Assembly (NCBI RefSeq): GCF_007559005.1
Contig: NZ_CP041763.1
Span: 248,001 to 312,000 of the forward strand
Direction of reading: 5' to 3'
DNA length: 64,000 nucleotides
Source of the DNA: Gordonia zhaorongruii
Lineage (GTDB): Bacteria > Actinomycetota > Actinomycetes > Mycobacteriales > Mycobacteriaceae
A program made the position numbers and the translations under genes. Positions 1-64,000 of the stretch are shown one piece after another. Positions within the stretch are counted from its first letter, which is position 1, and every line of letters begins with the position of its first letter. The notes under the pieces are model-generated. The model did no database searches. It saw only the letters and a program-made list of their open reading frames with translations, and had not been told where the DNA came from.

Positions 1-1
1 G

Positions 2-709
2 CGTTTCGCGACGGGTGACAAGCCGCACGAGAACCTGTACAGCCAGGACGGCAAGTACATCTGGAACATGGCCATCGGTGATGTGAACACGCCGCTCGAT
101 GCGCCGTCCCTGGATTTCACGAAGGGCGACCGGTACATCACTGTTGTCGACACCGCGACTTTCGAACGGGTGCGGAAGATCGACATGCGGAAGCGGCTCG
201 ACGCGTTCGGCCGCAAGGACCTGTCCGATTCGGTCCGACCCGTCGCGTTCACACCCGACGAGGACAAGCTGTACTTCCAGGTGTCGTTCTTCAACGGGTT
301 CGTCGAGTACGACATTCCGAGCGACAAGATCACGCGGATCAAGGAACTCCCCAAGAACCCCGAAACCGACCCGGCACGTATCTCCTGGGTCAACGACTCG
401 CGTCACCACGGCCTATCTATGAGTCCGGACGGCGACAAGCTCTGCGTTGCGGGGACTATGGACGACTACGCCACCATCGTTGACCGCAGAACCCTGAGAC
501 AAGGGCCGCTCGTCCCGGTCAGCAAGCCGTACTGGGCCACCGTCAACGGCGATGGCACTGCGTGCATCGTGTCCGAGAGCGGGTCGGATTCTGTCTCGGC
601 CATCGACTTCTCGACAGGGAGGAAGGTCGCCGACATCTCCGTCGGTGACCATCCCCAGCGGGTACGGCTCGGTGTGGTCCCAGCGGACTGGAACGGCACT
701 GCGGACTAG
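2..709 (+). CDS. YVTN/YncE-like beta-propeller protein (5' end outside window)
   Basis: The reading frame is open to the left edge, so only the C-terminal ~235 residues are present. The segment has repeated beta-propeller-like blades, for example TPDEDKLYFQVSFFNGFVEY, LSMSPDGDKLCVAGTMDD and CIVSESGSDSVSAIDFSTGR, ending in ISVGDHPQRVRLG, which is typical of YVTN/YncE repeat proteins. Such proteins are often secreted, but the N-terminus is missing, so no signal peptide can be judged and no substrate can be named. The last codons lie in an 18-bp tandem repeat that continues past the stop (683-736). A perfect inverted repeat follows at 752-789. Confidence 0.65.
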   Translation, partial: RFATGDKPHENLYSQDGKYIWNMAIGDVNTPLDAPSLDFTKGDRYITVVDTATFERVRKIDMRKRLDAFGRKDLSDSVRPVAFTPDEDKLYFQVSFFNGFVEYDIPSDKITRIKELPKNPETDPARISWVNDSRHHGLSMSPDGDKLCVAGTMDDYATIVDRRTLRQGPLVPVSKPYWATVNGDGTACIVSESGSDSVSAIDFSTGRKVADISVGDHPQRVRLGVVPADWNGTAD

Positions 710-736
710 AACGACACTGCGGACTGAGTGGCTCGG
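683..736. repeat. 18-bp direct repeat straddling a stop codon
   Basis: Two good copies (683-700 and 701-718, unit GCGGACTRGAACGRCACT) and a decayed third copy (719-736) run across the TAG stop at 707-709 of the beta-propeller gene. Read through, the third copy would encode a near-repeat of the protein's own last residues (NGTAD then NDTAD). It looks like a local 3'-end duplication. Confidence 0.7.
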
Positions 737-751
737 GTGCTCCAGATACGA

Positions 752-789
752 TGAAAGGCCAGGTTGAAATACTCTGACCTGGCCTTTCA
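752..789. terminator. Bidirectional terminator-like hairpin
   Basis: Perfect 13-bp arms TGAAAGGCCAGGT (752-764) and ACCTGGCCTTTCA (777-789) with a 12-nt loop. The hairpin begins one base beyond the 3' end of the minus-strand tRNA-Gly and 43 bp after the plus-strand beta-propeller stop, so it can end both transcripts. Confidence 0.75.
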
Positions 790-790
790 A

Positions 791-864
791 TGGAGCCGAT
801 GACGGGAATCGAACCCGCACTCTCAGCTTGGGAAGCTGATGTTCTACCACTAAACTACATCGGC
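791..864 (-). tRNA. tRNA-Gly (UCC anticodon)
   Basis: On the minus strand the sequence folds as a complete cloverleaf. The acceptor stem is GCCGATG/CATCGGC, the D arm contains TAGTTTAGTGGTAGAA, the anticodon stem is TCAGC/GCTGA around the loop TTCCCAA (anticodon TCC), and the T arm contains GGGTTCGATTCCC. CCA is encoded (791-793). A glycine tRNA next to dcd is also the arrangement known in M. tuberculosis. Confidence 0.95.
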
Positions 865-1014
865 GCAGCACCACGACCGGGTGCGGGAACCACTCTAACA
901 AAGCAGGATCCGGCTGCTCACAGCGGCAAAGGTCACACCGCATCGCCTCCGGTGCCATCGGTTACAAAATTCCAGAATTCCGGTAGCTGACCTGCAGTCG
1001 GTTAACCTCAGTAT

Positions 1015-1581
1015 GTGCTGTTATCAGATCGCGACATCCGCGCGGACATCGAGGGCGGCCGACTCGGCATCGACCCGTTCGACTCTGCGCTGGTTCAACC
1101 ATCGAGCGTCGACGTCCGGCTCGACGGACTGTTCCGCGTGTTCAACAACACCAAGTACACGCATATCGATCCTGCTCAGCGGCAGGACGAGCTGACCACA
1201 CTGGTCGAGCCGGCGGCGGGGGAGCCGTTCGTCTTGCATCCGGGTGAGTTCGTGCTCGGGTCGACCCTCGAGGTGTGCTCACTGCCCGACGACCTGGCGG
1301 GACGGCTCGAAGGCAAGTCGTCACTGGGCAGGCTGGGGCTCCTCACACACTCGACCGCCGGGTTCATCGATCCGGGGTTCTCCGGTCACATCACCCTGGA
1401 ACTGTCGAACGTGGCGAATCTGCCGATCACGCTGTGGCCGGGAATGAAGATCGGGCAGCTCTGCCTCTTCCGGCTGTCCAGCCCTGCCGAGAACCCGTAC
1501 GGAAGCGCCACCACGGGCTCCAAGTATCAGGGCCAACGCGGACCGACGCCTTCCAAGGCCTACCTGAACTTCACGAGCTGA
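1015..1581 (+). CDS. dcd: dCTP deaminase (probably bifunctional, dUTP-forming and hydrolysing)
   Basis: A 188-residue enzyme that converts dCTP to dUTP, and in actinobacterial homologues on to dUMP, feeding thymidylate synthesis. The whole family length is present. Hallmarks are MLLSDRDI at the N-terminus, the phosphate-binding [10 protein letters not shown] (residues 100-109), [16 protein letters not shown] with the catalytic Glu129, and the C-terminal [16 protein letters not shown] lid. GTG at 1015 is chosen because it yields the family's conserved MLLSDRDI start; the ATG at 1013 is in another frame. Bifunctionality is inferred from the M. tuberculosis enzyme, not shown by the sequence alone. 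Confidence 0.95.
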
Positions 1582-1585
1582 CGGC

Positions 1586-2851
1586 ATGAGCGCACAGGGG
1601 GGACTTGGATGGCTCGGCGGATTCGCGATTCCGTCGGCGCCATCGGGCGCGGTGCTCGCACTCGGATTCGGTGATGATGGAATCTGGCTGGCCCGGATCA
1701 CGGGTAGGCCGGTGGGCGGGGAGGCCCGTGTCATCAACGCGATCGTCGAACCTCGCATCGTGCCGCGCGTGCTCGACATGCGGGTCGCCGGCGAACTGTA
1801 CGAGAGCGGCAGGATTGACGAAGCATCAGATCCGGCGGTGTTCGAAGAGCTGACCGAACTGGTCAGGCGCGCACGTACCGGAATGGGCAACCGCGACAGC
1901 ATCCTCGTCATGGGCACGCACGCGCTCCGGTTCGTGTCGGTGAAACGCGAGGAGATCATCGAGGGCACCGTGCCCGAGGTGAATCGTCTGCACGGGATGA
2001 TCGTCGAACTCGCCGGAACCCAACCGGTCGACGCGATCCTGCTCGGGCCGGGAATCGCCGAATGGCCGGGACTCTGGGAGTCGCTGACCGAGCGCGGGTT
2101 CAGCGCACTGTTGCCCGGCGACCCATTTCCGGCCACATTCGCCGGCGACGACGGTCCTACCAACCTGCTCGATCGAGTTGAGAAGCAGCCCGTGTCACTG
2201 GCCTGGGGCGACTCGAACCGCGACCTGTCTCCCCTGTCGTTCACCGCGTCAGGGATCGACCCCGCCGACTACGACCTCGACCGCGACGGCAACGTGCGTT
2301 TCGGTGGTCCGGCATTGGATGGCCGGCCATCAGTCGCCGCCGACGACGACTCTCCCGAGAAGGTCGCGGCCGACCGGAAACGCCGACGCCGCACTGCTGT
2401 CGCGGCGTTCGCGGTGATCCTTGGGCTCGGTGGAGTAGGGGCCGCCGTCGCGGCAACCGTCCACGAACGTCCGCGCCCGTCGGTGAACCCGCTGGAGGGC
2501 ATAGCAGAGACAGCGAGTGAGACGACGACCGAAGACGAAGGACCCGCCCGAATACCGACATCCGTCGACCGTCGCGAGGTGAAGGCGGCACGCGCGAAGA
2601 TGATCGAGTACTCGACGCCACCGCCGCCGCCGAAGACGACGCAACGGACGACTGATTCCGAGTCCGACCGCGAGAGCCGGCAGACACGGGGCGAGAACAA
2701 TGACGACGACAACGGAAACGGGAACGGAAACCGGAACGGAAACGGTGGCCGGCAAGGAGCCGAACCGGGGCCCGAACCGCGTCCGACTCAGCGTAAGAAG
2801 CAGACGATCCCGAACCCGATCCCCGGGCTACCGCCGATCGTGATCGGTTAA
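1586..2851 (+). CDS. Single-pass membrane protein with acidic/Pro/Asn-Gly-rich tail, function unknown
   Basis: 421 residues starting 5 bp after dcd, so probably co-transcribed with it. The first ~260 residues are a soluble globular region (MGTHALRFVSVKREEIIEGTVPEVN and similar). One hydrophobic helix lies near residues 271-292 (VAAFAVILGLGGVGAAVAATV), preceded by KRRRR. A low-complexity tail follows with TTEDEGP, a proline run, an Asn-Gly repeat near residue 375 and a final PNPIPGLPPIVIG. I do not recognise the N-terminal domain with certainty. The charge pattern suggests the N-terminus is inside and the tail outside the membrane. Coordinates are secure; function is not. Confidence 0.7.
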   Translation: MSAQGGLGWLGGFAIPSAPSGAVLALGFGDDGIWLARITGRPVGGEARVINAIVEPRIVPRVLDMRVAGELYESGRIDEASDPAVFEELTELVRRARTGMGNRDSILVMGTHALRFVSVKREEIIEGTVPEVNRLHGMIVELAGTQPVDAILLGPGIAEWPGLWESLTERGFSALLPGDPFPATFAGDDGPTNLLDRVEKQPVSLAWGDSNRDLSPLSFTASGIDPADYDLDRDGNVRFGGPALDGRPSVAADDDSPEKVAADRKRRRRTAVAAFAVILGLGGVGAAVAATVHERPRPSVNPLEGIAETASETTTEDEGPARIPTSVDRREVKAARAKMIEYSTPPPPPKTTQRTTDSESDRESRQTRGENNDDDNGNGNGNRNGNGGRQGAEPGPEPRPTQRKKQTIPNPIPGLPPIVIG

Positions 2852-2879
2852 CTGATCCGACGGACGCCCGGAGCGCCGG

Positions 2880-3644
2880 TCAATCGGCGTTTCGGTGCTT
2901 TCGCTCCCGGGCGATGGAGAGGTAGTCGTCGAGCTGTCGCGCAAGCTCCCGGTCCAGAGCGCGGTACAGCGAGTTGTGTGCGGCGACCCGGCCGGTTCGA
3001 CGCAGTTCGCCGACGAACTGCGTCGCCCATACCGACTCGTCGTCGCTCTCCGGGATCCAGCCGTCGAAACGGCCCTCGGTGATGGCCCGCCGACCGGCTG
3101 AGATCAGCGTGTGCGCCGCGCGGTCCATGTCGGCGTCGAGTTCCTGCTGCATGCTCACCAGATACTCGAGCGGTGCGCCGATCCCCAGCAACCGCTGGTA
3201 GGCGTCCATGCTCTCGGTGTCGGTGATCAGGTACTCCTGTGGCGGCTCGGCATCGTCTGCAGGCTCGATGAGACCCGCTTCCTCGAGCTTCGCCAGCAGT
3301 TCGGTGTCGGCGGTGCCGAGAATCTCGTGGAGTTCGGCGGCGGTCACCGTTCGCGATGGTGTCCGCGACCATCGTGCCGACATGATCTCGCGCAGGCCGA
3401 GTACCTCGGCGAGATCGTCTCCCCGCTCCAGTCTGTCGAAGAAGTCGGCGATGTGCGTCATGGTGAAACCGCGGGTCAACAGGTCGTTGATGATCCTCAA
3501 CCGACGAAGATGCTCATCGGTGTAGATCGCGATGCGGCCGCGCCGTACCGGTCGCGCGATCAGGCCGCGGTCCTGGTAGCCGCGGACGTTCCGTGTCGTC
3601 GTTCCTGCGGCGGCGGCGAGATCGTCGATTCGGTACTCGGTCAT
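2880..3644 (-). CDS. MerR-family transcriptional regulator
   Basis: 254 residues. The N-terminus is a MerR winged helix-turn-helix (YRIDDLAAAAGTTTRNVRGYQDRGLI, then IAIYTDEHLRRLRIINDLLTRGFTMTHI), followed by a long acidic helical region of about 150 residues that probably dimerises or senses a ligand. It lacks the clustered cysteines of metal-sensing MerR proteins. It sits 42 bp downstream of the oxidoreductase gene on the same strand, so it may be read as the last gene of that operon or from its own promoter; an inverted repeat (3647-3680) occupies the gap. Confidence 0.85.
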   Translation of the reverse strand: MTEYRIDDLAAAAGTTTRNVRGYQDRGLIARPVRRGRIAIYTDEHLRRLRIINDLLTRGFTMTHIADFFDRLERGDDLAEVLGLREIMSARWSRTPSRTVTAAELHEILGTADTELLAKLEEAGLIEPADDAEPPQEYLITDTESMDAYQRLLGIGAPLEYLVSMQQELDADMDRAAHTLISAGRRAITEGRFDGWIPESDDESVWATQFVGELRRTGRVAAHNSLYRALDRELARQLDDYLSIARERKHRNAD

Positions 3645-3646
3645 CC

Positions 3647-3680
3647 GGCCATTCTTCCAAACTGAGCTGGTGGAATGGCC
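3647..3680. promoter_or_regulatory. Inverted repeat upstream of the MerR gene
   Basis: Arms GGCCATTCTTCCA (3647-3659) and TGGTGGAATGGCC (3668-3680) match at 11 of 13 pairs around an 8-bp spacer. It lies between the operon's last stop and the MerR start, where an autoregulatory MerR operator would be expected. It could instead act as a weak terminator for the upstream operon. Confidence 0.4.
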
Positions 3681-3686
3681 CGGACG

Positions 3687-4814
3687 CTAGACGTCGACCG
3701 TCAAACCGTCCGATCGGCACCGGGAGACGCACGGCAGGAAGTAGCCGGCATCGCGCTCGGGTTCGGTGAGGCTGCCGTCTCGATGGTCCACCGAACCGGC
3801 GGACACGTGAAGCCGGCACGTGCCGCAGAATCCCTGCTGGCACGAGTACGGCGTCTCCGGCCGGACGCGGCGCAGGGCGGTCAGCGCGGACTCGTCGGCC
3901 GCCACGGTCACCGATTCTCCCGTCGAGGCGAGGGAGATGGTGAACTCCGTACCGTCCACGATCGGCGGCGGTGAGAACCGCTCGTAATGCAGTTCGATGT
4001 CGCGTCGATCGACCAAGTGCGTTCGGAGCGACTCCAGCATCGGGGTGGGACCGCAGCAGTACAGTGTGAGCCCGGCGTCCTGTTCCGGTACTGGACCGGT
4101 GAGATCCTCCGCAGTGGGCAGGCCGTGTTCGTCGTCGGTACGGATCTCCACCTTGTCGCCGAAGCGAGCCAGTTCCTCCCGGAATGGGATCGAGTCCAGG
4201 CTTCGACCCGTGTAGATCATCGACCAGTCGAGACCCATTCGATCGGCGATCGCCACCATCGGCAGAATCGGGGTGATGCCGATGCCCGCGGCGACGAACC
4301 GCAGACGCTGCGCCCTCGATCCGTATCCCGGAAGTGCGAGCGGAAAAGCGTTGCGTGGACCCTTGATTCGGATCTGATCACCGACGCGAAGCGTGTCGTG
4401 GACCTCGACCGAACCGCCGCCGCCGTTCGGTATGCGGCGGACTGCGATCCGGTACGTGGTGCGGTCACCCGGGTCCCCGCACAGCGAGTACTCGCGCATG
4501 CGCCCCGATGGCAGGAGGAGGTCGAGGTGGGCACCGGCGTTCCACTGCGGTAAGACGGAACCGTCCGGTGCGGCGAACGTCAATGCGATCACGTTCTCGT
4601 CGCGTGCGACGACTTCGCGCCGCACCACGTCGAGCACCTGGATTCCGTTATCGACGCGCGTCTCCCGCAGTGGCGCGAGCGAACCCCACAAGGGGAACCA
4701 GATGTTGCCGATGCCGGTCAGCGCCCGCATCAACGGGTCGCGTTTCCATCGCCCCATCAGGTGGGGAGGTTCGCTGTCCAGCACCGTTTCGTGTGGATGT
4801 CTGACGTGGTTCAT
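3687..4814 (-). CDS. FAD/NAD(P) oxidoreductase with C-terminal 2Fe-2S ferredoxin domain
   Basis: About 375 residues of the ferredoxin-NADP reductase type fused to a plant-type ferredoxin. FAD-binding motif MREYSLCGDP is followed by the NAD(P) segment LRFVAAGIGITPILPMVAIADRMG and YCCGPTPMLESL. The C-terminal cluster motif is CQQGFCGTC plus a fourth Cys in YFLPCVSR (about residues 325-363). Such enzymes pass electrons from NAD(P)H to an oxygenase or desaturase. ATG at 4814 is preferred over 4838 because it follows GGGGTGA and lies just beyond the upstream gene's stop at 4819. As last enzyme of a three-gene operon it may power the adjacent PF10118 protein or an unlinked oxygenase; that is inference. 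Confidence 0.88.
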   Translation of the reverse strand: MNHVRHPHETVLDSEPPHLMGRWKRDPLMRALTGIGNIWFPLWGSLAPLRETRVDNGIQVLDVVRREVVARDENVIALTFAAPDGSVLPQWNAGAHLDLLLPSGRMREYSLCGDPGDRTTYRIAVRRIPNGGGGSVEVHDTLRVGDQIRIKGPRNAFPLALPGYGSRAQRLRFVAAGIGITPILPMVAIADRMGLDWSMIYTGRSLDSIPFREELARFGDKVEIRTDDEHGLPTAEDLTGPVPEQDAGLTLYCCGPTPMLESLRTHLVDRRDIELHYERFSPPPIVDGTEFTISLASTGESVTVAADESALTALRRVRPETPYSCQQGFCGTCRLHVSAGSVDHRDGSLTEPERDAGYFLPCVSRCRSDGLTVDV

Positions 4815-4818
4815 CGAT

Positions 4819-5733
4819 TCACCCCGCGCGACGCGCACCCGGCGACGATGCGAGATAGGCGACTGCTTGCGCGGTGTCGCCGATCTGTGACGGATGGAAT
4901 CCGGGCCGGAAGTACGTCCCGGTCGACAGGACGAGTGACCAGATCTTGGGGAACATCCCGCGACGTGACTCGCGGAAGTAGTCGCGAACGTACATTCGGT
5001 GCTTTCGCGCCGTCCCCATCTCGGCGAAGAAGGGGTCCTGGCTGTTGATGAAGCGAAAGCCCCTGGCCCACAGGATCAGCAGGAACGGCAGCGCCAGCGC
5101 CATGGCGCGCCCCCGGCGCAGCTTGCTGTCCCCGAAGTAGGCGGCCACGTCGTGCGCGACCGCGCGGTGCTCCACCTCTTCGGCACCGTGCCAGACGTAC
5201 AGGTCGGCCATCGCCGGGTCGGCGCCGTCGTCGAACCACGTGCAGTTGAGGGCGAAATCGCCGAGCAGTGCCGTGTAGTGCTCGATGGCGGCGATCAGCC
5301 AGAGGCGCTCGATCAGGTGCTTCTGCTGCTGTTCCGGCGTCTGGCCGCCCCGCGGGCCCAAGACGCGGCGGAACACCCACTCCATCTGCTTCTGGTAGCC
5401 GGCCGAATCCACGCAGTGGCGACTGAGCCAGTTCTCGACGGCCTTGTCGTGGGCTTCGGCATGCATCGCCTCCTGCCCGACGAAGCCGCGCATGTCGGCG
5501 GCGAGTGCCTCGTCCTTGACCATCGGCAGTGCTTCGTTGAACGTCTCGACGAACCACCGCTCGCCTTCGGGCAGAAGGAGATTCAGTACGGTGATCATGT
5601 TCGACGACACCGGATGTCCGGGAATCCAATGCAGCGGAGTCTCAGACAGGTCGAAGTTGACGTTGCGAGCGTGCAACTCGACGTGCCCGGGATCGGTGTC
5701 CTGGTCAGTATGGGAAACGTGTACCGCAGTCAT
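4819..5733 (-). CDS. PF10118-type predicted metal-dependent hydrolase (ferritin-like)
   Basis: 304 residues. Repeated carboxylate/histidine helices (QEAMHAEAHDKAVE, AIEHYTALLGDF, WHGAEEVEHRAVAHDV) are the hallmark of the PF10118 family, whose name 'metal-dependent hydrolase' is a prediction. The His/Glu pattern resembles diiron ferritin-like proteins, so an oxygenase or hydroxylase role with the neighbouring 2Fe-2S reductase is plausible. The gene starts 10 bp after the EphD-like gene's stop and ends 4 bp before the reductase start, which makes a tight operon. The N-terminus carries DLSETPLHWIPGHPVSSNMITVLN. Confidence 0.85.
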   Translation of the reverse strand: MTAVHVSHTDQDTDPGHVELHARNVNFDLSETPLHWIPGHPVSSNMITVLNLLLPEGERWFVETFNEALPMVKDEALAADMRGFVGQEAMHAEAHDKAVENWLSRHCVDSAGYQKQMEWVFRRVLGPRGGQTPEQQQKHLIERLWLIAAIEHYTALLGDFALNCTWFDDGADPAMADLYVWHGAEEVEHRAVAHDVAAYFGDSKLRRGRAMALALPFLLILWARGFRFINSQDPFFAEMGTARKHRMYVRDYFRESRRGMFPKIWSLVLSTGTYFRPGFHPSQIGDTAQAVAYLASSPGARRAG

Positions 5734-5743
5734 CGTCGCTCTC

Positions 5744-7510
5744 CTATCCGGTCAGCTTCTGACGGGCCCCGATGCGGGATGCCCAGGGGATGAATCGGTA
5801 TATGCGGTAACCGATCTTGGCTTCCGGGGTCACCGGTACCACGGCGCGGTTGGACATGATCGCGGCGACGATGTCCTTCGCGACCCGGTCCGGCGTGAAG
5901 TTCCGTCGCTCGTACATGCCGGTGACCTTGGCGCGGATCGCGTCCTGGTCCGCGATGCCCGCGTACTCCGTGGCCGTCGTGATGTTGGTGTGCACGATCC
6001 CTGGACAGATCGCGCTGACTCCGATCCGGTGCTCAGCGAGCTCGGCGCGGAGTGACTCCGAGAACATCAGCACGCCTGCCTTGGTGGCCGAGTACAGGCC
6101 CAGTTCGCGTGACGGGGTGAAGGCGGCCGCCGATGCCAGGTTGATGATCTGACCGCCCGTCCCTCGCTCCACCATCTGCCGGGCGAATGCGCGACTGCCG
6201 GAGATGACACCTCGGAGGTTGATGTCGATGAGCCGGTCGATCTGCTCCTCGCTGGCTTCGAGCGCCGAACCACCGAGGCCGATGCCGGCGTTGTTGATGA
6301 CGATGTCGGGCACGCCGTGCTTGGCACGGACGGTGTGAGCGAAATCGTTGACGGCAGGGGTCTTCGATACGTCCAGGCTGTACACGTTGGTGAGCACGCC
6401 CATCGACTTGCAGTCCGCCGCAGTCTCTTCCGCCGCGGAGACGTCGATGTCGGCGAGTACCACCTCGCACCCCAGGGCGGCCAGGGAGTACGCCGTCTCG
6501 CGGCCGATCCCGCTTCCCGCACCGGTGATGACGGCGAGCTTTCCGGTGAGAGGCAGCGGTGCTCCGAACTGTCGTGCACGGTCGATGGTGTTCGGCTCGC
6601 TCGACGATCCGTTCTCGATGCAGTCGATGAACTCACTCGCGGTCGCGGCGAGGTAATCGGGCTTCGTGTACGGCAGCCAGTGGCCGGTCGGGCTGCTCTT
6701 GCGCCACAGCTTCGCGGCATGCGTGTACGTGCGATCGTAGATCGCCGGCCGCAACGCGATATCCCGGTCGTTGACCACTTCGAGGACCGGGACGCGGGTC
6801 TGCCGGGGATCCGGGCTGACGAGCTTGCCGCGGATGTTGGCGCGGTAGAGCTTCAGGCCGTTGATCATGTCCTCGCGCAGGGTCGACGCGAACGCGACGT
6901 TTTCGCGCGGTGTGCCTTCGATGGCGTGCAGGAACTCGGTCCACAGCTTCTCCGACCCGAAGGTCCGGAAGAATGCATCGGAGACACCCGGCACCTGGAA
7001 GAAGCCGGTGTACGCCGATGAGGCGACCTGTGAGAGTGCACGCGCGATGGTGCCCGGTGTCGGCGATGACAGCTGGGCGCGGGCCCACTCGCCGAGGAAA
7101 TCCAGGTTGGGGCCGGAGACCGACGTGAAGGAGGTGATGTGCTTCTCGGCGCCGGGGGTCGTCACGGCCTCCCACGCCTGAACCGAACCCCAATCGTGGG
7201 CGACGACATGCGCTGAACCGCCGTCGGTGACCGCAGCGATGACCGCGAAGAGATCCTCCGCCAGCACGTCGAGCTTGTAGTCCGCGACGTCCTCCGGGCG
7301 GTCTGTCTCACCGAAACCGCGGGTGTCGTAAGCGAACACCCGGTACTTCTCGGCGAGCTGCGGTGCGACGGCGTTCCACAGGTGGTGCGTATCCGGCCAT
7401 CCGTGGACCAGAACCACTGCGGGACGGTCGGTGGAAGCGGTCTCACCGTATGAGTACGTTGCGATTCGTACTGAGCCCGCAGTGATGTCGCTGCGTTGCC
7501 AGTCGGTCAT
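5744..7510 (-). CDS. EphD-like alpha/beta-hydrolase fused to short-chain dehydrogenase
   Basis: 588 residues with two enzyme domains. The N-terminal ~300 residues are an epoxide-hydrolase-type alpha/beta hydrolase: VLVHGWPDTHHLWN (oxyanion hole), VVAHDWGSVQAWEA with a nucleophilic Asp in HDWGS, and SPTGHWLPYTKPD with the late His. The C-terminal half is an SDR: TGAGSGIGRETA, NNAGIGLGG and YSATKAGVL. This is the architecture of mycobacterial EphD, associated with lipid or mycolic-acid metabolism. ATG at 7510 is chosen over 7537 because GGAGATGAC precedes it at good spacing. It is the first gene of a three-enzyme operon with an operator-like palindrome just upstream (7543-7559). Confidence 0.88.
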   Translation of the reverse strand: MTDWQRSDITAGSVRIATYSYGETASTDRPAVVLVHGWPDTHHLWNAVAPQLAEKYRVFAYDTRGFGETDRPEDVADYKLDVLAEDLFAVIAAVTDGGSAHVVAHDWGSVQAWEAVTTPGAEKHITSFTSVSGPNLDFLGEWARAQLSSPTPGTIARALSQVASSAYTGFFQVPGVSDAFFRTFGSEKLWTEFLHAIEGTPRENVAFASTLREDMINGLKLYRANIRGKLVSPDPRQTRVPVLEVVNDRDIALRPAIYDRTYTHAAKLWRKSSPTGHWLPYTKPDYLAATASEFIDCIENGSSSEPNTIDRARQFGAPLPLTGKLAVITGAGSGIGRETAYSLAALGCEVVLADIDVSAAEETAADCKSMGVLTNVYSLDVSKTPAVNDFAHTVRAKHGVPDIVINNAGIGLGGSALEASEEQIDRLIDINLRGVISGSRAFARQMVERGTGGQIINLASAAAFTPSRELGLYSATKAGVLMFSESLRAELAEHRIGVSAICPGIVHTNITTATEYAGIADQDAIRAKVTGMYERRNFTPDRVAKDIVAAIMSNRAVVPVTPEAKIGYRIYRFIPWASRIGARQKLTG

Positions 7511-7542
7511 GTCATCTCCGATCGTGCCATTGATCATTGTGA

Positions 7543-7559
7543 CGTTACCACTGGTAACG
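7543..7559. promoter_or_regulatory. Operator-like palindrome upstream of the EphD-like operon
   Basis: CGTTACC-ACT-GGTAACG, perfect 7-bp arms around 3 bp, 33 bp upstream of the chosen start. It sits where a TetR- or MerR-type repressor would control the operon. The regulator is unknown; the downstream MerR is one candidate. Confidence 0.5.
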
Positions 7560-7599
7560 GTTATCCGCTAGCCATAGTTAGCAGGCGTGTTTTGCCAGT

Positions 7600-8853
7600 T
7601 CACTGGCGATATGACGCGAGGAAGTTGCCGATCCTGTCGATCGCTTCGGTCAGGTCTCGTGAGTACGGCAGCGTGACGATACGGAAGTGATGGTTGTCCG
7701 CCATGTTGAAGCCCGAGCCCTGTACGACGAGGATCTTCTCCTCCAGGAGGAGGTCCTGAACGAACTGCTCGTCGTTGTGGATCTCGTGTACTTCCGGATC
7801 GAGGCGCGGGAACGCGTACAGCGCGCCCATTGGCTTCACACAACTCACGCCCGGGATCTCGTTGAGCTTGTCCCAGGTGACGTTGCGCTGCTCCAGCAGA
7901 CGTCCGCCGGGCTGGACGAGTGCATCGATGCTCTGATACCCGCCGAGGGCCACCTGGATCGCGTGCTGGGCCGGCACATTGGCGCACAAACGCGTCGACG
8001 CCAGGACGTTCATGCCTTCGATGAAGCCCTTCGCATGATCCTTGGGGCCGGTCATCACCACCCAGCCTGCGCGGTAGCCGCACACGCGGTACGCCTTCGA
8101 CAGGCCGTTGAACGTGAAGACCAGTAGGTCCGGAGCAAGCGACGCGACGTTCACATGCTCGGCGTCGTCGTACAGGATCTTGTCGTAGATCTCGTCGGCG
8201 AGAACCAGCAGTGAGTGCTTGCGGGCCAATTCGGTCAACTGCTCGAGGACCTCACGGGAGTACACCGCACCCGTGGGGTTGTTCGGGTTGATCACGACGA
8301 TCGCCTTGGTGCGCTCGGTGATCTTCGACTCGATGTCCTCGACGTTCGGGTTCCAGCCGTTGTCCTCGTCGCATTTGTAATGCACCGGAGTGCCACCCGC
8401 CAGCGACGTCATAGCCGTCCAGAGAGGGTAATCCGGAGCCGGGATGAGTACCTCGTCGCCGGTGTTCAGCAGCGCCTGCATCGTCATGGTGATCAACTCG
8501 GAGACACCGTTGCCCAACAGGACGTCGTTGACGTCGAAGTAGGGGAAGTCCGGCAGCATCTCGTACCGGGTCACCACTGCGCGCCGCGCCGACAGGACGC
8601 CCGCCGACTCGGAGTAGCCCTGCGAATACGGGAGAGCGTGGATCATGTCGCGCAGGATCACGTCCGGCGCTTCGAATCCGAAGAGCGCCGGGTTGCCGAT
8701 GTTCAGCTTGAGGATCCGGTGGCCGTCGGCCTCGAGTCGCGCCGCGTGTTCGTGCACCGGACCGCGGATCTCGTAGCAGACGTCCTGCAACTTGTCCGAC
8801 TGGTCGAGAAGCTTGAGATTCTGGTTCTGGTGTGACACGTAAGGGCGGCTCAT
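7600..8853 (-). CDS. PLP-dependent aminotransferase (AlaA/Rv0337c type)
   Basis: 417 residues, class I/II fold. Seen: LNIGNPALFGFEAPDVI, the PLP-contacting PNNPTGAVYSREVLEQL and LADEIYDKILYDD, and the Schiff-base lysine in FNGLSKAYRVCGYRAGW. The closest family I recognise is the alanine/valine-pyruvate transaminase AlaA group, annotated aspC (Rv0337c) in M. tuberculosis. There, as here, it neighbours the EtfD gene. Role: transamination between alanine or aspartate-type amino acids and 2-oxo acids. The substrate is inferred from the family. Confidence 0.9.
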   Translation of the reverse strand: MSRPYVSHQNQNLKLLDQSDKLQDVCYEIRGPVHEHAARLEADGHRILKLNIGNPALFGFEAPDVILRDMIHALPYSQGYSESAGVLSARRAVVTRYEMLPDFPYFDVNDVLLGNGVSELITMTMQALLNTGDEVLIPAPDYPLWTAMTSLAGGTPVHYKCDEDNGWNPNVEDIESKITERTKAIVVINPNNPTGAVYSREVLEQLTELARKHSLLVLADEIYDKILYDDAEHVNVASLAPDLLVFTFNGLSKAYRVCGYRAGWVVMTGPKDHAKGFIEGMNVLASTRLCANVPAQHAIQVALGGYQSIDALVQPGGRLLEQRNVTWDKLNEIPGVSCVKPMGALYAFPRLDPEVHEIHNDEQFVQDLLLEEKILVVQGSGFNMADNHHFRIVTLPYSRDLTEAIDRIGNFLASYRQ

Positions 8854-8910
8854 GCGTTCATTCTGTCAGCAGAAGGCAACTGAATAGAATTCGCAAGGCA
8901 TTCTGGGCGA

Positions 8911-9792
8911 GTGACTTCACAACACTTCACCGTCGCTTCGTTCAACGTCAACGGGATCCGCGCATCGCGGCGTCGGGGATTCGACGACTGGCTCGACTCC
9001 CGCGCGCCGGACGTGGTGGGACTGCAGGAGTTGCGGTGCCCGCAGTCGGAGGTCGGATCGTTTCCCGGTTACGCGGCGTCGGTCGACGTCGGATCGATCC
9101 CCGGACGCAACGGCGTGGGGCTGCTGACCCGAGTCGAACCCGAGGCTGCGCGGTCCTGGGTGACTCATCCGCCCACCGCGAGGGGGATCGGCGCGTACGC
9201 CACGCACGGCCGCTACCTGGAGGTGGACCTCGCCGACCGGCCGCTCACCGTCGCGTGCCTGTACCTGCCGAAGGGCGGACTGCCGGCACGGCTGCAGAAG
9301 GTCGGCTCCGGTGGCATGCGGGCCGAAGACGACGGCGGCGCCAAGTACGAACGGAAGATGGCGTTCCTCGCCGGCTTCGCGCGAGAACTCGACCGTAACC
9401 GGTTGGCCGCCAAACGAGCAGGGCGCGAGTTCCTGCTCGTCGGGGACCTGAATGTGGCGCACACCGAGTGCGACGTCACGAACTGGCGGCCGGCACGCAA
9501 GATGGAGGGCTTCCTGCCCGAGGAACGCGAGTGGTTCTCCTCGCTCCTCTCGCCGCGGAGGCTGGTGGACGTGGTCCGCGCACAGCACGGGGAGCGGCCG
9601 GGCCCGCTGACCTGGTGGAGCTGGGCCGGCCAGTCCTTTTCGAAGGACGTCGGATGGCGTGTGGATCACCAGCTCGCCACGCCTGGACTCGCGCGGCGTG
9701 CACGCGAGTGCTGGGTCGACAAGGAGACATCGCCGGACCGCCGTCTGTCCGATCACGCGCCTTTGCTCGTGCGCTACGGCATGGATGGGTAG
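8911..9792 (+). CDS. xth: Exodeoxyribonuclease III (AP endonuclease)
   Basis: 293 residues of the Mg2+-dependent exonuclease III/APE1 family, which incises abasic sites and trims 3' ends in base-excision repair. Motifs in order: ASFNVNGIRASRRRGF, VVGLQELRCPQ (catalytic Glu), GVGLLTR, LLVGDLNVAHTECDVTN (Asp/Asn pair), WWSWAGQSFSKDVGWRVDHQLATPGL and SDHAPLLVRYG (catalytic Asp-His). GTG at 8911 is used as start. It is divergent from the aminotransferase with a 57-bp gap. Confidence 0.93.
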   Translation: MTSQHFTVASFNVNGIRASRRRGFDDWLDSRAPDVVGLQELRCPQSEVGSFPGYAASVDVGSIPGRNGVGLLTRVEPEAARSWVTHPPTARGIGAYATHGRYLEVDLADRPLTVACLYLPKGGLPARLQKVGSGGMRAEDDGGAKYERKMAFLAGFARELDRNRLAAKRAGREFLLVGDLNVAHTECDVTNWRPARKMEGFLPEEREWFSSLLSPRRLVDVVRAQHGERPGPLTWWSWAGQSFSKDVGWRVDHQLATPGLARRARECWVDKETSPDRRLSDHAPLLVRYGMDG

Positions 9793-9930
9793 CCGAACGC
9801 GGCGCGCAGATCTTCGAGTTCCGGTGAGCGCGTGATCAGCGGGCTTCGGTGACGGCTCTACTTCGCCGCGGAGATCCGCGTGTCCCGTCGGTCTGACGCC
9901 GACGACATATCTGCGGAGAGTGGCCGGAGG

Positions 9931-10025
9931 TGACAGCGCCGCCCGGAAGTGCCAGTGCCGCCCGGAAGTGCCAGAGCCGCCCGGAAGTGCCAGCGCCGCC
10001 CGGACATGACAGAGGCGCCCGGAAG
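9931..10025. repeat. Five 19-bp tandem direct repeats
   Basis: Contiguous units at 9931-9949, 9950-9968, 9969-9987, 9988-10006 and 10007-10025 follow the consensus TGMCAGNGCCGCCCGGAAG, each with 0-4 changes. The array lies between the convergent xth and etfD genes. Its fifth unit forms the left arm of the etfD terminator hairpin, so terminator and repeat share sequence. No spacers are present, so it is not CRISPR. Confidence 0.85.
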
Positions 10026-10047
10026 CGGATGCTCCCGGGCGCCTCTG
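10010..10047 (-). terminator. etfD terminator hairpin
   Basis: Perfect 13-bp arms: left 10010-10022 (CAGAGGCGCCCGG), right 10035-10047, 12-nt loop. Located 22 bp past the etfD stop on the minus strand. There is no long T run, as is common in high-GC actinobacteria. Confidence 0.7.
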
Positions 10048-10069
10048 CGATCGACTCGTGCCTGTTCGG

Positions 10070-13000
10070 CTACTTCTTTCCGGGCCGCTTCTTGCCTGCC
10101 GCGAGCCCGAAGCCCTTCGCCTTGGACGCGCCGGTCTCGGCGATGGTCCGTGCGTCCGGACCCGCCGAGGCAGCGGGCGTCTCGGCGGACTCGGCGTCTG
10201 CCGAAGCGGTGTCACCCTCGGTCTCCGCCGGTGCCTCCGTCGGTGCCTCCGACTCCGTCGACGCCTCCGGCTCGGTGGCCTGCTGTTCGCTCGATTCGGC
10301 GTCGGCCGACCCGGTATCAGTCGCCTCGGTGGCCGGGTCCGCGGGAGCGTCGTCCTCAGGCGTGGCTGCAGCACCCGCAGCCCCCGCTGAGGTTCCGGCT
10401 GCCGCCGCGGGCTTGGCCGCTCCGCCGGGCTTCTTGGCGCCGGGCTTCTTGAGTCCGCCTGCCATGCCGAAGCCCTTGGCCTTGCCCTGCGTCCCCTCGG
10501 TCACTGCTGCGTCTTCGGACTGCGGCTCGGCAGTCGTCTCAGACTCGGCAGGTGCCGCGGACTCGGCGGTTGCTTCGGCCTTCGCGGGCTCTGCTGCTCC
10601 GGACTCGTCTTCGTCGGACGTCGACGCCGCGCCCGCGGCAGTTGCGGTTCCTGCTGCTGCGGTGCCGGCGGCCGGCTTGGCTCCACCTGGCTTCTTGGCG
10701 CCGGGCTTCTTGAGCCCGCCTGCCATGCCGAAGCCCTTGGCCTTGCCCTGCGATCCCTCGGTCACCGCTGCGCCCGCAGACTGCGACTCCGCAGATTCGG
10801 CAGGTGCTTCGGCGTTCGGGGATTCCGATGCTGCGGAGTCCTCCTCGTCGGACGTTGACGCCGCGCCTGCGGCCACTGCAGCTCCTGCCGCGCCTGCTGC
10901 CGCGGCGGTTCCGGCCGCTGCAGCGCCGCCCGGCTTCTTGGCGCCGGGCTTCTTGAGTCCGCCTGCCATGCCGAAGCCCTTGGCCTTGCCTTCAGTGCCC
11001 GAGGTGGTGACCGGAGCAGCGGCAGACTCGCCGGTATCGGCTGTGCTTGCGTCCGCAGAGGCTTCTGCGGGTGCCGCCTCGGCTGCCGGAGCAGCGGCGG
11101 GCTTGGCCGCTCCACCTGGCTTCTTGGCGCCGGGCTTCTTCAGTCCGCCTGCCATGCCGAAGCCCTTGGCCTTGCCCTCGGTGCCCGAGGTCGCGGCAGT
11201 TTCGGTCGGAGCGCTCTCGGCTGCGGGTGGTGCCTCCTCGGCGGGAGCGGCAGTGCCGCCCGGCTTCGGAGCGCCACCGGGCTTCTTCAGGCCGCCCGGC
11301 TTCTTGAGTCCGCCCTTCGGGGCCAGCCCGCCGGCGGCAGGCTTGGCCGCGTCCGACTTCGCCGCCGGCTTCTCGGCCGGCTTGGTCTCGGCCGCCTTGG
11401 ATTCAGCAGGCTTGGACTTCGTCGCAGCCGCCGCACCCCCGGCCGCCGCAACGGCTGGAGCAGCAGCCGCAGCCGCCGCCGGGATCGGTCCGGAGAACTT
11501 GCCGCCGCGCGTCACGTCCTCGCGCCCACGACGGACACCCTCGAGGAGCACCTGTGCGACGTCGACGACCTCGACGTCACCTTCGCTCTCGGTGCCGCTG
11601 GTCTGTGCGGTCACACCGTCGGTGAGCATCACGCGGCAGAACGGGCAGCCGGTCGCGATCTTCTTGGTGGCCTTGCCCTTGGGCTTCGATTCCAGCGTGT
11701 CGAGTGCTTCGTCGACGCGGTCGATGTTGATGCGCTTGCCGATGTTCTCTTCCATCCACATCCGGGCACCGCCGGCACCACAGCACATGGAGCGTTCACC
11801 GTGACGCGGCATCTCGGTGAGCTCGGGGCCCGAGACTCCCAGCAGTTCGCGGGGTGCGTCGTAGACCTTGTTGTGGCGACCCAGGTAGCAGGGATCGTGG
11901 TAGGTGATCGACTCGCCCTCGAGCGGCGCGACCGGGACGAGACGCTTCTCGCGGGTCAGGCGATTCAGCAGCTGAGTGTGGTGAACCACCTCGTACGCGC
12001 CGCCGACCTGGCGGTACTCGTTGCCGAGCGCGTTGAAGCAGTGGGCACAGGTGACGACGATCTTCTTACGCTGGTTCGGCGCGGTCGCGAACACGTTGTC
12101 GAACGTCTCGATGTTCTGCTGCGCCAGCATCTGGAACAGGAACTCGTTGCCCGCGCGGCGAGCCGGATCGCCGGTGCAGGTCTCGCCTTCGCCGAGCACC
12201 ATGAAGTCCACCGCAGCGATGTCGAGAAGTTCGGCGACGGCCTTCGTGGTCTTCTTCGCGCGATCCTCGTAGGCGCCGGCGCAACCGACCCAGAAGAGGT
12301 ACTCGTAACCTTCGAACGATTCGACGTCCTGGCCGAAGACCGGGATGTCGAAGTCCATCTCACCGATCCAGGCGGTGCGCTCCGACGAGTTCTGGCCCCA
12401 CGGGTTGCCCTTGTTCTCGAGCTTCTTGAACATGCCCGCCAGCTCGGTGGGGAAGTCCGACTCGATCAGCACCTGGTAGCGGCGCATGTCGATGAAGTGG
12501 TCGACGTGCTCGATGTCGACGGGGCACTGCTCGACGCACGCGCCGCACATCGTGCAGCTCCACAGAGCCTCGGCGTCGATGACGGCGCCCGCCGGGTCCA
12601 TGCCCTCGGACTCGCCGACGAGCTTGCGCTCGGCCTCAGCGCGCGCTTCTTCCGGGAGAGCGGCGAGCTTGGCTTCGTCGACGTTGCCGTCGGCGTCGAC
12701 CAGTCCGACCTCGTCGCCGCCCATGTCCTTGCTGCCACCGGCCAGCAGGTACGGGGCCTTGGCGTAACCGTGGTCGCGGAGCGACATGATCATCAGCTTC
12801 GGCGACAGCGGTTTACCGGTGTTCCAGGCGGGGCACTGGCTCTGGCAGCGGCCGCACTCGGTGCAGGTGGTGAAGTCGAGCCAGCCCTTCCAGCTGAAGT
12901 CCTCGATCTTGCCCGCACCGAACGTGTCGACGTCCGGATCGGCCTCCTCCATGTCGAGGACCTTGCCGTCGCTGAGCATGGGCTTGGCGGCACCCAGCGC

Positions 13001-13759
13001 GACGCCGCCGTCGGACTCGCGCTTGAAGTAGATGTTGAAGAACGCGGCGAACCGGTGCCATGCGACGCCCCAGTTCAGGTTCATTCCGACCAGGAGCAGG
13101 AACAAACTGCCCGACAGGAGTTTGATGATCGCGAAGATCGACACCATCAGCGGGCTCGCCGGGAGCAGCTTGGCGACCTGCATGGTGAAGAAGTCGGAGC
13201 CGGCGTTGGCGTGACCGTAGGTGGCGATCTTCCCGGCCTTCACCAGGATCATGCCCAGGCCCTCGACGAAGACGATGGCCTCGATGATGTAGGCCGGCGC
13301 GAATCGTGAACCGCTGAAACGTGACAGGCGAGACGCGACGCGCGGGTGGTTGATCTGGCGAATGGCGATCAGGACCAGGATGCCGACGACGGTGCCGATG
13401 CCCAGCAGTTCGTCCCACAGGTGCCACCCGAACGTGTCACCGAAGAGCGGCCAGTGGAACTCCGGGTTGATCGACTGCCCGTACGCCTCGAAGAACAGGA
13501 GGAAGCCGCCGAGGAAGCCGATCATCACAAGCCAGTGGGCGATGCCGACGGTCCGGAACTTGATCATGCGCGTGTGGGCGATGAACTCCTTGAGCATCGT
13601 CACCAGGCGCTTGACCGGCCGTGCGAAACGATTCGAGTCGACCTTCTGACCTTGGAAGATCGTGCGGAGCATCTGCACCACACCGCGTAGGAACGCCCCC
13701 CAGCAAGCGAGGCTGATCAACACGGCGATCGTTCCGATCACAACGGTTGTCGTCGTCAT
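10070..13759 (-). CDS. etfD: EtfD-type membrane Fe-S oxidoreductase with long repetitive cationic tail
   Basis: 1229 residues. The N-terminal half matches Rv0338c/EtfD, the membrane oxidoreductase that takes electrons from electron-transfer flavoprotein during fatty-acid beta-oxidation. It has several membrane helices in the first ~260 residues (NarI-like), two 4Fe-4S motifs, CTECGRCQSQCP (about residue 298) and CTMCGACVEQCP (about residue 401), then two CCG-type cysteine-rich domains (WVGCAGAYEDR, TCAHCFNALG, CYLGRHNKVYD, SMCCGAGGARMW). From about residue 755 to the end it is Ala/Glu/Pro low complexity broken by four near-identical blocks of KAKGFGMAGGLKKPGAKKPG and a fifth, ending block KAKGFGLAAGKKRPGKK. 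The tail function is unknown. It is transcribed alone, with a palindrome upstream (13928-13945). Confidence 0.92.
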   Translation of the reverse strand: MTTTTVVIGTIAVLISLACWGAFLRGVVQMLRTIFQGQKVDSNRFARPVKRLVTMLKEFIAHTRMIKFRTVGIAHWLVMIGFLGGFLLFFEAYGQSINPEFHWPLFGDTFGWHLWDELLGIGTVVGILVLIAIRQINHPRVASRLSRFSGSRFAPAYIIEAIVFVEGLGMILVKAGKIATYGHANAGSDFFTMQVAKLLPASPLMVSIFAIIKLLSGSLFLLLVGMNLNWGVAWHRFAAFFNIYFKRESDGGVALGAAKPMLSDGKVLDMEEADPDVDTFGAGKIEDFSWKGWLDFTTCTECGRCQSQCPAWNTGKPLSPKLMIMSLRDHGYAKAPYLLAGGSKDMGGDEVGLVDADGNVDEAKLAALPEEARAEAERKLVGESEGMDPAGAVIDAEALWSCTMCGACVEQCPVDIEHVDHFIDMRRYQVLIESDFPTELAGMFKKLENKGNPWGQNSSERTAWIGEMDFDIPVFGQDVESFEGYEYLFWVGCAGAYEDRAKKTTKAVAELLDIAAVDFMVLGEGETCTGDPARRAGNEFLFQMLAQQNIETFDNVFATAPNQRKKIVVTCAHCFNALGNEYRQVGGAYEVVHHTQLLNRLTREKRLVPVAPLEGESITYHDPCYLGRHNKVYDAPRELLGVSGPELTEMPRHGERSMCCGAGGARMWMEENIGKRINIDRVDEALDTLESKPKGKATKKIATGCPFCRVMLTDGVTAQTSGTESEGDVEVVDVAQVLLEGVRRGREDVTRGGKFSGPIPAAAAAAAPAVAAAGGAAAATKSKPAESKAAETKPAEKPAAKSDAAKPAAGGLAPKGGLKKPGGLKKPGGAPKPGGTAAPAEEAPPAAESAPTETAATSGTEGKAKGFGMAGGLKKPGAKKPGGAAKPAAAPAAEAAPAEASADASTADTGESAAAPVTTSGTEGKAKGFGMAGGLKKPGAKKPGGAAAAGTAAAAGAAGAAVAAGAASTSDEEDSAASESPNAEAPAESAESQSAGAAVTEGSQGKAKGFGMAGGLKKPGAKKPGGAKPAAGTAAAGTATAAGAASTSDEDESGAAEPAKAEATAESAAPAESETTAEPQSEDAAVTEGTQGKAKGFGMAGGLKKPGAKKPGGAAKPAAAAGTSAGAAGAAATPEDDAPADPATEATDTGSADAESSEQQATEPEASTESEAPTEAPAETEGDTASADAESAETPAASAGPDARTIAETGASKAKGFGLAAGKKRPGKK

Positions 13760-14168
13760 GGAAGTACCGGCCTTTCTTCAGGTCGTACCAGACTGAACGC
13801 AACGGGCCGATGTTGCGTCGTCGTCGACGTATTATTCCTGGTAACCGTAAATCGTCGCCCCCGGTCAGCGCTCCCAAGGTTTGCCTAACTTCCCAGGTTG
13901 CAACGGCCCCAAGTCTGTCCCGAAGTATGTTACTCGCGAGTAACAATGCGGCCAAGCCGCCCTGCCGGTTCGGTGCCTGGCTTGCGGAGCATGCCCGCGA
14001 TGACTCGCGGCGGCGGATCGGGCCTGATAGATGCAGGCTCACGAGGTGTGCCGCGGAGTGATCGGCTCCGGTGGAGGCAGCCGATCGCATCGTGCCGGGT
14101 GGCTGACGTCACGGACCTGCCGCGAGGTCACGAATCGAGAACAGTTCGGGCGGGCATGGCCGAGTGGG
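13760..14168. other. Gene-free region between etfD and WS/DGAT
   Basis: 409 bp holding the etfD upstream region and the 3' flank of the WS/DGAT gene, which is transcribed toward it. The clearest element is the 18-bp palindrome at 13928-13945. The open frames here lack coding character and run antisense or across both flanks. I see no tRNA or other RNA gene. Confidence 0.6.
13928..13945. promoter_or_regulatory. 18-bp perfect palindrome upstream of etfD
   Basis: TGTTACTCGCGAGTAACA, perfect over all 18 bases, 169 bp upstream of the etfD start. Palindromes of this form are typical TetR-family operators. No regulator gene is adjacent. A fatty-acid-responsive repressor would fit EtfD's role, but that is inference. 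Confidence 0.55.
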
Positions 14169-15560
14169 TCACGTGACGGGCGGGAGGGCTTCCATCTCAG
14201 ACAGGGCGGTCTCCAGGTGGTCGAGGATCCGCTGCAGGCTCGGGAGCTGTGCGCGGGCACCGATGATGCCGAAGTTCGCCTTGCCCGCGACCGTGGTGAT
14301 CGTGATGTTCATCGCCAGGCCCTCTGTCGGGATCGAGACCGGGTAGCAGCCGTCGAGCTTCGCGCCGTTCCAGTACAGCGGCTCCTCGGGACCGGGGACG
14401 CTGGAGATGATCAGGTTGAACCCCGTCGGTGTGTACTCGATGAATCCCGGGATGGTGTTGAACGCGATCGGCCAGATCGTCGCTGCACCCAAGGCGAGAG
14501 CCTGGATCGGGCGGAGCTGCCGGATCGCGCGCTTGGCGCTCGACGTCGATGCCTTGATCGCCTCGACGCGAGCGGCAGGCGACGCGAGATCGGTCGCCAT
14601 GCGCACGGACATCGCCGTGACGGCGTTCCCGTCTGAATCACCTTCGCGGTGCAGCGACACCGGCAGCATCGCGATGAGTGAGTCGTCGGGCAGTGCGTCC
14701 TGATCGCCTAGGTAGGTGCGCAGCGCGCCGGAGCACATGGCGACCATGACGTCGTTCAGCGTCATGCCCTGCGCCTTGCTGACGGCGCGTAACCGTTCGA
14801 TCGGCCAATCCTGCGCGGCGAAGCGGCGGGCCGAGCCGATGGAGACATTGAGGGGAGTAGCCGGTGCCTGCTGCATCGGCGCGACGAAGTCACTGTCGGT
14901 GAGGCCAGCGGCGGCGATCTTGGCGGCCGCCGGGGCGAGGCCGACGACCTGCTCGGCCAGGTTGGCTACCTGGCCCGCGGTCCCGAGGAGCGACGATACG
15001 AGCCCCTTGCCGGGCTTCTTGTCGCCGCGCCGGCGCTTCTTCAACTGCGGGTCCCAGAAGGCGGTTCCGCTGCGGTCGTTCGGGTCGGCCGACAACGAGC
15101 GTTGCAGGAGACGCAGCGCGGAGACGCCGTCGACAACCGAGTGGTGCACCTTCGTGTAAATGGCGACGCGGCCGTCAGCGAGACCCTCGATGACGTGGGC
15201 CTCCCACATCGGGCGGCGACGATCGAGCAGTGCGCCGTGATTGAGTGAGACGTAACGCAGGAGGTCCTTGATCGCGCCGGGGCGAGGCAGCACGGCATGG
15301 CGCAGGTGGTAGTCGAGGTCGATCTCGTCGTCGAACGACCACGCCGCGTACCCGGCGAGCTGCGCCGGGGTGGCCGGCCGTTTCCGGAATGTCTCGTCGA
15401 ACTCGGTGGTGGCGAGGAGTGTGCTGTAGATCTCGTCGGCGAGGTCCTCGGGGCTCTGCCCCTCGCGTGGGATGAACAGCTGAAGACCGCCGACATGCAT
15501 CGGCTGGTCACGCGTCTCCGCAGCCAGGAACATCGCCTCGGTGACGGGCATGTACTTCAT
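14169..15560 (-). CDS. Wax ester synthase/diacylglycerol acyltransferase (WS/DGAT)
   Basis: 463 residues from the ATG at 15560, the usual family length; the longer frame to 15800 adds a non-homologous Arg-rich extension and is rejected. Active-site HHSVVDG is at residues 139-145 (HHxxxDG). The N-terminus MPVTEAMFLAAETRDQPMHVGG and C-terminal INTIPGFIEYTPTGFNLIISSVPGPEEPLYWNG are family signatures. GGAAGG precedes the start. It transfers acyl-CoA to diacylglycerol or fatty alcohols to make storage lipid, linking it to the fatty-acid genes nearby. Confidence 0.92.
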   Translation of the reverse strand: MKYMPVTEAMFLAAETRDQPMHVGGLQLFIPREGQSPEDLADEIYSTLLATTEFDETFRKRPATPAQLAGYAAWSFDDEIDLDYHLRHAVLPRPGAIKDLLRYVSLNHGALLDRRRPMWEAHVIEGLADGRVAIYTKVHHSVVDGVSALRLLQRSLSADPNDRSGTAFWDPQLKKRRRGDKKPGKGLVSSLLGTAGQVANLAEQVVGLAPAAAKIAAAGLTDSDFVAPMQQAPATPLNVSIGSARRFAAQDWPIERLRAVSKAQGMTLNDVMVAMCSGALRTYLGDQDALPDDSLIAMLPVSLHREGDSDGNAVTAMSVRMATDLASPAARVEAIKASTSSAKRAIRQLRPIQALALGAATIWPIAFNTIPGFIEYTPTGFNLIISSVPGPEEPLYWNGAKLDGCYPVSIPTEGLAMNITITTVAGKANFGIIGARAQLPSLQRILDHLETALSEMEALPPVT

Positions 15561-15703
15561 GTCGTTGGCCTTCCGGCTCGTGTGTGCGCGCACTCCGTGC
15601 AGGACACCAATTGTGACACGGTGCACAGCATGCGCCCGATGGGGGATACCCCAGCGATGACGGTTGCCGGCCACCGTGGAGAGCCTGCCGCTAACGTGAG
15701 CGG

Positions 15704-16318
15704 GTGTGCACCCGCCGGCGCTACGGCCTCCTCGTATCTGTTCTGCTCGTCGCCGTCGAATCCGTGGTGGCGGTGACGTCGGCGTGGGTCGCGATCGCAT
15801 CCCGGGGTCGGGTGGTGGAGCCGGTGCAGATCCCCGTAGACGCCCCGCGCACGCTCATCGTGCTCGGCGCCAAAGTCGAGGACGGCGAAGTCGGCGACTA
15901 CATCGCGGCCCGGCTCGACGTCGCCGTGGAGCTGTACCGCTCGGGTCGGGTCGAGAAGATCCTCAGCTCCGGAAACGACGCAGACGATGCGGGCAACGAG
16001 GTGCGGGTGATGAGGGCCTACCTGGAAGCGCACGGTGTGCCCGCCGAGGCGATCCTCGACGACCCGCTCGGCACCAACACGGCGGCGACCTGCCGCCGGG
16101 CCCGGTCGGTGTTCGGAATCCGTTCGGCGCTGATCGTCACCCAGAACTTCCACGTCGGACGCGCCGTCATGCTGTGCGAGGCGCACGGGGTGCAGGCACT
16201 CGGCGTGATCGCGCGGTGCGATCACTGCACCAGGTTGAGCATGGTCCGCAATCACCTCCGTGAATCGCTCGGGTCCCGGCCTCGCGCGGTTCTCGAGGTC
16301 CTGCGCACCTCCCGCTGA
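15704..16318 (+). CDS. YdcF/SanA-like membrane-anchored protein (DUF218)
   Basis: 204 residues. An N-terminal helix (about residues 9-31, GLLVSVLLVAVESVVAVTSA) is followed by a DUF218 domain: RTLIVLGAKVEDGEVGDYIAARLDVAVELY, KILSSGNDADDAGNEVRVMRAYL, DPLGTNTAATCRRA and LIVTQNFHVGRAVMLCEAHG. Family members such as E. coli SanA affect envelope permeability; the biochemical activity is unclear. GTG at 15704 is the start. It is divergent from WS/DGAT with a 143-bp gap. Confidence 0.85.
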   Translation: MCTRRRYGLLVSVLLVAVESVVAVTSAWVAIASRGRVVEPVQIPVDAPRTLIVLGAKVEDGEVGDYIAARLDVAVELYRSGRVEKILSSGNDADDAGNEVRVMRAYLEAHGVPAEAILDDPLGTNTAATCRRARSVFGIRSALIVTQNFHVGRAVMLCEAHGVQALGVIARCDHCTRLSMVRNHLRESLGSRPRAVLEVLRTSR

Positions 16319-16343
16319 GGTCCGTGGGGGCCGCGCAGGCGGC

Positions 16344-17633
16344 TCAGATGGTCCAGCGGAACGGCAGTCGCGGGCGGCCGGTCAGATACAACGATCCGGG
16401 CAGCCTGCGCAGCACCTCGACGGCCGCCAGCGATCCGGCTACCGTCGCCGCGTAGACGAGCGCCGTCCCCAGTGGCTGCGGAACGTGGTGGAGGATCGAC
16501 GGCACCCCGTCGGTCTTCGGGTACTGCAACCAGAACAGCACCATGATGTGGACGAGGAAGACCGGGAACGAGCGGTTCGCCGCGTACGCCACGAACGAGG
16601 CGAAGCGCGACGTCGCGGCCCGCCGGAACGTGGACCAGTGCAGCGCCATCGCGTACATCGAGACGACGGCGACGAGGATGAAGGGCAGGGTGGTCAGCTC
16701 GAACGCGCTCTGCGGATCGTTGACGGGGGAGCCGTTGAAGTTCACCCGGTGCAGGTAGGCGCCGACGGCGAAGGCGCCGGTCGCGACCAAGGCGACGGCC
16801 AGCGGCGCGCTCCGGCCGCGGAGGTGCTGGGCGATCAGCTCACGATGGTCCGCCGCGATGGCACCTGCGACGATGACGAGCTGGTAGGGCACGAACGTCG
16901 CGTACAGGTGGAGCCACGCATAATCCCACGATGCGGGCTCCGGCCAGTACGACATCAGCGACACGATGATCACCTGCAGTCCCAGACAGGTGCCGAGGAC
17001 CACGGCGTGGTGACCGCGGGTGCGGATGACGAGCGCGCGCAGCAACGGGAACAGGATGTACACCTGCAGCATCACGAACAGGAAGTACAGGTGGTACGCG
17101 GCCGTGCCGAAGGAGATCTGGCCGGCGAGTTCGTCGAGGCTGGTCGGAATCTCGGCGCCGCGCCCCAACGACCACATGCCGAGGACCATCCAGTAGACCG
17201 TCGACCAGATCAGGTACGGAACGATCACGAGTTTGATCCGGCGCCGCCAGAAGGTCGCGGCACCGAAATCGGCGCGGTCGATGTTCTGGTACATCAGCAC
17301 GAACCCGGTGAGGGCGAAGAAGATGTTCCGCGTCGCATGGAACGCGATCGCGGTCGCGTTCACTCCCTGACTGCCGAACTCGTCGGTCGTGGTGGTCAGC
17401 ACGTGCACGAAGATGACGAGCGCGAACGTGGTGGCCCGGATCAGGTCGACGTGGTGGAGGTACGGCTTCTTCGGTGCTGCGGTCTGCGGCGCCGTCACCT
17501 CGTGCGACTGCGTCATCACCGGCGGCGGCGTCGCCGTCTGCGGACCCGGGCCGCCTAGGTGGAGATCGACGACCGGCCCGGTCGCCGACCGCTCGGGAGC
17601 GTCGACGGTGCTGCGGTCTGCGGTGACGGACAT
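16344..17633 (-). CDS. Membrane acyltransferase (acyltransferase family 3)
   Basis: 429 residues with about ten hydrophobic helices. After a ~50-residue Pro/Thr-rich N-terminus it shows YLHHVDLIRATTFALVIFVHVL with the family's conserved His, then HATRNIFFALTGFVLMYQN and FWRRRIKLVIVPYLIWSTVYW, as in OafA/WecH-type O-acyltransferases. These modify cell-surface sugars or other acceptors with acyl groups; the substrate cannot be read from sequence. It lies 48 bp upstream of the SGNH-type acyltransferase gene's 3' end, on the same strand, so the two may be co-transcribed. Confidence 0.85.
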   Translation of the reverse strand: MSVTADRSTVDAPERSATGPVVDLHLGGPGPQTATPPPVMTQSHEVTAPQTAAPKKPYLHHVDLIRATTFALVIFVHVLTTTTDEFGSQGVNATAIAFHATRNIFFALTGFVLMYQNIDRADFGAATFWRRRIKLVIVPYLIWSTVYWMVLGMWSLGRGAEIPTSLDELAGQISFGTAAYHLYFLFVMLQVYILFPLLRALVIRTRGHHAVVLGTCLGLQVIIVSLMSYWPEPASWDYAWLHLYATFVPYQLVIVAGAIAADHRELIAQHLRGRSAPLAVALVATGAFAVGAYLHRVNFNGSPVNDPQSAFELTTLPFILVAVVSMYAMALHWSTFRRAATSRFASFVAYAANRSFPVFLVHIMVLFWLQYPKTDGVPSILHHVPQPLGTALVYAATVAGSLAAVEVLRRLPGSLYLTGRPRLPFRWTI

Positions 17634-17681
17634 CGGTGGAACCTCGGGGGCTTTCGTCAGGGCGGCGGAGGACGGTCAGCC

Positions 17682-19835
17682 CTACGGCTGCCACCATTGC
17701 GTCGCCCGGCCGATGTCCGCATCGAGGTACGGCACCAGGCTGCGCATGAACGCCGTCGTCACGTGGTGCGAGTCGTGCCAGACGAGGATGTTGCCGACCA
17801 CCGCGGGACAGTACCCATCCCGGCAGAAGCCCTTCGTGTAGTCCAGGAAGGTGATGTTCGGGAAGTCCCCGGCGACGGCGTCCGCCGGATTGACCGGATC
17901 GAGCGAGCGGTTCATCGGGACTCCGCACACCCCGGGGCTCTTGCCGCGTGCGAGGCAGTCGCGGGGCGCTTCGGCGTTCCACGTCCACGGGGTGTCGCGG
18001 ACCGCGAGCACCTTCTGTCCGCGATCCCGGAACATCTCGAAGTAGTCGATGTACCCCTGCGGAGTCACGTCACCGGGGCCGGCCGAGTCAGGGCGGGTCG
18101 CCGTGGTGAACACGTAGTCGGGCTTGTCCTGAGCGAGCTGGTCGACGACCCGCTCCGACCAGTCCTCGCATTCGGTGAGGGTCTTACCCTGGAACTTGAC
18201 GAACGCCTCGGTGCTGAGAGCGCAACCTGCCTTCATATAGGTGGTGACCCGGAACCCCCGCTTCTTGCCGAGGACGTCCATCGCGGTCATCCAGTGTTCG
18301 GAATGCGAGCCGCCGACGACGGCGATGGTCCGCGTGGCGCTCGCGTCGCCGTAGACGCCCACCTTGATCGACGGGTCACCGAAGTTGGAGAAGTGGGGCA
18401 GATGATTGAGCGGCCAGTCCTCGCCGGCGGCCTCCGGGTTCGGAACGGGCGGGATGGCCGGTGCCGGTGCGTTGTCGATGAACGCCCTGGCTCCCGGATA
18501 CTCGCGAGGATCCAGGTTGGTGGTGTCGACGTACTGCTGGTCGGCGCGGTACTGCCAGTAGCCGCCGCTGCCGAGCGCGAACGCCGACACGATGACGACG
18601 ACGATCGCGATGATGCTCCGGTAGCGTGCCGAGAATCCCTCGCCGCGACCGGCGCGCAGCGGCGCCTCGAACCACTTGGTGGCGGCCCAGGCGATGATCA
18701 CGGAGATGATCAGGATGGCGGTGCCCTCGATGAACGACACGTCGTTCTTCGAACGCCAGGCCATGTAGAAGATCAGGAACGGCCAGTGCCACAGGTAGAG
18801 GGCGTACGCGATGGACCCGAGCCATACGATCCACGGATGGGCGAGCATGCGTCCCACAAGCGAGAGGTCGTTGCCGGGGACGGGGCGGGGCGCGGTGACC
18901 GATGATCCGACCCAGATGAGCAGCAGCGTGGAACCTGCCGGTACCAGTGCGAGCAGACCCGGGTACTGCTCGACACCGGCGATCCAGATGCCCGAGGTGG
19001 CGATCAGCGCGACGGCCACCGCACTGAGCGCCGCCCGCAGCCAGTTCGCCAGCCGCACGCGCGGCATCCAGATGGCGAGCAGACCGCCGGCCAGCGGCTC
19101 CCACAGCCGCGCGACGGTGTCGTAGTAGTTGAACGGCTGGTTGATGCCGTGGCGGTAGTTGGCCCAGGCGAACGATGCGAGGGCGATCGCGAGCAGGGAG
19201 AAGCCGACGATCGCCGTGACGACCTTCGGAGTCGACACCGCAGGCCAGCGTCGGCCTGCGAGTTTGAGGAGTCCGCCGAGCGCGAGTGCGCAGAGCATGG
19301 TGATCACGAAGAACTGGCCCTGCATCGCCATCGACCACAGATGCTGCATCGGGCTGACGGCGGAGTCGGCCGCGCCGTAATCCTGAGAGGCGAAGCCCAG
19401 GTGATAGTTCTGATAATAGAGAGCCGACGCGATGAGTTCCTTGCCGAGCGGGCCCCATCGCGTGGATGGCATGAGTTGCCAGGTGAGCAGCGCGATGACG
19501 GCGAGGATCAGGAACAGCGCAGGAATCAGGCGGCGCAGCAGCCGACTCAGGCGCGGCCACGGATTGATCGTCACCGACCACGAGACGTCGGCGGACTGCG
19601 ACCGGACGACGTGCTTGAGAAGCGATGCGACGAAGAAGTAGCCGGACAGGGTGAGGAAGACGTCCACGCCGCCGGACACGCGCCCGAACCAGACGTGGAA
19701 GATCGCGACCAGGAAGATCGCGATTCCGCGGAGGCCGTCGAGGTCGAGCCGGTAGCCCGAGTTGTAGCCCGCGGCCGCGTCCTCGTTGGGAGTACCCCGC
19801 GGCTTCGAGTGTCGGGCCTTTCCACCTCTGGTCAC
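17682..19835 (-). CDS. Acyltransferase-SGNH fusion (OafA type surface O-acyltransferase)
   Basis: About 717 residues from GTG at 19835. The N-terminal ~400 residues are acyltransferase family 3 (YRLDLDGLRGIAIFLVAIFHVWFGRVSGGVDVFLTLSGYFF). After a linker comes a periplasmic SGNH domain: TIAVVGGSHSEHW holds the nucleophilic Ser (GGSH rather than the more usual GDSH) and WHDSHHVTTAF holds the late Asp-His pair. The family O-acylates surface polysaccharides or lipoglycans. The frame is open to 21362 but the upstream part overlaps the opposite-strand alcohol dehydrogenase and is not coding. The exact start is uncertain; GTG at 19865 is an alternative and neither has a strong ribosome site. Confidence 0.85.
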   Translation of the reverse strand: MTRGGKARHSKPRGTPNEDAAAGYNSGYRLDLDGLRGIAIFLVAIFHVWFGRVSGGVDVFLTLSGYFFVASLLKHVVRSQSADVSWSVTINPWPRLSRLLRRLIPALFLILAVIALLTWQLMPSTRWGPLGKELIASALYYQNYHLGFASQDYGAADSAVSPMQHLWSMAMQGQFFVITMLCALALGGLLKLAGRRWPAVSTPKVVTAIVGFSLLAIALASFAWANYRHGINQPFNYYDTVARLWEPLAGGLLAIWMPRVRLANWLRAALSAVAVALIATSGIWIAGVEQYPGLLALVPAGSTLLLIWVGSSVTAPRPVPGNDLSLVGRMLAHPWIVWLGSIAYALYLWHWPFLIFYMAWRSKNDVSFIEGTAILIISVIIAWAATKWFEAPLRAGRGEGFSARYRSIIAIVVVIVSAFALGSGGYWQYRADQQYVDTTNLDPREYPGARAFIDNAPAPAIPPVPNPEAAGEDWPLNHLPHFSNFGDPSIKVGVYGDASATRTIAVVGGSHSEHWMTAMDVLGKKRGFRVTTYMKAGCALSTEAFVKFQGKTLTECEDWSERVVDQLAQDKPDYVFTTATRPDSAGPGDVTPQGYIDYFEMFRDRGQKVLAVRDTPWTWNAEAPRDCLARGKSPGVCGVPMNRSLDPVNPADAVAGDFPNITFLDYTKGFCRDGYCPAVVGNILVWHDSHHVTTAFMRSLVPYLDADIGRATQWWQP

Positions 19836-20078
19836 AGCCGGGATGGTACGTCGTTCGACCGGCACTTTTCCATTTGAGGTGTGCGTGTCGGTTCGGGGGA
19901 GCAGGGTGCTTTCGCAGGTGGGCCGATTCGTGCGAAGCGGTACGTTCGTCCGACCCCGCGGGCAGTATGAGGTGACGGTCACACTCATGATGCCAGGCGG
20001 GCGGGACCGGCGATCAGCTCGTCGCACCAGTCGGTGTCGCGGCGCGAATGACAGTCCTGGTGAGAACACGAGGTCGAC

Positions 20079-21203
20079 ATGAAGACGAAAGCCGCAGTCC
20101 TCCACGGCGTCAACGAGGAGTGGCAGATCGAGGAGGTCGAGCTGGGAGACCCGATCGCGGGCGAGGTGCAGGTGCGTCTCGCGAGCTCGGGCCTCTGCCA
20201 CTCGGATCACCATCTGCGCACCGGTCAGTCGCCGGTGCCGATGCCGGTCGTCGGCGGACACGAAGGCGCGGGCACCGTCGTCAAGGTGGGGTCGGGTGTC
20301 ACCCGGTTCGCCGAGGGCGACCACGTGGTGACCGCCTTCATCCCTGCCTGCGGTGTGTGCGAGCCGTGCTCTCGGGGCGCCCAGAACATCTGCGATGAGG
20401 GTGCGGGTCTGCTGACCGGTCTGTCGATCTCCGACAAGACGCATCGGGTGACGCGCGACGGCGAGGGGCTGACACAGATGTGCCTGCTCGGCACATTCTC
20501 GCCGTACATCACCGTCAACGAGGCGTCGCTCGTGAAGATCGAGGACGACATTCCGCTCAAGGAGGCGGCGCTGCTCGGATGCGGCATCGCGACCGGCTGG
20601 GGCTCGGCCACCGAGATCGGCGGCACGCGACCGGGCGACACCGTGGTCGTCGTCGGGATCGGCGGCGTCGGGATCAATACGATTCAGGGGGCGAAGGTTG
20701 CGGGCGCACGGCACGTGGTGGCCGTCGACCCGGTGAAGTTCAAGCGCGACATGGCCGAGAAGCTCGGGGCCACCCACACCTTCGAATCGATGGACGAGGC
20801 GACGCCGGTTCTCGGCGAGATCAGCTGGGGGAAGATGGCGAACACGGTGGTGCTGACGGTGGGCGAGATGAAGGGGGAGTACATCGCCCCCGCGCTGGCG
20901 ATGACCGCGAAGGGCGGGCAGGTGGTGGTCGTCGGCATGGGTGACGCCCGGGCGATGGACGCGTCGATGAACATCTTCGAGCTGACGCTCCTGCAGAAAC
21001 GGGTGCAGGGAGCGATCTTCGGTGGCGCGGGTCCACGAACGCAGATACCGAAGCTGCTCAACGAGTACCGGTCGGGGCAGCTCAATCTGACGGACCTGGT
21101 GACGCAGACGTACCGCCTCGAGGAGATCAACAAGGCGTACGACGACATGCTGGCGGGTAACAACATTCGTGGATTGATCGTGTTCGACGAATCGGACTGG
21201 TGA
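20079..21203 (+). CDS. NDMA-dependent type zinc alcohol dehydrogenase
   Basis: 374 residues of the medium-chain dehydrogenase superfamily. Catalytic zinc ligands are Cys40 (SSGLCHSDHH) and His61 (GGHEGAG). The structural zinc loop CGVCEPCSRGAQNIC supplies Cys91, 94, 97 and 105. The Rossmann motif is GIGGVGINTIQGAKVAGARHVVAVD. The long insert LTGLSISDKTHRVTRDGEGL and the overall pattern match actinobacterial NDMA-dependent alcohol dehydrogenases, which hold NAD(P) tightly and are often linked to mycofactocin. No mycofactocin genes are in this window. The physiological alcohol is unknown. Confidence 0.92.
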   Translation: MKTKAAVLHGVNEEWQIEEVELGDPIAGEVQVRLASSGLCHSDHHLRTGQSPVPMPVVGGHEGAGTVVKVGSGVTRFAEGDHVVTAFIPACGVCEPCSRGAQNICDEGAGLLTGLSISDKTHRVTRDGEGLTQMCLLGTFSPYITVNEASLVKIEDDIPLKEAALLGCGIATGWGSATEIGGTRPGDTVVVVGIGGVGINTIQGAKVAGARHVVAVDPVKFKRDMAEKLGATHTFESMDEATPVLGEISWGKMANTVVLTVGEMKGEYIAPALAMTAKGGQVVVVGMGDARAMDASMNIFELTLLQKRVQGAIFGGAGPRTQIPKLLNEYRSGQLNLTDLVTQTYRLEEINKAYDDMLAGNNIRGLIVFDESDW

Positions 21204-21364
21204 GCTCTCGGACCATCGCACGAGGGTGGTCGGGCGGCGGTTCACTGCTGCTCCGGCCACCAGGCCGGTTCGGCTGTGGGACGGCCGGTCGCATTGTGGG
21301 TTAGCGTCACTTCCGACAGTCACCCCGGAGCCGGGGATGATCACGCGCACGGGAGGGACCACTC

Positions 21365-21910
21365 ATGAACCAGCCGCAGCAACCGAACAGCCAGTCTGCG
21401 CCGAACCAGCCTGCACCGGGCCAGCCTGCGCCCGTCCAGCCTGCAGGTGCGCAGGGCCGTGTCGGTGGGACGGCCGAGGCCGAGAACGAGTACAGCGGCT
21501 TCTCCATCGGCGCGGTCGTCGCGATCGTGGGCGCTGTGCTGACGCTCATCGCCTATCCGCTCGAATGGTTCGTCGTCGAGGCGGATGAGGGTGCCACCAT
21601 CAACGGCCTCGGTCAGACCACCAGCACCTCCACCTACGAGGTTGTCTTCGAAGGCAGCAAACTGCATTGGCTGGCAGGTGCCGCGGCGATCGGCATGATC
21701 ATCGCAGCCCTCGCGCGACTGATCGGCAAGTTCGACGCGAAGTGGGAGAAGCTGCCGATCATCTTCGGCGGTCTCGCCATCGTCAGCGCTGTCTTGAGCA
21801 TCGCGACGATCGGTGACGGTTTCAAGGCGGGCATCGGCCTCTACCTGGTTGTCGTGGGCGCGGTGATCACGCTCGCGGGCGGCCTCGTCATGTCGCTGAT
21901 GAAGAAGTAG
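21365..21910 (+). CDS. Small four-helix membrane protein, function unknown
   Basis: 181 residues. The first ~35 are Gln/Pro/Ala-rich (QQPNSQSAPNQPAPGQPAP). Four hydrophobic helices follow: IGAVVAIVGAVLTLIAYPLEW, LAGAAAIGMIIAALARLIG, IIFGGLAIVSAVLSIATIG and GLYLVVVGAVITLAGGLVMSL, with a ~40-residue outer loop between the first two. The start ATG at 21365 is preceded by GGGAGG. I do not recognise a family. It stands alone between the alcohol dehydrogenase and the convergent DUF2339 gene. Confidence 0.75.
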   Translation: MNQPQQPNSQSAPNQPAPGQPAPVQPAGAQGRVGGTAEAENEYSGFSIGAVVAIVGAVLTLIAYPLEWFVVEADEGATINGLGQTTSTSTYEVVFEGSKLHWLAGAAAIGMIIAALARLIGKFDAKWEKLPIIFGGLAIVSAVLSIATIGDGFKAGIGLYLVVVGAVITLAGGLVMSLMKK

Positions 21911-22092
21911 TCCCTCGCGCACGAACGACGGCGTAGGCGCGAATGGTCGACCGAGTCGTTGTCCGGAGGTCAGTGGCGTGAGCACGTAAAAGTGGTACCT
22001 GTGCGGGGCGGCGTTGCTCTATTGGGCGATGCCGACCGTCAGCGGTGCATCTAAAACGTGCCAGCGTCGATATCAGTGGACGCATACGCGGC

Positions 22093-22128
22093 AATGCGGG
22101 CCGAGTCCATCTGGACTCGGCCCGCATT
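22093..22128. terminator. Strong hairpin terminator between convergent genes
   Basis: Perfect 17-bp arms (22093-22109 and 22112-22128, AATGCGGGCCGAGTCCA on the left) with a 2-nt centre. It lies 14 bp beyond the minus-strand DUF2339 stop and can also end the plus-strand transcript from 21365-21910. Confidence 0.8.
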
Positions 22129-22141
22129 CGTGTTGTGTCGG

Positions 22142-23890
22142 TCAGGGTTGGACGACCGGCTGCGATTCGTCCGAGCCCAGCTTCTGCGCGTACGAGACGC
22201 CGAGCGCCAGGAGGAGCAGGCCGACGCCGATGAAGGCGATGACGCGGAACACGCCGTCGAGTGCGGCGAGGTCGAACAGGAACAGTTTGCCGATCGCGGC
22301 CGCCATGACGGAGAGACCCGCACCGAGCACGATCGTGCGGTCGGTTCCTTTCAGGGTGCGTGCCCAGAGGAGCGCGGCCGTCGCGCAGATGCCCCAGATG
22401 ACGGTCGCTGCGGCATGGCCTGCCCGGAAGGCGGCTTCGGCGTCGGAGACGATGACGTGTGCGGCGCTCAGGCAGGTCGTGGTGGTGAGCCACAGTCCGA
22501 TGAGCGCACCCGCGACGCTTAGATGCAGTGCGATCTCCCGGTTCTCGGTGGCCCACGACCAGGTGAGCAAGGCCGTGGCGATGAGACCGAGGAGACCGCC
22601 GATCAGCAGCGACGCGGAGTCGGAGTGCCCCGAGGGGTCGGCGATGAAGACCTGCCGAACTGCGCCGTAGCCGTTGAGCATCAGGATTCCGAGAGCGGAG
22701 AAGACTGTCGCGGTGATGCGGACGGGCATCTGCAGGTCACGGGCGAAATACGACGCTGCCGCCAGGAGTGTGCCCGCGGTGATGATCGTCGACGGCTGGT
22801 ACGTGTCGTCGGTCAGATAGCCCGCCGCGATCAAGAGCTGTGCGGCGGTCCCGATGAACCACATGATGCGAGCGTCGACGTCCACCCGGCCGTAGGTGCC
22901 GAATGCTGCGGCGGCGAACAGTGCCGCGCCCAGCGCCAGGTTTCCTGCGGCGATGACACCGTTGTCGTGCACCGCGAACATCATCGGCAGGGCCGCCGCA
23001 GTCGAGATCAGGGCGACGATCGACGGGCAGCTGCTGGTGTTCACGAGGAGGATCGACGATCCGAGGATGACGACCAGAGCGGTGATCGCGATAACGGTCT
23101 CGATCCAGGGCTCGCTGTACATCGCTCCGTAGATCACGGCGGGAATGACGACCGCCGCAGTGTTCACGGCGTACAGGGCGAACCAGTTGCGCCCCACTTG
23201 GATCCAGAGGGTGGTCGCCGCGTAGACGAGCACGAATCCGACCAGGGTGACGGTGACGCCTGCGGTCACGAAGGGCGCCAGGAGGAGTACCGGTATCGAG
23301 ACCATCAGTCCCATCGCCTGGCTGTTCCAGACGTGCGCGACGCCGAGACCGACGCCTGCGATCGCGCCGGCCGCAGCCAGCGCCGCCACCGGTGGCAGCC
23401 ACTCGTAGAAGGTGCTCATGGCGAGGACGTCGAACAGCAGCCCCGCGATGCCGGTGGCGACCAGTCCGGCGGCGCCGGGACGTTTGGCGGGGTTCCGGCC
23501 GATGTGGATTCCGAGTCCGGCGAGGACGGCCGCGAGGAGCCCGCCGCCCGCGGTCCGGATCTCGGGGCGGAGCAGTCCTGCCTGGGCGGCGAGGATCAGC
23601 AGCATGACGATGCCGGCGAGCGTGATGGCCACGCCGACGCCGGCGAGGACCTTCCCGATCAGACCCGATTCGGCGGCCTTGGCCAGCCGCTGAGAGAAGG
23701 TCGGGCCCGTTGGATGAGGGGCTTCGGTGAGGTACGGATCAGCGGTCGTCTGATAGTGGATGAACGGCTGCCGATGCGGATCCGCCGATCCGGATGTCAT
23801 CGACGAGTCCGATCGCTCAGACGTGGGCGGTGGAGTACCCGGCGCAGGAGCCGGGCCTGATGGGTGCGGGTGCGGTTGGTTCTCGTTCAT
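22142..23890 (-). CDS. DUF2339-type polytopic membrane protein
   Basis: 582 residues from the ATG at 23890, preceded by GAGAAG. The first ~70 residues are Pro/Ser/His-rich and cytosolic. A long series of short hydrophobic helices, perhaps 16-18, fills the rest, beginning LIGKVLAGVGVAITLAGIVMLLILAAQ and ending FRVIAFIGVGLLLLALGVSYAQ. The layout fits DUF2339, a family of unknown function. The gene follows the two-component genes on the same strand with an 85-bp gap, so it may share their transcript. Confidence 0.8.
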   Translation of the reverse strand: MNENQPHPHPSGPAPAPGTPPPTSERSDSSMTSGSADPHRQPFIHYQTTADPYLTEAPHPTGPTFSQRLAKAAESGLIGKVLAGVGVAITLAGIVMLLILAAQAGLLRPEIRTAGGGLLAAVLAGLGIHIGRNPAKRPGAAGLVATGIAGLLFDVLAMSTFYEWLPPVAALAAAGAIAGVGLGVAHVWNSQAMGLMVSIPVLLLAPFVTAGVTVTLVGFVLVYAATTLWIQVGRNWFALYAVNTAAVVIPAVIYGAMYSEPWIETVIAITALVVILGSSILLVNTSSCPSIVALISTAAALPMMFAVHDNGVIAAGNLALGAALFAAAAFGTYGRVDVDARIMWFIGTAAQLLIAAGYLTDDTYQPSTIITAGTLLAAASYFARDLQMPVRITATVFSALGILMLNGYGAVRQVFIADPSGHSDSASLLIGGLLGLIATALLTWSWATENREIALHLSVAGALIGLWLTTTTCLSAAHVIVSDAEAAFRAGHAAATVIWGICATAALLWARTLKGTDRTIVLGAGLSVMAAAIGKLFLFDLAALDGVFRVIAFIGVGLLLLALGVSYAQKLGSDESQPVVQP

Positions 23891-23975
23891 GCTTCTCAGC
23901 TTCGCGTTCGGCGCCGCCGGAAACATGCGTGGAACTACGCAGCAGGCATGAGGACTTGCGCGTGCGGAATGAGTC

Positions 23976-24620
23976 TCACTCGGCGTCGAGCCCGTGTTCG
24001 ATGGCGTATCGCGCCAGTTCGACGCGGTTTCCGAGCTGAAGCTTCCGCAGAGAGGCACCCACGTGATTCTCGACAGTCCGCGGACTGATCTGCAGGCGCG
24101 TCGCGATCTGTCTCGACGACATGCCCTTCGCCACGTGTCGGAGCACCTCGGTCTCCCGGTCGGTGAGCACCGGTGCGTCCGGTTCGGGCGACTGCGACAT
24201 GCGCCGGTACTCGCCGAGAACCAGTCCGGCGAGCCCGGGAGTGAACACCGGCTGACCGTCTGCGGTGGATCGCACGGCTTCGATCAACTCGGACTGCTGT
24301 GCGCTCTTCACCAGATAGCCGGTGGCGCCCGCTTTGATGGCGTCCAGGACGTCGTCGCGCTCGTCCGACGCCGACAGGACCAGTACCCGGGCGGCCGGGT
24401 GCGCGGCGAGAACGCGTGCGGTCGCGTCGGCACCGCTGCCGTCGGGTAGATGCATGTCCATGAGCACCACGTCTGGACGCGCGGCTCCCGCGCGAGCGGC
24501 GGCCGAGGCCACGGTGTCCGCGGTGGCGACGACGTCGAACCCCTGGTCGGTGAGGTCCCGTGCGACGCCTTCCCGCCACATCGGATGGTCGTCGACCACC
24601 ATGATTCGCAGCTCGTTCAC
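23976..24620 (-). CDS. NarL/LuxR-type response regulator
   Basis: 214 residues from GTG at 24620, which overlaps the kinase stop by 4 bp (GTGA). Receiver domain: acidic pocket VVDDHP, phospho-acceptor Asp55 in VLMDMHLP, and GATGYLVKS with the conserved Lys. The C-terminal LuxR helix-turn-helix is LTDRETEVLRHVAKGMSSRQIATRLQISPRTVENHVGASLRKL. It is the output partner of the kinase encoded just upstream. Regulated genes are unknown; the DUF2339 gene next in line is a candidate. Confidence 0.93.
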   Translation of the reverse strand: MNELRIMVVDDHPMWREGVARDLTDQGFDVVATADTVASAAARAGAARPDVVLMDMHLPDGSGADATARVLAAHPAARVLVLSASDERDDVLDAIKAGATGYLVKSAQQSELIEAVRSTADGQPVFTPGLAGLVLGEYRRMSQSPEPDAPVLTDRETEVLRHVAKGMSSRQIATRLQISPRTVENHVGASLRKLQLGNRVELARYAIEHGLDAE

Positions 24621-25780
24621 GGGGTGCCCTTCCGGTCGTCTTTCGGCGCGGTCAGTTCCCATTCTGTCCCGGCTCCCGGTGCGGATTCCAGGCGTGCAGT
24701 GCCGCCGACCGACTCGATGCGCCCGATCACCGATCGCGCGATGCCCATCCGCCCTTCGGCTTCGGCCGCGGCGAGACGGCCCTCCGGGATTCCCGCACCG
24801 TCGTCGCGGACGCTGATGATCACCTCGCCGCCGAGGTCCTCGAGCAGAAGGAACGCCTTGGCACCGGGGCCCGCGTGATGGTCGACGTTGTCGAGAACGT
24901 TGTCGACTGCCGCGAGCAGCTCGTCGGCGACCCGGAGGTCGACCGTCACCGGATCGGCAGGCGCGCTGATCTGCGCGCGATGACCGACGCTCGAGCGCAG
25001 GGCCGATGACAGATCGCGGGCCGACGGCGTGAGTGCCCCGTCGGAAGCGGTATCGGCGGCGATGAGCTCGCGCAGCCGGCGCTCCTGCTCGGCGGCCAAC
25101 TCCGCGAGTTCCGCTGTCGGACCACCGATCTCGCGGCCGCGGCGGGTCATCAGCGCCAGTACCTGCAGCACTCCGTCGTGCACCTCGCGGGAAAGTCGCT
25201 CGCGCTCCTCGGACCGGGCTGCGACGGCGGTCGCGGCGACGAGCTCGTGGTGGACGGTGCGGGCACGCGAGGCGGCCATGCCGACGGCGGCGGCCGCCGA
25301 CACCAGCAGAATCGTGGTGGCGTTACGGCCGAAGTTCAGCGAGATGTCGCCCTTGACGAAATAGTTGGCGCACGCGATAGCGAGCGCTCCCGTCGCACCC
25401 CACAGACTTCCGCCGATGATCGCCGTCGACAGGGCCGCATTGGTCATCCACAGCGTGGTGGGCCACGTCTGGTTGTGGCTGATCCACGACGTGTCGGTGA
25501 CCAGCGAGGTCGACAGCATCATCGCCGCCGACACGATCACCTCGACCGTCACGAACCAGCGGCGTCGGCCGAATCCGACCAGGTAGCCGATCGCCCACCA
25601 GAGGTTGAAGGCGGTCAGGACCCCGAACAGGCCCCACGTGAGGCCGGGCTCGGCGAGGTCGCCGTTGATGGCGATCTGGAAGCCGAACGCGTAGACGAAG
25701 GAGAGGAGCCGGAAGATCTGGGCGGCCCGCCACAGCGGTCCGACCGGATCGCGGTCCTCGATCTCACGCCAGGTCTGCAT
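24617..25780 (-). CDS. Membrane sensor histidine kinase (NarL-partner class, MacS-like)
   Basis: 387 residues. About six hydrophobic helices in the first ~180 residues (IFRLLSFVYAFGFQIAI, LFGVLTAFNLWWAIGYLVGF and so on) form the sensor. The HisKA_3 motif is ERERLSREVHDGVLQVLALM, with the phospho-His near residue 200. The ATPase domain shows LLAAVDNVLDNVDHHAG (N box) and VRDDGAGIPEGRL (G box). It resembles MacS-type kinases of actinobacteria, but I cannot confirm the subfamily. The signal is unknown. A hairpin terminator separates it from desA upstream. Confidence 0.9.
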   Translation of the reverse strand: MQTWREIEDRDPVGPLWRAAQIFRLLSFVYAFGFQIAINGDLAEPGLTWGLFGVLTAFNLWWAIGYLVGFGRRRWFVTVEVIVSAAMMLSTSLVTDTSWISHNQTWPTTLWMTNAALSTAIIGGSLWGATGALAIACANYFVKGDISLNFGRNATTILLVSAAAAVGMAASRARTVHHELVAATAVAARSEERERLSREVHDGVLQVLALMTRRGREIGGPTAELAELAAEQERRLRELIAADTASDGALTPSARDLSSALRSSVGHRAQISAPADPVTVDLRVADELLAAVDNVLDNVDHHAGPGAKAFLLLEDLGGEVIISVRDDGAGIPEGRLAAAEAEGRMGIARSVIGRIESVGGTARLESAPGAGTEWELTAPKDDRKGTP

Positions 25781-25824
25781 GCTTGGACGGTAGTACGTGA
25801 GACAGCGGAAGTAGGTGCGACAGA

Positions 25825-25862
25825 CGAAGCGGGCAGCTCTCAGTGGAGAGCTGCCCGCTTCG
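25825..25862 (-). terminator. desA terminator
   Basis: Perfect 17-bp stem (25825-25841 with 25846-25862) and AGTG loop, 12 bp past the desaturase stop on the minus strand. It separates desA from the two-component genes. Confidence 0.85.
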
Positions 25863-25873
25863 GATGGTCTGCG

Positions 25874-26821
25874 TCAGGCGCCGACGCTCTCGCGCTTCTT
25901 CGCCTCGCGGGCGAGGAAACGATCGCGCTGCTCCTCGAAGCGGCGCGCTTCGCCTTCCGTCTTCTCCAGCCAGGCGGCGAGTTCCTCGCGGGCCGCCTCG
26001 CCACGACCGGTGAAGTCGTTGCGCTCGAAGACGCTCCACTTGCGCAGGACCGGCCACACGACGTCGTCGAGGTGCTGACGGATGTCGTACACGCCGTGCT
26101 TGGCCATCATCAGGCTCATGCGGCGGAAGTTCGGCATGCCGATACCGGGCATGTCGAAGTTGGTGATCACGCCGGTGATCGCCTCCATCGCCTGGTCCGG
26201 TGCCAGATCGAGAGCTGCCGCGCAGAGGTTCCGGTAGAAGATCATGTGCAGGTTCTCGTCGGCCGCGATGCGCTGCAGCATCTTGTCGGCGACGGGATCG
26301 TTGCAGGCCTTGCCGGTGTTGCGGTGGCTCACACGGGTGCCGAGCTCTTGGACGGCCACGTACGCGACGCCGCGCAGCAGGCCGTTCAGATCGTCGGAGT
26401 GCGCCCCCTTGGTCATGTTCGCCATGCGGTCGTTCTCGAGTGCGACCGGGTCGACTCCGCGGGTCACGACGAGGTAGTCGCGCATCACGATGCCGTGGCG
26501 GTTCTCCTCAGCGGTCCAGCGGCCGACCCAGGTGCCCCACGCGCCGTCCGGCGAGAAGTACTCGGTGATCTCCCGGTGGTACGAGGGCAGGTTGTCCTCG
26601 GTCAGCAGGTTGAGCGTCATGGCGGCCTTGGCGACCTCGCTCAACTGCGACTGCTCCGGATCCCAGTCCTCGCCGCCCATGGCAGCGAAGTTGCGTGCCT
26701 CGTCCCACGGGACGTAATCGTGCGGGTGCCAGTCCCGGGCCAGGGACAGGTGGCGGTTCAGTTCTTTTTCTGCGACAGGCTCCAGCTCCGTGAGCAGCTG
26801 GACTTGACTCAAATCTGGCAC
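25874..26821 (-). CDS. Acyl-ACP desaturase (DesA family)
   Basis: 315 residues of the soluble diiron stearoyl-ACP desaturase family. Iron ligands lie in LTEDN (Glu75), EENRHG (residues 105-110), VQELGTR (Glu159) and DENLHM (188-193). Mycobacterial DesA1/DesA2 insert double bonds into acyl chains bound to acyl carrier protein, in part for mycolic acid synthesis. GTG at 26821 follows GGGGAGG at good spacing. The gene is divergent from dnaK, sharing a 338-bp intergenic region. Whether it is DesA1-like or DesA2-like cannot be decided here. Confidence 0.92.
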   Translation of the reverse strand: MPDLSQVQLLTELEPVAEKELNRHLSLARDWHPHDYVPWDEARNFAAMGGEDWDPEQSQLSEVAKAAMTLNLLTEDNLPSYHREITEYFSPDGAWGTWVGRWTAEENRHGIVMRDYLVVTRGVDPVALENDRMANMTKGAHSDDLNGLLRGVAYVAVQELGTRVSHRNTGKACNDPVADKMLQRIAADENLHMIFYRNLCAAALDLAPDQAMEAITGVITNFDMPGIGMPNFRRMSLMMAKHGVYDIRQHLDDVVWPVLRKWSVFERNDFTGRGEAAREELAAWLEKTEGEARRFEEQRDRFLAREAKKRESVGA

Positions 26822-26965
26822 GGGCTGGTGCCTCCCCAGTCTTGTCGATTCGTATGTGATTCACCGCACAGTATGACACATCCTGTGTGCCGTGGGGGTA
26901 GTGAGCGTACCGGCACGCAGGTGATGATCATCACTGCAGACGTGAGTGAATGCGGCTCATATCGG

Positions 26966-26991
26966 GGAATGAACCTGGGTACGGAGCCGTT
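26966..26991 (+). promoter_or_regulatory. SigH/SigE-like promoter for dnaK
   Basis: GGAAT (26966-26970), 17-bp spacer, CGTT (26988-26991). This matches the ECF stress-sigma pattern GGAA(T/C)-N16-20-SGTT known for mycobacterial SigH/SigE. It stands just upstream of the HAIR box, and the same spacing recurs before clpB. Confidence 0.45.
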
Positions 26992-27006
26992 GGACTCTTC
27001 GACGGA

Positions 27007-27027
27007 CCTGAGTGTATCGGACTCAAG
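27007..27027 (+). promoter_or_regulatory. HspR-binding HAIR box of the dnaK operon
   Basis: CCTGAGT-N7-ACTCAAG, 13 of 14 positions identical to the HAIR consensus CTTGAGT-N7-ACTCAAG. HspR is encoded as the last gene of this operon, giving autoregulation with DnaK as co-repressor, as established in Streptomyces and mycobacteria. Confidence 0.85.
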
Positions 27028-27159
27028 AAAATTGACGGCTCGAGAATGAGCCGGTAGACATGAGCCGAAGGCGCTGAGGTTTCGGTGAAAACGACCTACA
27101 GGCCCAACGGCCAGCAAACCCCAGGCTTCACACAAGCCGCCCAACAAGGAGGAACGCAC

Positions 27160-28998
27160 ATGTCCCGTGCTGTCGGAATCGACCTCGGCACCACCAACTC
27201 CGTGGTGTCCGTTCTCGAAGGCGGCGAGCCCACCGTCATCGCGAACGCTGAAGGCTCCCGCACCACCCCGTCGATCGTCGCGTTCGCGCGCAACGGCGAG
27301 GTTCTCGTCGGTCAGTCCGCCAAGAACCAGGCGGTCACCAACGTCGACCGCACCATTCGCTCGGTCAAGCGCCACATCGGCGAGGGCGACTGGAACGTCG
27401 AGATCGACGACAAGAAGTACACCCCGCAGGAGATCAGCGCGCGCACGCTCATGAAGCTCAAGCGCGACGCCGAGTCGTACCTCGGTGAGGACGTCACCGA
27501 CGCGGTCATCACCGTGCCCGCGTACTTCAACGACTCGCAGCGTCAGGCCACCAAGGAATCCGGCCAGATCGCCGGCCTCAACGTCCTCCGCATCGTGAAC
27601 GAGCCCACCGCGGCCGCTCTGGCCTACGGCCTGGACAAGGGTGAGAAGGAACAGACCATCCTGGTCTTCGACCTCGGTGGCGGCACGTTCGACGTCTCGC
27701 TCCTGGAGATCGGCGACGGTGTCGTCGAGGTCCGCGCCACTTCGGGCGACAACGTCCTCGGTGGTGACGACTGGGACGAGCGCATCGTCGAGTGGCTGGT
27801 CGACAAGTTCAAGGCCAGCTCGGGCATCGACCTGACCAAGGACAAGATGGCGATGCAGCGTCTGCGCGAGGCTGCCGAGAAGGCGAAGATCGAACTGTCT
27901 TCGTCGCAGAGTACCTCGATCAACCTGCCGTACATCACGGTGGACTCCGAGAAGAATCCGCTGTTCCTCGACGAGCAGCTCTCGCGCAGCGAGTTCCAGA
28001 AGATCACCTCTGATCTCCTCGAGCGCACCCGCAAGCCCTTCCAGGCGGTCATCAAGGACGCGGGCATCCCGGTCGGCGACATCGACCACGTGGTCCTCGT
28101 CGGCGGTTCCACCCGTATGCCGGCCGTCACGGACCTGGTCAAGGAGCTGACCGGCGGTCAGGACCCGAACAAGGGCGTGAACCCGGACGAGGTCGTCGCC
28201 GTCGGCGCCGCACTGCAGGCCGGCGTTCTCCGCGGCGAGGTCAAGGACGTGCTGCTGCTGGACGTGACTCCGCTGAGCCTCGGTATCGAGACCAAGGGCG
28301 GTGTCATGCACAAGCTCATCGAGCGCAACACCACCATCCCGACCAAGCGCTCGGAGACCTACACGACGGCCGACGACAATCAGCCGTCCGTGCAGATCCA
28401 GGTGTATCAGGGTGAGCGCGAGATCGCGTCGCACAACAAGCTGCTCGGTTCGTTCGAGCTCGGCGGCATCGCACCGGCTCCGCAGGGTGTCCCGCAGATC
28501 GAGGTGACGTTCGACATCGACGCCAACGGCATCGTGCACGTCACTGCGAAGGACAAGGGCACCGGCAAGGAGAACAGCATCCGCATCCAGGACGGTTCGG
28601 GTCTGTCGAAGGACGAGATCGACCGCATGGTGAAGGACGCCGAGGCCCACGCCGAGGAGGACCGCACTCGCCGCGAGGAGGCCGAGACCCGCAACCAGGC
28701 GGAGTCGTTGGTCAACCAGACCGAGAAGTTCCTCAAGGAGAACGAGGACAAGGTCCCCGAAGACGTCAAGGAGAAGGTGAACGCTGCGATCACCGACGCC
28801 AACGAGTCGCTGAAGGGCACCGACTCGGCGGCCATCCGCACCGCGATCGAGAAGCTGTCGGAGGAGTCGCAGGCCATGGGCCAGGCGATCTACGCCAACG
28901 CGTCGGCCGAGGGCGAAGGCACCGACGGTGCCGCCGAGGGTGACGACGTCGTGGACGCCGAGGTCGTGGACGACCCGGAGGAGGGTGACAAGAAGTGA
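27160..28998 (+). CDS. dnaK: Molecular chaperone DnaK (Hsp70)
   Basis: 612 residues from the ATG at 27160, which follows an ideal AAGGAGG. The ATPase domain opens with [14 protein letters not shown] and contains [19 protein letters not shown] and [17 protein letters not shown]. The substrate domain begins around [27 protein letters not shown]. The tail is acidic ([18 protein letters not shown]). It refolds and holds unfolded proteins with GrpE and DnaJ, and feeds back on HspR. It heads dnaK-grpE-dnaJ-hspR. Stop overlaps the grpE start by 4 bp. Confidence 0.98.
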
Positions 28999-29612
28999 CC
29001 TTCCCCGATGCCGGAGCTCCGGGACCGGAAGAGGAAGTCGTGATCGACGACCCGCGTGGCACCGACCCCGAGTCGGGGGAGGTGCCCGCGGGCGCCGACG
29101 CGGCCGCCGATCCGGACACCGCAGCACAGGCCGACAGTTCGACGCAGGCCGATGAGGTGCAGACAGATCCAGCGCAGGCCGGGGATGCCGGTGCGCCCGC
29201 CGACACGCAGGTGACCGAGCTGACCGAGGCACTGCAGCGGGAGCGCGCACAGTTCGCGAACTTCCGTCGCCGCAGTGCGGAGGAGCAGTTGCAGGGCGTC
29301 GCCCGCGGCAAGCAGGTCGTCATCGAGAAGCTGCTGCCGATCCTCGACGACCTCGAGCGCGCTCGCGAGCACGGAGACCTCGATGAGGGGCCTTTCCGTG
29401 CGTTCGCGGACAAGCTCACCACGGTTCTCGACGGTGAGAAGCTGGTGAAGTTCGCGGAGCCGGGTGATGTCTTCGACCCGGAGATCCACGAGGCGATCCA
29501 GAACGACGGCAGTGGTGACGAACCGGTCGTCAACCTGGTCTACCGTGCCGGATACCGGCTCGGCGACAAGGTGATCCGTACCGCGATGGTCACGGTGACC
29601 GATCCCGCTTAG
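28995..29612 (+). CDS. grpE: GrpE nucleotide-exchange factor
   Basis: 205 residues. It starts at GTG 28995, overlapping the dnaK stop (GTGA). A disordered acidic N-terminus of ~70 residues is followed by the coiled coil ([25 protein letters not shown]) and the beta-wing domain with [34 protein letters not shown] and [24 protein letters not shown]. It releases ADP from DnaK. A hairpin follows at 29629-29658 before dnaJ. Confidence 0.97.
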
Positions 29613-29628
29613 GTCACTGAGTCCCGCA

Positions 29629-29658
29629 GCGGCCGGGCCGTTGATTCGGCCCGGCCGC
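29629..29658 (+). terminator. Hairpin between grpE and dnaJ (possible attenuator)
   Basis: Perfect 12-bp arms GCGGCCGGGCCG (29629-29640) and CGGCCCGGCCGC (29647-29658), loop TTGATT, 17 bp past the grpE stop. Inside an operon it may lower dnaJ-hspR expression relative to dnaK-grpE or mark an mRNA processing point. Confidence 0.55.
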
Positions 29659-29734
29659 CGCGTCGGACACCTGGTTCCGCCCGTTACGGGCGATGATTGC
29701 TACGACAACAGACTTTTTCAGGAGGTGACGTCTG

Positions 29735-30931
29735 ATGGCTCCCCAGCGTGAATGGGTGGATCGCGATTTCTACGCAGACCTCGGCGTTTCTTCCGACGCC
29801 ACCGCGGATCAGATCAAGAAGGCCTACCGGAAGCTCGCCCGCGAGCTGCACCCCGACGCCAATCCTGGCGATACGGCGGCCGAGGAGCGCTTCAAGCGAG
29901 TGTCGGAAGCCCACAGCGTGCTCGCAGACGATGCGAAGCGCAAAGAGTACGACGAGATGCGCAAGCTCATGGCCAGCGGCCGGTTCCGTGGTGGCGCGCC
30001 CGGTGGCGGCGGGTTCTCCGGTGGCGGGAGCCCCGGTGGATTCGGTGGTGCCCCAGGCGCGGGCGGATTCGACATCGGCGACCTGTTCGGCGACGGCGGT
30101 GCCGACGTCGGCGACATCTTCGGCGGCCTATTCGGCGGCGGAGGTCGCAGCCGGGGCGGCGCCGCATCGAGTCCGCGCCAGCGCCGCGGCAACGATCTGG
30201 AAACGGAGACGACGCTCGCGTTCCGCGATGCGGTGAAGGGCACGACCGTCCAGTTGCGGGTCACCAGCCCGTCGCCGTGCACCACGTGTCACGGCAGCGG
30301 CGCGAAGCCCGGCACGAGTCCGCGGACCTGCTCGACATGCCGGGGCTCCGGGTTCGTCAGCCGCAACCAGGGGCACTTCGGATTCTCCGAGCCCTGCTCG
30401 GACTGTCAGGGCACCGGCACCAAGATCGACGACCCGTGCTCGGACTGCTCGGGTTCGGGGATCACGGTGCGTCCGCGCACCATCAACGTCCGCGTTCCGC
30501 AGGGCGTCGAAGACGGGCAGCGGATACGGCTGGCAGGCCAGGGGGAGGCCGGTCGTCGCGGAGCACCGTCGGGTGACCTGTACGTGACGGTGCACGTCAA
30601 TGCCGACAGGGTGTTCACGCGGATCGGCAACGATCTCAAGGTGGAGCTGCCGGTCAGCATCGCCGAACTGGTACTCGGCGCGACGGTGTCGGTCCCGACC
30701 CTGGACAGCTCCGTCGGCGTCAAGATTCCGGCGGGGACGTCGGACGGACGCACCTTGCGACTCAAGGGGCGAGGCGTCCCGAAGCGCTCCGGCGGTGCGG
30801 GCGATCTGCTGGTGACCGTCAAGGTCGCCGTGCCCGCGAAGCTGGACGACGCAGCCCTGGACGCGATGAGATCGTATGCAGCGGCTGAACGATCCAGCGG
30901 GTTCGACCCGCGTGATGGATGGGCACGGTGA
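29735..30931 (+). CDS. dnaJ: Co-chaperone DnaJ (Hsp40, type I)
   Basis: 398 residues after a strong AGGAGGTGA. The J domain carries HPD at residues 39-41. A Gly/Phe-rich linker follows (about residues 85-150). The zinc-binding repeats are [24 protein letters not shown] and CSDCSGSG, and the C-terminal substrate-binding domains end SFDP-like [10 protein letters not shown]. It delivers unfolded clients to DnaK and stimulates its ATPase. It corresponds to DnaJ1, the copy linked to dnaK in mycobacteria. Confidence 0.97.
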
Positions 30932-30937
30932 TGAGCG

Positions 30938-31342
30938 ATGGCTACGGAGAAGCGGCGCGACGACACAGGTGACACGGCCACCTTCCTGATCTCGGTGGCC
31001 GCTGAACTCGCGGGCATGCATGCGCAGACGCTGCGCACGTACGACCGTCTCGGCCTGGTCACGCCGCAGCGCACGAGTGGCGGCGGTCGGCGCTACTCGT
31101 CGCGTGACGTGGAGCTGCTCCGCGAAGTGCAGCGCCTCTCGCAGGACGAGGGCGTGAATTTGGCGGGCGTGAAACGGATCATCGAACTCACCGACCAGGT
31201 GGATGCGCTGCGCGCTCGTGTCACCGAACTCACGCGTGACCTGGAAGAGGTGCACCGCCACGGCCGGCCGGGCGCCGAGCTGGTGCCGGTGCCCCGCTCG
31301 AGTGCGCTCGTCGTCTGGCAGCCGCGCAAGCGCAAGCGCTGA
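30938..31342 (+). CDS. hspR: Heat-shock repressor HspR (MerR family)
   Basis: 134 residues starting 6 bp after dnaJ. The MerR-type HTH reads FLISVAAELAGMHAQTLRTYDRLGLVTPQRTSGGGRRYSSRDVELLREVQRLS, followed by a short coiled coil and a basic tail (WQPRKRKR). HspR binds HAIR boxes; one stands before dnaK (27007-27027) and a degenerate one before clpB (58464-58484). A GC hairpin follows the stop. Confidence 0.96.
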   Translation: MATEKRRDDTGDTATFLISVAAELAGMHAQTLRTYDRLGLVTPQRTSGGGRRYSSRDVELLREVQRLSQDEGVNLAGVKRIIELTDQVDALRARVTELTRDLEEVHRHGRPGAELVPVPRSSALVVWQPRKRKR

Positions 31343-31358
31343 TCGGCGGCCACGGGTC

Positions 31359-31384
31359 GTCACCGGCTCGCCGGCGCCGGTGAC
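31359..31384. terminator. Hairpin between convergent hspR and flavohemoglobin genes
   Basis: Arms GTCACCGGC (31359-31367) and GCCGGTGAC (31376-31384), 9 bp, loop of 8 nt. It sits in the 45-bp gap and can serve both strands. Confidence 0.6.
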
Positions 31385-31387
31385 ACC

Positions 31388-32542
31388 TCAGTTCAACGGA
31401 TCGTGCGAGATGTTCTCGGCATCGACTCCGGCCTTGCGGAGTTCCCACTGCGTGTGGAAGACCATCGAGGGCGGACCGGACAGCAGAACCTGGCGATCGG
31501 ACCAGTCCTGATACGCGGCGGCGACGTCGCCGACCCTTCCGTGCCGGATCTCCAGACCCCATTGGTGCGGGTCTGCCGAGCCCTGAATCCACCAGGGGTC
31601 CTCGGTGGTCTCGGCGACCCCGGTCACGCGCAGCCACGGATTGGTGCGGGCCAGTTGCTGGAGGACGCCCAACTCGTAGAGCTCGCCGGGGTGCCGGGTT
31701 CCGTAGAACAGGTGGGTCGGTGGGCAGTCGGTGCGCTGCGCCATGTCGAGCAGGATGGCGCGCAGCGGGGAGAGCCCTGAGCCGCCCGCGACCATCAGCA
31801 CCGGTTTTCCCGGTACCACCTGCATCAGGCCGTGCTGCTGGCCGAATGTCCACACGTCACCGGGTTGGGTCTCGCGAACGATCGACCCGCTGATCTGACC
31901 GCCCGGTAGCGCGTGCACGTGGAATTCGATCTCGCCCTGTGCGTTCGGCGGGGTGGCCGGTGACAGGTTCCGCCAGTGCTGCGGCCACTGGGGGATCTGC
32001 ACCTCCAGATACTGCCCGGCGGTGAAACGTGCGGCGGTACCGTCGGCCACCACGCGCACGACTGCCCGTTCCCGGTTGATGGTGAACTTCTGGACCACGC
32101 GGGCGTGCCATACGGCGGGGCCGTCCGCGCTGTCGGCCGCGCCGCGCATGACGCCGGTCATCAGCATCATCGCGTGCGAGACCGTCTCGTGCGACTGCAC
32201 GGTCCAACGCTCACCGAGCATGCGGGCGAACTCCGTCATCAGCGCGTCGTACATGAGCCAGTAGTGGTCGCTCTGCACGCCGTACTTGCGATGGTCGCGG
32301 CCCAACTGGGCGAGGAACTCGATGAGTTCCTCGTGGCCGTCCTCTGCGCCGATGCCTTCGAGTACGTGGTCGAGAACCTGCACGAACGTGTGCCGGAGGC
32401 CTCGCATCTCGACCGGGAACAGGTCTCGCAGCGCGGGGGTCGTCCCGAAGAGTCGGTTGAACAGGCTCACTGCGAACCCGTCGGGGTCGGCGGCGATCTT
32501 CTCGCGGAGCACTGTCAACACGGGTTGCTGTGAGTGCGTCAC
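31388..32542 (-). CDS. Flavohemoglobin-like protein (globin-FAD-NAD fusion)
   Basis: 384 residues. The globin domain (about 1-140) has the probable proximal His in LGRDHRKYGVQSDHYWLM. FAD motif: RNLSPATPPNAQGEIEFHVHALPGGQISGSI. NAD motif: VLMVAGGSGLSPLRAILLDMAQ, with VLLSGPPSMV near the C-terminus. By eye the usual distal Tyr (B10) aligns with Phe in SLFNRLFG, and the E7 Gln is not evident. That suggests a type II flavohemoglobin, like the M. tuberculosis protein near clpB, rather than a classical NO dioxygenase. GTG at 32542 follows AGGAGG. Confidence 0.88.
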   Translation of the reverse strand: MTHSQQPVLTVLREKIAADPDGFAVSLFNRLFGTTPALRDLFPVEMRGLRHTFVQVLDHVLEGIGAEDGHEELIEFLAQLGRDHRKYGVQSDHYWLMYDALMTEFARMLGERWTVQSHETVSHAMMLMTGVMRGAADSADGPAVWHARVVQKFTINRERAVVRVVADGTAARFTAGQYLEVQIPQWPQHWRNLSPATPPNAQGEIEFHVHALPGGQISGSIVRETQPGDVWTFGQQHGLMQVVPGKPVLMVAGGSGLSPLRAILLDMAQRTDCPPTHLFYGTRHPGELYELGVLQQLARTNPWLRVTGVAETTEDPWWIQGSADPHQWGLEIRHGRVGDVAAAYQDWSDRQVLLSGPPSMVFHTQWELRKAGVDAENISHDPLN

Positions 32543-32707
32543 CGACGTAAGCCTCCTGTGATTCGGGGGAAGGGATCTCTTGTTTCCGAGAGTAGCGGCA
32601 GCAGGGCACTCGGGCGTGAGCCGACGCGGCTATCTGGTCCAGCGACGACGCCGATCGGGCGATCCCGGTCCCGTCTCAGGTGTTGCCCGCGCCGATATCA
32701 TCAGAAG

Positions 32708-33391
32708 ATGACCTCTGTAGACCGCTTCGACTCCGACGACTTCAACCGGACACAGGCCGACGCGCTGCTGTCGACGACCCGGTCGGTGCGCAAACGGCTC
32801 GACCTGACACGCGACGTCCCCGACGACGTCCTGCTCGAATGCCTGCAGCTCGCAGTGCAGGCGCCGACCGGATCGAACAATCAGGGCTGGCGGTGGTTGG
32901 TGGTTCGCGACTCCGCCACCAAGGAGCGTCTTGCCGAGATCTATCGCAAGGCAGGCGGCGAGTACCTCGCGGCGGGCGTCGCGAACGCTGAGACCGGATC
33001 GCAGTCGGGCCGGGTGGCGACGTCGGCCCACTACCTCGCCGATCATCTCGGAGAGGTCCCGGTGATCGTCATCCCGATGATCGTCGGCCGTCTCGACCAG
33101 TTGAGCGATGCGCCGAACACGGCTGCCGCTGCTGGTTTGATGGGATCGATCCTGCCCGCCACGTGGAGCTTGCAGCTCGCGTTGCGCAGCCGTGGGCTCG
33201 GCAGTTGCTTCACAACCCTCCACCTCAACGCGGAGGCTGAGGCAGCCGAACTGCTCGGCATCCCATCGCACATGACGCAGGCCGGTCTGATCCCGGTCGC
33301 ATACACGACGGGAACCTCGTTCCGCTCTGCCCAGCGTCCGCCGGTAGAGCAGATCACGTACCTCGATCAATACAAGAACCCGATTCGCTGA
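32708..33391 (+). CDS. Nitroreductase-family FMN oxidoreductase
   Basis: 227 residues from ATG 32708 (MTSVDRFDSDDF). Nitroreductase fold signatures: LLSTTRSVRKRLDL (FMN-phosphate Arg-Ser-Val-Arg), LQLAVQAPTGSNNQGWRWLVVRD, and LPATWSLQLALRSRGLGSCFTTLHL. The substrate may be a nitro compound, quinone or flavin; the sequence does not tell. It is divergent from the flavohemoglobin gene (165-bp gap), so shared nitrosative or redox stress control is conceivable but unproven. The longer frame to 32534 adds a non-homologous extension. Confidence 0.85.
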   Translation: MTSVDRFDSDDFNRTQADALLSTTRSVRKRLDLTRDVPDDVLLECLQLAVQAPTGSNNQGWRWLVVRDSATKERLAEIYRKAGGEYLAAGVANAETGSQSGRVATSAHYLADHLGEVPVIVIPMIVGRLDQLSDAPNTAAAAGLMGSILPATWSLQLALRSRGLGSCFTTLHLNAEAEAAELLGIPSHMTQAGLIPVAYTTGTSFRSAQRPPVEQITYLDQYKNPIR

Positions 33392-33469
33392 CGACTTCCG
33401 GCCGGTGAACGTCATCGACGCGGCCCAACGTCGTACAGACGAAATTCCCGTATCGGAGAGTGCCGCAGC

Positions 33470-34642
33470 ATGGCTCCTCGGGATGTGCAGATGTGGCACT
33501 CTGAGTCAGTGGTGACGTTGAGCGGAGTGATCCCCGGGATCGTCGACGCGCACGTGCATTTCTACGACCCGATGCAGTCCACGTGGGCGCTGTCGAGGTT
33601 CGCACGTGTTGCGACGATGCCGCTCGTCAACCGGTTTCCGCGGCCGGCGCTGTGGTTGTCGGGAATGATCTCCCAGCGTGCCGAACTCCGGATGATGATC
33701 GATCCGAGCATCACGGCGTCCGCGTACGAACCGCGGCAGTACGCAGCCGAGGCGGAGAACGTCAGCAGTGTCTGCGGCGTGGGGATCGACACCGTCGTCA
33801 ATATGGAGTCGCACTGGTCGGCTGCCGGACCGAGCGCCGTGTCCTCGTCGTTCGCGGAGACGCGTTACGTAGCGGGTCTGCCGTTCGGCCACAGTGGGCT
33901 GCCTGCGTTGGGCGGGTTGGTGGTGACCGGCGATCCGAGCGACCCCGAGTTCGGTGCGGGGCTGGCCGATCAGCTTCGCTACACCGAGCTGGTGCGCGGC
34001 GTCCGATTCAAGTGGGCGCGGCACTTCGATTCCCAGGTGTCGACGTGGCGGCGCCCGTCCGGCATCTTGAGCTCGGCCGATTTCCTGCGGGGATTCGAGT
34101 CGATCGTGGAGCACGAACTGGTGTTTCACTCGCTCTCCTACTCCCACCAACTCGGCGAACTGGATCTGCTGGCACGGCGGTTTCCGGAGACGACGATCGT
34201 CGTCGAGCATCTCGGTCTTCCCGTCGGAGTCTTCGGTCCGGTCGGCGGCCAGACCGGACGAACCGCTGCTGCGCGCGCCGAGATCCTCAACCTGTGGCGG
34301 GAGCGGATGTCGATGCTGGCTGCGCGTCCGAACATCTCGGTCAAGATCTCCGGTCTGGCGATCGGGCTGCTCGGGTACGGCCGTGAGACGTCGGACAACA
34401 TCGGTGGCCGTGACATCCTCGCCGACATGATCGGTCCGCTGGTGCTGCACGTGGTGGACCAGTTCGGGCCGGAGCGGGTGATCTTCGGGTCGGACATGCC
34501 GATCGATCGGCCGAACGCATCCATCGACACGGTGATCGGTGCGCTCCTCGACGTGGTCGGGGAGCGTGGCGACCATCTGCTCGCGAATCTGTTCGCGCGC
34601 AATGCGCAGCGGCTGTACGGGTTGGAGGTCGCGGGCGCCTGA
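33470..34642 (+). CDS. Amidohydrolase-2 family metal-dependent hydrolase
   Basis: 390 residues. TIM-barrel amidohydrolase (PF04909 type): metal-binding IVDAHVHFYDP (His28, His30), VVNMESHW, VRGVRFKWARHFD, TTIVVEHLGLPVG and RVIFGSDMPIDRP with the late Asp. Relatives hydrolyse lactones or decarboxylate aromatic acids. It is followed 127 bp downstream by a steroid-dehydrogenase-like SDR, so a role in steroid or cyclic-compound breakdown is possible. Start could be 33470 or a few codons later. Confidence 0.82.
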   Translation: MAPRDVQMWHSESVVTLSGVIPGIVDAHVHFYDPMQSTWALSRFARVATMPLVNRFPRPALWLSGMISQRAELRMMIDPSITASAYEPRQYAAEAENVSSVCGVGIDTVVNMESHWSAAGPSAVSSSFAETRYVAGLPFGHSGLPALGGLVVTGDPSDPEFGAGLADQLRYTELVRGVRFKWARHFDSQVSTWRRPSGILSSADFLRGFESIVEHELVFHSLSYSHQLGELDLLARRFPETTIVVEHLGLPVGVFGPVGGQTGRTAAARAEILNLWRERMSMLAARPNISVKISGLAIGLLGYGRETSDNIGGRDILADMIGPLVLHVVDQFGPERVIFGSDMPIDRPNASIDTVIGALLDVVGERGDHLLANLFARNAQRLYGLEVAGA

Positions 34643-34746
34643 GTTTCCCCGCTCAGCGTCTGAAACCGCGTCAGGCGGTTACCGCCTCCGTGCGGGGAAT
34701 TCTGCGCGCCGAACCACTGAAGCGAGTAGGCCGTGTACACCACAAG

Positions 34747-34760
34747 TGAAACATGTTCTA
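34747..34760 (+). promoter_or_regulatory. KstR-like box before the SDR gene
   Basis: TGAAACATGTTCTA fits every fixed position of TNNAACNNGTTNNA, the operator of KstR, the sterol-catabolism repressor of mycobacteria and rhodococci. It ends 9 bp before the SDR start. A 14-bp degenerate motif can occur by chance, but its position and the downstream enzyme type support it. Confidence 0.5.
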
Positions 34761-34769
34761 GTAAGTCTC

Positions 34770-35639
34770 ATGGGTGTGTACGTGGTGACCGGATCGGCGT
34801 CGGGAATGGGACAGGCGGTGACGCTGCGGCTGAGAGCCGACGGGCACACGGTGGTCGGCGTGGACCTCGCCGGTGCGGAGGTCGATGCGGACCTCTCGAC
34901 GTCCGAAGGGCGATCGGCCGCTATCGGCCTCCTTCTGGAGAAGGTCGACGGTCCGCTCGACGGCGCAGTCATGGCCGCCGGGATGGGGCCGAAGCGCGGA
35001 CGTGAGCGGATGCTCGTCGAGGTCAACGTGCTGGGCGTGACCGACCTGCTCGAAGCGCTTCGTCCCAAGCTGGCGGCCGCAGCGAAGGCGAAGGTGGTGG
35101 TGTTCGGATCCAACTCGACGACGTCGACGCCGTTCGTGCCGCGCATGGCGATCAAACGTCTCGTCGACGGCGACGCGGAAGGCGCGACCCGGATACTGAA
35201 ACGGCGCGGATCTCTGTCGGGACCGGCATCGTATGCCGCCTCGAAGATCGCCGTGGCGCGGTGGGTGCGCCGGATCTGTGTGACCCCGGAGTGGGCGGGG
35301 GAGGGTATCCGGATGAATGTGATCGCTCCGGGCCCGGTGATGACGCCGTTGCTCGCCGGTCAGCTGAAGAGTTCCACTGCGAGTCAGGTGAAATCGTTCC
35401 CGGTCCCGATTCGGGAGTACGGGACGCCTGAACAACTGGCCGAGTGGGTGATGACGATGCTGTCGCCGGCCGCCGATTTCATGGTCGGCACGGTCGTCAC
35501 CGTGGACGGCGGAACGGAGGCTCTGCTGCGGCCGGACGATTGGCCTGCCCGGCTGCCGCTGCGCCTGCTGCCCCGGATGGGCTGGTCGATGTACCGGGCG
35601 CCCAAGCGTGGTCAGGTGGCGGATTACTCGGACACCTGA
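34770..35639 (+). CDS. SDR oxidoreductase, 3-alpha-hydroxysteroid dehydrogenase-like
   Basis: 289 residues. Rossmann motif VVTGSASGMGQAV, NADH-binding VDLAGAEVDADLSTSEGR, catalytic Ser (VVVFGSNST), Tyr155 and Lys159 in SYAASKIAVARWVRR, and MNVIAPGPVMTPLL. The line-up with bacterial 3-alpha-hydroxysteroid dehydrogenase/carbonyl reductase (ADLST-EGR block, long insert between Ser and Tyr) is good by eye. It would interconvert a steroid or other secondary alcohol with its ketone. A KstR-like box precedes the start. The 3' end overlaps the convergent TetR gene by 16 bp. Confidence 0.85.
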   Translation: MGVYVVTGSASGMGQAVTLRLRADGHTVVGVDLAGAEVDADLSTSEGRSAAIGLLLEKVDGPLDGAVMAAGMGPKRGRERMLVEVNVLGVTDLLEALRPKLAAAAKAKVVVFGSNSTTSTPFVPRMAIKRLVDGDAEGATRILKRRGSLSGPASYAASKIAVARWVRRICVTPEWAGEGIRMNVIAPGPVMTPLLAGQLKSSTASQVKSFPVPIREYGTPEQLAEWVMTMLSPAADFMVGTVVTVDGGTEALLRPDDWPARLPLRLLPRMGWSMYRAPKRGQVADYSDT

Positions 35640-36205
35640 GTCTCGTCCGGGTCGATGCCCGCCAGCTGGAAGGCGGCGAGTGCGGTGGTGCGTATCGCCC
35701 ACTCGAGCTCGTCGATCGACGGGTGCGACGAGTTCTCGAAGCCGGTGAGTATCAACATGGAGGTGGCGGCGAGATTCTCGGCGAGGTCGGCGCCGAACAG
35801 CTCGACGCCCATGTCGCGGATCGCGGTACGGCGTGCGGACTCCACTTCCGCGAGGGCATCATGCACGACGGGGTCGGTGCTCGCCCAGCTGCGGATGGCG
35901 CGCTCGGTGTCGTGCGGCAGGTTCAGTGCGATATCGATCAGTGCTTCGATCCGGTCTCTCGGATCGGTCACCTGCCGGGCGCCTTCCACGAGGCGGTCGG
36001 TGGCTTCGAGCCGCCAGTGGGCGATCAGCGCCGATTCGAAGGTCTTCCAACTGCGGAACGAATGGTAGAAGGAGCCGGTGGTCACCCCCGCTTCGGTGCA
36101 GACGGCCGACTGCTTGAACCCCGCGTATCCCTCACGTGCGAGAACGGTCATGCCCGCCTGGAGGAATCGTCTGCGCAACCTGCTCGGTTCGGCGTCCCTG
36201 TCCAT
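35624..36205 (-). CDS. TetR-family repressor, divergent from MpaB-like gene
   Basis: 193 residues from ATG 36205; the frame upstream to 36310 would run through the intergenic operator and is rejected. HTH: RRRFLQAGMTVLAREGYAGFKQSAVCTEAGVTTGSFYHSFRSWKTFESALI. The C-terminal domain is all-helical with no recognised ligand motif. An 18-bp palindrome (36249-36266) lies in the 103-bp gap to the divergent MpaB-like gene, so the protein probably represses both genes. Confidence 0.9.
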   Translation of the reverse strand: MDRDAEPSRLRRRFLQAGMTVLAREGYAGFKQSAVCTEAGVTTGSFYHSFRSWKTFESALIAHWRLEATDRLVEGARQVTDPRDRIEALIDIALNLPHDTERAIRSWASTDPVVHDALAEVESARRTAIRDMGVELFGADLAENLAATSMLILTGFENSSHPSIDELEWAIRTTALAAFQLAGIDPDETQVSE

Positions 36206-36248
36206 CCCCGGATTGTTGCATGAGGGTAGCGCCGACTCTTGCCTTTCT

Positions 36249-36266
36249 CCATAAGTCGACTTATGG
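36249..36266. promoter_or_regulatory. TetR operator in divergent promoter
   Basis: CCATAAGTCGACTTATGG, a perfect 18-bp palindrome between the divergent tetR (start 36205) and the MpaB-like gene (start 36309). Placement is classic for autoregulated TetR repressors. Confidence 0.75.
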
Positions 36267-36308
36267 TGACAGTGGATGTGATCCACATCATCATCGAGGA
36301 GGACTCGC

Positions 36309-37196
36309 ATGCTGAACCCGGACCGGAACGCGGGGCTCGATCCGCATCGCGACTTTCGGGAGATCTACCGGAACGTCGCATTGCTCGACTTCCCGTGGGA
36401 CTTCACTCAGTCGCTCAGCTTCGCGCTGTTCCGCACGTACGCGGTACCCAGTGTGGGACGCCTGCTCGACGAATCACGAGGCTTCGCCGATACGCAGAAG
36501 CGCTACGACGACACCGGTCTGCTACTCGAAGTGCCGCTGCGCGAGGGGATCTCGTCGAGTGCCGGGAGGTCGGCGGTCCGTCGGATCAACCAGATGCACC
36601 GGGCGTACGACATCTCCAACGACGACATGCTGTACGTGCTCTCGACGTTCGTCGTCGTCCCCAAGCGGTGGTTGGATGACTACGGATGGCGCAAGCTCAC
36701 CTACGACGAAGTGGTCGCTTCGACCAACTACTACCGCGAACTCGGGCGCCACATGAACATCAAGAACATCCCCGAGTCGTATGACGCGTTCGCGGTGCTG
36801 ATGGACGAGTACGAAGGCGAGCACTTCGCGTATGACGAGGGCGGGCGTCGCGTCGCCGATCTGACGTTGAACCTGCTGACCACCTTTTACCCGAAGCCGG
36901 CCCGTCCCGCGGTCCGCGAGTTCTCGAAGGCGCTGATGGACGATCCGCTGCTCGACGCGTTCGGGTACCGAAAGCCGTCTCGGTTCGTGGTGGCCGCGAG
37001 CCGGCGTGCGATGCGTGCTCGGGCCGCCGTTGTCCGCCTTCTCCCGCCGCGTCGCAAGCCGCAGGGGTTCGGGGACACCTCACGGATGAAGTCCTACCCC
37101 GACGGTTACGAGATCGAGTCGCTCGGGACCTTTCCCGGAGGATGTCCGGTGTCTCATCTGTCTGAGTTGGAACCGACCTCGGCGGTGTCCGGATGA
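36309..37196 (+). CDS. MpaB-like oxygenase (DUF2236)
   Basis: 295 residues. The DUF2236/MpaB core is recognised from RTYAVPSVGRLLDESRGFADTQKRYDDTGLL, then RRINQMHRAYDISNDDMLYVLSTFVVVPKRW and YYRELGRHMNIKNIPESYDAF. Family members include latex-clearing-protein relatives and peptide-oxidising enzymes, with haem bound by the conserved histidines. The substrate here is unknown. ATG at 36309 follows GAGGA. The stop overlaps the DUF4334 start by 4 bp (ATGA), so the two proteins are likely made together under TetR control. Confidence 0.82.
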   Translation: MLNPDRNAGLDPHRDFREIYRNVALLDFPWDFTQSLSFALFRTYAVPSVGRLLDESRGFADTQKRYDDTGLLLEVPLREGISSSAGRSAVRRINQMHRAYDISNDDMLYVLSTFVVVPKRWLDDYGWRKLTYDEVVASTNYYRELGRHMNIKNIPESYDAFAVLMDEYEGEHFAYDEGGRRVADLTLNLLTTFYPKPARPAVREFSKALMDDPLLDAFGYRKPSRFVVAASRRAMRARAAVVRLLPPRRKPQGFGDTSRMKSYPDGYEIESLGTFPGGCPVSHLSELEPTSAVSG

Positions 37197-37720
37197 CCAC
37201 GACCGTCGCCGCTCTGAAAGCCGGACTGCCCAGCGATGCTGCTGCAGCCCTGTACGACTCGCTCGCGCCCGTCGGCGTCGAAGAGATTCTCGGTCAGTGG
37301 CACGGGTCGGAGGTCCCCACAGGGCATCCGATGGACGGACTGCTCGCGGTATCCGGTTGGTACGGCAAACGCTTCGACGACGCCGATCACGTTCATCCGC
37401 TGATCTTCGGCGAGCCGGGCGACCTCTATCCGGTTAACCCGGGCGCCGTGCCGATCGATCTGCTCAACCGGCTCGGCACGCGCATGCCGAGGCCGCAGAT
37501 CCCCGGCGTCGCAACTGCGTTCAAAGCAGTGAAGACCAGGCGGCACCGTGCCCGCCTACGGCAGGTGGAGTACCGCGGAAAGGTCAGCACCGCGATGGTC
37601 TACGACCAGCTCGCCGTCATCGACCACTTCCGGCTCTTCGACGAGGACACACTTCTCGGAGCGATGGATCTGCGGAACTCGCCGCGACCGTACTTCTTCC
37701 TGCTGGAACGGGACCGCTGA
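37193..37720 (+). CDS. GXWXG/DUF4334 protein
   Basis: 175 residues. N-terminal GXWXG-type motif (ILGQWHGSEVPTGHPMDGLLAVSGWYGKRF) is followed by a DUF4334-like domain with RLRQVEYRGKVSTAMVYDQLAVIDHFRLFDEDTLLGAMDLR. The family is of unknown biochemistry. Members often accompany oxidoreductases. It is translationally coupled to the MpaB-like oxygenase. Confidence 0.83.
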   Translation: MTTTVAALKAGLPSDAAAALYDSLAPVGVEEILGQWHGSEVPTGHPMDGLLAVSGWYGKRFDDADHVHPLIFGEPGDLYPVNPGAVPIDLLNRLGTRMPRPQIPGVATAFKAVKTRRHRARLRQVEYRGKVSTAMVYDQLAVIDHFRLFDEDTLLGAMDLRNSPRPYFFLLERDR

Positions 37721-37748
37721 GAGAGGGCGACGCTGAGCGAGGGGAGCG

Positions 37749-38573
37749 CTAACCGGTCTGTACCTCCCGGCTCGCGTCTGACGACCACTGCGAGTACGAG
37801 CCGGGATACAGCGTCGCGTCGATCCCGACCTGGTTGAGCGCCGCGATCTGGTGTGCCGCAGTGACTCCCGACCCGCAGTAGACGATCACATCGCGTGATC
37901 CGTCGACACCCAGCCCGGCGAAGCGTGTTCGCAGTGTGTCGTTGTCGAGGAAGTGCTCGTCGGAATCGAGATTGTCGGCAGTCGGCGCGCTGATCGCGCC
38001 GGGGATGTGGCCGGGGCGTGGATCCACGGGCTCCACGTCTCCGCGGTACCGCTCGGCGGATCGGGCGTCGAGTAGGAGTGCATCGGTGTTCGCGGCCTCG
38101 TCGATGGTCGCGGTCGGCATGCTGTCTCCGGTTAGTGTCACGCTGCCGGTGCGCGGTGTCGCGTCGCCTTTCGACTCCCGCATGCCGGCGTCCTGCCATG
38201 CGCGGTAGCCGCCGTCGAGGATCCTCACTTCGCTGACGCCGCCCCAGCGGAGCAGCCACCACAGGCGGGCCGCTGATTGGCCGCCGTTGTCGTCGTAGAC
38301 CACGACCGGGGCACCGAAGTCCACGCCCCAGCTGCGTGCGGCCGCCTGGAGATCCGCGACGTCGGGGAGGGGGTGCCTGCCGTGCGCCGGATCGGCGGGT
38401 GCGGCCAGTTCGGACTCGAGATCGACGTAGACGGCGCCCGGTAGGTGCCCGGCTCGGTATCGCTGCTCGCCGTCGTCCTCGCCGAGGCGCCAACGTACAT
38501 CGAGAACGGCGGGCGGCCTGTTCGACAGCATCGCCTCGACTAGATCCTCGACTCCGATCAGCACATCCGGCAT
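37749..38573 (-). CDS. Thiosulfate/3-mercaptopyruvate sulfurtransferase
   Basis: 274 residues, two rhodanese domains. The first begins LDVRWRLGEDDGEQRYRAGHLPGAVYVDLE and lacks a catalytic Cys. The second holds the active loop VIVYCGSGVTAAHQI with Cys233. The CGSGVTA loop is typical of the SseA/mercaptopyruvate type, which moves sulfane sulfur to acceptors such as cyanide or thiols. It stands alone, convergent to the DUF4334 gene (28-bp gap). Confidence 0.92.
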   Translation of the reverse strand: MPDVLIGVEDLVEAMLSNRPPAVLDVRWRLGEDDGEQRYRAGHLPGAVYVDLESELAAPADPAHGRHPLPDVADLQAAARSWGVDFGAPVVVYDDNGGQSAARLWWLLRWGGVSEVRILDGGYRAWQDAGMRESKGDATPRTGSVTLTGDSMPTATIDEAANTDALLLDARSAERYRGDVEPVDPRPGHIPGAISAPTADNLDSDEHFLDNDTLRTRFAGLGVDGSRDVIVYCGSGVTAAHQIAALNQVGIDATLYPGSYSQWSSDASREVQTG

Positions 38574-38711
38574 TGTCCGCCTCCTTCGTCGCGTGAGAAC
38601 TTCATTGCGAGCCTACGGCGTGGCCGGTCCCGAAGGTCTCGGCACTCGGCCTCGACCGATGCCTCGGGCGAGGCTCAACGGTCGGGGGAAGTGGATTGCG
38701 GGATCGACCAC

Positions 38712-40343
38712 CTAGGAGAGTGATGCGCGGACGGCCTTCTTGTCGATCTTGCCGACGGCGGTCACCGGCAGGGCCTCGACGACACTCAGCCGGTCGGGCA
38801 GCTTGAACGAGGCAAGGCCGCGCGATGTCAGGAACTCGCGGAGCTCTGGCAGGGTCACGTCGCTCACGCCACGGCCGACGATGACAACCGCCCGGATTCG
38901 TTCGCCGACAACGTCATCGGGCTCGCCGACGACTGCGGCTTGCCGGACGGACGGGTGGGCGAGGAGGTTCTCCTCGACGTCGTCGGCCGCGACGTTCTCG
39001 CCTGCGCGCACGATGGTGTCCTTGATCCGGCCGGTCACCGCCAGGTGCCCCGATCCGAGTCGGCGAACCAGGTCGCCCGACCGGTAGAAGCCGTCGTCGG
39101 TGAACGACCGCTCGTTGTGCTCGGGTGCGCGGTAGTAGCCGCGAATCGTGTACGGCCCACGGGTCAGGAGCTCGCCCTCGTCGCCGTCTGCGACCTCGGT
39201 GCCGTCCTCGTCGACGATGCGGACTTCGTCGAACTCCGACATCGGGGACCCCTGGCTGACGTGGACGAGCGAGCGCGCGTCGTCGAGCCGGGAGTAGCAG
39301 ATGAGGCCCTCCGCCATGCCGAACACCTGCTGCACTACGGGGCCGAATGCGGCATCGAGGTCGACGGCGTCGCTTTCCGCGAGCTTGGATCCGCCGACCT
39401 GCAGCAATCGGAGCGACGACGTGTCCGCCTCCTCCCACTCGGTGGCTGCGCCCCACAGCTGGGCGAGTGCGGGCACAAGTGCCACGACGCTCACGCGGTA
39501 CTTCTCGACGATCGCGAACGCGTTGTCCGGGCTGGGGTCCGCAGTGAACACGCTGTGTCCGCCGACACCGATCATGCCGAGTGCGCCCGGGCAACTGAGC
39601 GGGAAGTTGTGTGCGGCAGGAAGTGCCGCCAGGTAGACGTCGTCCGCTGTGAGACCGGCGATCTCGGCGGACCGGCGGGCGTTGAACTCGTAGTCGTCAT
39701 GGGTGCGGGCGATCAGCTTCGGCAGCCCGGTGGTGCCGCCGCTGACCAGCAACAAGGCGGGCAGGTCGGTCGAAACCGTCGGAGGTTCGAAATCGGTGTG
39801 CGGTGCGTCCGGCAGTGCGGTGAAACGTCCCGGATCGCCGGCGGTGAACACATGGCGCACGCCGGGAACTCGGTCGACGAGTTCGATGGCGAGCTCGCGG
39901 AAGTCGTAGCCGTGCGTTCCGTCCTCGGTCAGGTAGGCGACGGCGCCGGACGTGTGCGCCAGGTGGGCGATCTCGCTGATGCGGTGAGCAGGCAGCGTCA
40001 TGACCGGCACGACGCCTGCACGCAGCAACCCGAAGAACGTGACTGCGAACTCGGCGGAGTTGTTCATCTGCACCACGGCGCGATCACCCGCGCGGAGCCC
40101 GGCCGCCTGAAAGCCGGCGGCACGACGGTCAGCGGCGGACAGGAGCCCGGAGTAGGTGAGGGTTCGATCGTCGGCGGCATCGGTGACGGCCGGAGAGTCG
40201 GGCCGCATGGCGGCGGCATCGACCAGATCGGACCACAGTGGGCGCCCGCGGTACAGGCCTGCGTCGTCGTAGTCGGCGGCCGGATCGGTGCGGTGCGGCG
40301 CGAATCCGTCGGCGAGATCGGACTGGGCTGTGGTCTGCGTCAT
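38712..40343 (-). CDS. Salicylate (aryl acid)-AMP ligase, siderophore type
   Basis: 543 residues of the EntE/DhbE/MbtA adenylation family. Motifs: LLLVSGGTTGLPKLIARTH (P-loop), QQVFGMAEGLICYSRLDD, GYYRAPEHNERSF, YRSGDLVRRL and GRIKDTIVRAGENVAADDVE, ending with the catalytic Lys in AVGKIDKKAVR. It activates salicylate or 2,3-dihydroxybenzoate as AMP ester for loading onto a carrier protein. The divergent salicylate synthase makes salicylate the likely substrate. An IdeR-like iron box (40368-40386) covers the divergent promoter. No carrier protein or NRPS gene is nearby. Confidence 0.9.
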   Translation of the reverse strand: MTQTTAQSDLADGFAPHRTDPAADYDDAGLYRGRPLWSDLVDAAAMRPDSPAVTDAADDRTLTYSGLLSAADRRAAGFQAAGLRAGDRAVVQMNNSAEFAVTFFGLLRAGVVPVMTLPAHRISEIAHLAHTSGAVAYLTEDGTHGYDFRELAIELVDRVPGVRHVFTAGDPGRFTALPDAPHTDFEPPTVSTDLPALLLVSGGTTGLPKLIARTHDDYEFNARRSAEIAGLTADDVYLAALPAAHNFPLSCPGALGMIGVGGHSVFTADPSPDNAFAIVEKYRVSVVALVPALAQLWGAATEWEEADTSSLRLLQVGGSKLAESDAVDLDAAFGPVVQQVFGMAEGLICYSRLDDARSLVHVSQGSPMSEFDEVRIVDEDGTEVADGDEGELLTRGPYTIRGYYRAPEHNERSFTDDGFYRSGDLVRRLGSGHLAVTGRIKDTIVRAGENVAADDVEENLLAHPSVRQAAVVGEPDDVVGERIRAVVIVGRGVSDVTLPELREFLTSRGLASFKLPDRLSVVEALPVTAVGKIDKKAVRASLS

Positions 40344-40367
40344 CGAGGGCCGCCTTTCCTTTAGTGG

Positions 40368-40386
40368 CTAGGGGAGCCTAACCTAT
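40368..40386. promoter_or_regulatory. IdeR-like iron box
   Basis: CTAGGGGAGCCTAACCTAT; its complement matches the IdeR consensus TTAGGTTAGGCTAACCTAA at 15 of 19 positions, with one half-site nearly intact. It lies 24 bp from the ligase start and 74 bp from the salicylate synthase start, placing both under iron repression. Confidence 0.8.
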
Positions 40387-40459
40387 CTCGAGTGGTAAGG
40401 ACTAGTTCAGATGAGTCGAGCGGCGCTGCCGCCGGCGTGGCGAGACAGGATCACTCGAG

Positions 40460-41776
40460 ATGACGGCACTTCCGCTGCTGGACGAGCCGCTGACTGCGGC
40501 AGATGCGGCACGGAGATGTGCTGCGTGGGCGGCGTCCGGCGAATTCGGCGATCACGTGGTCTACGAACGCTCCGGTACCTGGATCTTCGCTGCCCGTCCC
40601 GTAGCGCACATCATCCTCACGCGTGGCCGGGTGAGTCTCGATGTCGGCTCCGAGGTGATTGACTTCCCGTGGACCGACGACCCGTCGGCCGGGCTGGAAG
40701 CTGCGCTCGCAGCGTTGCCCGACCGGACCTGGCAGCTGTACGGCTGGGTCGGCTTCGACTACTGCGCCGCATACCGCGGGCTGCTCGATCACGTCCCGCA
40801 CGACGTGGTGCTGGCGCACTTCATCGTGCCCGGTCTGATCGTCCGAGTGAACGATGATGGGATCGACGCTGACGGTGCCGATGAGGAGATTCTCACGCGG
40901 CTGCAGGAGATCGCCTCGCGGGCAGACGATCCGGCGCCTGCGCGGCCGATCGACGTCGCGGTGGACGGAGACGGTTACTCCGAGCGCGTGGCACAGGCGA
41001 TCGCCGAGATCAACAGCGGCGCGTATCAGAAAGTGATCCTGTCCCGCCGGGTTGCGGCCGGCTACGACGTCGACATCCCGGCGACGTACGTGCGAGGCCG
41101 CGATGCGAACACGCCTGCCCGATCGTTCCTGCTGCGGCTCGGTGGTGTGGAGGCTGCCGGGTTCAGTCCCGAGCTCGTGGGCGCCGTCGACCAGGACGGA
41201 ATCGTCACCGCCGAGCCGCTCGCCGGAACCCGCGCGCTCACGGGTGCGGCTGACGTGGATGCGGCGGCCCGCACGGAACTGCTCTCCGATGAGAAGGAAC
41301 TGGCCGAGCATGCGCTATCGGTACGTGCCTGTCTCGACGAGGTCGACTCCGTCGTGGAACCGGGTACCGCTCATGTCGCCAGCTTTCTGGACGTGCGGGA
41401 GCGCGGCAGCGTTCAGCATCTCGGGGCGACGGTGCGCGGTCGGCTGGCGCCGGGCCTCACCCCGTGGCGTGCTCTGGAGGCTCTCTTCCCCTCGATCACC
41501 GCGACCGGAACCCCGAAAACGCCCGCGCTCGAGGCGATCTACCGACTCGAACCCGAACGGCGCGGTCCGTATTCCGGCGCCGTGGTCGCGGCGTCGTCCG
41601 CAGGTGATCTGGAAGCGGCCCTCGCGCTGCGCTCGGTGTTCGCCGAGGACGGTCGCGCGTGGCTGCGAGCCGGCGCCGGAATCGTAGCCGGGTCGCAGCC
41701 GGACCGGGAGTTCACGGAGACGTGCGAGAAGCTCGCCAGCATCGCGCCGTTCGTGGTGCCCGCCACCGAATCATGA
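40460..41776 (+). CDS. Salicylate synthase (MbtI/Irp9 type)
   Basis: 438 residues of the chorismate-utilising family. The C-terminal catalytic half follows MbtI closely: YQKVILSRRVAAGYDVDIPATYVRGRD, SFLLRLGGVEAAGFSPELV, TAEPLAGTRALTG, DEKELAEHALSVRACLDEV, VRERGSVQHLGATVRGRL, LFPSITATGTPKTPALEAIYRLE and LRAGAGIVAGSQPDREFTETCEKL. It converts chorismate via isochorismate to salicylate plus pyruvate, the first step of mycobactin-type siderophores. It is divergent from the AMP-ligase that would use its product. I give no gene symbol because the NRPS context of mbtI is absent. Confidence 0.9.
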   Translation: MTALPLLDEPLTAADAARRCAAWAASGEFGDHVVYERSGTWIFAARPVAHIILTRGRVSLDVGSEVIDFPWTDDPSAGLEAALAALPDRTWQLYGWVGFDYCAAYRGLLDHVPHDVVLAHFIVPGLIVRVNDDGIDADGADEEILTRLQEIASRADDPAPARPIDVAVDGDGYSERVAQAIAEINSGAYQKVILSRRVAAGYDVDIPATYVRGRDANTPARSFLLRLGGVEAAGFSPELVGAVDQDGIVTAEPLAGTRALTGAADVDAAARTELLSDEKELAEHALSVRACLDEVDSVVEPGTAHVASFLDVRERGSVQHLGATVRGRLAPGLTPWRALEALFPSITATGTPKTPALEAIYRLEPERRGPYSGAVVAASSAGDLEAALALRSVFAEDGRAWLRAGAGIVAGSQPDREFTETCEKLASIAPFVVPATES

Positions 41777-41777
41777 A

Positions 41778-41801
41778 GGGACAGCACGCTGGTGCTGTTC
41801 C
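41778..41801. terminator. Hairpin between convergent salicylate synthase and LLM genes
   Basis: Arms 41778-41787 (GGGACAGCAC) and 41792-41801 (GTGCTGTTCC), 10 bp with one G-T pair, 4-nt loop, immediately after the salicylate synthase stop. Confidence 0.6.
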
Positions 41802-41805
41802 TCGC

Positions 41806-42726
41806 CTACTCGTCGATGGACCGCAGTAGCGCGCGAGTGCGGGCCCGTACCTCGGGATCGCGGTCGAACAGGATCCCGACGTACTCGTCGACGCCGAACG
41901 ACTCGAGTTCCCGAATGCGCTCGGCGACGGTCGACTCATCGCCGATGATGGCGGCGTCGGCCGGTCCGGCGAAGCCCTCGCGATCGAGCATCGATTTGTA
42001 GGATGGCAGGCCGTCGTACATGGCGAACTGCTTGGCCGCCGAGGCCCGGGCTCCGTCGGCGTCGTCGGTGACACTGACCGGCAGCATCGCGACCGTGCGG
42101 ACGGATCCATCGGGCCGGCCGGCGTCGGCCGCCGACTGTTTCAGAGTCGGGATCACATGGTCCCGAAGGGTTTTCGGTCCGGTCATCCAGGTGACGGTGC
42201 CCGACGTGCGACGGCCGGCCAGCTCGAGCATCTTGGGGCCGAGCGCTGCGAAGTACACAGGGGGCGCAGCGACGCCCTGCAGGGTCATCGCGCCGCGGGT
42301 GGTGACGATGTCGCCGGCAGCATCGGCCTTCTCGCCGCTGAGGAGCGGGAGCAGTCCGTCCAGATATTGCTCGGTGCGCTGCACCGGCTTGGCGTACGAG
42401 ATGCCCCACATGCCCTCGGTGACCACCCGGTGGGTGAGTCCGAGACCGAGGTTCAACCGGCCGCCGATGATCTGGTTGACCGTGAGCGACTGCTGGGCGA
42501 GCTTCATCGGGTGCTGTGCCTGAATCGGCAGAACGCTGGTGCCGAACTCGATGTCGGGCACTTCGCGGCCGGCGAGTGCGATGCAGGTCAGCAGGTCGGG
42601 TTCGCTGGGCATCTGAGTGGACCAGACACGCCGGAATCCCTCCTCGCGCAACTCGTGCAGGTTAGCCACGGCCTTATCTATCGACAGGCTCTTCGCGTTG
42701 ATCGTCCAGACGACGTTGACCTGCAT
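41806..42726 (-). CDS. LLM-class F420-dependent oxidoreductase
   Basis: 306 residues of the luciferase-like monooxygenase fold. Seen: FRRVWSTQMPSEPDLLTCIALAG, IEFGTSVLPIQAQHPMKLAQQSLTVNQIIGGRLNLGLGLTHRVVTEGMWGISY and TVTWMTGPKTLRDHVIPTL. In Mycobacteriales this subgroup uses coenzyme F420 rather than FMN. The substrate is unknown. It is 41 bp downstream of the NmrA-like gene on the same strand, so they may form a two-gene operon. Confidence 0.87.
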   Translation of the reverse strand: MQVNVVWTINAKSLSIDKAVANLHELREEGFRRVWSTQMPSEPDLLTCIALAGREVPDIEFGTSVLPIQAQHPMKLAQQSLTVNQIIGGRLNLGLGLTHRVVTEGMWGISYAKPVQRTEQYLDGLLPLLSGEKADAAGDIVTTRGAMTLQGVAAPPVYFAALGPKMLELAGRRTSGTVTWMTGPKTLRDHVIPTLKQSAADAGRPDGSVRTVAMLPVSVTDDADGARASAAKQFAMYDGLPSYKSMLDREGFAGPADAAIIGDESTVAERIRELESFGVDEYVGILFDRDPEVRARTRALLRSIDE

Positions 42727-42767
42727 CGTGCCTCCTGTATTCGCGTTGTGGTGTCCGACCGCTGGGG

Positions 42768-43424
42768 TCAGAGTGCGTTGAGCGCCACGTCGATCGGTAC
42801 CGAGCCGTCGGTGAAAGCGATGTTCTGGCGGATGGACGCCGGATTGGCCAGTGCCGCTGCGGCGACCTGTGCCACGTTGGCCCGCGCGGTGCCGGCGTTC
42901 TTCTCGGTGCGGATGGCGGCCGGATCGATCGTCCCCGACGGATCGTCGAGGGTCAGCGCACCTGGCATGAGAATGGTCCAGTCCAGCTTGGATTCGCGCA
43001 GAGCGACGTCGGCAGCTGCCTTCGCCTCCGCGTACGGGTAGAAGGCGCTGTCTTCGCTGACACCGTGATCGGGTCCGGCACCGAGATACGAGACGAGCAC
43101 GAACCTGTTCACGCCTGCCTCGGCCGCGGCCTCCATGGCACGGATCGCCGCGTCCCGATCGACGGCGTAGGTGCGGTCGGGGTTTCCGCCGCCGGCACCC
43201 GCGGTGAACACCACGGCGTCAGCGCCCTCGATCGCCTGGCTGATCTCCCCGCGGTCGGCGTTCTCGACATCGAGAACCAGTGGTTCCGCGCCGGAGGCAC
43301 GGACATCGTCGGCGTGCTCCGGGTTACGGATGATCGAGGTGACCGAGTCGCCGCGTTCGTTCAGCAGGGGTGCGAGGAGGAGGGCGATCTTGCCGTGTCC
43401 TCCGATGATCTTGATGTCCGCCAT
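42768..43424 (-). CDS. NAD(P)-binding NmrA/SDR-like protein
   Basis: 218 residues, atypical extended SDR. Nucleotide-binding IIGGHGKIALLLAPLLNERGDSVTSIIRNPEHADDV, then ADAVVFTAGAGGGNPDRTYAVDRDAAIRAMEAAAEAGVNRFVLVSYLGAG, and YPYAEAKAAADVALRESKLDWTILMPGALTLDDPSGTI. Such proteins sense or reduce with NADPH; the substrate is unknown. It is first gene of a probable pair with the LLM oxidoreductase. Confidence 0.85.
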   Translation of the reverse strand: MADIKIIGGHGKIALLLAPLLNERGDSVTSIIRNPEHADDVRASGAEPLVLDVENADRGEISQAIEGADAVVFTAGAGGGNPDRTYAVDRDAAIRAMEAAAEAGVNRFVLVSYLGAGPDHGVSEDSAFYPYAEAKAAADVALRESKLDWTILMPGALTLDDPSGTIDPAAIRTEKNAGTARANVAQVAAAALANPASIRQNIAFTDGSVPIDVALNAL

Positions 43425-44099
43425 GAGGGATACCGTACTGATTACCGCCCATCGCCGCAGAGTCGGGGATTGTTACATCGTTAACCTTTGAAGTTGCTGC
43501 GGAGATCCGTTGAGGCTGGTAGCCAGTTCGTCCCGAAGCGCCGTGGTGTGACCGGCTGGGTCCGGAGCGGGCCGGCGTCGGGGAAACCGTCCTGACTGGC
43601 GCGTCGCGAATCGCTCGGTCGGCCCCGAGGTCCGGAACGATCTGATTGGCGCCGAACGACACTGCGGTGGGGAATGGCCAGAGTCTTCCGATGAGTGTCA
43701 ACCTGCCAGCGAGGTCGAGTGTGTTCGACGTGTTCGACGCTGTCCTTCAGTCGTTTCCGGGCGATCGGGCGATGGACTGGTCGGGCGAGTTCTTCGGGGA
43801 GATTCTGGAAGTTATGTCAACCGGGACTTCGGTCGCTTGCGCAGCGGGTCCGGGTCTGAGGATTTGCCTCTATGCAGGGAGTACGCGGGCATCCTTACTG
43901 GTAGATGCGATTTCGAAGACTCTGGAAATTGTCCTACAAACGTATGACTCAAGCCACAATCGAGACAATATGAGGCACAGATCACATTTACATAACGGTC
44001 TTTTACTTCAGTCGACTGAAGTACTCGCCAGGGTCAAAGTGGACATCGCGTGCAGTTCGCCAAGAGCTGACGTTTCCCGCAAGTGAAAGAAGTAGAAAA
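43425..44099. other. Long, partly AT-rich region upstream of the peptide cluster
   Basis: 675 bp with no convincing gene. The left part has normal GC. From about 43880 to 44100 the sequence is clearly richer in A and T than its surroundings (for example CACATTTACATAACGG). It holds the 20-bp palindrome at 44014-44033. An open frame from 43691 to 44086 (131 codons) has no ribosome site and no family resemblance; it could be a decayed gene. The region presumably carries the promoter of the peptide gene at 44100. Confidence 0.55.
44014..44033. promoter_or_regulatory. 20-bp perfect palindrome upstream of the peptide gene
   Basis: TACTTCAGTCGACTGAAGTA, perfect over 20 bases, 66 bp before the peptide start and inside the AT-rich stretch. 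It looks like the operator of a dimeric regulator. No regulator gene lies in the cluster, so control would come from elsewhere. Confidence 0.65.
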
Positions 44100-44204
44100 A
44101 TGGCTGATGGCCCCGTCGTCCTGCAGATCGACTTCCTGACCCCGATCATCGACGCCCTGGGTGGTGCTTCCAGTGAGGGCAGCAGCGAAGCGCCGGCAAC
44201 GTAG
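44100..44204 (+). CDS. 34-residue peptide gene (candidate exported or modified peptide)
   Basis: A short frame of 34 codons plus stop. A purine-rich site GAAAGAAG (44085-44092) stands 7 bp before the ATG. Third codon positions are almost all G or C, as in real genes here. The peptide has a short acidic start (MADG), an amphipathic hydrophobic core (residues 6-20, VVLQIDFLTPIIDAL), then a Gly/Ser/Glu-rich tail (GGASSEGSSE, residues 21-30). It has no Cys, no signal peptide and a net negative charge. Its stop codon lies in the loop of one hairpin and a second hairpin follows at once. It precedes GNAT, Ag85-fold and ABC-exporter genes. Two models fit: a secreted or antimicrobial-type peptide, or a small envelope peptide like corynebacterial PorA/PorH. 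Both are inference. Confidence 0.6.
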   Translation: MADGPVVLQIDFLTPIIDALGGASSEGSSEAPAT

Positions 44205-44252
44205 AGCCGGACTTCGCTGGGCCGCCTTGCGCTTAACGGTGCGAGGCGGCCC
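44183..44252 (+). terminator. Tandem hairpins after the peptide gene (attenuator/stabiliser)
   Basis: Hairpin 1: CAGCGAAG (44183-44190) pairs with CTTCGCTG (44212-44219), plus CCGGC (44193-44197) with GCCGG (44206-44210); the peptide stop codon is in its loop. Hairpin 2: 44219-44230 pairs with 44241-44252 (12 bp, one G-T), loop 10 nt. There is no T run. The pair would let the short peptide message outnumber the downstream genes. Confidence 0.65.
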
Positions 44253-44294
44253 GTTGCTCGTCCAGTCAGACACTCCCGACACGATTGCGGCCCG

Positions 44295-44954
44295 ATGGCA
44301 GACATCATCACCCTTGACGACACCCGTCTGGTGCAAGCGACGGAGATCCTTGCGGACTGCGTGGCTGAGATCCCGCTGTACCGTTGGCTTCTCGGTGAGC
44401 ACGTAGACGATCAGAGCAAACGCGAGTGGTTATCCGAGATTCTCATTCGTCCGTTGTTGCACGTCGGATGCGTGGTCGGTGCGGTGGCAGATGATCGCCT
44501 CATAGGGGTTCTCCTTTGGCAGGCCCACGACGTCGATCTCGCTCCGGGCGGCGAACCTCCGCTGACCCCCGCCGACGTTCAGGTTGCGATCGACACCCCA
44601 GGACTACGTGAGCGCCTGCTCGAGCTCTGGACCAGCGATGTATTGGTCGCTCCTGCGGAAGACGCGGTCAATTGCATGCTCGTTGCGGTGCTGCCCGAAT
44701 TCCGCCGCGCAAGCGTCACTCTCGACATGATGCGAGAGGTGCAGGAATTCTGCATCCGGAGTAATCGCCCCTTCTACGCGTGGACCGGCTCAGCGCCGTT
44801 GCGGTGGTGGTTCCAGGACGGCTGGAGCGCTACCGAGTTCGGCTCCGTCGAATGGCATGGAACCGCCATGTACGGAGTCGTCTCCGACCGGCCGCCCACG
44901 CTTAAACCGGTGCCGCCCGAACGGCGTGCCCACGCAGAAACAGCCGCTCGATGA
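44295..44954 (+). CDS. GNAT-like N-acyltransferase
   Basis: 219 residues. The fold is suggested by VGCVVGAVADDRLIGVLLWQAHDVD (central strands), then VNCMLVAVLPEFRRASVTLDMMREVQEFC, which corresponds to the acetyl-CoA-binding motif A, and NRPFYAWTGSAPLRWWFQDGWSATEFG. The usual R/Q-x-x-G-x-G/A phosphate loop is degenerate (RRASVT), so activity or acyl donor may differ. It follows the peptide gene by 90 bp and precedes the Ag85-fold gene by 46 bp. In peptide clusters such enzymes modify the product or give self-protection; that is inference. Confidence 0.7.
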   Translation: MADIITLDDTRLVQATEILADCVAEIPLYRWLLGEHVDDQSKREWLSEILIRPLLHVGCVVGAVADDRLIGVLLWQAHDVDLAPGGEPPLTPADVQVAIDTPGLRERLLELWTSDVLVAPAEDAVNCMLVAVLPEFRRASVTLDMMREVQEFCIRSNRPFYAWTGSAPLRWWFQDGWSATEFGSVEWHGTAMYGVVSDRPPTLKPVPPERRAHAETAAR

Positions 44955-45000
44955 CCGACGTCGACCGTCGAACCGACCACTCAAACCAGGAGACCCTTTC

Positions 45001-45990
45001 GTGAAGCTCACTCGTACAGTCCGGCTCGCCGTGATCGTCGCGGCGGTTGCTGCACTGTTCGCCGCCCCCATGGCTCCTGTTGCTCACGCTGCGCCGGGTG
45101 GCGTGGTGTCGTCGACCGAGGTGTCGAGTCAGGAACTCGACATCACGGTGCATTCAGCGTCGATGAACCGGGACATCCCCCTCACCGTCTTCGCACCTGA
45201 GAATCGGTCCAAACCGGCGCCCGTGCTCTACCTTCTCAACGGTGCGGGCGGCGGAGAGGACGGTGCCACGTGGCAGGGCAAGACCGATATCGCCGAGTTC
45301 GTCGCGAACAAGCACGCGTATGTGGTGATTCCGATGGAGGGGGCGTTCTCGTACTACACGGACTGGATCAAGTCCGATCCCGAACTCGGCGTCAACAAAT
45401 GGGAGACGTTCCTCGGTGAGGAGCTTCCTCCGGTGATCGACGCGGAGTACAACACGACGGGAGCCAACGCGATCGCCGGGATCTCCTCGTCGGCGACGTC
45501 GGTGCTGAACTTGGCGATCCACCATCAAGGCCTCTACCGCGCCGTCGGTTCGTACAGCGGCTGCGCGAGCATGTCGTCCACTCACGGAACGCTGTTCACC
45601 CAGATCGTGGTGGAGGGTCGCGGTGGTGGGGACATCACCAACATGTGGGGTGAGCCCGGTGGACCGATGTGGCGAGCCAACGATCCCGTCCTAAATGCAG
45701 GGAAGCTGCGCGGTGTCTCCCTGTACCTGAGTTCGGCCAGTGGCTTGCCCGGTAAGCACGACAATCCGGCGGAAGTACCGGATCCGGCGACCCTTGCCGA
45801 TCAGATCGTCGTCGGAGGCGGAATCGAGGCGACCAACCGGTTCTGCACCGAGCAGCTCGCGTCGAGCCTGGCGCGCAAGGGCATTCCTGCCACGGTGGAC
45901 CGCCCGGGTACCGGAACGCATTCGTGGGGCTACTGGGAGGACCAGCTGCACAAGTCCTGGCGGCAGATTGCCCGCGCCCTCAATAGGTGA
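45001..45990 (+). CDS. Secreted Ag85-fold esterase/mycolyltransferase
   Basis: 329 residues from GTG 45001, preceded by AGGAG. Signal peptide: VKLTRTVRLAVIVAAVAALF to AHA-A at about residue 30. The mature part follows the antigen 85 family: NRDIPLTVFAPENRSKPAPVLYLLNG, YYTDWIKSDPELGVNKWETFLGEELP, the nucleophile elbow IAGISSSATSVLNLAIHH (Ser162) and GTHSWGYWEDQLHKS (His307). These enzymes transfer mycolic acids to trehalose, arabinogalactan or, in Corynebacterium, to small proteins. The acceptor is unknown. The stop overlaps the next ABC gene by 4 bp (GTGA), tying a cell-wall enzyme to an exporter. Confidence 0.88.
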   Translation: MKLTRTVRLAVIVAAVAALFAAPMAPVAHAAPGGVVSSTEVSSQELDITVHSASMNRDIPLTVFAPENRSKPAPVLYLLNGAGGGEDGATWQGKTDIAEFVANKHAYVVIPMEGAFSYYTDWIKSDPELGVNKWETFLGEELPPVIDAEYNTTGANAIAGISSSATSVLNLAIHHQGLYRAVGSYSGCASMSSTHGTLFTQIVVEGRGGGDITNMWGEPGGPMWRANDPVLNAGKLRGVSLYLSSASGLPGKHDNPAEVPDPATLADQIVVGGGIEATNRFCTEQLASSLARKGIPATVDRPGTGTHSWGYWEDQLHKSWRQIARALNR

Positions 45991-47762
45991 CGCGGCACCG
46001 TAGCGCGCGGCGCGGTCGACCCGGTACGCGGCCGACCGGGGTCCTGCGGATCGCACTCGCCGGGCGCGGTGCGGCGATCGCGTCCGTGGCGGTCGCACAG
46101 GTGCTGGCGCTCGGCGCCGGGCTGGCGCAGCCGCTGTTCAATGCGCACCTCATCGACAACGGTGTGGTGGCCGGAGATTTCGGCTACATACTCGGCCTCG
46201 GTGTGTGGATGCTCGTGGTCGCGGTCGTCGGATCTGTCGCATCGTTCGCAACGGTTGCACTCGGTTCGAGGGTGTCGGCGGAGGCTGCCGCCGAGATTCG
46301 GCGTCGGGTGTACCGACGTGCCGGGCAGATGACGGAAGCTGAGTTCCAGCGCATCGGTACGGGGTCGATGCTGACCCGGACCTCGCCGGACATCGCCGTT
46401 GTCGCGCAGTCGGTGTTCGTCACGTTGACGGCTGCGATCGCCGCCCCGATCGTGATGATCGGCGCGATCATTCTGGCGCTTCGGGAGTCGGTGACCCTGT
46501 CTCTGGTCATCGTCGTGGTCGTGGTGGTGCTCGGTATCGGGGTGGGGCTGTTCGTGGTCCGCACCATTCCGTTGGCGATGCGCATGCAGCAGACCACCGA
46601 TGCGCTCAACCGGGTGCTGCGCGAGCATTCGGCGGGAGTGCGCATCGTGCGGGCCTTCCGACGAGAGTCGACCGTCGGCGGCTGGTTCGCCGAATCGAAC
46701 ACCGAGATGAGCATCCTTGCGAGGCGGATCGGCTCGTTGCAGGGGCTGCTGACACCGGCCGTGCTGCTGGTGGCCAACCTGGCCTCGGTGGCCACGGTCG
46801 TGGCCGCCGCGGGTCTCATCGAATCCGGACGGTTCACGATCGGTGGTCTCACCGCGTACACGGGCTATCTCAACCAGATCGTGGCCGGGACGACGATGCT
46901 GGTGGCGACGATCGCGGTGATCCCTCGTGCGCAGGCCAGCCTGCGGCGTATCGCCGAGGTGCTCGACGCGGACGACGTGCCGACGATGGACGACGCGTCG
47001 CCCGGTGATGTCGCCGAACGGCCGATGCGGCTGGGATTCCGTGTCGTGCATCTCCGGTATCCGACCGCCGACGACGAGACGTTGCGGGGACTGTCTCTGG
47101 AGTGCGTGCCGGGCGGCACGACAGTGGTCATCGGCGGCACGTCGAGCGGCAAGTCGACGATGCTGAGTCTTGTTCCGCGACTCATCGACCCGACTGTCGG
47201 CGCGGTGGCGGTGGCCGGGAAGCGAGTCACCGAATGGCCGCTCGAGGATCTCCGCAGGCAGATCGTCCACGTCGGTCAGCGACAGTCGCTGATCGCGGGC
47301 ACCGTGGGCGCGAACCTGCGGCTGGCGGATGCCGACGCCGACGACGACTCCCTCTGGCGTGCCATGCACGCCACCCTCATCGCCGACACGGTGCGCGATC
47401 GCGGGGGACTGGACGCGGCCGTCGACCAAGGTGGCGCCAACTTCTCCGGCGGTCAGCGACAGCGACTCGCGTTGGCGCGCGCACTGCTCCGTCGCCCTGC
47501 GGTGCTCTGTCTCGACGACGCGTTCTCTGCGATGGACGGCGAGACGGCGAGCGCGGTACTGGCGGGCATCCGGACCGTGCTTCCCGACGCGACAGTTCTG
47601 CTGGCGACGCAACGAGTGAATCTGACCCGCGACGCCGATCGGATCGCAGTCCTCGAGCACGGCCGCATCACCGCCGTCGGCGACCATCTCACCCTGCAGG
47701 CCAGTAGCGAGGCGTACCGGGAGTTCGTGGACGCTCAGTCGGCTGGAGTGCGGGACCGATGA
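45987..47762 (+). CDS. ABC exporter half-transporter, degenerate ATPase site
   Basis: 591 residues. Six membrane helices in the first ~300 residues are followed by an ATPase domain: Walker A IGGTSSGKSTM, signature NFSGGQRQRLALARALL, Walker B VLCLDDAFSAMD. The catalytic Glu after Walker B is replaced by Asp and the H-loop His by Gln (LLATQRVNL). Such loss in one partner is typical of heterodimeric exporters in which only one site hydrolyses ATP. It pairs with the next gene, whose start overlaps its stop (ATGA). Probable cargo is a peptide, lipid or lipopeptide of this cluster. Confidence 0.9.
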   Translation: MTRHRSARRGRPGTRPTGVLRIALAGRGAAIASVAVAQVLALGAGLAQPLFNAHLIDNGVVAGDFGYILGLGVWMLVVAVVGSVASFATVALGSRVSAEAAAEIRRRVYRRAGQMTEAEFQRIGTGSMLTRTSPDIAVVAQSVFVTLTAAIAAPIVMIGAIILALRESVTLSLVIVVVVVVLGIGVGLFVVRTIPLAMRMQQTTDALNRVLREHSAGVRIVRAFRRESTVGGWFAESNTEMSILARRIGSLQGLLTPAVLLVANLASVATVVAAAGLIESGRFTIGGLTAYTGYLNQIVAGTTMLVATIAVIPRAQASLRRIAEVLDADDVPTMDDASPGDVAERPMRLGFRVVHLRYPTADDETLRGLSLECVPGGTTVVIGGTSSGKSTMLSLVPRLIDPTVGAVAVAGKRVTEWPLEDLRRQIVHVGQRQSLIAGTVGANLRLADADADDDSLWRAMHATLIADTVRDRGGLDAAVDQGGANFSGGQRQRLALARALLRRPAVLCLDDAFSAMDGETASAVLAGIRTVLPDATVLLATQRVNLTRDADRIAVLEHGRITAVGDHLTLQASSEAYREFVDAQSAGVRDR

Positions 47763-49603
47763 TGAAGCTACTGCGTGCGGCGCGTCTGGTGCGTCGCGAC
47801 ATCGCCTCCGACCGGCGGATCGTCGCAGCGCTGGTGCTGTCGCTGGTGTCCGTCGTGTTCGCCATCGTCCTGCCATTGATCATGGCGCTGATGACCAACA
47901 CGGTGTTCGCGGGTGTCATCGGAGGACGACTGCCTGCCGGGCAGTCGCTCGCTGATGCGGTCGACGGACTGAGGGAGGCCGGGCGCGGCGACCTGGCCAA
48001 CGTCGCCGAGACCAGCGGTGCCGTCCCCGGAGCTGGGATGGACTGGCCTCGACTATGGCGGGAGACGGCATTCGCCGTCGCCGTGATCGTGGTGATGACA
48101 GGCGCTCGGGCCATCGGATCGATCCTGCTCAGCCGGGCAGTCGCCGAATCGAACCGCCGGACGCGCTCGGAGATGGACCGCAAACTGCACCGACTTCCAG
48201 TCTCCGCTTTCGAAGGCGGACGTCGCGGTGCGACTCTCAACGCGGTGACGGTTGACGTCGCGAATCTGGGCACCCTGATCGGGCCGTTGTTCGTGCAGCT
48301 TCCGGTCATCGTGATGACCGTCGTGGGGGTGGCGGTGGTATTGCTCGTCATCGCGCCTCTGTTAGCGGTGATCGTGTTCGTCGCGGTACCGGTGACGGTT
48401 GTCGCTGCGCTGGTGTTGATGCGGAGGGCGCGTCCGCACATAGATCTGCAGTGGCAGACCACCGCGGAGCTCGCCGTACACGTCGAGGACGTGTACAGCG
48501 CGCGGGAGATGCTGAGCTCCTACGACGCGCACCGGGAACCGACCGCCGAGTTCGATCGGCTCAACACCCGGATCGCGAACGCGACCCGCACCGGGCAGAC
48601 GTGGAGCGGCGCGCTCGGCCCGGTGCTGAGCGGTCTCAATGTCCTGGTGTTCGTCGCGTTGGCGGTAGTCGGCGCGATGCGAATGCTCGACGGGGCCATC
48701 ACGCTCGGCGCGCTGCAGGCGGTGGTCATCTACGCGCGGCAGATGACCGCACCCTTGAGCGAGCTGGCCGGAATCCTTCCCCGGCTGCAGTCCGGAATGG
48801 TTTCGTACGGCCGCGTGAAGGCGTTCCTCGCGCAGAACGACGAATCGCAGCCGGCCGTCGACGACCCGCCGACGGGTTCGCGCGGCAGGCACACGGCTCC
48901 GCCGGCAATCAGCTTCGAGGGAGTGCGATTCGCGTACGGGGGCGGCCCCGGAGTCCTCGCCGACGTCGATCTGCAGCTGGAACCTGGGACGGCGACCGCA
49001 CTTGTCGGAGCCACCGGCTCCGGCAAGACCACCTTGACCTCGTTGCTGCAACGGTTCGCCGATCCGACGGCCGGCCGGATCACTCTCGACGGTTACGACA
49101 TCGCCGAGTGCAGCAGGACTTTCGTGCGTTCGCAGCTGGCGGTCGTCACCCAGGAACCTCGGCTGTTCACCGGAACCGCCGGCGAGAACATCGCGTTCGG
49201 GTCACCCGACGGGCGGACCGAGCGGTCGGCGGTCATCGACGAGATCACGGCGACTCTCGCCAGTGGTGAGGACACCGCGGTGTCGGGAGACTCCGAACAG
49301 CTGAGTGCCGGAGAGAAGCAGTTGCTCACCGTTGCACGCGCATTGGCCGCGCGGCCGGGAGTGCTGATCCTCGACGAGGCCACCAGCGCTGCCGACCCCC
49401 GCACGGAACTGCTCATCCAACGTGGACTCGAGGCTCTGCGAACTCATACGACGACGCTCGTCATCACGCACCGGATGTCGACGCTCGCTGCCGTCGACGA
49501 CATCGCCGTTCTCGGCGAGGGGCGGATCGTCGAGCGTGGCACTGCGGCCGAACTGATCTCGGCGGGCGGCGAATTCGCGCGACTGTACGGCGCCGACCGG
49601 TGA
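47759..49603 (+). CDS. ABC exporter half-transporter, catalytically intact partner
   Basis: 614 residues. The first membrane helix (RRIVAALVLSLVSVVFAIVLPLIMALM) is followed by an unusually long outer loop of ~70 residues (GRLPAGQSLADAVDGLREAG and on), then five more helices. ATPase domain: Walker A VGATGSGKTTL, signature QLSAGEKQLLTVARALA (LSAGE instead of LSGGQ), Walker B VLILDEATSAAD with Glu, and H-loop VITHRMSTL. It complements the degenerate partner to form one heterodimer. The last codons and stop sit in a 14-bp tandem repeat (49592-49633). Confidence 0.9.
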   Translation: MMKLLRAARLVRRDIASDRRIVAALVLSLVSVVFAIVLPLIMALMTNTVFAGVIGGRLPAGQSLADAVDGLREAGRGDLANVAETSGAVPGAGMDWPRLWRETAFAVAVIVVMTGARAIGSILLSRAVAESNRRTRSEMDRKLHRLPVSAFEGGRRGATLNAVTVDVANLGTLIGPLFVQLPVIVMTVVGVAVVLLVIAPLLAVIVFVAVPVTVVAALVLMRRARPHIDLQWQTTAELAVHVEDVYSAREMLSSYDAHREPTAEFDRLNTRIANATRTGQTWSGALGPVLSGLNVLVFVALAVVGAMRMLDGAITLGALQAVVIYARQMTAPLSELAGILPRLQSGMVSYGRVKAFLAQNDESQPAVDDPPTGSRGRHTAPPAISFEGVRFAYGGGPGVLADVDLQLEPGTATALVGATGSGKTTLTSLLQRFADPTAGRITLDGYDIAECSRTFVRSQLAVVTQEPRLFTGTAGENIAFGSPDGRTERSAVIDEITATLASGEDTAVSGDSEQLSAGEKQLLTVARALAARPGVLILDEATSAADPRTELLIQRGLEALRTHTTTLVITHRMSTLAAVDDIAVLGEGRIVERGTAAELISAGGEFARLYGADR

Positions 49604-49633
49604 GGGCCGACCGGTGAGTCCGACGGGTGACCT
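49592..49633. repeat. 14-bp tandem repeat straddling the ABC gene stop
   Basis: Three units: 49592-49605 and 49606-49619 (GCCGACCGGTGAGK), and a diverged 49620-49633. The stop TGA (49601-49603) is in the first unit. The arrangement echoes the repeat at 683-736. Confidence 0.65.
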
Positions 49634-49646
49634 CGAGGTGTGACGG

Positions 49647-51128
49647 TCAGAAGGGCAACGCCGACCGGACACCGCGCACCGTGTGCCGCACGACGGAGCG
49701 GTAGACGTTCTCGAAGCGCATCGAGTCGACGTCCTCGGGATCGATGAGGTTGTTGTCGGCGAGCGGCGAATCCTCGTCCGCGGTGTTCGCCTTGGTGAAC
49801 GGGGCCAGGGTCCGGCCACTTCCTCGATGCAGGTCGATCGCCTTGATCAACGATCCCTGTTCGGCGACTTCCTCATCGAGATCGGCTGCGTCGATGTCGA
49901 GGTGCTCGGCGATCAGCCTGCTCCGAACGGCCAGGATGGAAGTGCTGATGGCAGCGGTCTGGTCGGTGTTGTCGGCGGTATCGATAGTCACGTCGCACTC
50001 ACTGTCGAATCCGAGGGACCGGTTGTTCAGGTTGGACGATCCGACGCGCAGGATTCGGTCGTCGGCGATGAGCACCTTGGCGTGCACGTATATCGGCTCG
50101 TCGTCCGCGGTGACCGGATAGAAGATCCGGAACCGGTCGTGGACGTCGGCCTCCCAGATCAGCCGCAACAGACGGTGACGCGCACCGTCCATCGAGCGCC
50201 GCTCGATATCTCCGTCAGCGTGCCTGGGCAGCACGACGACGATCTCCGGCCCGTCGGGCTCGGCGAGCCGGGCGATCAGGGCCTCGGCGATCTCTCGGGA
50301 CGCCAGATACTGGCTCTCGAGGTACAGGGTGTCGCGGGCGGCGGCGATTGCGGCCCGGTACAGCTGGAAGATCTCATCGACCTCCTCGCGTTCCTTGTAC
50401 TCGGGCAGCGTCCTGGAGACGCCGACCGTGGCGCCGGTGAAGGTGGGTCCGAGCCCCTCCGGCCATACCGGGCGGGGAGGCGCCGCGATAGGTGGCAGCC
50501 TCTTGCCGGTCGCGGCCTCCCACCGGTCGTAGGCGACCTCGGCGATCACCTGCGCCGCCCCGCCGTCGAGCGCGAGAGTCACGTCATGCCAGGGCCCGTA
50601 CGCCTCGCCGGTCGGTGTGACCCGATGCTCGTTCGACGTGAGGTGGTCGGAGGTGTCCCACCGGTCGACTGTCATGTCGATACCGCCGCAGAACGCGAAC
50701 GTGTCGTCGATGACCGCGATCTTCTGGTGGTGCGCCGCGGCGATCGGATGCGCCGCGTCCACGCGGTAGTGAAGGCGGCGTCCGCTGATCAGATCCTGCA
50801 CCAACGGCGGCAGCATGCCGCGGGCCATGCCGGTGAGTGCGCCGATACTCCAGCGGAGGACGAAGATCTCGAGTTCGGGGCGAGTCTTGGTGAGCCATCT
50901 CAGCAGGTCGCCGAGCTCGTCGGGCACGTCCGATGCGGGAGCTTTCCGTTCGAGTTCAATACGGGTGTCGAAGTCCCAGCCGACGAGGATCACGCGTCGC
51001 CGGGCCTGCAGCAGGGCCGACTTCGCGTATGCGAAGTAGTCGGCGGCATCGACGATCACCGACAGTCGATCCGCCTGCGCGGTCGTCAGGCACGTATCGC
51101 CGGGCTTCAGGATCGGCTCGGCGGTCAT
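49647..51128 (-). CDS. Phospholipase D-family protein (two HKD motifs)
   Basis: 493 residues. First HKD: HHQKIAVIDDTFAFCGGIDM (His134, Lys136, Asp141). Second: VHAKVLIADDRILRVGSSNLNNRS. The N-terminal AYAKSALLQARRRVILVGWDFD and DTLYLESQYLAS are typical of PLD/cardiolipin-synthase-like phosphodiesterases. No signal peptide or clear membrane helix, so it is likely cytosolic or peripheral. It may hydrolyse or transphosphatidylate phospholipids. It is convergent to the ABC exporter with a 43-bp gap. Confidence 0.92.
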   Translation of the reverse strand: MTAEPILKPGDTCLTTAQADRLSVIVDAADYFAYAKSALLQARRRVILVGWDFDTRIELERKAPASDVPDELGDLLRWLTKTRPELEIFVLRWSIGALTGMARGMLPPLVQDLISGRRLHYRVDAAHPIAAAHHQKIAVIDDTFAFCGGIDMTVDRWDTSDHLTSNEHRVTPTGEAYGPWHDVTLALDGGAAQVIAEVAYDRWEAATGKRLPPIAAPPRPVWPEGLGPTFTGATVGVSRTLPEYKEREEVDEIFQLYRAAIAAARDTLYLESQYLASREIAEALIARLAEPDGPEIVVVLPRHADGDIERRSMDGARHRLLRLIWEADVHDRFRIFYPVTADDEPIYVHAKVLIADDRILRVGSSNLNNRSLGFDSECDVTIDTADNTDQTAAISTSILAVRSRLIAEHLDIDAADLDEEVAEQGSLIKAIDLHRGSGRTLAPFTKANTADEDSPLADNNLIDPEDVDSMRFENVYRSVVRHTVRGVRSALPF

Positions 51129-51468
51129 CGAATCTGCTCTAGGTTGCTCACGTACAAGTTGTACATGGTGACCTGCGGGTCTCGTTTCACAACGGCGCTC
51201 GACGTGTCCGCCTGCAGCCGCTCGTGTCGGGCAGCGGACGGGGTTCGCCAGCGGCTCGCGGCACTCCGAGTGTTCTGCTGAGTCCGGGGCGACAACACGG
51301 GTGCGTATCTATCGGCGGCGGATATGGCATCACTCCGGGAAGGTCAGCGACCGTGGCAGAGCGATCCTCGTCTGAGTGGTACCGCTGACGGTCGGCGACC
51401 CGCTATAGGCCGGTGCCGACGCTGTGAGGTACCACTCAGACGGATGAAGCGTTAGCTTGCCTGGATGC
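51129..51468. other. Gene-free region between phospholipase D and ilvD
   Basis: 340 bp. It holds the PLD upstream region (right of 51128) and the large ilvD-side palindrome at 51369-51442. No ORF with coding character and no RNA gene were recognised. Confidence 0.6.
51369..51442 (-). terminator. Large compound palindrome downstream of ilvD
   Basis: Perfect 15-bp outer arms CGTCTGAGTGGTACC (51369-51383) and GGTACCACTCAGACG (51428-51442). The interior can form a second stem (GTCGGC 51391-51396 with GCCGAC 51415-51420). It is 26 bp past the ilvD stop, fitting a terminator. Its segment GGTACCGCTGACGGTCGGC recurs almost exactly in the palindrome upstream of ilvD (53281-53299). Confidence 0.7.
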
Positions 51469-53181
51469 TTACTCGCAGACGGCGCCGAACGAGGCCGACT
51501 TGACCAGCTTCGAGTACTTGGCGAGCACGCCCCGCGTGTAGCGGGGTGGCAGCGGCTCGAAGTCCGCAGCGCGCGACGACAACTCGTTCTCGTCGACGAG
51601 GAGGTCGAGAGTCCCGGAGCCGACGTCGAGGCGGATACGATCGCCGTCGCGGACCATGGCGATGGGGCCGTGATCCACGGCCTCGGGCGCCACATGTCCC
51701 ACGCACAGACCGGTAGTGCCGCCGGAGAAGCGTCCGTCGGTCAGGAGCAGTACGTCCTTACCCAGGCCCGCTCCCTTGATCGCGCCGGTGATGGCCAGCA
51801 TCTCGCGCATGCCGGGTCCGCCCTTCGGGCCCTCGTAGCGGATGACGACCACGTCACCAGAGGTGATGGTCCCGTCCTCGAGTGCGTTCATCGCGTTCCG
51901 CTCGCCGTCGAACACGCGAGCCGTGCCTTCGAAGACGTCAGAGTCGAATCCGGCCGACTTCACCACCGCGCCCTCGGGGGCGAGGCTGCCGTGCAGGATC
52001 GTGATCCCGCCGGTGGGGTGGATCGGCGAGTCGAGGGCACGCAGAACCTTGCCATCGGGGTCCGGGGGTGCGATGTGGGCGAGGTTCTCGGCGACAGTCC
52101 GGCCGGTGACGGTGAGGCAGTCACCGTGCAGGAGGCCTGCATCGAGTAGGGCCTTCATCACCACGGGCACGCCGCCGATACGATCCACATCGGTCATCAC
52201 GTGCGCACCGAACGGCTTTACATCGGCTAGATGCGGTACGCGAGAACCGATCCGGGAGAAGTCGTCGAGCGTGAGCTGCACGTCTGCCTCGTAGGCGATG
52301 GCCAGCAGGTGCAGCACCGCGTTGGTGGAGCCGCCGAACGCCATGACCACTGCGATCGCGTTCTCGAACGCCTCCTTGGTCATGATGTCGCGCGCGGTGA
52401 TCCCACGGCGCAGCAACTCGACGACGGCCGCACCGGATTCACGGGCGAACTTGTCCCGACGACGGTCGGGAGCAGGCGGCGCCGCGCTTCCCGGCAGCGA
52501 CATGCCCATCGCCTCGGCGGCGCTGGCCATCGTGTTGGCCGTGTACATGCCGCCGCAGGCGCCTTCGCCCGGACAGATGGACCGCTCGATCGTGTCGACG
52601 TCGTCGCGGCTCATCAGTCCGCGGGAGCAGGCGCCGACCGCCTCGAAGGCGTCGATGATGGTCACCTGCTTCTCGGATCCGTCCGAGAGCTTCGCGTATC
52701 CGGGCAGAGTCGACCCCGCGTAGAGAAACACCGACGCCAGGTCGAGGCGCGCCGCAGCGATGAGCATTCCCGGCAGCGACTTGTCGCAGCCGGCGAGCAG
52801 GACGGAGCCGTCCAGGCGTTCGGCGCTCATCACGGTCTCCACGCTGTCGGCGATGACCTCGCGGGAGACCAGCGAGAAGTGCATGCCCTCGTGGCCCATC
52901 GAGATGCCGTCCGAGACCGAGATGGTGCCGAACTCCAGCGGGTAGCCATTGGCCTCGTGCACGCCTTCCTTGACACCTTTGGCGAGGCGTTCGAGGGAGA
53001 GGTTGCACGGCGTGATCTCGTTCCACGACGAACCCACGCCGATCTGCGGCTTCACCCAGTCGTCGTCGCCCATGCCCACCGCGCGGAGCATGCCGCGTGC
53101 CGCGGTGCGCTCCAGGCCGTCGGTGACGTCACGACTGCGAGGTTTGATGTCCGGTCCGTTGCTGTCGTCGCCTGTGGTCAT
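51469..53181 (-). CDS. ilvD: Dihydroxy-acid dehydratase
   Basis: 570 residues, the full family length. Fe-S and active-site motifs: [48 protein letters not shown] and [15 protein letters not shown]-terminal [22 protein letters not shown]. It dehydrates 2,3-dihydroxy-isovalerate and -methylvalerate to the 2-oxo acids of valine and isoleucine synthesis. It stands alone, flanked on both sides by related palindromes (51369-51442 and 53271-53326). ATG at 53181. Confidence 0.96.
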
Positions 53182-53515
53182 GCCTCCACGATAGAAGGGT
53201 GCCAGTCTTTAGTCGCGGTGGTTGTCGGAACGCATCGTCGAGCAGCTGAGGTGTCGGCTCCCGTCGAGCGTCGTTTTTCTGGTACCGCTGACGATCGGCA
53301 ATCGCACAGCGGTACCAGAAAGACGAGAAGAAGCGCCCGAATGCCAGTCGGTCAGTGCGGGGACACCTCCGTGGGCGGCTCTGGCACGGGGGTCCTTCGG
53401 GTGGCGACAGCACGACTCTCTCCCGGACCAGAACTCCGGCCACTTCTGACATGCCTGGACCGGTGCGACGCCGAAACCGGCATTTCCTGTGGTGTGCGCC
53501 ATATATGGTGGTCTG
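53182..53515. other. Divergent intergenic region, ilvD/lipase
   Basis: 334 bp between the ilvD start and the secreted lipase start. Its main element is the 20-bp-arm palindrome at 53271-53326, whose place between two divergent starts is odd for a terminator. No gene was recognised. Confidence 0.6.
53271..53326. repeat. Long palindrome sharing core sequence with the ilvD terminator
   Basis: Arms TCGTTTTTCTGGTACCGCTG (53271-53290) and 53307-53326 pair over 20 bp with a single G-T, 16-nt loop. The segment GGTACCGCTGACGATCGGC matches 51380-51398 with one change. Two copies of one palindromic core on both sides of ilvD suggest a dispersed palindromic element. Confidence 0.7.
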
Positions 53516-54796
53516 ATGTTTCGGGCGTTCTGTCGATTGAGTCGGGTTGCGGTGACCGTGGCCCTCGTGGGGCTGATGTCGCTGGGCGCGATCTTCATCG
53601 GCGCGGGCACCTCGCATGCGGAGGGTGGCTTCTACACCGTGCCGAAACAGCTGACGGGAGCACCGGGCGACGTTCTGCGCAGCGAGCCGATGACCGTGGC
53701 GTTGTCCGTGCCGACGCCGTCGGGGCACTTTCCGGCGGACGCATCCCGCATCATGTACCGGACGACCGGCCCGACGGGGCAGCCCGCCGCAGCGACTGGA
53801 ACGGTGCTGACTCCGAAGTCTCCGTGGCGGGGTCGGGGCTCCCGCCCGTTGGTCAGTTTCACGGTGGGCACCCACGGTATCGGCCCCCAGTGCAAGACCT
53901 CACGACTTCTCGGGGAGGCGCTGCATTACACCCCGCCGCTGGACTTCTTCGTCGAGTACGAGTTGCCGTCCATCTACATGCTGCTTTCGCAGGGGATTGC
54001 AGTCGTCGTTACCGACTATCTGCCCGACACCTACTTGAACCCACGAGGTGAGGGGCCCGCAACCATCGACGCGGCCCGTGCCGCACAGCGTCTTCCGGGT
54101 GCGCAGATACCGGCGGATGGTCCGGTCGCGTTCTGGGGGTACTCCCAGGGTGGCCATTCAGCGGCGGCCGCCGCAGAACAGGTGAGCGCATACGCACCGG
54201 AGCTGAACGTGAAGGGCGCGTTCGTCGGAGCGCCGCCGGTGGACATGATCAAGCAGCTCGGCACAGTCGATGGTGGAGCGCTCGTCGGAATCAACGGGTA
54301 CTTTCTCAACGGTCTGATGGGTTCGTATCCGGCTACCAAGCCGGTCATCGACGACATGCTCAATCGAGCAGGGCATGAGATGCTGCGCAGGACGGACGGT
54401 CAGTGCGTTGTCGAGACCGAATTGACGTACGGGTTGCGAAAGTCGAGTGAGCTCACGGTCTCCGGGCGATCGATTCAGAGCGTTCTGGCCTCCGACCGGC
54501 GGACGGCCAAGGTGATCGACTCGATGACACTCGGCAGGACTGCGCCGTCCACTCCGATCCTGTTGCTGACCGGAGGAGCCGACGACATCGTCTCGCCGGC
54601 CGCCGTACGACGCCTCGGGCATAGGTGGTGCGCCGGCGGAACATCGGTGCAACTGATGGACATCCCGCTCCCGAAGATCTTTCCGGGCCTCGGCTTGGGC
54701 CACATCGTCAACATGCCGATCGGTGAGTTGGGCCAGGGATTCAGCTGGCTCAACGACCGGTTCAACGGTCGGACGGCACCCAGTAACTGCAGGTAG
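53516..54796 (+). CDS. Secreted lipase (LIP family, PF03583 type)
   Basis: 426 residues from ATG 53516. A signal peptide (MFRAFCRLSRVAVTVALVGLM to SHA-E, about residue 34) precedes an alpha/beta hydrolase. Family marks: PGDVLRSEPMTVALSVP, GTHGIGPQCKTS (oxyanion region), IAVVVTDYLPDTY, the nucleophile VAFWGYSQGGHSAAAAAEQ, VGAPPVDM, LLLTGGADDIVSP (Asp) and GLGLGHIVNMP (His). It probably cleaves external acyl esters. It is divergent from ilvD and followed by the membrane glutaredoxin gene (70-bp gap). Confidence 0.9.
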   Translation: MFRAFCRLSRVAVTVALVGLMSLGAIFIGAGTSHAEGGFYTVPKQLTGAPGDVLRSEPMTVALSVPTPSGHFPADASRIMYRTTGPTGQPAAATGTVLTPKSPWRGRGSRPLVSFTVGTHGIGPQCKTSRLLGEALHYTPPLDFFVEYELPSIYMLLSQGIAVVVTDYLPDTYLNPRGEGPATIDAARAAQRLPGAQIPADGPVAFWGYSQGGHSAAAAAEQVSAYAPELNVKGAFVGAPPVDMIKQLGTVDGGALVGINGYFLNGLMGSYPATKPVIDDMLNRAGHEMLRRTDGQCVVETELTYGLRKSSELTVSGRSIQSVLASDRRTAKVIDSMTLGRTAPSTPILLLTGGADDIVSPAAVRRLGHRWCAGGTSVQLMDIPLPKIFPGLGLGHIVNMPIGELGQGFSWLNDRFNGRTAPSNCR

Positions 54797-54866
54797 CCGG
54801 GTCGCCGCGAACTGTGCGGTATCGGTGTCGCGGACGAGTGGCCCGTCGTGAGGCATCATCGAATCC

Positions 54867-55292
54867 GTGAGATCGGTAGCCGTCTGGTTCGTGTGGCTCG
54901 TCCTGGTCGGCGCCGGTTTGTGGTTGCTCGCCGACGGGTCGTGGTCGCTGATCGTCGTGTTCGCCGTCCTTCTGGCGGCATTCGGCTGGTGGTTGTTTCC
55001 GCGACGTGGGAGCGGACCCGACCAGCGCGACGCCGTGGTGGCCGCTGAAGCCGGAACCGTGGTGATCTACTGGCGCCCCGGCTGCATGTACTGCGCGCGC
55101 CTGCGGCGGCGACTCGTCCGCGTCCGCAATCGGGCCGTGTGGGTCAACATCTGGGCCGATGCGGATGCCGCCGTCTTCGTCCGGAGCGTCAACGACGGTG
55201 ATGAGACCGTTCCGACGGTCGTCATCGATGGTGTGGCGCATACGAATCCGCCAGCGGACACGGTGCGGGGAAGACTGTCCGAGGTGGGCTGA
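54867..55292 (+). CDS. Membrane-anchored glutaredoxin/mycoredoxin-like protein
   Basis: 141 residues. Two N-terminal helices (residues ~5-22 and ~26-45, WFVWLVLVGAGLWLLA and LIVVFAVLLAAFGWWLF) anchor a glutaredoxin domain. Active site is CMYC (Cys73 and Cys76) in VVIYWRPGCMYCARLRRRL, with the cis-Pro loop ETVPTVVIDG. Mycoredoxins reduce mycothiol-mixed disulfides in actinobacteria; the membrane anchor is unusual. The redox domain follows FPRRGSG, suggesting it faces the cytosol. GTG at 54867. Confidence 0.85.
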   Translation: MRSVAVWFVWLVLVGAGLWLLADGSWSLIVVFAVLLAAFGWWLFPRRGSGPDQRDAVVAAEAGTVVIYWRPGCMYCARLRRRLVRVRNRAVWVNIWADADAAVFVRSVNDGDETVPTVVIDGVAHTNPPADTVRGRLSEVG

Positions 55293-55378
55293 GCGGGACA
55301 GCAGACTATCGCCGCGAGTCTCCGTCAGACCCGGAATGATTCACGAACCGACCCTTGGGCTACCCGCGTCCGACCCGG

Positions 55379-56095
55379 TCAGAAGTCGACGTCCACGCAG
55401 GCAAGCCTGTCGCCAGCCGAGCCGGCATGACCGGGTGCGGTCATGGTGTGTTCCTCGTGGAGCACCACGGAGTTAGCCTCGCCGTCCCGGAACTCCCAAT
55501 TGACGGTGCTCGACGCGTGCGCGGCACCCTGCGCGTCGGAGGTGAGGTCCAACCAGACCTCATTCTGCGGGTTCGCGTAGGCAGGATCCGTCGACGAAGA
55601 CTCCGGCGTGGCCGCCGGATCGATCTTGTTCTGGTAATGCGGTCCCGAGTCCGAGGGCTCCGGGCCGCACGGCTTGGTGTGCACGTGCACACCGAAGCCC
55701 CGGTTCGGGGCCAGTCCGTTCGCGTTGAGTGTCACCGTGGTCTTGCCGTTGTCGTCTTCTTCGTCCACGGTCGCCGTAGCCCCGACAGGGACTGCGGCTT
55801 CGTCGTACGTGAAGGCGGTGTTGTCGTCGTCGCCACCGTTCGAGCTGCCCGGGACGCTGAAGGTCGCGGTGTCGTCCGGTTTGCTGTCGCCCGATTCAGA
55901 GTTCGGCCCGGCGGAGGGATTCGCACCTCCGGAACCACCGGATGCGGAGGTCTGGCCAGGCGAGGACTCCGGGGCGCTATCGTCAGCGCACCCGGCAGCG
56001 GCGAGTGCGAGCACTGCGGTGCCCGCGATGAGCGCTGTGCGACCCGCAACCCGGGTGTTGTCGCCTGCGGTCAGGAAACCGAATCGAAGTGCCAT
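55379..56095 (-). CDS. sodC: Superoxide dismutase lipoprotein, copper type without zinc ligands
   Basis: 238 residues from ATG 56095. The lipobox ALAAAGC places the acylated Cys at residue 36. A Ser/Gly/Asp-rich linker of ~60 residues leads to a Cu,Zn-SOD fold: GFGVHVHTKPCG (two Cu His), GPHYQNKIDP (third His) and VVLHEEHTMTAPG (fourth). The zinc loop lacks its usual His-His-Asp set (here DPAYANPQNEVWLDL). Mycobacterial SodC is likewise known as copper-only. It dismutates external superoxide. It is convergent to the glutaredoxin gene. Confidence 0.88.
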   Translation of the reverse strand: MALRFGFLTAGDNTRVAGRTALIAGTAVLALAAAGCADDSAPESSPGQTSASGGSGGANPSAGPNSESGDSKPDDTATFSVPGSSNGGDDDNTAFTYDEAAVPVGATATVDEEDDNGKTTVTLNANGLAPNRGFGVHVHTKPCGPEPSDSGPHYQNKIDPAATPESSSTDPAYANPQNEVWLDLTSDAQGAAHASSTVNWEFRDGEANSVVLHEEHTMTAPGHAGSAGDRLACVDVDF

Positions 56096-56248
56096 AACCC
56101 CATATACCACGGGGATCGCACCCATGTGGTTCATGTCACACAATCGGGCACGCGCTGCCTCCCCTGGAGCTATGGGTGCATAGCGTCAAATGCAGTTCGT
56201 TCGTCAAGCGAAGCTGAGGGGTTACCGAGTTTGTGTCGCCTGGGCGGA

Positions 56249-56806
56249 TTACGCGACCCACGCTCGAATATGCCGCTCGATGGCGGTGCGGAACTCATCG
56301 GCGGCGAGTGGCTGAGCGGTGCTCGTGTGTAGGAGGGTTCCGTCGAGGTGGTCGGAGAGTGCCCGGGCTGCGGCGGTCGGATCTGTGGCGCTACCTATCG
56401 AGGCCAATGATTGGACGATGACCTCGACGAGGTCTGCGCGTCGGAGTTCGATCGCGGCGCTCAGAGTTGCGTCGCCGGCGGCCTCGGCGAAGACCGCGAA
56501 CCGTGCTCGCGTGCGGGTCGCGTCGGGACCGTGGGCGTGACACATGAAGGCGGTGAGGGCATCGGCCAGCGCATCTGTGGACTCGGGGAGTGCGGTGCCG
56601 GTGATGCCCTCGATGACCTGCTGATCGACCTCGAGTAGGCGGTCGAGGACCCCGTCCAGGAGGGCGCGGCGTGTCCGGAAAAGGTTGGACGTCGAGCCCA
56701 GTGCCCTCCCGGCCCGCTCGTCGACACGTCGGTGGGTCAGCGCGCGGATTCCGTCCGTGCCGACGACGTCGATCGCGGTGTCGAGCAGATCGGTGCGGCG
56801 TGACAT
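56249..56806 (-). CDS. TetR-family repressor of the adjacent monooxygenase
   Basis: 185 residues. HTH: RRTDLLDTAIDVVGTDGIRALTHRRVDERAGRALGSTSNLFRTRRALLDGVL. The C-terminal part is helical (ADALTAFMCHAHGPDATRTRARFAVFAEAAG). It is divergent from the FAD monooxygenase gene. Two identical-type operators fill the 75-bp gap (56837-56870), so it very likely controls that gene and itself. Confidence 0.92.
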   Translation of the reverse strand: MSRRTDLLDTAIDVVGTDGIRALTHRRVDERAGRALGSTSNLFRTRRALLDGVLDRLLEVDQQVIEGITGTALPESTDALADALTAFMCHAHGPDATRTRARFAVFAEAAGDATLSAAIELRRADLVEVIVQSLASIGSATDPTAAARALSDHLDGTLLHTSTAQPLAADEFRTAIERHIRAWVA

Positions 56807-56836
56807 ACCGGGACACTATGCACGATGCCAGATGAA

Positions 56837-56870
56837 ACTACAAGTGTAGTACTGAGACTACATTTGTAGT
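56837..56870. promoter_or_regulatory. Double TetR operator
   Basis: ACTACA-AG-TGTAGT (56837-56850) and ACTACA-TT-TGTAGT (56857-56870): two perfect 6-bp-arm palindromes, centres 20 bp apart (about two helical turns), between the divergent tetR and monooxygenase starts. Confidence 0.85.
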
Positions 56871-56881
56871 ATGCTCGGGTC

Positions 56882-57958
56882 ATGACGACGTTGCAGGCCG
56901 TGGGCAAGGTGCGGATCTCGGGGGCAGGCGTGGCGGGTCTGGCCGCGGCGGTCATCCTGTCACGGGCCGGGATTCGGGTAACCGTCGACGAGCGTGCAGA
57001 TGCGCCGCCAACCACGGGAACGGTATTCGGTCTGGCTGGTGCGGCGCAGGACGCTCTGGATCGCTGTGGGGTGCTCGATCGTATTCGCAAGGTGTCGGTG
57101 GAGCAGCGCGCCGGGGCGTTGCGCGGCGCCGATGGGCGGGTGTTCGTCACCGCGAACCTACCGGAGCCCGTACTGCTGGTGACGCGACCGGATCTGCAGG
57201 ACGTACTCGCCGACGAGCTGGCGGCTGGCGTCGTCAACTACGGGCGGCCGGGGATATCGGCGAGTGATCTCGCAGGCGACGCCGTGTTGATAGGCGCGGA
57301 CGGCACGTCCGGTCCGACCAGGACACAACTCTTCGGTTCCGCCACGGCGCCACGCCACGTGGGTACCACGGTGTGGCGTGGAACAGTCGAGACGTTCTCG
57401 AGTCCGTCGGTCGAGGACGGCTCCCTTTTCGGTGAGACTTGGGGCCGCGGAGCTCTTTTCGGGATCACCCCGCGCTGGGACGGAAGGCTCAACTTCTTCG
57501 GTGCCTCCCGTGCCGCGCCGGGGACCACCACCGTGGAGGACTTCTTCACGCGCTTCGCGGACTGGCACCGTGACGTACGGATGGTGATGGGCGGGGTCGA
57601 TCGTGACGACATGCTTCATCACGATCTCTTTCAGTCACCGCCGCTGGCGAGATTCACATCCGGTCGGGCCGCCCTGGTCGGGGATGCCGCGCACACGATG
57701 ACGCCGCATCTCGGGCGTGGTGCGGGTGAGGCATTGGTCGATGCTGTGACCCTCGCCGAACTGCTCGTCGACTTCCCGGCCGACGGTGCATTGGCTCGAT
57801 ACGACCGGATGCGCCGGCGGCACGGGTTGCGGATGGTTCGCGCCTCTGCGGCAGTCGGCGCGCTGGCGCTTGCCGAGCACGGGACGCCCATTCGCGACGG
57901 GATGCTCGGGCTCGTGGGTGGCGCGATGAGGTGGATTGGCAGGTCGACACTCGGATAA
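56882..57958 (+). CDS. FAD-dependent monooxygenase (group A hydroxylase type)
   Basis: 358 residues. FAD-binding GAGVAGLAAAVILSRAGIRVTVDERAD opens the protein; VLLVTRPDLQDVLADEL follows; and RAALVGDAAHTMTPHLGRGAGEALVDAVTLAELL is the second FAD motif (GD motif). Such enzymes hydroxylate aromatic or polyketide-like substrates, and pairs with a TetR often confer resistance or degrade a xenobiotic. The inducer and substrate are unknown. The start lies 11 bp after the double operator. Confidence 0.9.
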   Translation: MTTLQAVGKVRISGAGVAGLAAAVILSRAGIRVTVDERADAPPTTGTVFGLAGAAQDALDRCGVLDRIRKVSVEQRAGALRGADGRVFVTANLPEPVLLVTRPDLQDVLADELAAGVVNYGRPGISASDLAGDAVLIGADGTSGPTRTQLFGSATAPRHVGTTVWRGTVETFSSPSVEDGSLFGETWGRGALFGITPRWDGRLNFFGASRAAPGTTTVEDFFTRFADWHRDVRMVMGGVDRDDMLHHDLFQSPPLARFTSGRAALVGDAAHTMTPHLGRGAGEALVDAVTLAELLVDFPADGALARYDRMRRRHGLRMVRASAAVGALALAEHGTPIRDGMLGLVGGAMRWIGRSTLG

Positions 57959-58149
57959 CGCGCCGAGGGCACGGTGCAGGCTCTGTGATTATCGGCGGGC
58001 ACGGAAGGACCGGCGGGCGTCCTCATCGGTTGCTCGGCGGCGTCAGGCGGGTGATTATGCCCAGGAAACTGCTCACGTACAGCGATGCGTGGTCCCGTCC
58101 GGCCCGTCGCCGAATCGCACCGCCGACAATAGGGTCAGGTGGTCGGCGA

Positions 58150-58250
58150 TGGTGCAGGCGGCCCCGTGTCGGGGTTGATGCGCACAATGCGCCCGGCTGC
58201 GTTCAGGGCGAGGTAGATGTGCTCGTCTGGTCCGACGGTGACGTTGCCGA
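58150..58250 (-). pseudogene. Relic of an NHL/ScyD-like beta-propeller gene
   Basis: One minus-strand frame reads NVTVGPDEHIYLALNAAGRIVRINPDTG, a typical NHL/SMP-30-like blade, but there is no start, no further blade and no full-length frame around it. It is best read as the remnant of a deleted gene. Confidence 0.4.
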
Positions 58251-58463
58251 CCCTGAGAACCACCACGCACACTGGAACCTCGACAACGGCCTCACGCTCC
58301 TGCTCGACGCCGCAACACGCGAACACCACGACTGATCCGCGGACGGCACACCAGTAGCCGAGGAATCAGCGAATCCGGTGGATCCGTGCCTCGTGCGATC
58401 TGTTGGCTATCCCGCCGATCTGCGGCCGATGCGCACGTGTCGCACCTCACACCTACAATGAAA

Positions 58464-58484
58464 CCTAAGTGGAATGGACTCAAC
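58464..58484 (+). promoter_or_regulatory. HspR HAIR-like box before clpB
   Basis: CCTAAGT-N7-ACTCAAC, 11 of 14 positions identical to CTTGAGT-N7-ACTCAAG with exact spacing. Its spacer contains the GGAAT of the putative stress promoter, so HspR binding would block RNA polymerase. clpB is an established HspR target in mycobacteria. Confidence 0.6.
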
Positions 58485-58496
58485 CCTGTGGTGGTT
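58471..58496 (+). promoter_or_regulatory. SigH/SigE-like promoter for clpB
   Basis: GGAAT (58471-58475), 18-bp gap, GTT (58494-58496), the same spacing as the element before dnaK (26966-26991). Pattern match only. Confidence 0.4.
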
Positions 58497-58580
58497 GAAT
58501 CCGGCGAGAGGCAAACATGAGCCTTGTAGACTAAGGTTCGGACGGGTCCGAACCGCTCAGGCCGACGGAAAGGTGTGGCA

Positions 58581-61133
58581 ATGGAGAGTTTCACCCCGAC
58601 AACCAAAACGCAGGCTGCGCTGCAGGCTGCCGTGCAGGACGCCGCCGCAGCCGGTAACTCGGATGTGCGGCCTGCGCACATTCTCGCTGCGCTCCTGGCG
58701 CAGGGCGACGGCATCGCGACGCCGCTGCTGAAGGCTGTCGGCGTTGACCCGTCCAGGATTCGGTCCGAAGCCAAGGAGATCGCCGGGCGTGCACCGACGG
58801 TGTCCAGCGCGAGCGGGCAACCGCAGCTCTCGCGCGAGTCGATCGCGGCGATCACGGCTGCGCAGAACCTCGCCACCGAGATGTCCGACGACTACGTCTC
58901 GACGGAGCACCTGATGGTCGGGCTCGCCACGGGCGAGTCTGACGTCGCCCGGCTGCTGTCGGGGGCGGGCGCGACACCGGACGCGCTCCGCGAAGCATTC
59001 GTGTCCGTACGCGGCACGGGCCGCGTGACGAGCGAGGATCCTGAGGCGACCTACCAGGCGCTCGAGAAGTACTCGACGGACCTGACCAAGCGCGCCCGCG
59101 AAGGCAACCTGGATCCGGTGATCGGCCGTGACAGCGAGATTCGCCGCGTGGTCCAGGTGCTGTCACGTCGTACCAAGAACAACCCTGTTCTCATCGGTGA
59201 ACCCGGCGTCGGAAAGACCGCCATCGTCGAAGGGCTCGCCCAACGAGTGATAGCGGGCGACGTCCCGGAGTCGTTGCGGGGCAAGACGGTTGTCTCGCTC
59301 GACCTCGGTTCGATGGTCGCCGGCGCGAAGTACCGCGGCGAATTCGAGGAACGGCTCAAGGCCGTCCTCGACGAGATCAAGGGATCCGACGGGCAGATCA
59401 TCACGTTCATCGACGAGCTGCACACCATCGTGGGCGCAGGCGCGACCGGTGAATCGGCGATGGATGCCGGAAACATGATCAAGCCGATGCTGGCCCGCGG
59501 TGAGCTGCGGCTGGTCGGTGCGACCACCCTCGAGGAGTACCGCAAGTACATCGAGAAGGACGCCGCGCTCGAGCGACGCTTCCAGCAGGTCTACGTCGGC
59601 GAGCCGTCGGTGGAAGACAGCATCGGCATCCTGCGCGGACTCAAGGAGCGGTACGAGGTGCACCACGGTGTGCGCATCACCGACTCGGCCCTCGTCTCCG
59701 CGGCGACCCTGTCGGACCGCTACATCACGTCACGGTTCCTGCCGGACAAGGCGATCGATCTCGTCGATGAGGCCGCGTCGCGACTGCGCATGGAGATCGA
59801 CTCGCGCCCCGTCGAGATCGACGAGGTGGAACGGGTGGTCCGCCGCCTTGAAGTGGAGGAGGTCGCGCTCGGTAAGGAGACCGATGCGGCGTCGAAGGAC
59901 CGATTGACGAAACTGCGCGAGGAACTCGCAGATCACCGAGAGAAGCTCAACGAGCTGAACGCCCGGTGGCAGAGCGAGAAGACCGCCATCGACGCGGTCC
60001 GCGACGTGAAGGAAGAGCTGGAACATCTTCGTGGAGAGGCTGATCGGGCCGAACGCGACGGTGATCTGGGCCGCGCGGCAGAGCTTCGGTACGGCAAGGT
60101 CCCGGGCCTGGAGAAGGAACTCGCGGCAGCGATGGAGCGGACCGGCTCCGACCCGGACCAGGACGTGATGCTGCAGGAGGAGGTCGGCCCCGACGACGTC
60201 GCGCAGGTGGTGTCGGCGTGGACGGGTGTGCCCGCGGGAAAGATGCTCGAGGGTGAGACCGCCAAGCTGCTCCGCATGGAGTCCGAACTCGGTAATCGGG
60301 TGATCGGTCAGAAGGACGCCGTGCAGGCCGTGTCGGACGCGGTGCGCCGTGCACGGGCCGGTGTCGCCGACCCGAACCGGCCACTCGGCTCGTTCCTGTT
60401 CCTCGGCCCGACCGGCGTCGGTAAAACCGAGCTCGCCAAGGCTCTGGCCGAGTTCCTCTTCGACGACGAACGCGCCATGATCCGCATCGACATGAGTGAA
60501 TACGGCGAGAAGCACAGTGTGGCAAGGCTCGTCGGTGCGCCTCCCGGCTACGTCGGTTACGACGCGGGCGGTCAGCTCACCGAAGCCGTGCGGCGTCGTC
60601 CGTACTCGGTGGTCCTGTTCGACGAGGTCGAGAAGGCTCACCCCGACGTGTTCGACGTGCTGCTTCAGGTGCTCGATGAAGGTCGCCTGACCGATGGTCA
60701 AGGGCGCACGGTCGACTTCCGCAACACGATTCTGATCCTGACGTCCAACCTCGGTTCGGGTGGCGACAACGATCAAGTGATGGCGGCGGTACGTGCGGCG
60801 TTCAAGCCGGAGTTCATCAACCGTCTCGACGACGTGGTCATCTTCGACGCACTCAGCCCCACCGAACTGGTGTCGATCGTCGACATTCAGTTGGGGCAGC
60901 TCGGGAAGCGTCTCGCGCAGCGCCGACTGGATCTCGAGGTGACGCCGAAGGCCAAGGAATGGTTGGGTGAACGCGGCTTCGACCCGTTGTACGGCGCCCG
61001 CCCGTTGCGCCGCCTGGTGCAGCAGGCGATCGGCGACCAGCTCGCCAAGGCGTTGCTGGCCGGCGAGATCCGCGACGGCGACGTGGTGCCGGTGAACGTG
61101 AGCGGCGACGGGGATTCGCTGGTCATCGGCTGA
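58581..61133 (+). CDS. clpB: Disaggregase ClpB
   Basis: 850 residues from ATG 58581, preceded by GGAAAGG; a GTG two codons earlier is too close to that site. N-domain [18 protein letters not shown]; first AAA+ module with [13 protein letters not shown] and [12 protein letters not shown]; the coiled-coil middle domain near residues 400-530; second AAA+ module with [45 protein letters not shown] and [10 protein letters not shown]. It extracts proteins from aggregates with DnaK, and shares HspR control with the dnaK operon. Confidence 0.97.
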
Positions 61134-61146
61134 TCTGACGGCTCAG

Positions 61147-61183
61147 AACGGTCCCGTTCCCGAATTGCGGGAGCGGGACCGTT
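61147..61183 (+). terminator. clpB terminator
   Basis: 16-bp stem (61147-61162 with 61168-61183) containing one G-T pair, loop AATTG, 13 bp past the clpB stop. Confidence 0.85.
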
Positions 61184-61323
61184 GCTGTCGTGAGCATCAG
61201 GCGCCGGTGGTTCCCGCGGCACTTACTGCTTAACGCGGCGTCTGCAAGTGGAGCGTGACGCGGTACCTGCCGCGAGAGGTGTCCATTGCGTGAGCGTGTG
61301 GCGAGGCGTAGCGTCAGACCTGT

Positions 61324-61343
61324 AATTCAACACATGATGAATT
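61324..61343. promoter_or_regulatory. Inverted repeat before the ABC-2 exporter genes
   Basis: AATTCA-N8-TGAATT (61324-61329 and 61338-61343), 9 bp before the ATPase start. Small but placed where a repressor could act; no adjacent regulator gene. Confidence 0.35.
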
Positions 61344-61352
61344 GAGGCGGGC

Positions 61353-62060
61353 GTGGACGCGATCAGATGTGAGAAGACAACTGTGCACCGTGGCACGGTC
61401 ACCGCCGTCGACGATGTGACGGTCACCGTTCCCGCCGGGAAGATCACCGGACTTCTCGGACCTTCCGGATGCGGTAAGACGACCTTGATGCGGGCGATCG
61501 TCGGCACCCAACGGAACGTGCGGGGGAGGGTCGAGGTACTCGGTCTGCCCGCCGGATCGGCGGCGCTGCGGCGACGTGTCGGTTACGTGACGCAGGCAGC
61601 GTCGATCTACACCGACCTCACCGTCCAGCAGAACGTCCGCTACTTCGCCGGCGTATTCGACGCCGAGGACGCGGTGGGCGACGCGTTGCGCGCCGTCGAC
61701 CTGACCGCACGAGCCGACCACCTCGCAGCGGATCTGTCCGGAGGGCAGCTCAGCCGCGTCTCCATCGCCTGTGCGCTCGTCACGAAGCCATCGGTACTCG
61801 TGCTCGACGAACCCACCGTCGGCCTCGACCCGGTGCTGCGTGCCGATCTGTGGACCCGGTTCGCCGACCTCGCCGCGTCCGGCGTGACATTGCTCGTTTC
61901 GAGCCACGTGATGGACGAGGCCGCGCACTGCGACGAGCTCATCCTGATGCGTGAGGGGAGTCTGGTCGCACAGCTCACGCCACAGGAACTCCGCGACCGC
62001 AGCGGTCACGACAACCTCGAGGATGCGTTCCTCGAGCTCATCGAGGACAGTGCCGCATGA
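61353..62060 (+). CDS. ABC-2 exporter ATP-binding subunit
   Basis: 235 residues from GTG 61353. Walker A GPSGCGKTTLMRAIVG, Q-loop VTQAASIYTDLTVQQNV, signature LSGGQLSRVSIACAL, Walker B VLVLDEPTVGLDP, H-loop LLVSSHVMDEA. This type (DrrA/NodI-like) exports drugs, lipids or polysaccharide. It overlaps the permease gene by 4 bp (ATGA), forming a two-gene operon. Substrate unknown. Confidence 0.92.
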   Translation: MDAIRCEKTTVHRGTVTAVDDVTVTVPAGKITGLLGPSGCGKTTLMRAIVGTQRNVRGRVEVLGLPAGSAALRRRVGYVTQAASIYTDLTVQQNVRYFAGVFDAEDAVGDALRAVDLTARADHLAADLSGGQLSRVSIACALVTKPSVLVLDEPTVGLDPVLRADLWTRFADLAASGVTLLVSSHVMDEAAHCDELILMREGSLVAQLTPQELRDRSGHDNLEDAFLELIEDSAA

Positions 62061-62845
62061 CCGCCGTCGAAGCGGTTCGCGAACCGCTCATCCACCCGAA
62101 GATCCTTCTCGCCACCGCAGCCCGCGTCCTGCGACAACTCCGGTCCGACCCCCGGACCATCGCGCTTGTCGTCGTGGTGCCGATCGTCCTGATGACGCTG
62201 CTCTACTTCATGTTCTCGGAACAGGCGGTGCCGCCCGGCGCTCCCGAGCCGTTCGATCGCATCGGAATCGTGCTGCTCGGAATCCTGCCGTTCATCATGA
62301 TGTTCCTCATCACCTCGATCGCGATGTTGCGCGAACGCCGTTCGGGCACACTTGAACGACTCCTCACCACCCCGATCGGCAAACTCGATCTACTCGGCGG
62401 ATACGGTCTCGCCTTCTCCATCGTCGCTGCCGTCCAAGCCGTCCTCGCTGCCGGGTTCTCGTTCTGGTTGCTCGGCTTGGAGGCGCAGGGCTCGGTTGGC
62501 TGGGTCATCCTGATCGCAATTCTCGACGCGATGCTGGGCGTCGCGCTCGGGCTTCTGTGCAGCGCGTTCGCGCAGACCGAATTCCAGGCCGTGCAGTTCA
62601 TGCCGGTCATCGTGATTCCGCAGCTGTTCCTGTGCGGACTCTTCGTCCCGCGTGAGCACCTGCCCGGCTGGATGGACGTGCTGAGCCAGTTCTTGCCGAT
62701 GACCTACGCGGTGGAAGCGCTCCAGGAGGTGGCGGGCAACCCGTCGCCCACCGGAATCATGTGGCGTGACATCGGGGTGGTCTGCGCGTGGATCGTCGCA
62801 GCCCTGTGTCTGGCTGCCGCGACGCTACGGCGTCGGACGCCGTGA
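62057..62845 (+). CDS. ABC-2 type permease
   Basis: 262 residues with six hydrophobic helices: TIALVVVVPIVLMTLLYFMF, IVLLGILPFIMMFLITSIAML, GLAFSIVAAVQAVLAAGFSFWLL, WVILIAILDAMLGVALGLLCSAFA, FMPVIVIPQLFLCGLFV and VVCAWIVAALCLAAATL. The ABC-2 signature segment LFVPREHLPGWMDVLSQFLPMTYAVEAL is clear. It forms the membrane channel for the preceding ATPase. Confidence 0.92.
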   Translation: MTAVEAVREPLIHPKILLATAARVLRQLRSDPRTIALVVVVPIVLMTLLYFMFSEQAVPPGAPEPFDRIGIVLLGILPFIMMFLITSIAMLRERRSGTLERLLTTPIGKLDLLGGYGLAFSIVAAVQAVLAAGFSFWLLGLEAQGSVGWVILIAILDAMLGVALGLLCSAFAQTEFQAVQFMPVIVIPQLFLCGLFVPREHLPGWMDVLSQFLPMTYAVEALQEVAGNPSPTGIMWRDIGVVCAWIVAALCLAAATLRRRTP

Positions 62846-62875
62846 CCGGCCAGGACCGACATTCGTCGGGGAGTG

Positions 62876-63253
62876 TCAGACCACGTCGTGAATGCGGAGT
62901 CCGACGGTGCCGTCTTTACCGCGACGGAGTCGGGACCCGAGGACAGTGATGCGGCCGAAGAGGCCGTACTTGCCGATGATGAGATCGCCCGCCGCAGTGC
63001 CGTCGACGACCTCTCCGACGCCGGCGACCTGCGGTCCGCTCGTCTTGGACCCGCGGGCGTCGCACTTCTGGACGAGAACCCGGTTGTCGCGGCGAAGGCG
63101 CTTCACCTTCCACGAATCCGACACCGTCCACATGATCATGTCGGCGCCGTCGCGTACCGCCCACAACGGCGTGGCGACCGGTGTGCCGTTCTTCCGATAG
63201 GTGGTCAGCATGACGTACTTGGCATCGGCGATCTGACCGACGGATCCGCTCAT
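62876..63253 (-). CDS. PPOX-class F420-dependent oxidoreductase
   Basis: 125 residues from ATG 63253; the frame upstream runs into the repeat region and is rejected. The split-barrel fold shows YVMLTTYRKNGTPVATPLWAVRDGADMIMWTVSDSWKVKRLRRDNRVLVQKCDARG, typical of the Rv2074/Rv1155-type F420 or biliverdin-reductase-like family. The reduced substrate is unknown. Confidence 0.82.
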   Translation of the reverse strand: MSGSVGQIADAKYVMLTTYRKNGTPVATPLWAVRDGADMIMWTVSDSWKVKRLRRDNRVLVQKCDARGSKTSGPQVAGVGEVVDGTAAGDLIIGKYGLFGRITVLGSRLRRGKDGTVGLRIHDVV

Positions 63254-63277
63254 GGGGTCAGCGTACTGGGGCGGCGT

Positions 63278-63432
63278 GGTTTCGACTCGCTGCGCTCGCT
63301 CAACCATCGAGGGGTGCTCCGCGTGTCAACCATCGAGGGGTCGCTCCGCGTGGTCAACCATCGAAGGGAGGTGCTCCGCGTGGCCGAGGGGGAGTTTCCT
63401 CGGTGGTTGAGCGAGCGCAGCGAGTCGAAACC
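63278..63432. repeat. Palindromic element with 29-bp arms enclosing tandem units
   Basis: Perfect inverted arms at 63278-63306 and 63404-63432 (arm core TTCGACTCGCTGCGCTCGCT). Between them are three direct repeats of growing length, 63300-63325, 63326-63353 and 63354-63383, sharing TCAACCATCGA and GCTCCGCGTG. It lies between the M20 peptidase 3' end and the F420 gene start. It looks like a REP/BIME-type extragenic element. Confidence 0.85.
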
Positions 63433-63506
63433 CTCGGTCGTGACAGACCCGGTCTCGGCACGCATCCTCGGCTGGCGCCGCAGCCGCCGAAACAGGCGAG
63501 AGATGG

Positions 63507-64000
63507 TCAGGCCAGCAGCTCCACGGCGGCGCGGACGTACGCCTGCGCCGCGAGGACCAGCTCGGAGAGCGAGACCGACTCGTCGGGCTGGTGCGCCTGG
63601 CCGTTGATGTCGCCGGGGCCCATCACGACGGTCGGGATCCCGAGGGCCGTGCTGATGAATCCGCCGTCGCACGCTGCGGTCCAGCCTCCGACGTTCGGGT
63701 CGACCCCCGAGGCGGAGACGGCTGTGGCGGTGGCGGTCACCAGTGGGTCGTCGGCCGACGTCGCGAAACCGGGAAGGAACATCGTGGGTGTCACGTCGAC
63801 GCGGACGCCGCCGTCCTCGATGCCTGCCCTGCGGACGTCCTCGGTGAGTTGAGCGGCGATCGCATCGACGTCCTCGCCGGGCATGAGGCGACGGTCCACA
63901 CCCAGGTAGCAGGAGGGCGCTACCACCGAGATCCCTTGTCCGCCTTCGATGGTGCCCACGTTCCACGTACCGAAACCGAGCAGTGGGTCGGGATCGGCGG
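63507..64000 (-). CDS. M20-family metallopeptidase/deacylase (N-terminus outside window)
   Basis: The frame runs off the right edge; about 163 C-terminal residues are visible. WNVGTIEGGQGISVVAPSCYLGVDRRLMPGED is the M20 dimerisation/substrate segment of the ArgE/DapE/CPG2 group. GGWTAACDGGFISTALGIPTVVMGPGDINGQAHQPDESVSLSEL holds the C-terminal metal-binding His. Relatives cleave N-acyl amino acids or peptides. Exact substrate unknown because the first domain is missing. Confidence 0.85.
   Translation of the reverse strand, partial: ADPDPLLGFGTWNVGTIEGGQGISVVAPSCYLGVDRRLMPGEDVDAIAAQLTEDVRRAGIEDGGVRVDVTPTMFLPGFATSADDPLVTATATAVSASGVDPNVGGWTAACDGGFISTALGIPTVVMGPGDINGQAHQPDESVSLSELVLAAQAYVRAAVELLA

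Follow-up and report, generated by a model that had tools for sequence, protein, structure and literature searches.

The AT-rich stretch at 43851-44099 (+ strand) of the window, i.e., of the whole 64,000-nucleotide stretch of Gordonia zhaorongruii DNA analyzed here, is, judged by comparison with its relatives, a conserved promoter feature of a tiny Gordonia peptide gene family. By its sequence the element shared by these promoters is an MtrA-type promoter, a kind already known, and phosphorylated MtrA probably controls the putative peptide/acyltransferase-like/mycoloyltransferase/exporter cluster via a tandem repeat. The eye-catching palindrome singled out by an earlier note on this DNA is thereby replaced by a testable assignment: a peptide family is tied by promoter sequence to the Gordonia MtrA cell-wall regulon.

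The AT-rich stretch and the genes that follow it

In 200-bp steps, the lowest GC of the window (about 0.45, against a mean of 0.663 and a standard deviation of 0.037) is reached at about 43900-44100, and the four lowest-GC 200-bp stretches of the 64 kb all fall inside 43801-44150 (0.45-0.50). The dip proper, 43851-44099, has a GC content of 0.478 and the remaining intergenic stretch 0.61-0.63. The drop in GC before the peptide gene and the composition minimum in a sliding plot, both put forward in the earlier note, are therefore real. The dip recurs in relatives: in 17 of 17 loci, one per genome (16 Gordonia, the window's included, and one Jongsikchunia, with a second unit of genome G018 excluded), the lowest 150-bp GC of the locus begins 100-250 bases before the peptide start codon, and the last 200 bases before the peptide gene average 0.515 compared with 0.674 elsewhere in these loci. 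This conservation upholds the earlier description of the stretch as a control region.

The intergenic stretch is bounded upstream by a divergent gene for an NAD(P)H-binding protein (42768-43424, - strand) and is longer in the window than in G. malaquae. An open frame at 43691-44086 (+) spans the AT-rich part and includes EFFGEILEVMSTGTS; this is similar to the peptide core DFLGPILETLSTGSA, though not significantly (53% over 15 aa, E 0.63), and the frame may be a decayed second peptide gene.

The cluster lies on the + strand. GAAAGAAG (44085-44092), probably the ribosome-binding stretch, precedes P0004 (44100-44204), which encodes a 34-aa peptide without an evident signal sequence. P0001 (44295-44954) follows; it encodes an acyltransferase-like protein that matches no Pfam or NCBIfam family, has a structure model with a mean pLDDT of 88.0 and is suspected of a GNAT-type fold. 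Between P0004 and P0001 lies an inverted repeat (44219-44252; 12-nt arms, 92% complementary, 10 nt between them); three relatives (L004, L011 and L017) have inverted repeats in the same gap, and these are possible attenuators giving more peptide than enzyme. P0005 (45001-45990, start codon assumed) is a secreted-looking mycoloyltransferase-family esterase (PF00756) whose best match among solved structures is Corynebacterium Cmt1 (E 2.5e-68), followed by PS1 (3.9e-43) and Antigen 85-A (4.1e-30); we take Cmt1 and MytC to be two names of one enzyme. Two ABC exporter subunits, P0002 (45987-47762) and P0003 (47759-49603), each with PF00664 and PF00005, complete the cluster; no regulator gene is found among its members.

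Of 151 genomes, 29 (counting the window's own) have a P0001 relative at E <=0.001, and such relatives lead to ten named loci, in nine Gordonia (malaquae, sihwensis, hydrophobica, namibiensis, amicalis, lacunae, paraffinivorans and alkanivorans among them) and in Jongsikchunia kroppenstedtii. A peptide profile built from 12 sequences (consensus MAEGPIRLEIDFLGPILExLxTGSAxGSSE) yields 18 matches at E <1e-4, weaker ones being left out, in 17 of 401 family genomes: 16 Gordonia, again counting the window's, and the Jongsikchunia. All 17 encode a P0001 relative (E <1e-59), so that the peptide and P0001 form a conserved unit, to which P0005 and the exporters do not seem to belong: among the ten named loci, where flanks of up to 6 kb on either side were read, a P0005 relative stands beside the peptide in one (L044, 65% identity) and an exporter match in none, while the other 17 loci, with only about 1.5 kb on each side, are too short for a verdict on either. 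At L061 (G002), L057/L031 (G018) and L044 (Jongsikchunia), two P0001-type genes lie in a row or nearby, each with its own small peptide gene in front, and the second peptide-P0001 unit of L044 adjoins the P0005 relative; the doubling suggests matched peptide-enzyme pairs. No description of the peptide family was found in the Gordonia literature covered by the search, outside of which most subscription papers lie.

A tandem repeat of the MtrA type

When the upstream stretches are aligned on the start codon, TAACG appears at about -110 with a second copy 11 bases away: what the peptide promoters have in common is the tandem repeat RTAAC-N6-RTAAC, located 109-130 bases ahead of the start codon. 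Once the repeat had been noticed, 18 upstream stretches of 250 bp each were scored against the MtrA core known from the literature (two RTAAC at an 11-bp period), not against a motif derived from the stretches themselves. Thirteen of the 18 promoters match at 9 or 10 of 10 core positions (nine at 10/10), every one of them on the coding strand and between -109 and -130, compared with a mean of 0.455 and a maximum of 3 promoters at 9 or more in 200 dinucleotide shuffles. Five promoters miss (L053, L054 and L055 at 8/10, L065 and L066 at 7/10), and, with lineages grouped by eye, eight of ten include a promoter scoring 9 or more. Two additional units differ: the first of L061 scores 10/10 and the second of L044 has no box. 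A motif-free search for gapped 4-mer pairs, with one sequence for each of 11 lineages, ranks TAAC-N7-TAAC, with its shifts, highest (5 of 11 lineages), and no pair exceeds 3 in 40 shuffles. The same search returns a GAAA+GAAG pair, the GAAAGAAG stretch, in 4 of 11 lineages. A second common 6-mer, TGTGAT, is found upstream of the peptide gene in 6 of 11 lineages (L053-L055, L057, L063, L065 and L066, the last two without an MtrA box); it is possibly a promoter element or another regulator's half-site.

The window's own copy, ATCACATTTACATAAC (43981-43996, +), lies 119 bases ahead of the start codon and agrees with the core at 9 of 10 positions. Taken alone it has a p of 0.025 against shuffles of its own upstream stretch; it is one of three places at 9 or more in the window, and at up to one mismatch the repeat occurs at 74 places genome-wide, this one included, versus 52 for the reversed pattern. 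This weak copy counts because it is positioned where the relatives have their box. Its ATAAC half falls at -108, the position of the first half in most relatives, so the window's pair may have moved upstream by one turn; the half that comes next downstream, TTACT, is a poor one and overlaps the palindrome. Neither a sigma-70 scan nor a hand search after the box reveals a convincing -10 element.

The published MtrA consensus is (A/G)TAACAATttn(A/G)TAACAAT, and the C. glutamicum sites are direct repeats of 8 bp, loosely conserved and separated by a 3-bp linker (PMC3353115, in excerpt); related repeats are described for mycobacteria and Streptomyces (PMC6265350, PMC5650626, PMC13189361, excerpts), and the regulon includes rpf genes (excerpt of PMC6265350). 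MtrA is encoded once at a clear score in the window's genome, outside the window (C1:2478589-2479245; 382.8 bits against a cut-off of 300). The protein matches solved MtrA, 2gwr, at E 4.5e-127, with a near-identical DNA-binding part; no box of 8 or more lies in the 500 bases before its gene. The unlinked regulator implied by the earlier note is thus plausible as MtrA acting via the tandem repeat, not via the palindrome.

Within the genus, rpf genes served as controls for MtrA and ammonium transporter genes for GlnR. The rpf gene whose leader carries a c-di-AMP riboswitch (6 of 6), here called rpfA-type, is preceded by a 10/10 RTAAC box in six of six Gordonia genomes. Among 18 rpf loci, seven score 10, three score 9 and eight score 7 or 8; for most of these eight, the 900 bases searched fall inside an open frame. 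The strict pattern RTAACRN5RTAACR occurs 42 times in eight whole genomes and its reverse twice. Of these 42, nine belong to peptide genes and eight, one per genome, to rpfA-type genes; the nine reflect selection, because the eight genomes were chosen for a 10/10 peptide promoter, and what is informative in the count is the rarity of the box and the company of neighboring genes. Other neighbors were read at 30 of the 42 sites, with four proteins scanned and one of them without a match. One strict site, in five genomes, is divergent from a mycoloyltransferase-family esterase gene (PF00756), which is likely a further MtrA target; other neighbors are a transglycosylase-domain protein (L149) and an ECF sigma factor (L148), and this company fits a cell-wall regulon. 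The box shared by the five genomes, GTAACGGCACGATAACG, is perfect and identical in G014, G018, G019, G022 and G023 (L163, L159, L156, L162 and L150).

The palindrome and competing explanations

The 20-bp perfect palindrome TACTTCAGTCGACTGAAGTA is present exactly as the earlier note reported, at 44004-44023 (no strand assigned), and is the sole site in the window at up to 3 mismatches. It begins 7 bases after the tandem repeat, which would place it in or near the core promoter if the relatives' promoter spacing holds. Its length is unremarkable at the scale of the window and notable within one promoter: spacerless perfect palindromes of at least 20 bp appear in 15 of 60 shuffled 64-kb windows, and shuffling the 675-bp intergenic stretch (43425-44099) yields one in 3 of 3000 cases. 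Either chance or a local operator may account for the palindrome. The window holds two more perfect palindromes, of 18 bp each: TGTTACTCGCGAGTAACA (13928-13945), which includes GTTAC/GTAAC half-sites, and CCATAAGTCGACTTATGG (36249-36266).

An operator with further targets should leave copies. None is found in the 3.23-Mb genome at up to 3 mismatches, nor a second copy of the 12-base core TTCAGTNNACTGAA with one mismatch allowed; the palindrome is absent from 58 other Gordonia genomes at up to 2 mismatches, and viral contigs hold no exact copy. The earlier note's proposal of an operator common to co-regulated genes, and the conservation before related clusters that it envisaged, are contradicted by these searches; a regulon operator is rejected, leaving a single-target operator or chance. 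A dimeric repressor of the TetR or MarR type that binds the palindrome, over the core promoter, at this promoter and in this species only, alone or with MtrA, would account for perfect symmetry rarely matched in shuffles of so short a promoter and for the position just past the repeat, but is unlikely given the missing copies, even of the core, and a cluster that encodes no regulator. Chance or drifting sequence without function, with the dip alone marking an ordinary promoter, is the probable explanation: a palindrome of this kind arises in a quarter of shuffled windows, and the one here is private to this genome and does not stand out as RNA, the region 43960-44110 folding no better than shuffles (z -0.29); the rarity within its own intergenic stretch speaks against it. 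A chance palindrome and control by MtrA can be true together. An RNA hairpin or terminator is rejected on the same fold, and a scan finds no terminator-like site. As for known RNA elements, the one Rfam match, sub-threshold, lies away from the palindrome at 44177-44251. The palindrome is also unlikely to be coding, because third-position GC in the open frame that would contain it (43646/43691-44086) is 0.70-0.80 up to about 43825 and then falls to 0.40-0.60.

The tandem repeat could instead be read by another OmpR-family regulator, foremost GlnR, in which case the cluster would answer to nitrogen supply. GlnR boxes have the same 11-bp period as the peptide boxes, and in Streptomyces GlnR and MtrA compete at some sites; the M. 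smegmatis GlnR box is t/gTAAC-n6-Gc/aAAC (all from excerpts of PMC10704036). Four upstream stretches also hold GlnR-like places at 9/10 in other positions: those of L054, L055 and L067, and the one in the window (L060, on the minus strand at -28). In the control genomes, a GlnR-type box scoring 9 or 10 of 10 precedes the main amtB gene in six of six cases, while three further ammonium transporters score 7 or 8. Since the amtB boxes reach 8-9 when scored as MtrA boxes, the MtrA score alone fails to part the two regulators; their second half does so. The amtB boxes resemble the peptide boxes in period and first half and differ in the second, which is GAAAC in amtB and RTAAC in the peptide promoters, and the perfect shared peptide boxes score at most 8/10 as GlnR boxes. 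GlnR is rejected at the conserved box, and control of the cluster by GlnR or another such regulator is distinctly unlikely. Recent acquisition of the cluster, which the earlier note had offered as a meaning of the composition shift, would agree with the patchy family (17 of 401 genomes) and with P0005 and the exporters not being found beside the peptide in most relatives read. It is nevertheless highly improbable: the dip is bound to the promoter and kept before the peptide gene in all 17 loci, the cluster genes have a GC content of 0.63-0.69 and their neighbors 0.67, and the divergent neighbor is common to G. malaquae and G038 at 75-76% identity. The dip is, on these grounds, rejected as an import mark.

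Proposed mechanism and comparison with known systems

MtrA remains the preferred regulator. The low-GC stretch would serve as promoter for the peptide gene and, probably, for all of the cluster; there MtrA~P, the phosphorylated form of a response regulator conserved in actinobacteria, would bind, as a tandem dimer, two half-sites one helical turn apart (43981-43996 in the window) and set cluster transcription in step with envelope growth. In C. glutamicum, MtrA activates from a site upstream of -35 and represses from one near -10 (PMC3353115, in excerpt); activation is the likelier sign here, because the box lies more than 100 bases before the start codon. A single transcript would span the cluster, and readthrough beyond the inverted repeat (44219-44252) may be reduced. 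Less firmly, by analogy with PorA and PorH, the ABC pair might export the peptide and P0005 might acylate it. A tentative, rather doubtful proposal goes further: under the control of MtrA, one operon would supply a leaderless peptide of the envelope, its own ABC pair for export and the means of O-mycoloylating it. If true, this would amount to a dedicated route of export and lipidation, and no such route is known for PorA/PorH. The window's gene arrangement, in which a Cmt1-like mycoloyltransferase and two ABC exporters accompany a peptide that lacks a leader, is relevant to the passage of leaderless mycomembrane proteins through the inner membrane, which a 2025 preprint calls unclear (PMC12632848, in excerpt).

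PorA and PorH are without signal sequences and depend on MytC (PMC5310785, PMC12632848, excerpts). The present cluster resembles PorA/PorH and MytC/Cmt1 in combining a very small protein that lacks an evident signal sequence with a Cmt1-type enzyme at hand, and differs in that the peptide gene has those of the enzyme and of two ABC exporters for neighbors. The peptide promoters share with the MtrA boxes of C. glutamicum, mycobacteria and Streptomyces two RTAAC-like half-sites with an 11-bp period. By contrast to those boxes, the target here is a peptide family without a Pfam or NCBIfam match, and the first half of the window's copy is TCAC-type, one position off the core.
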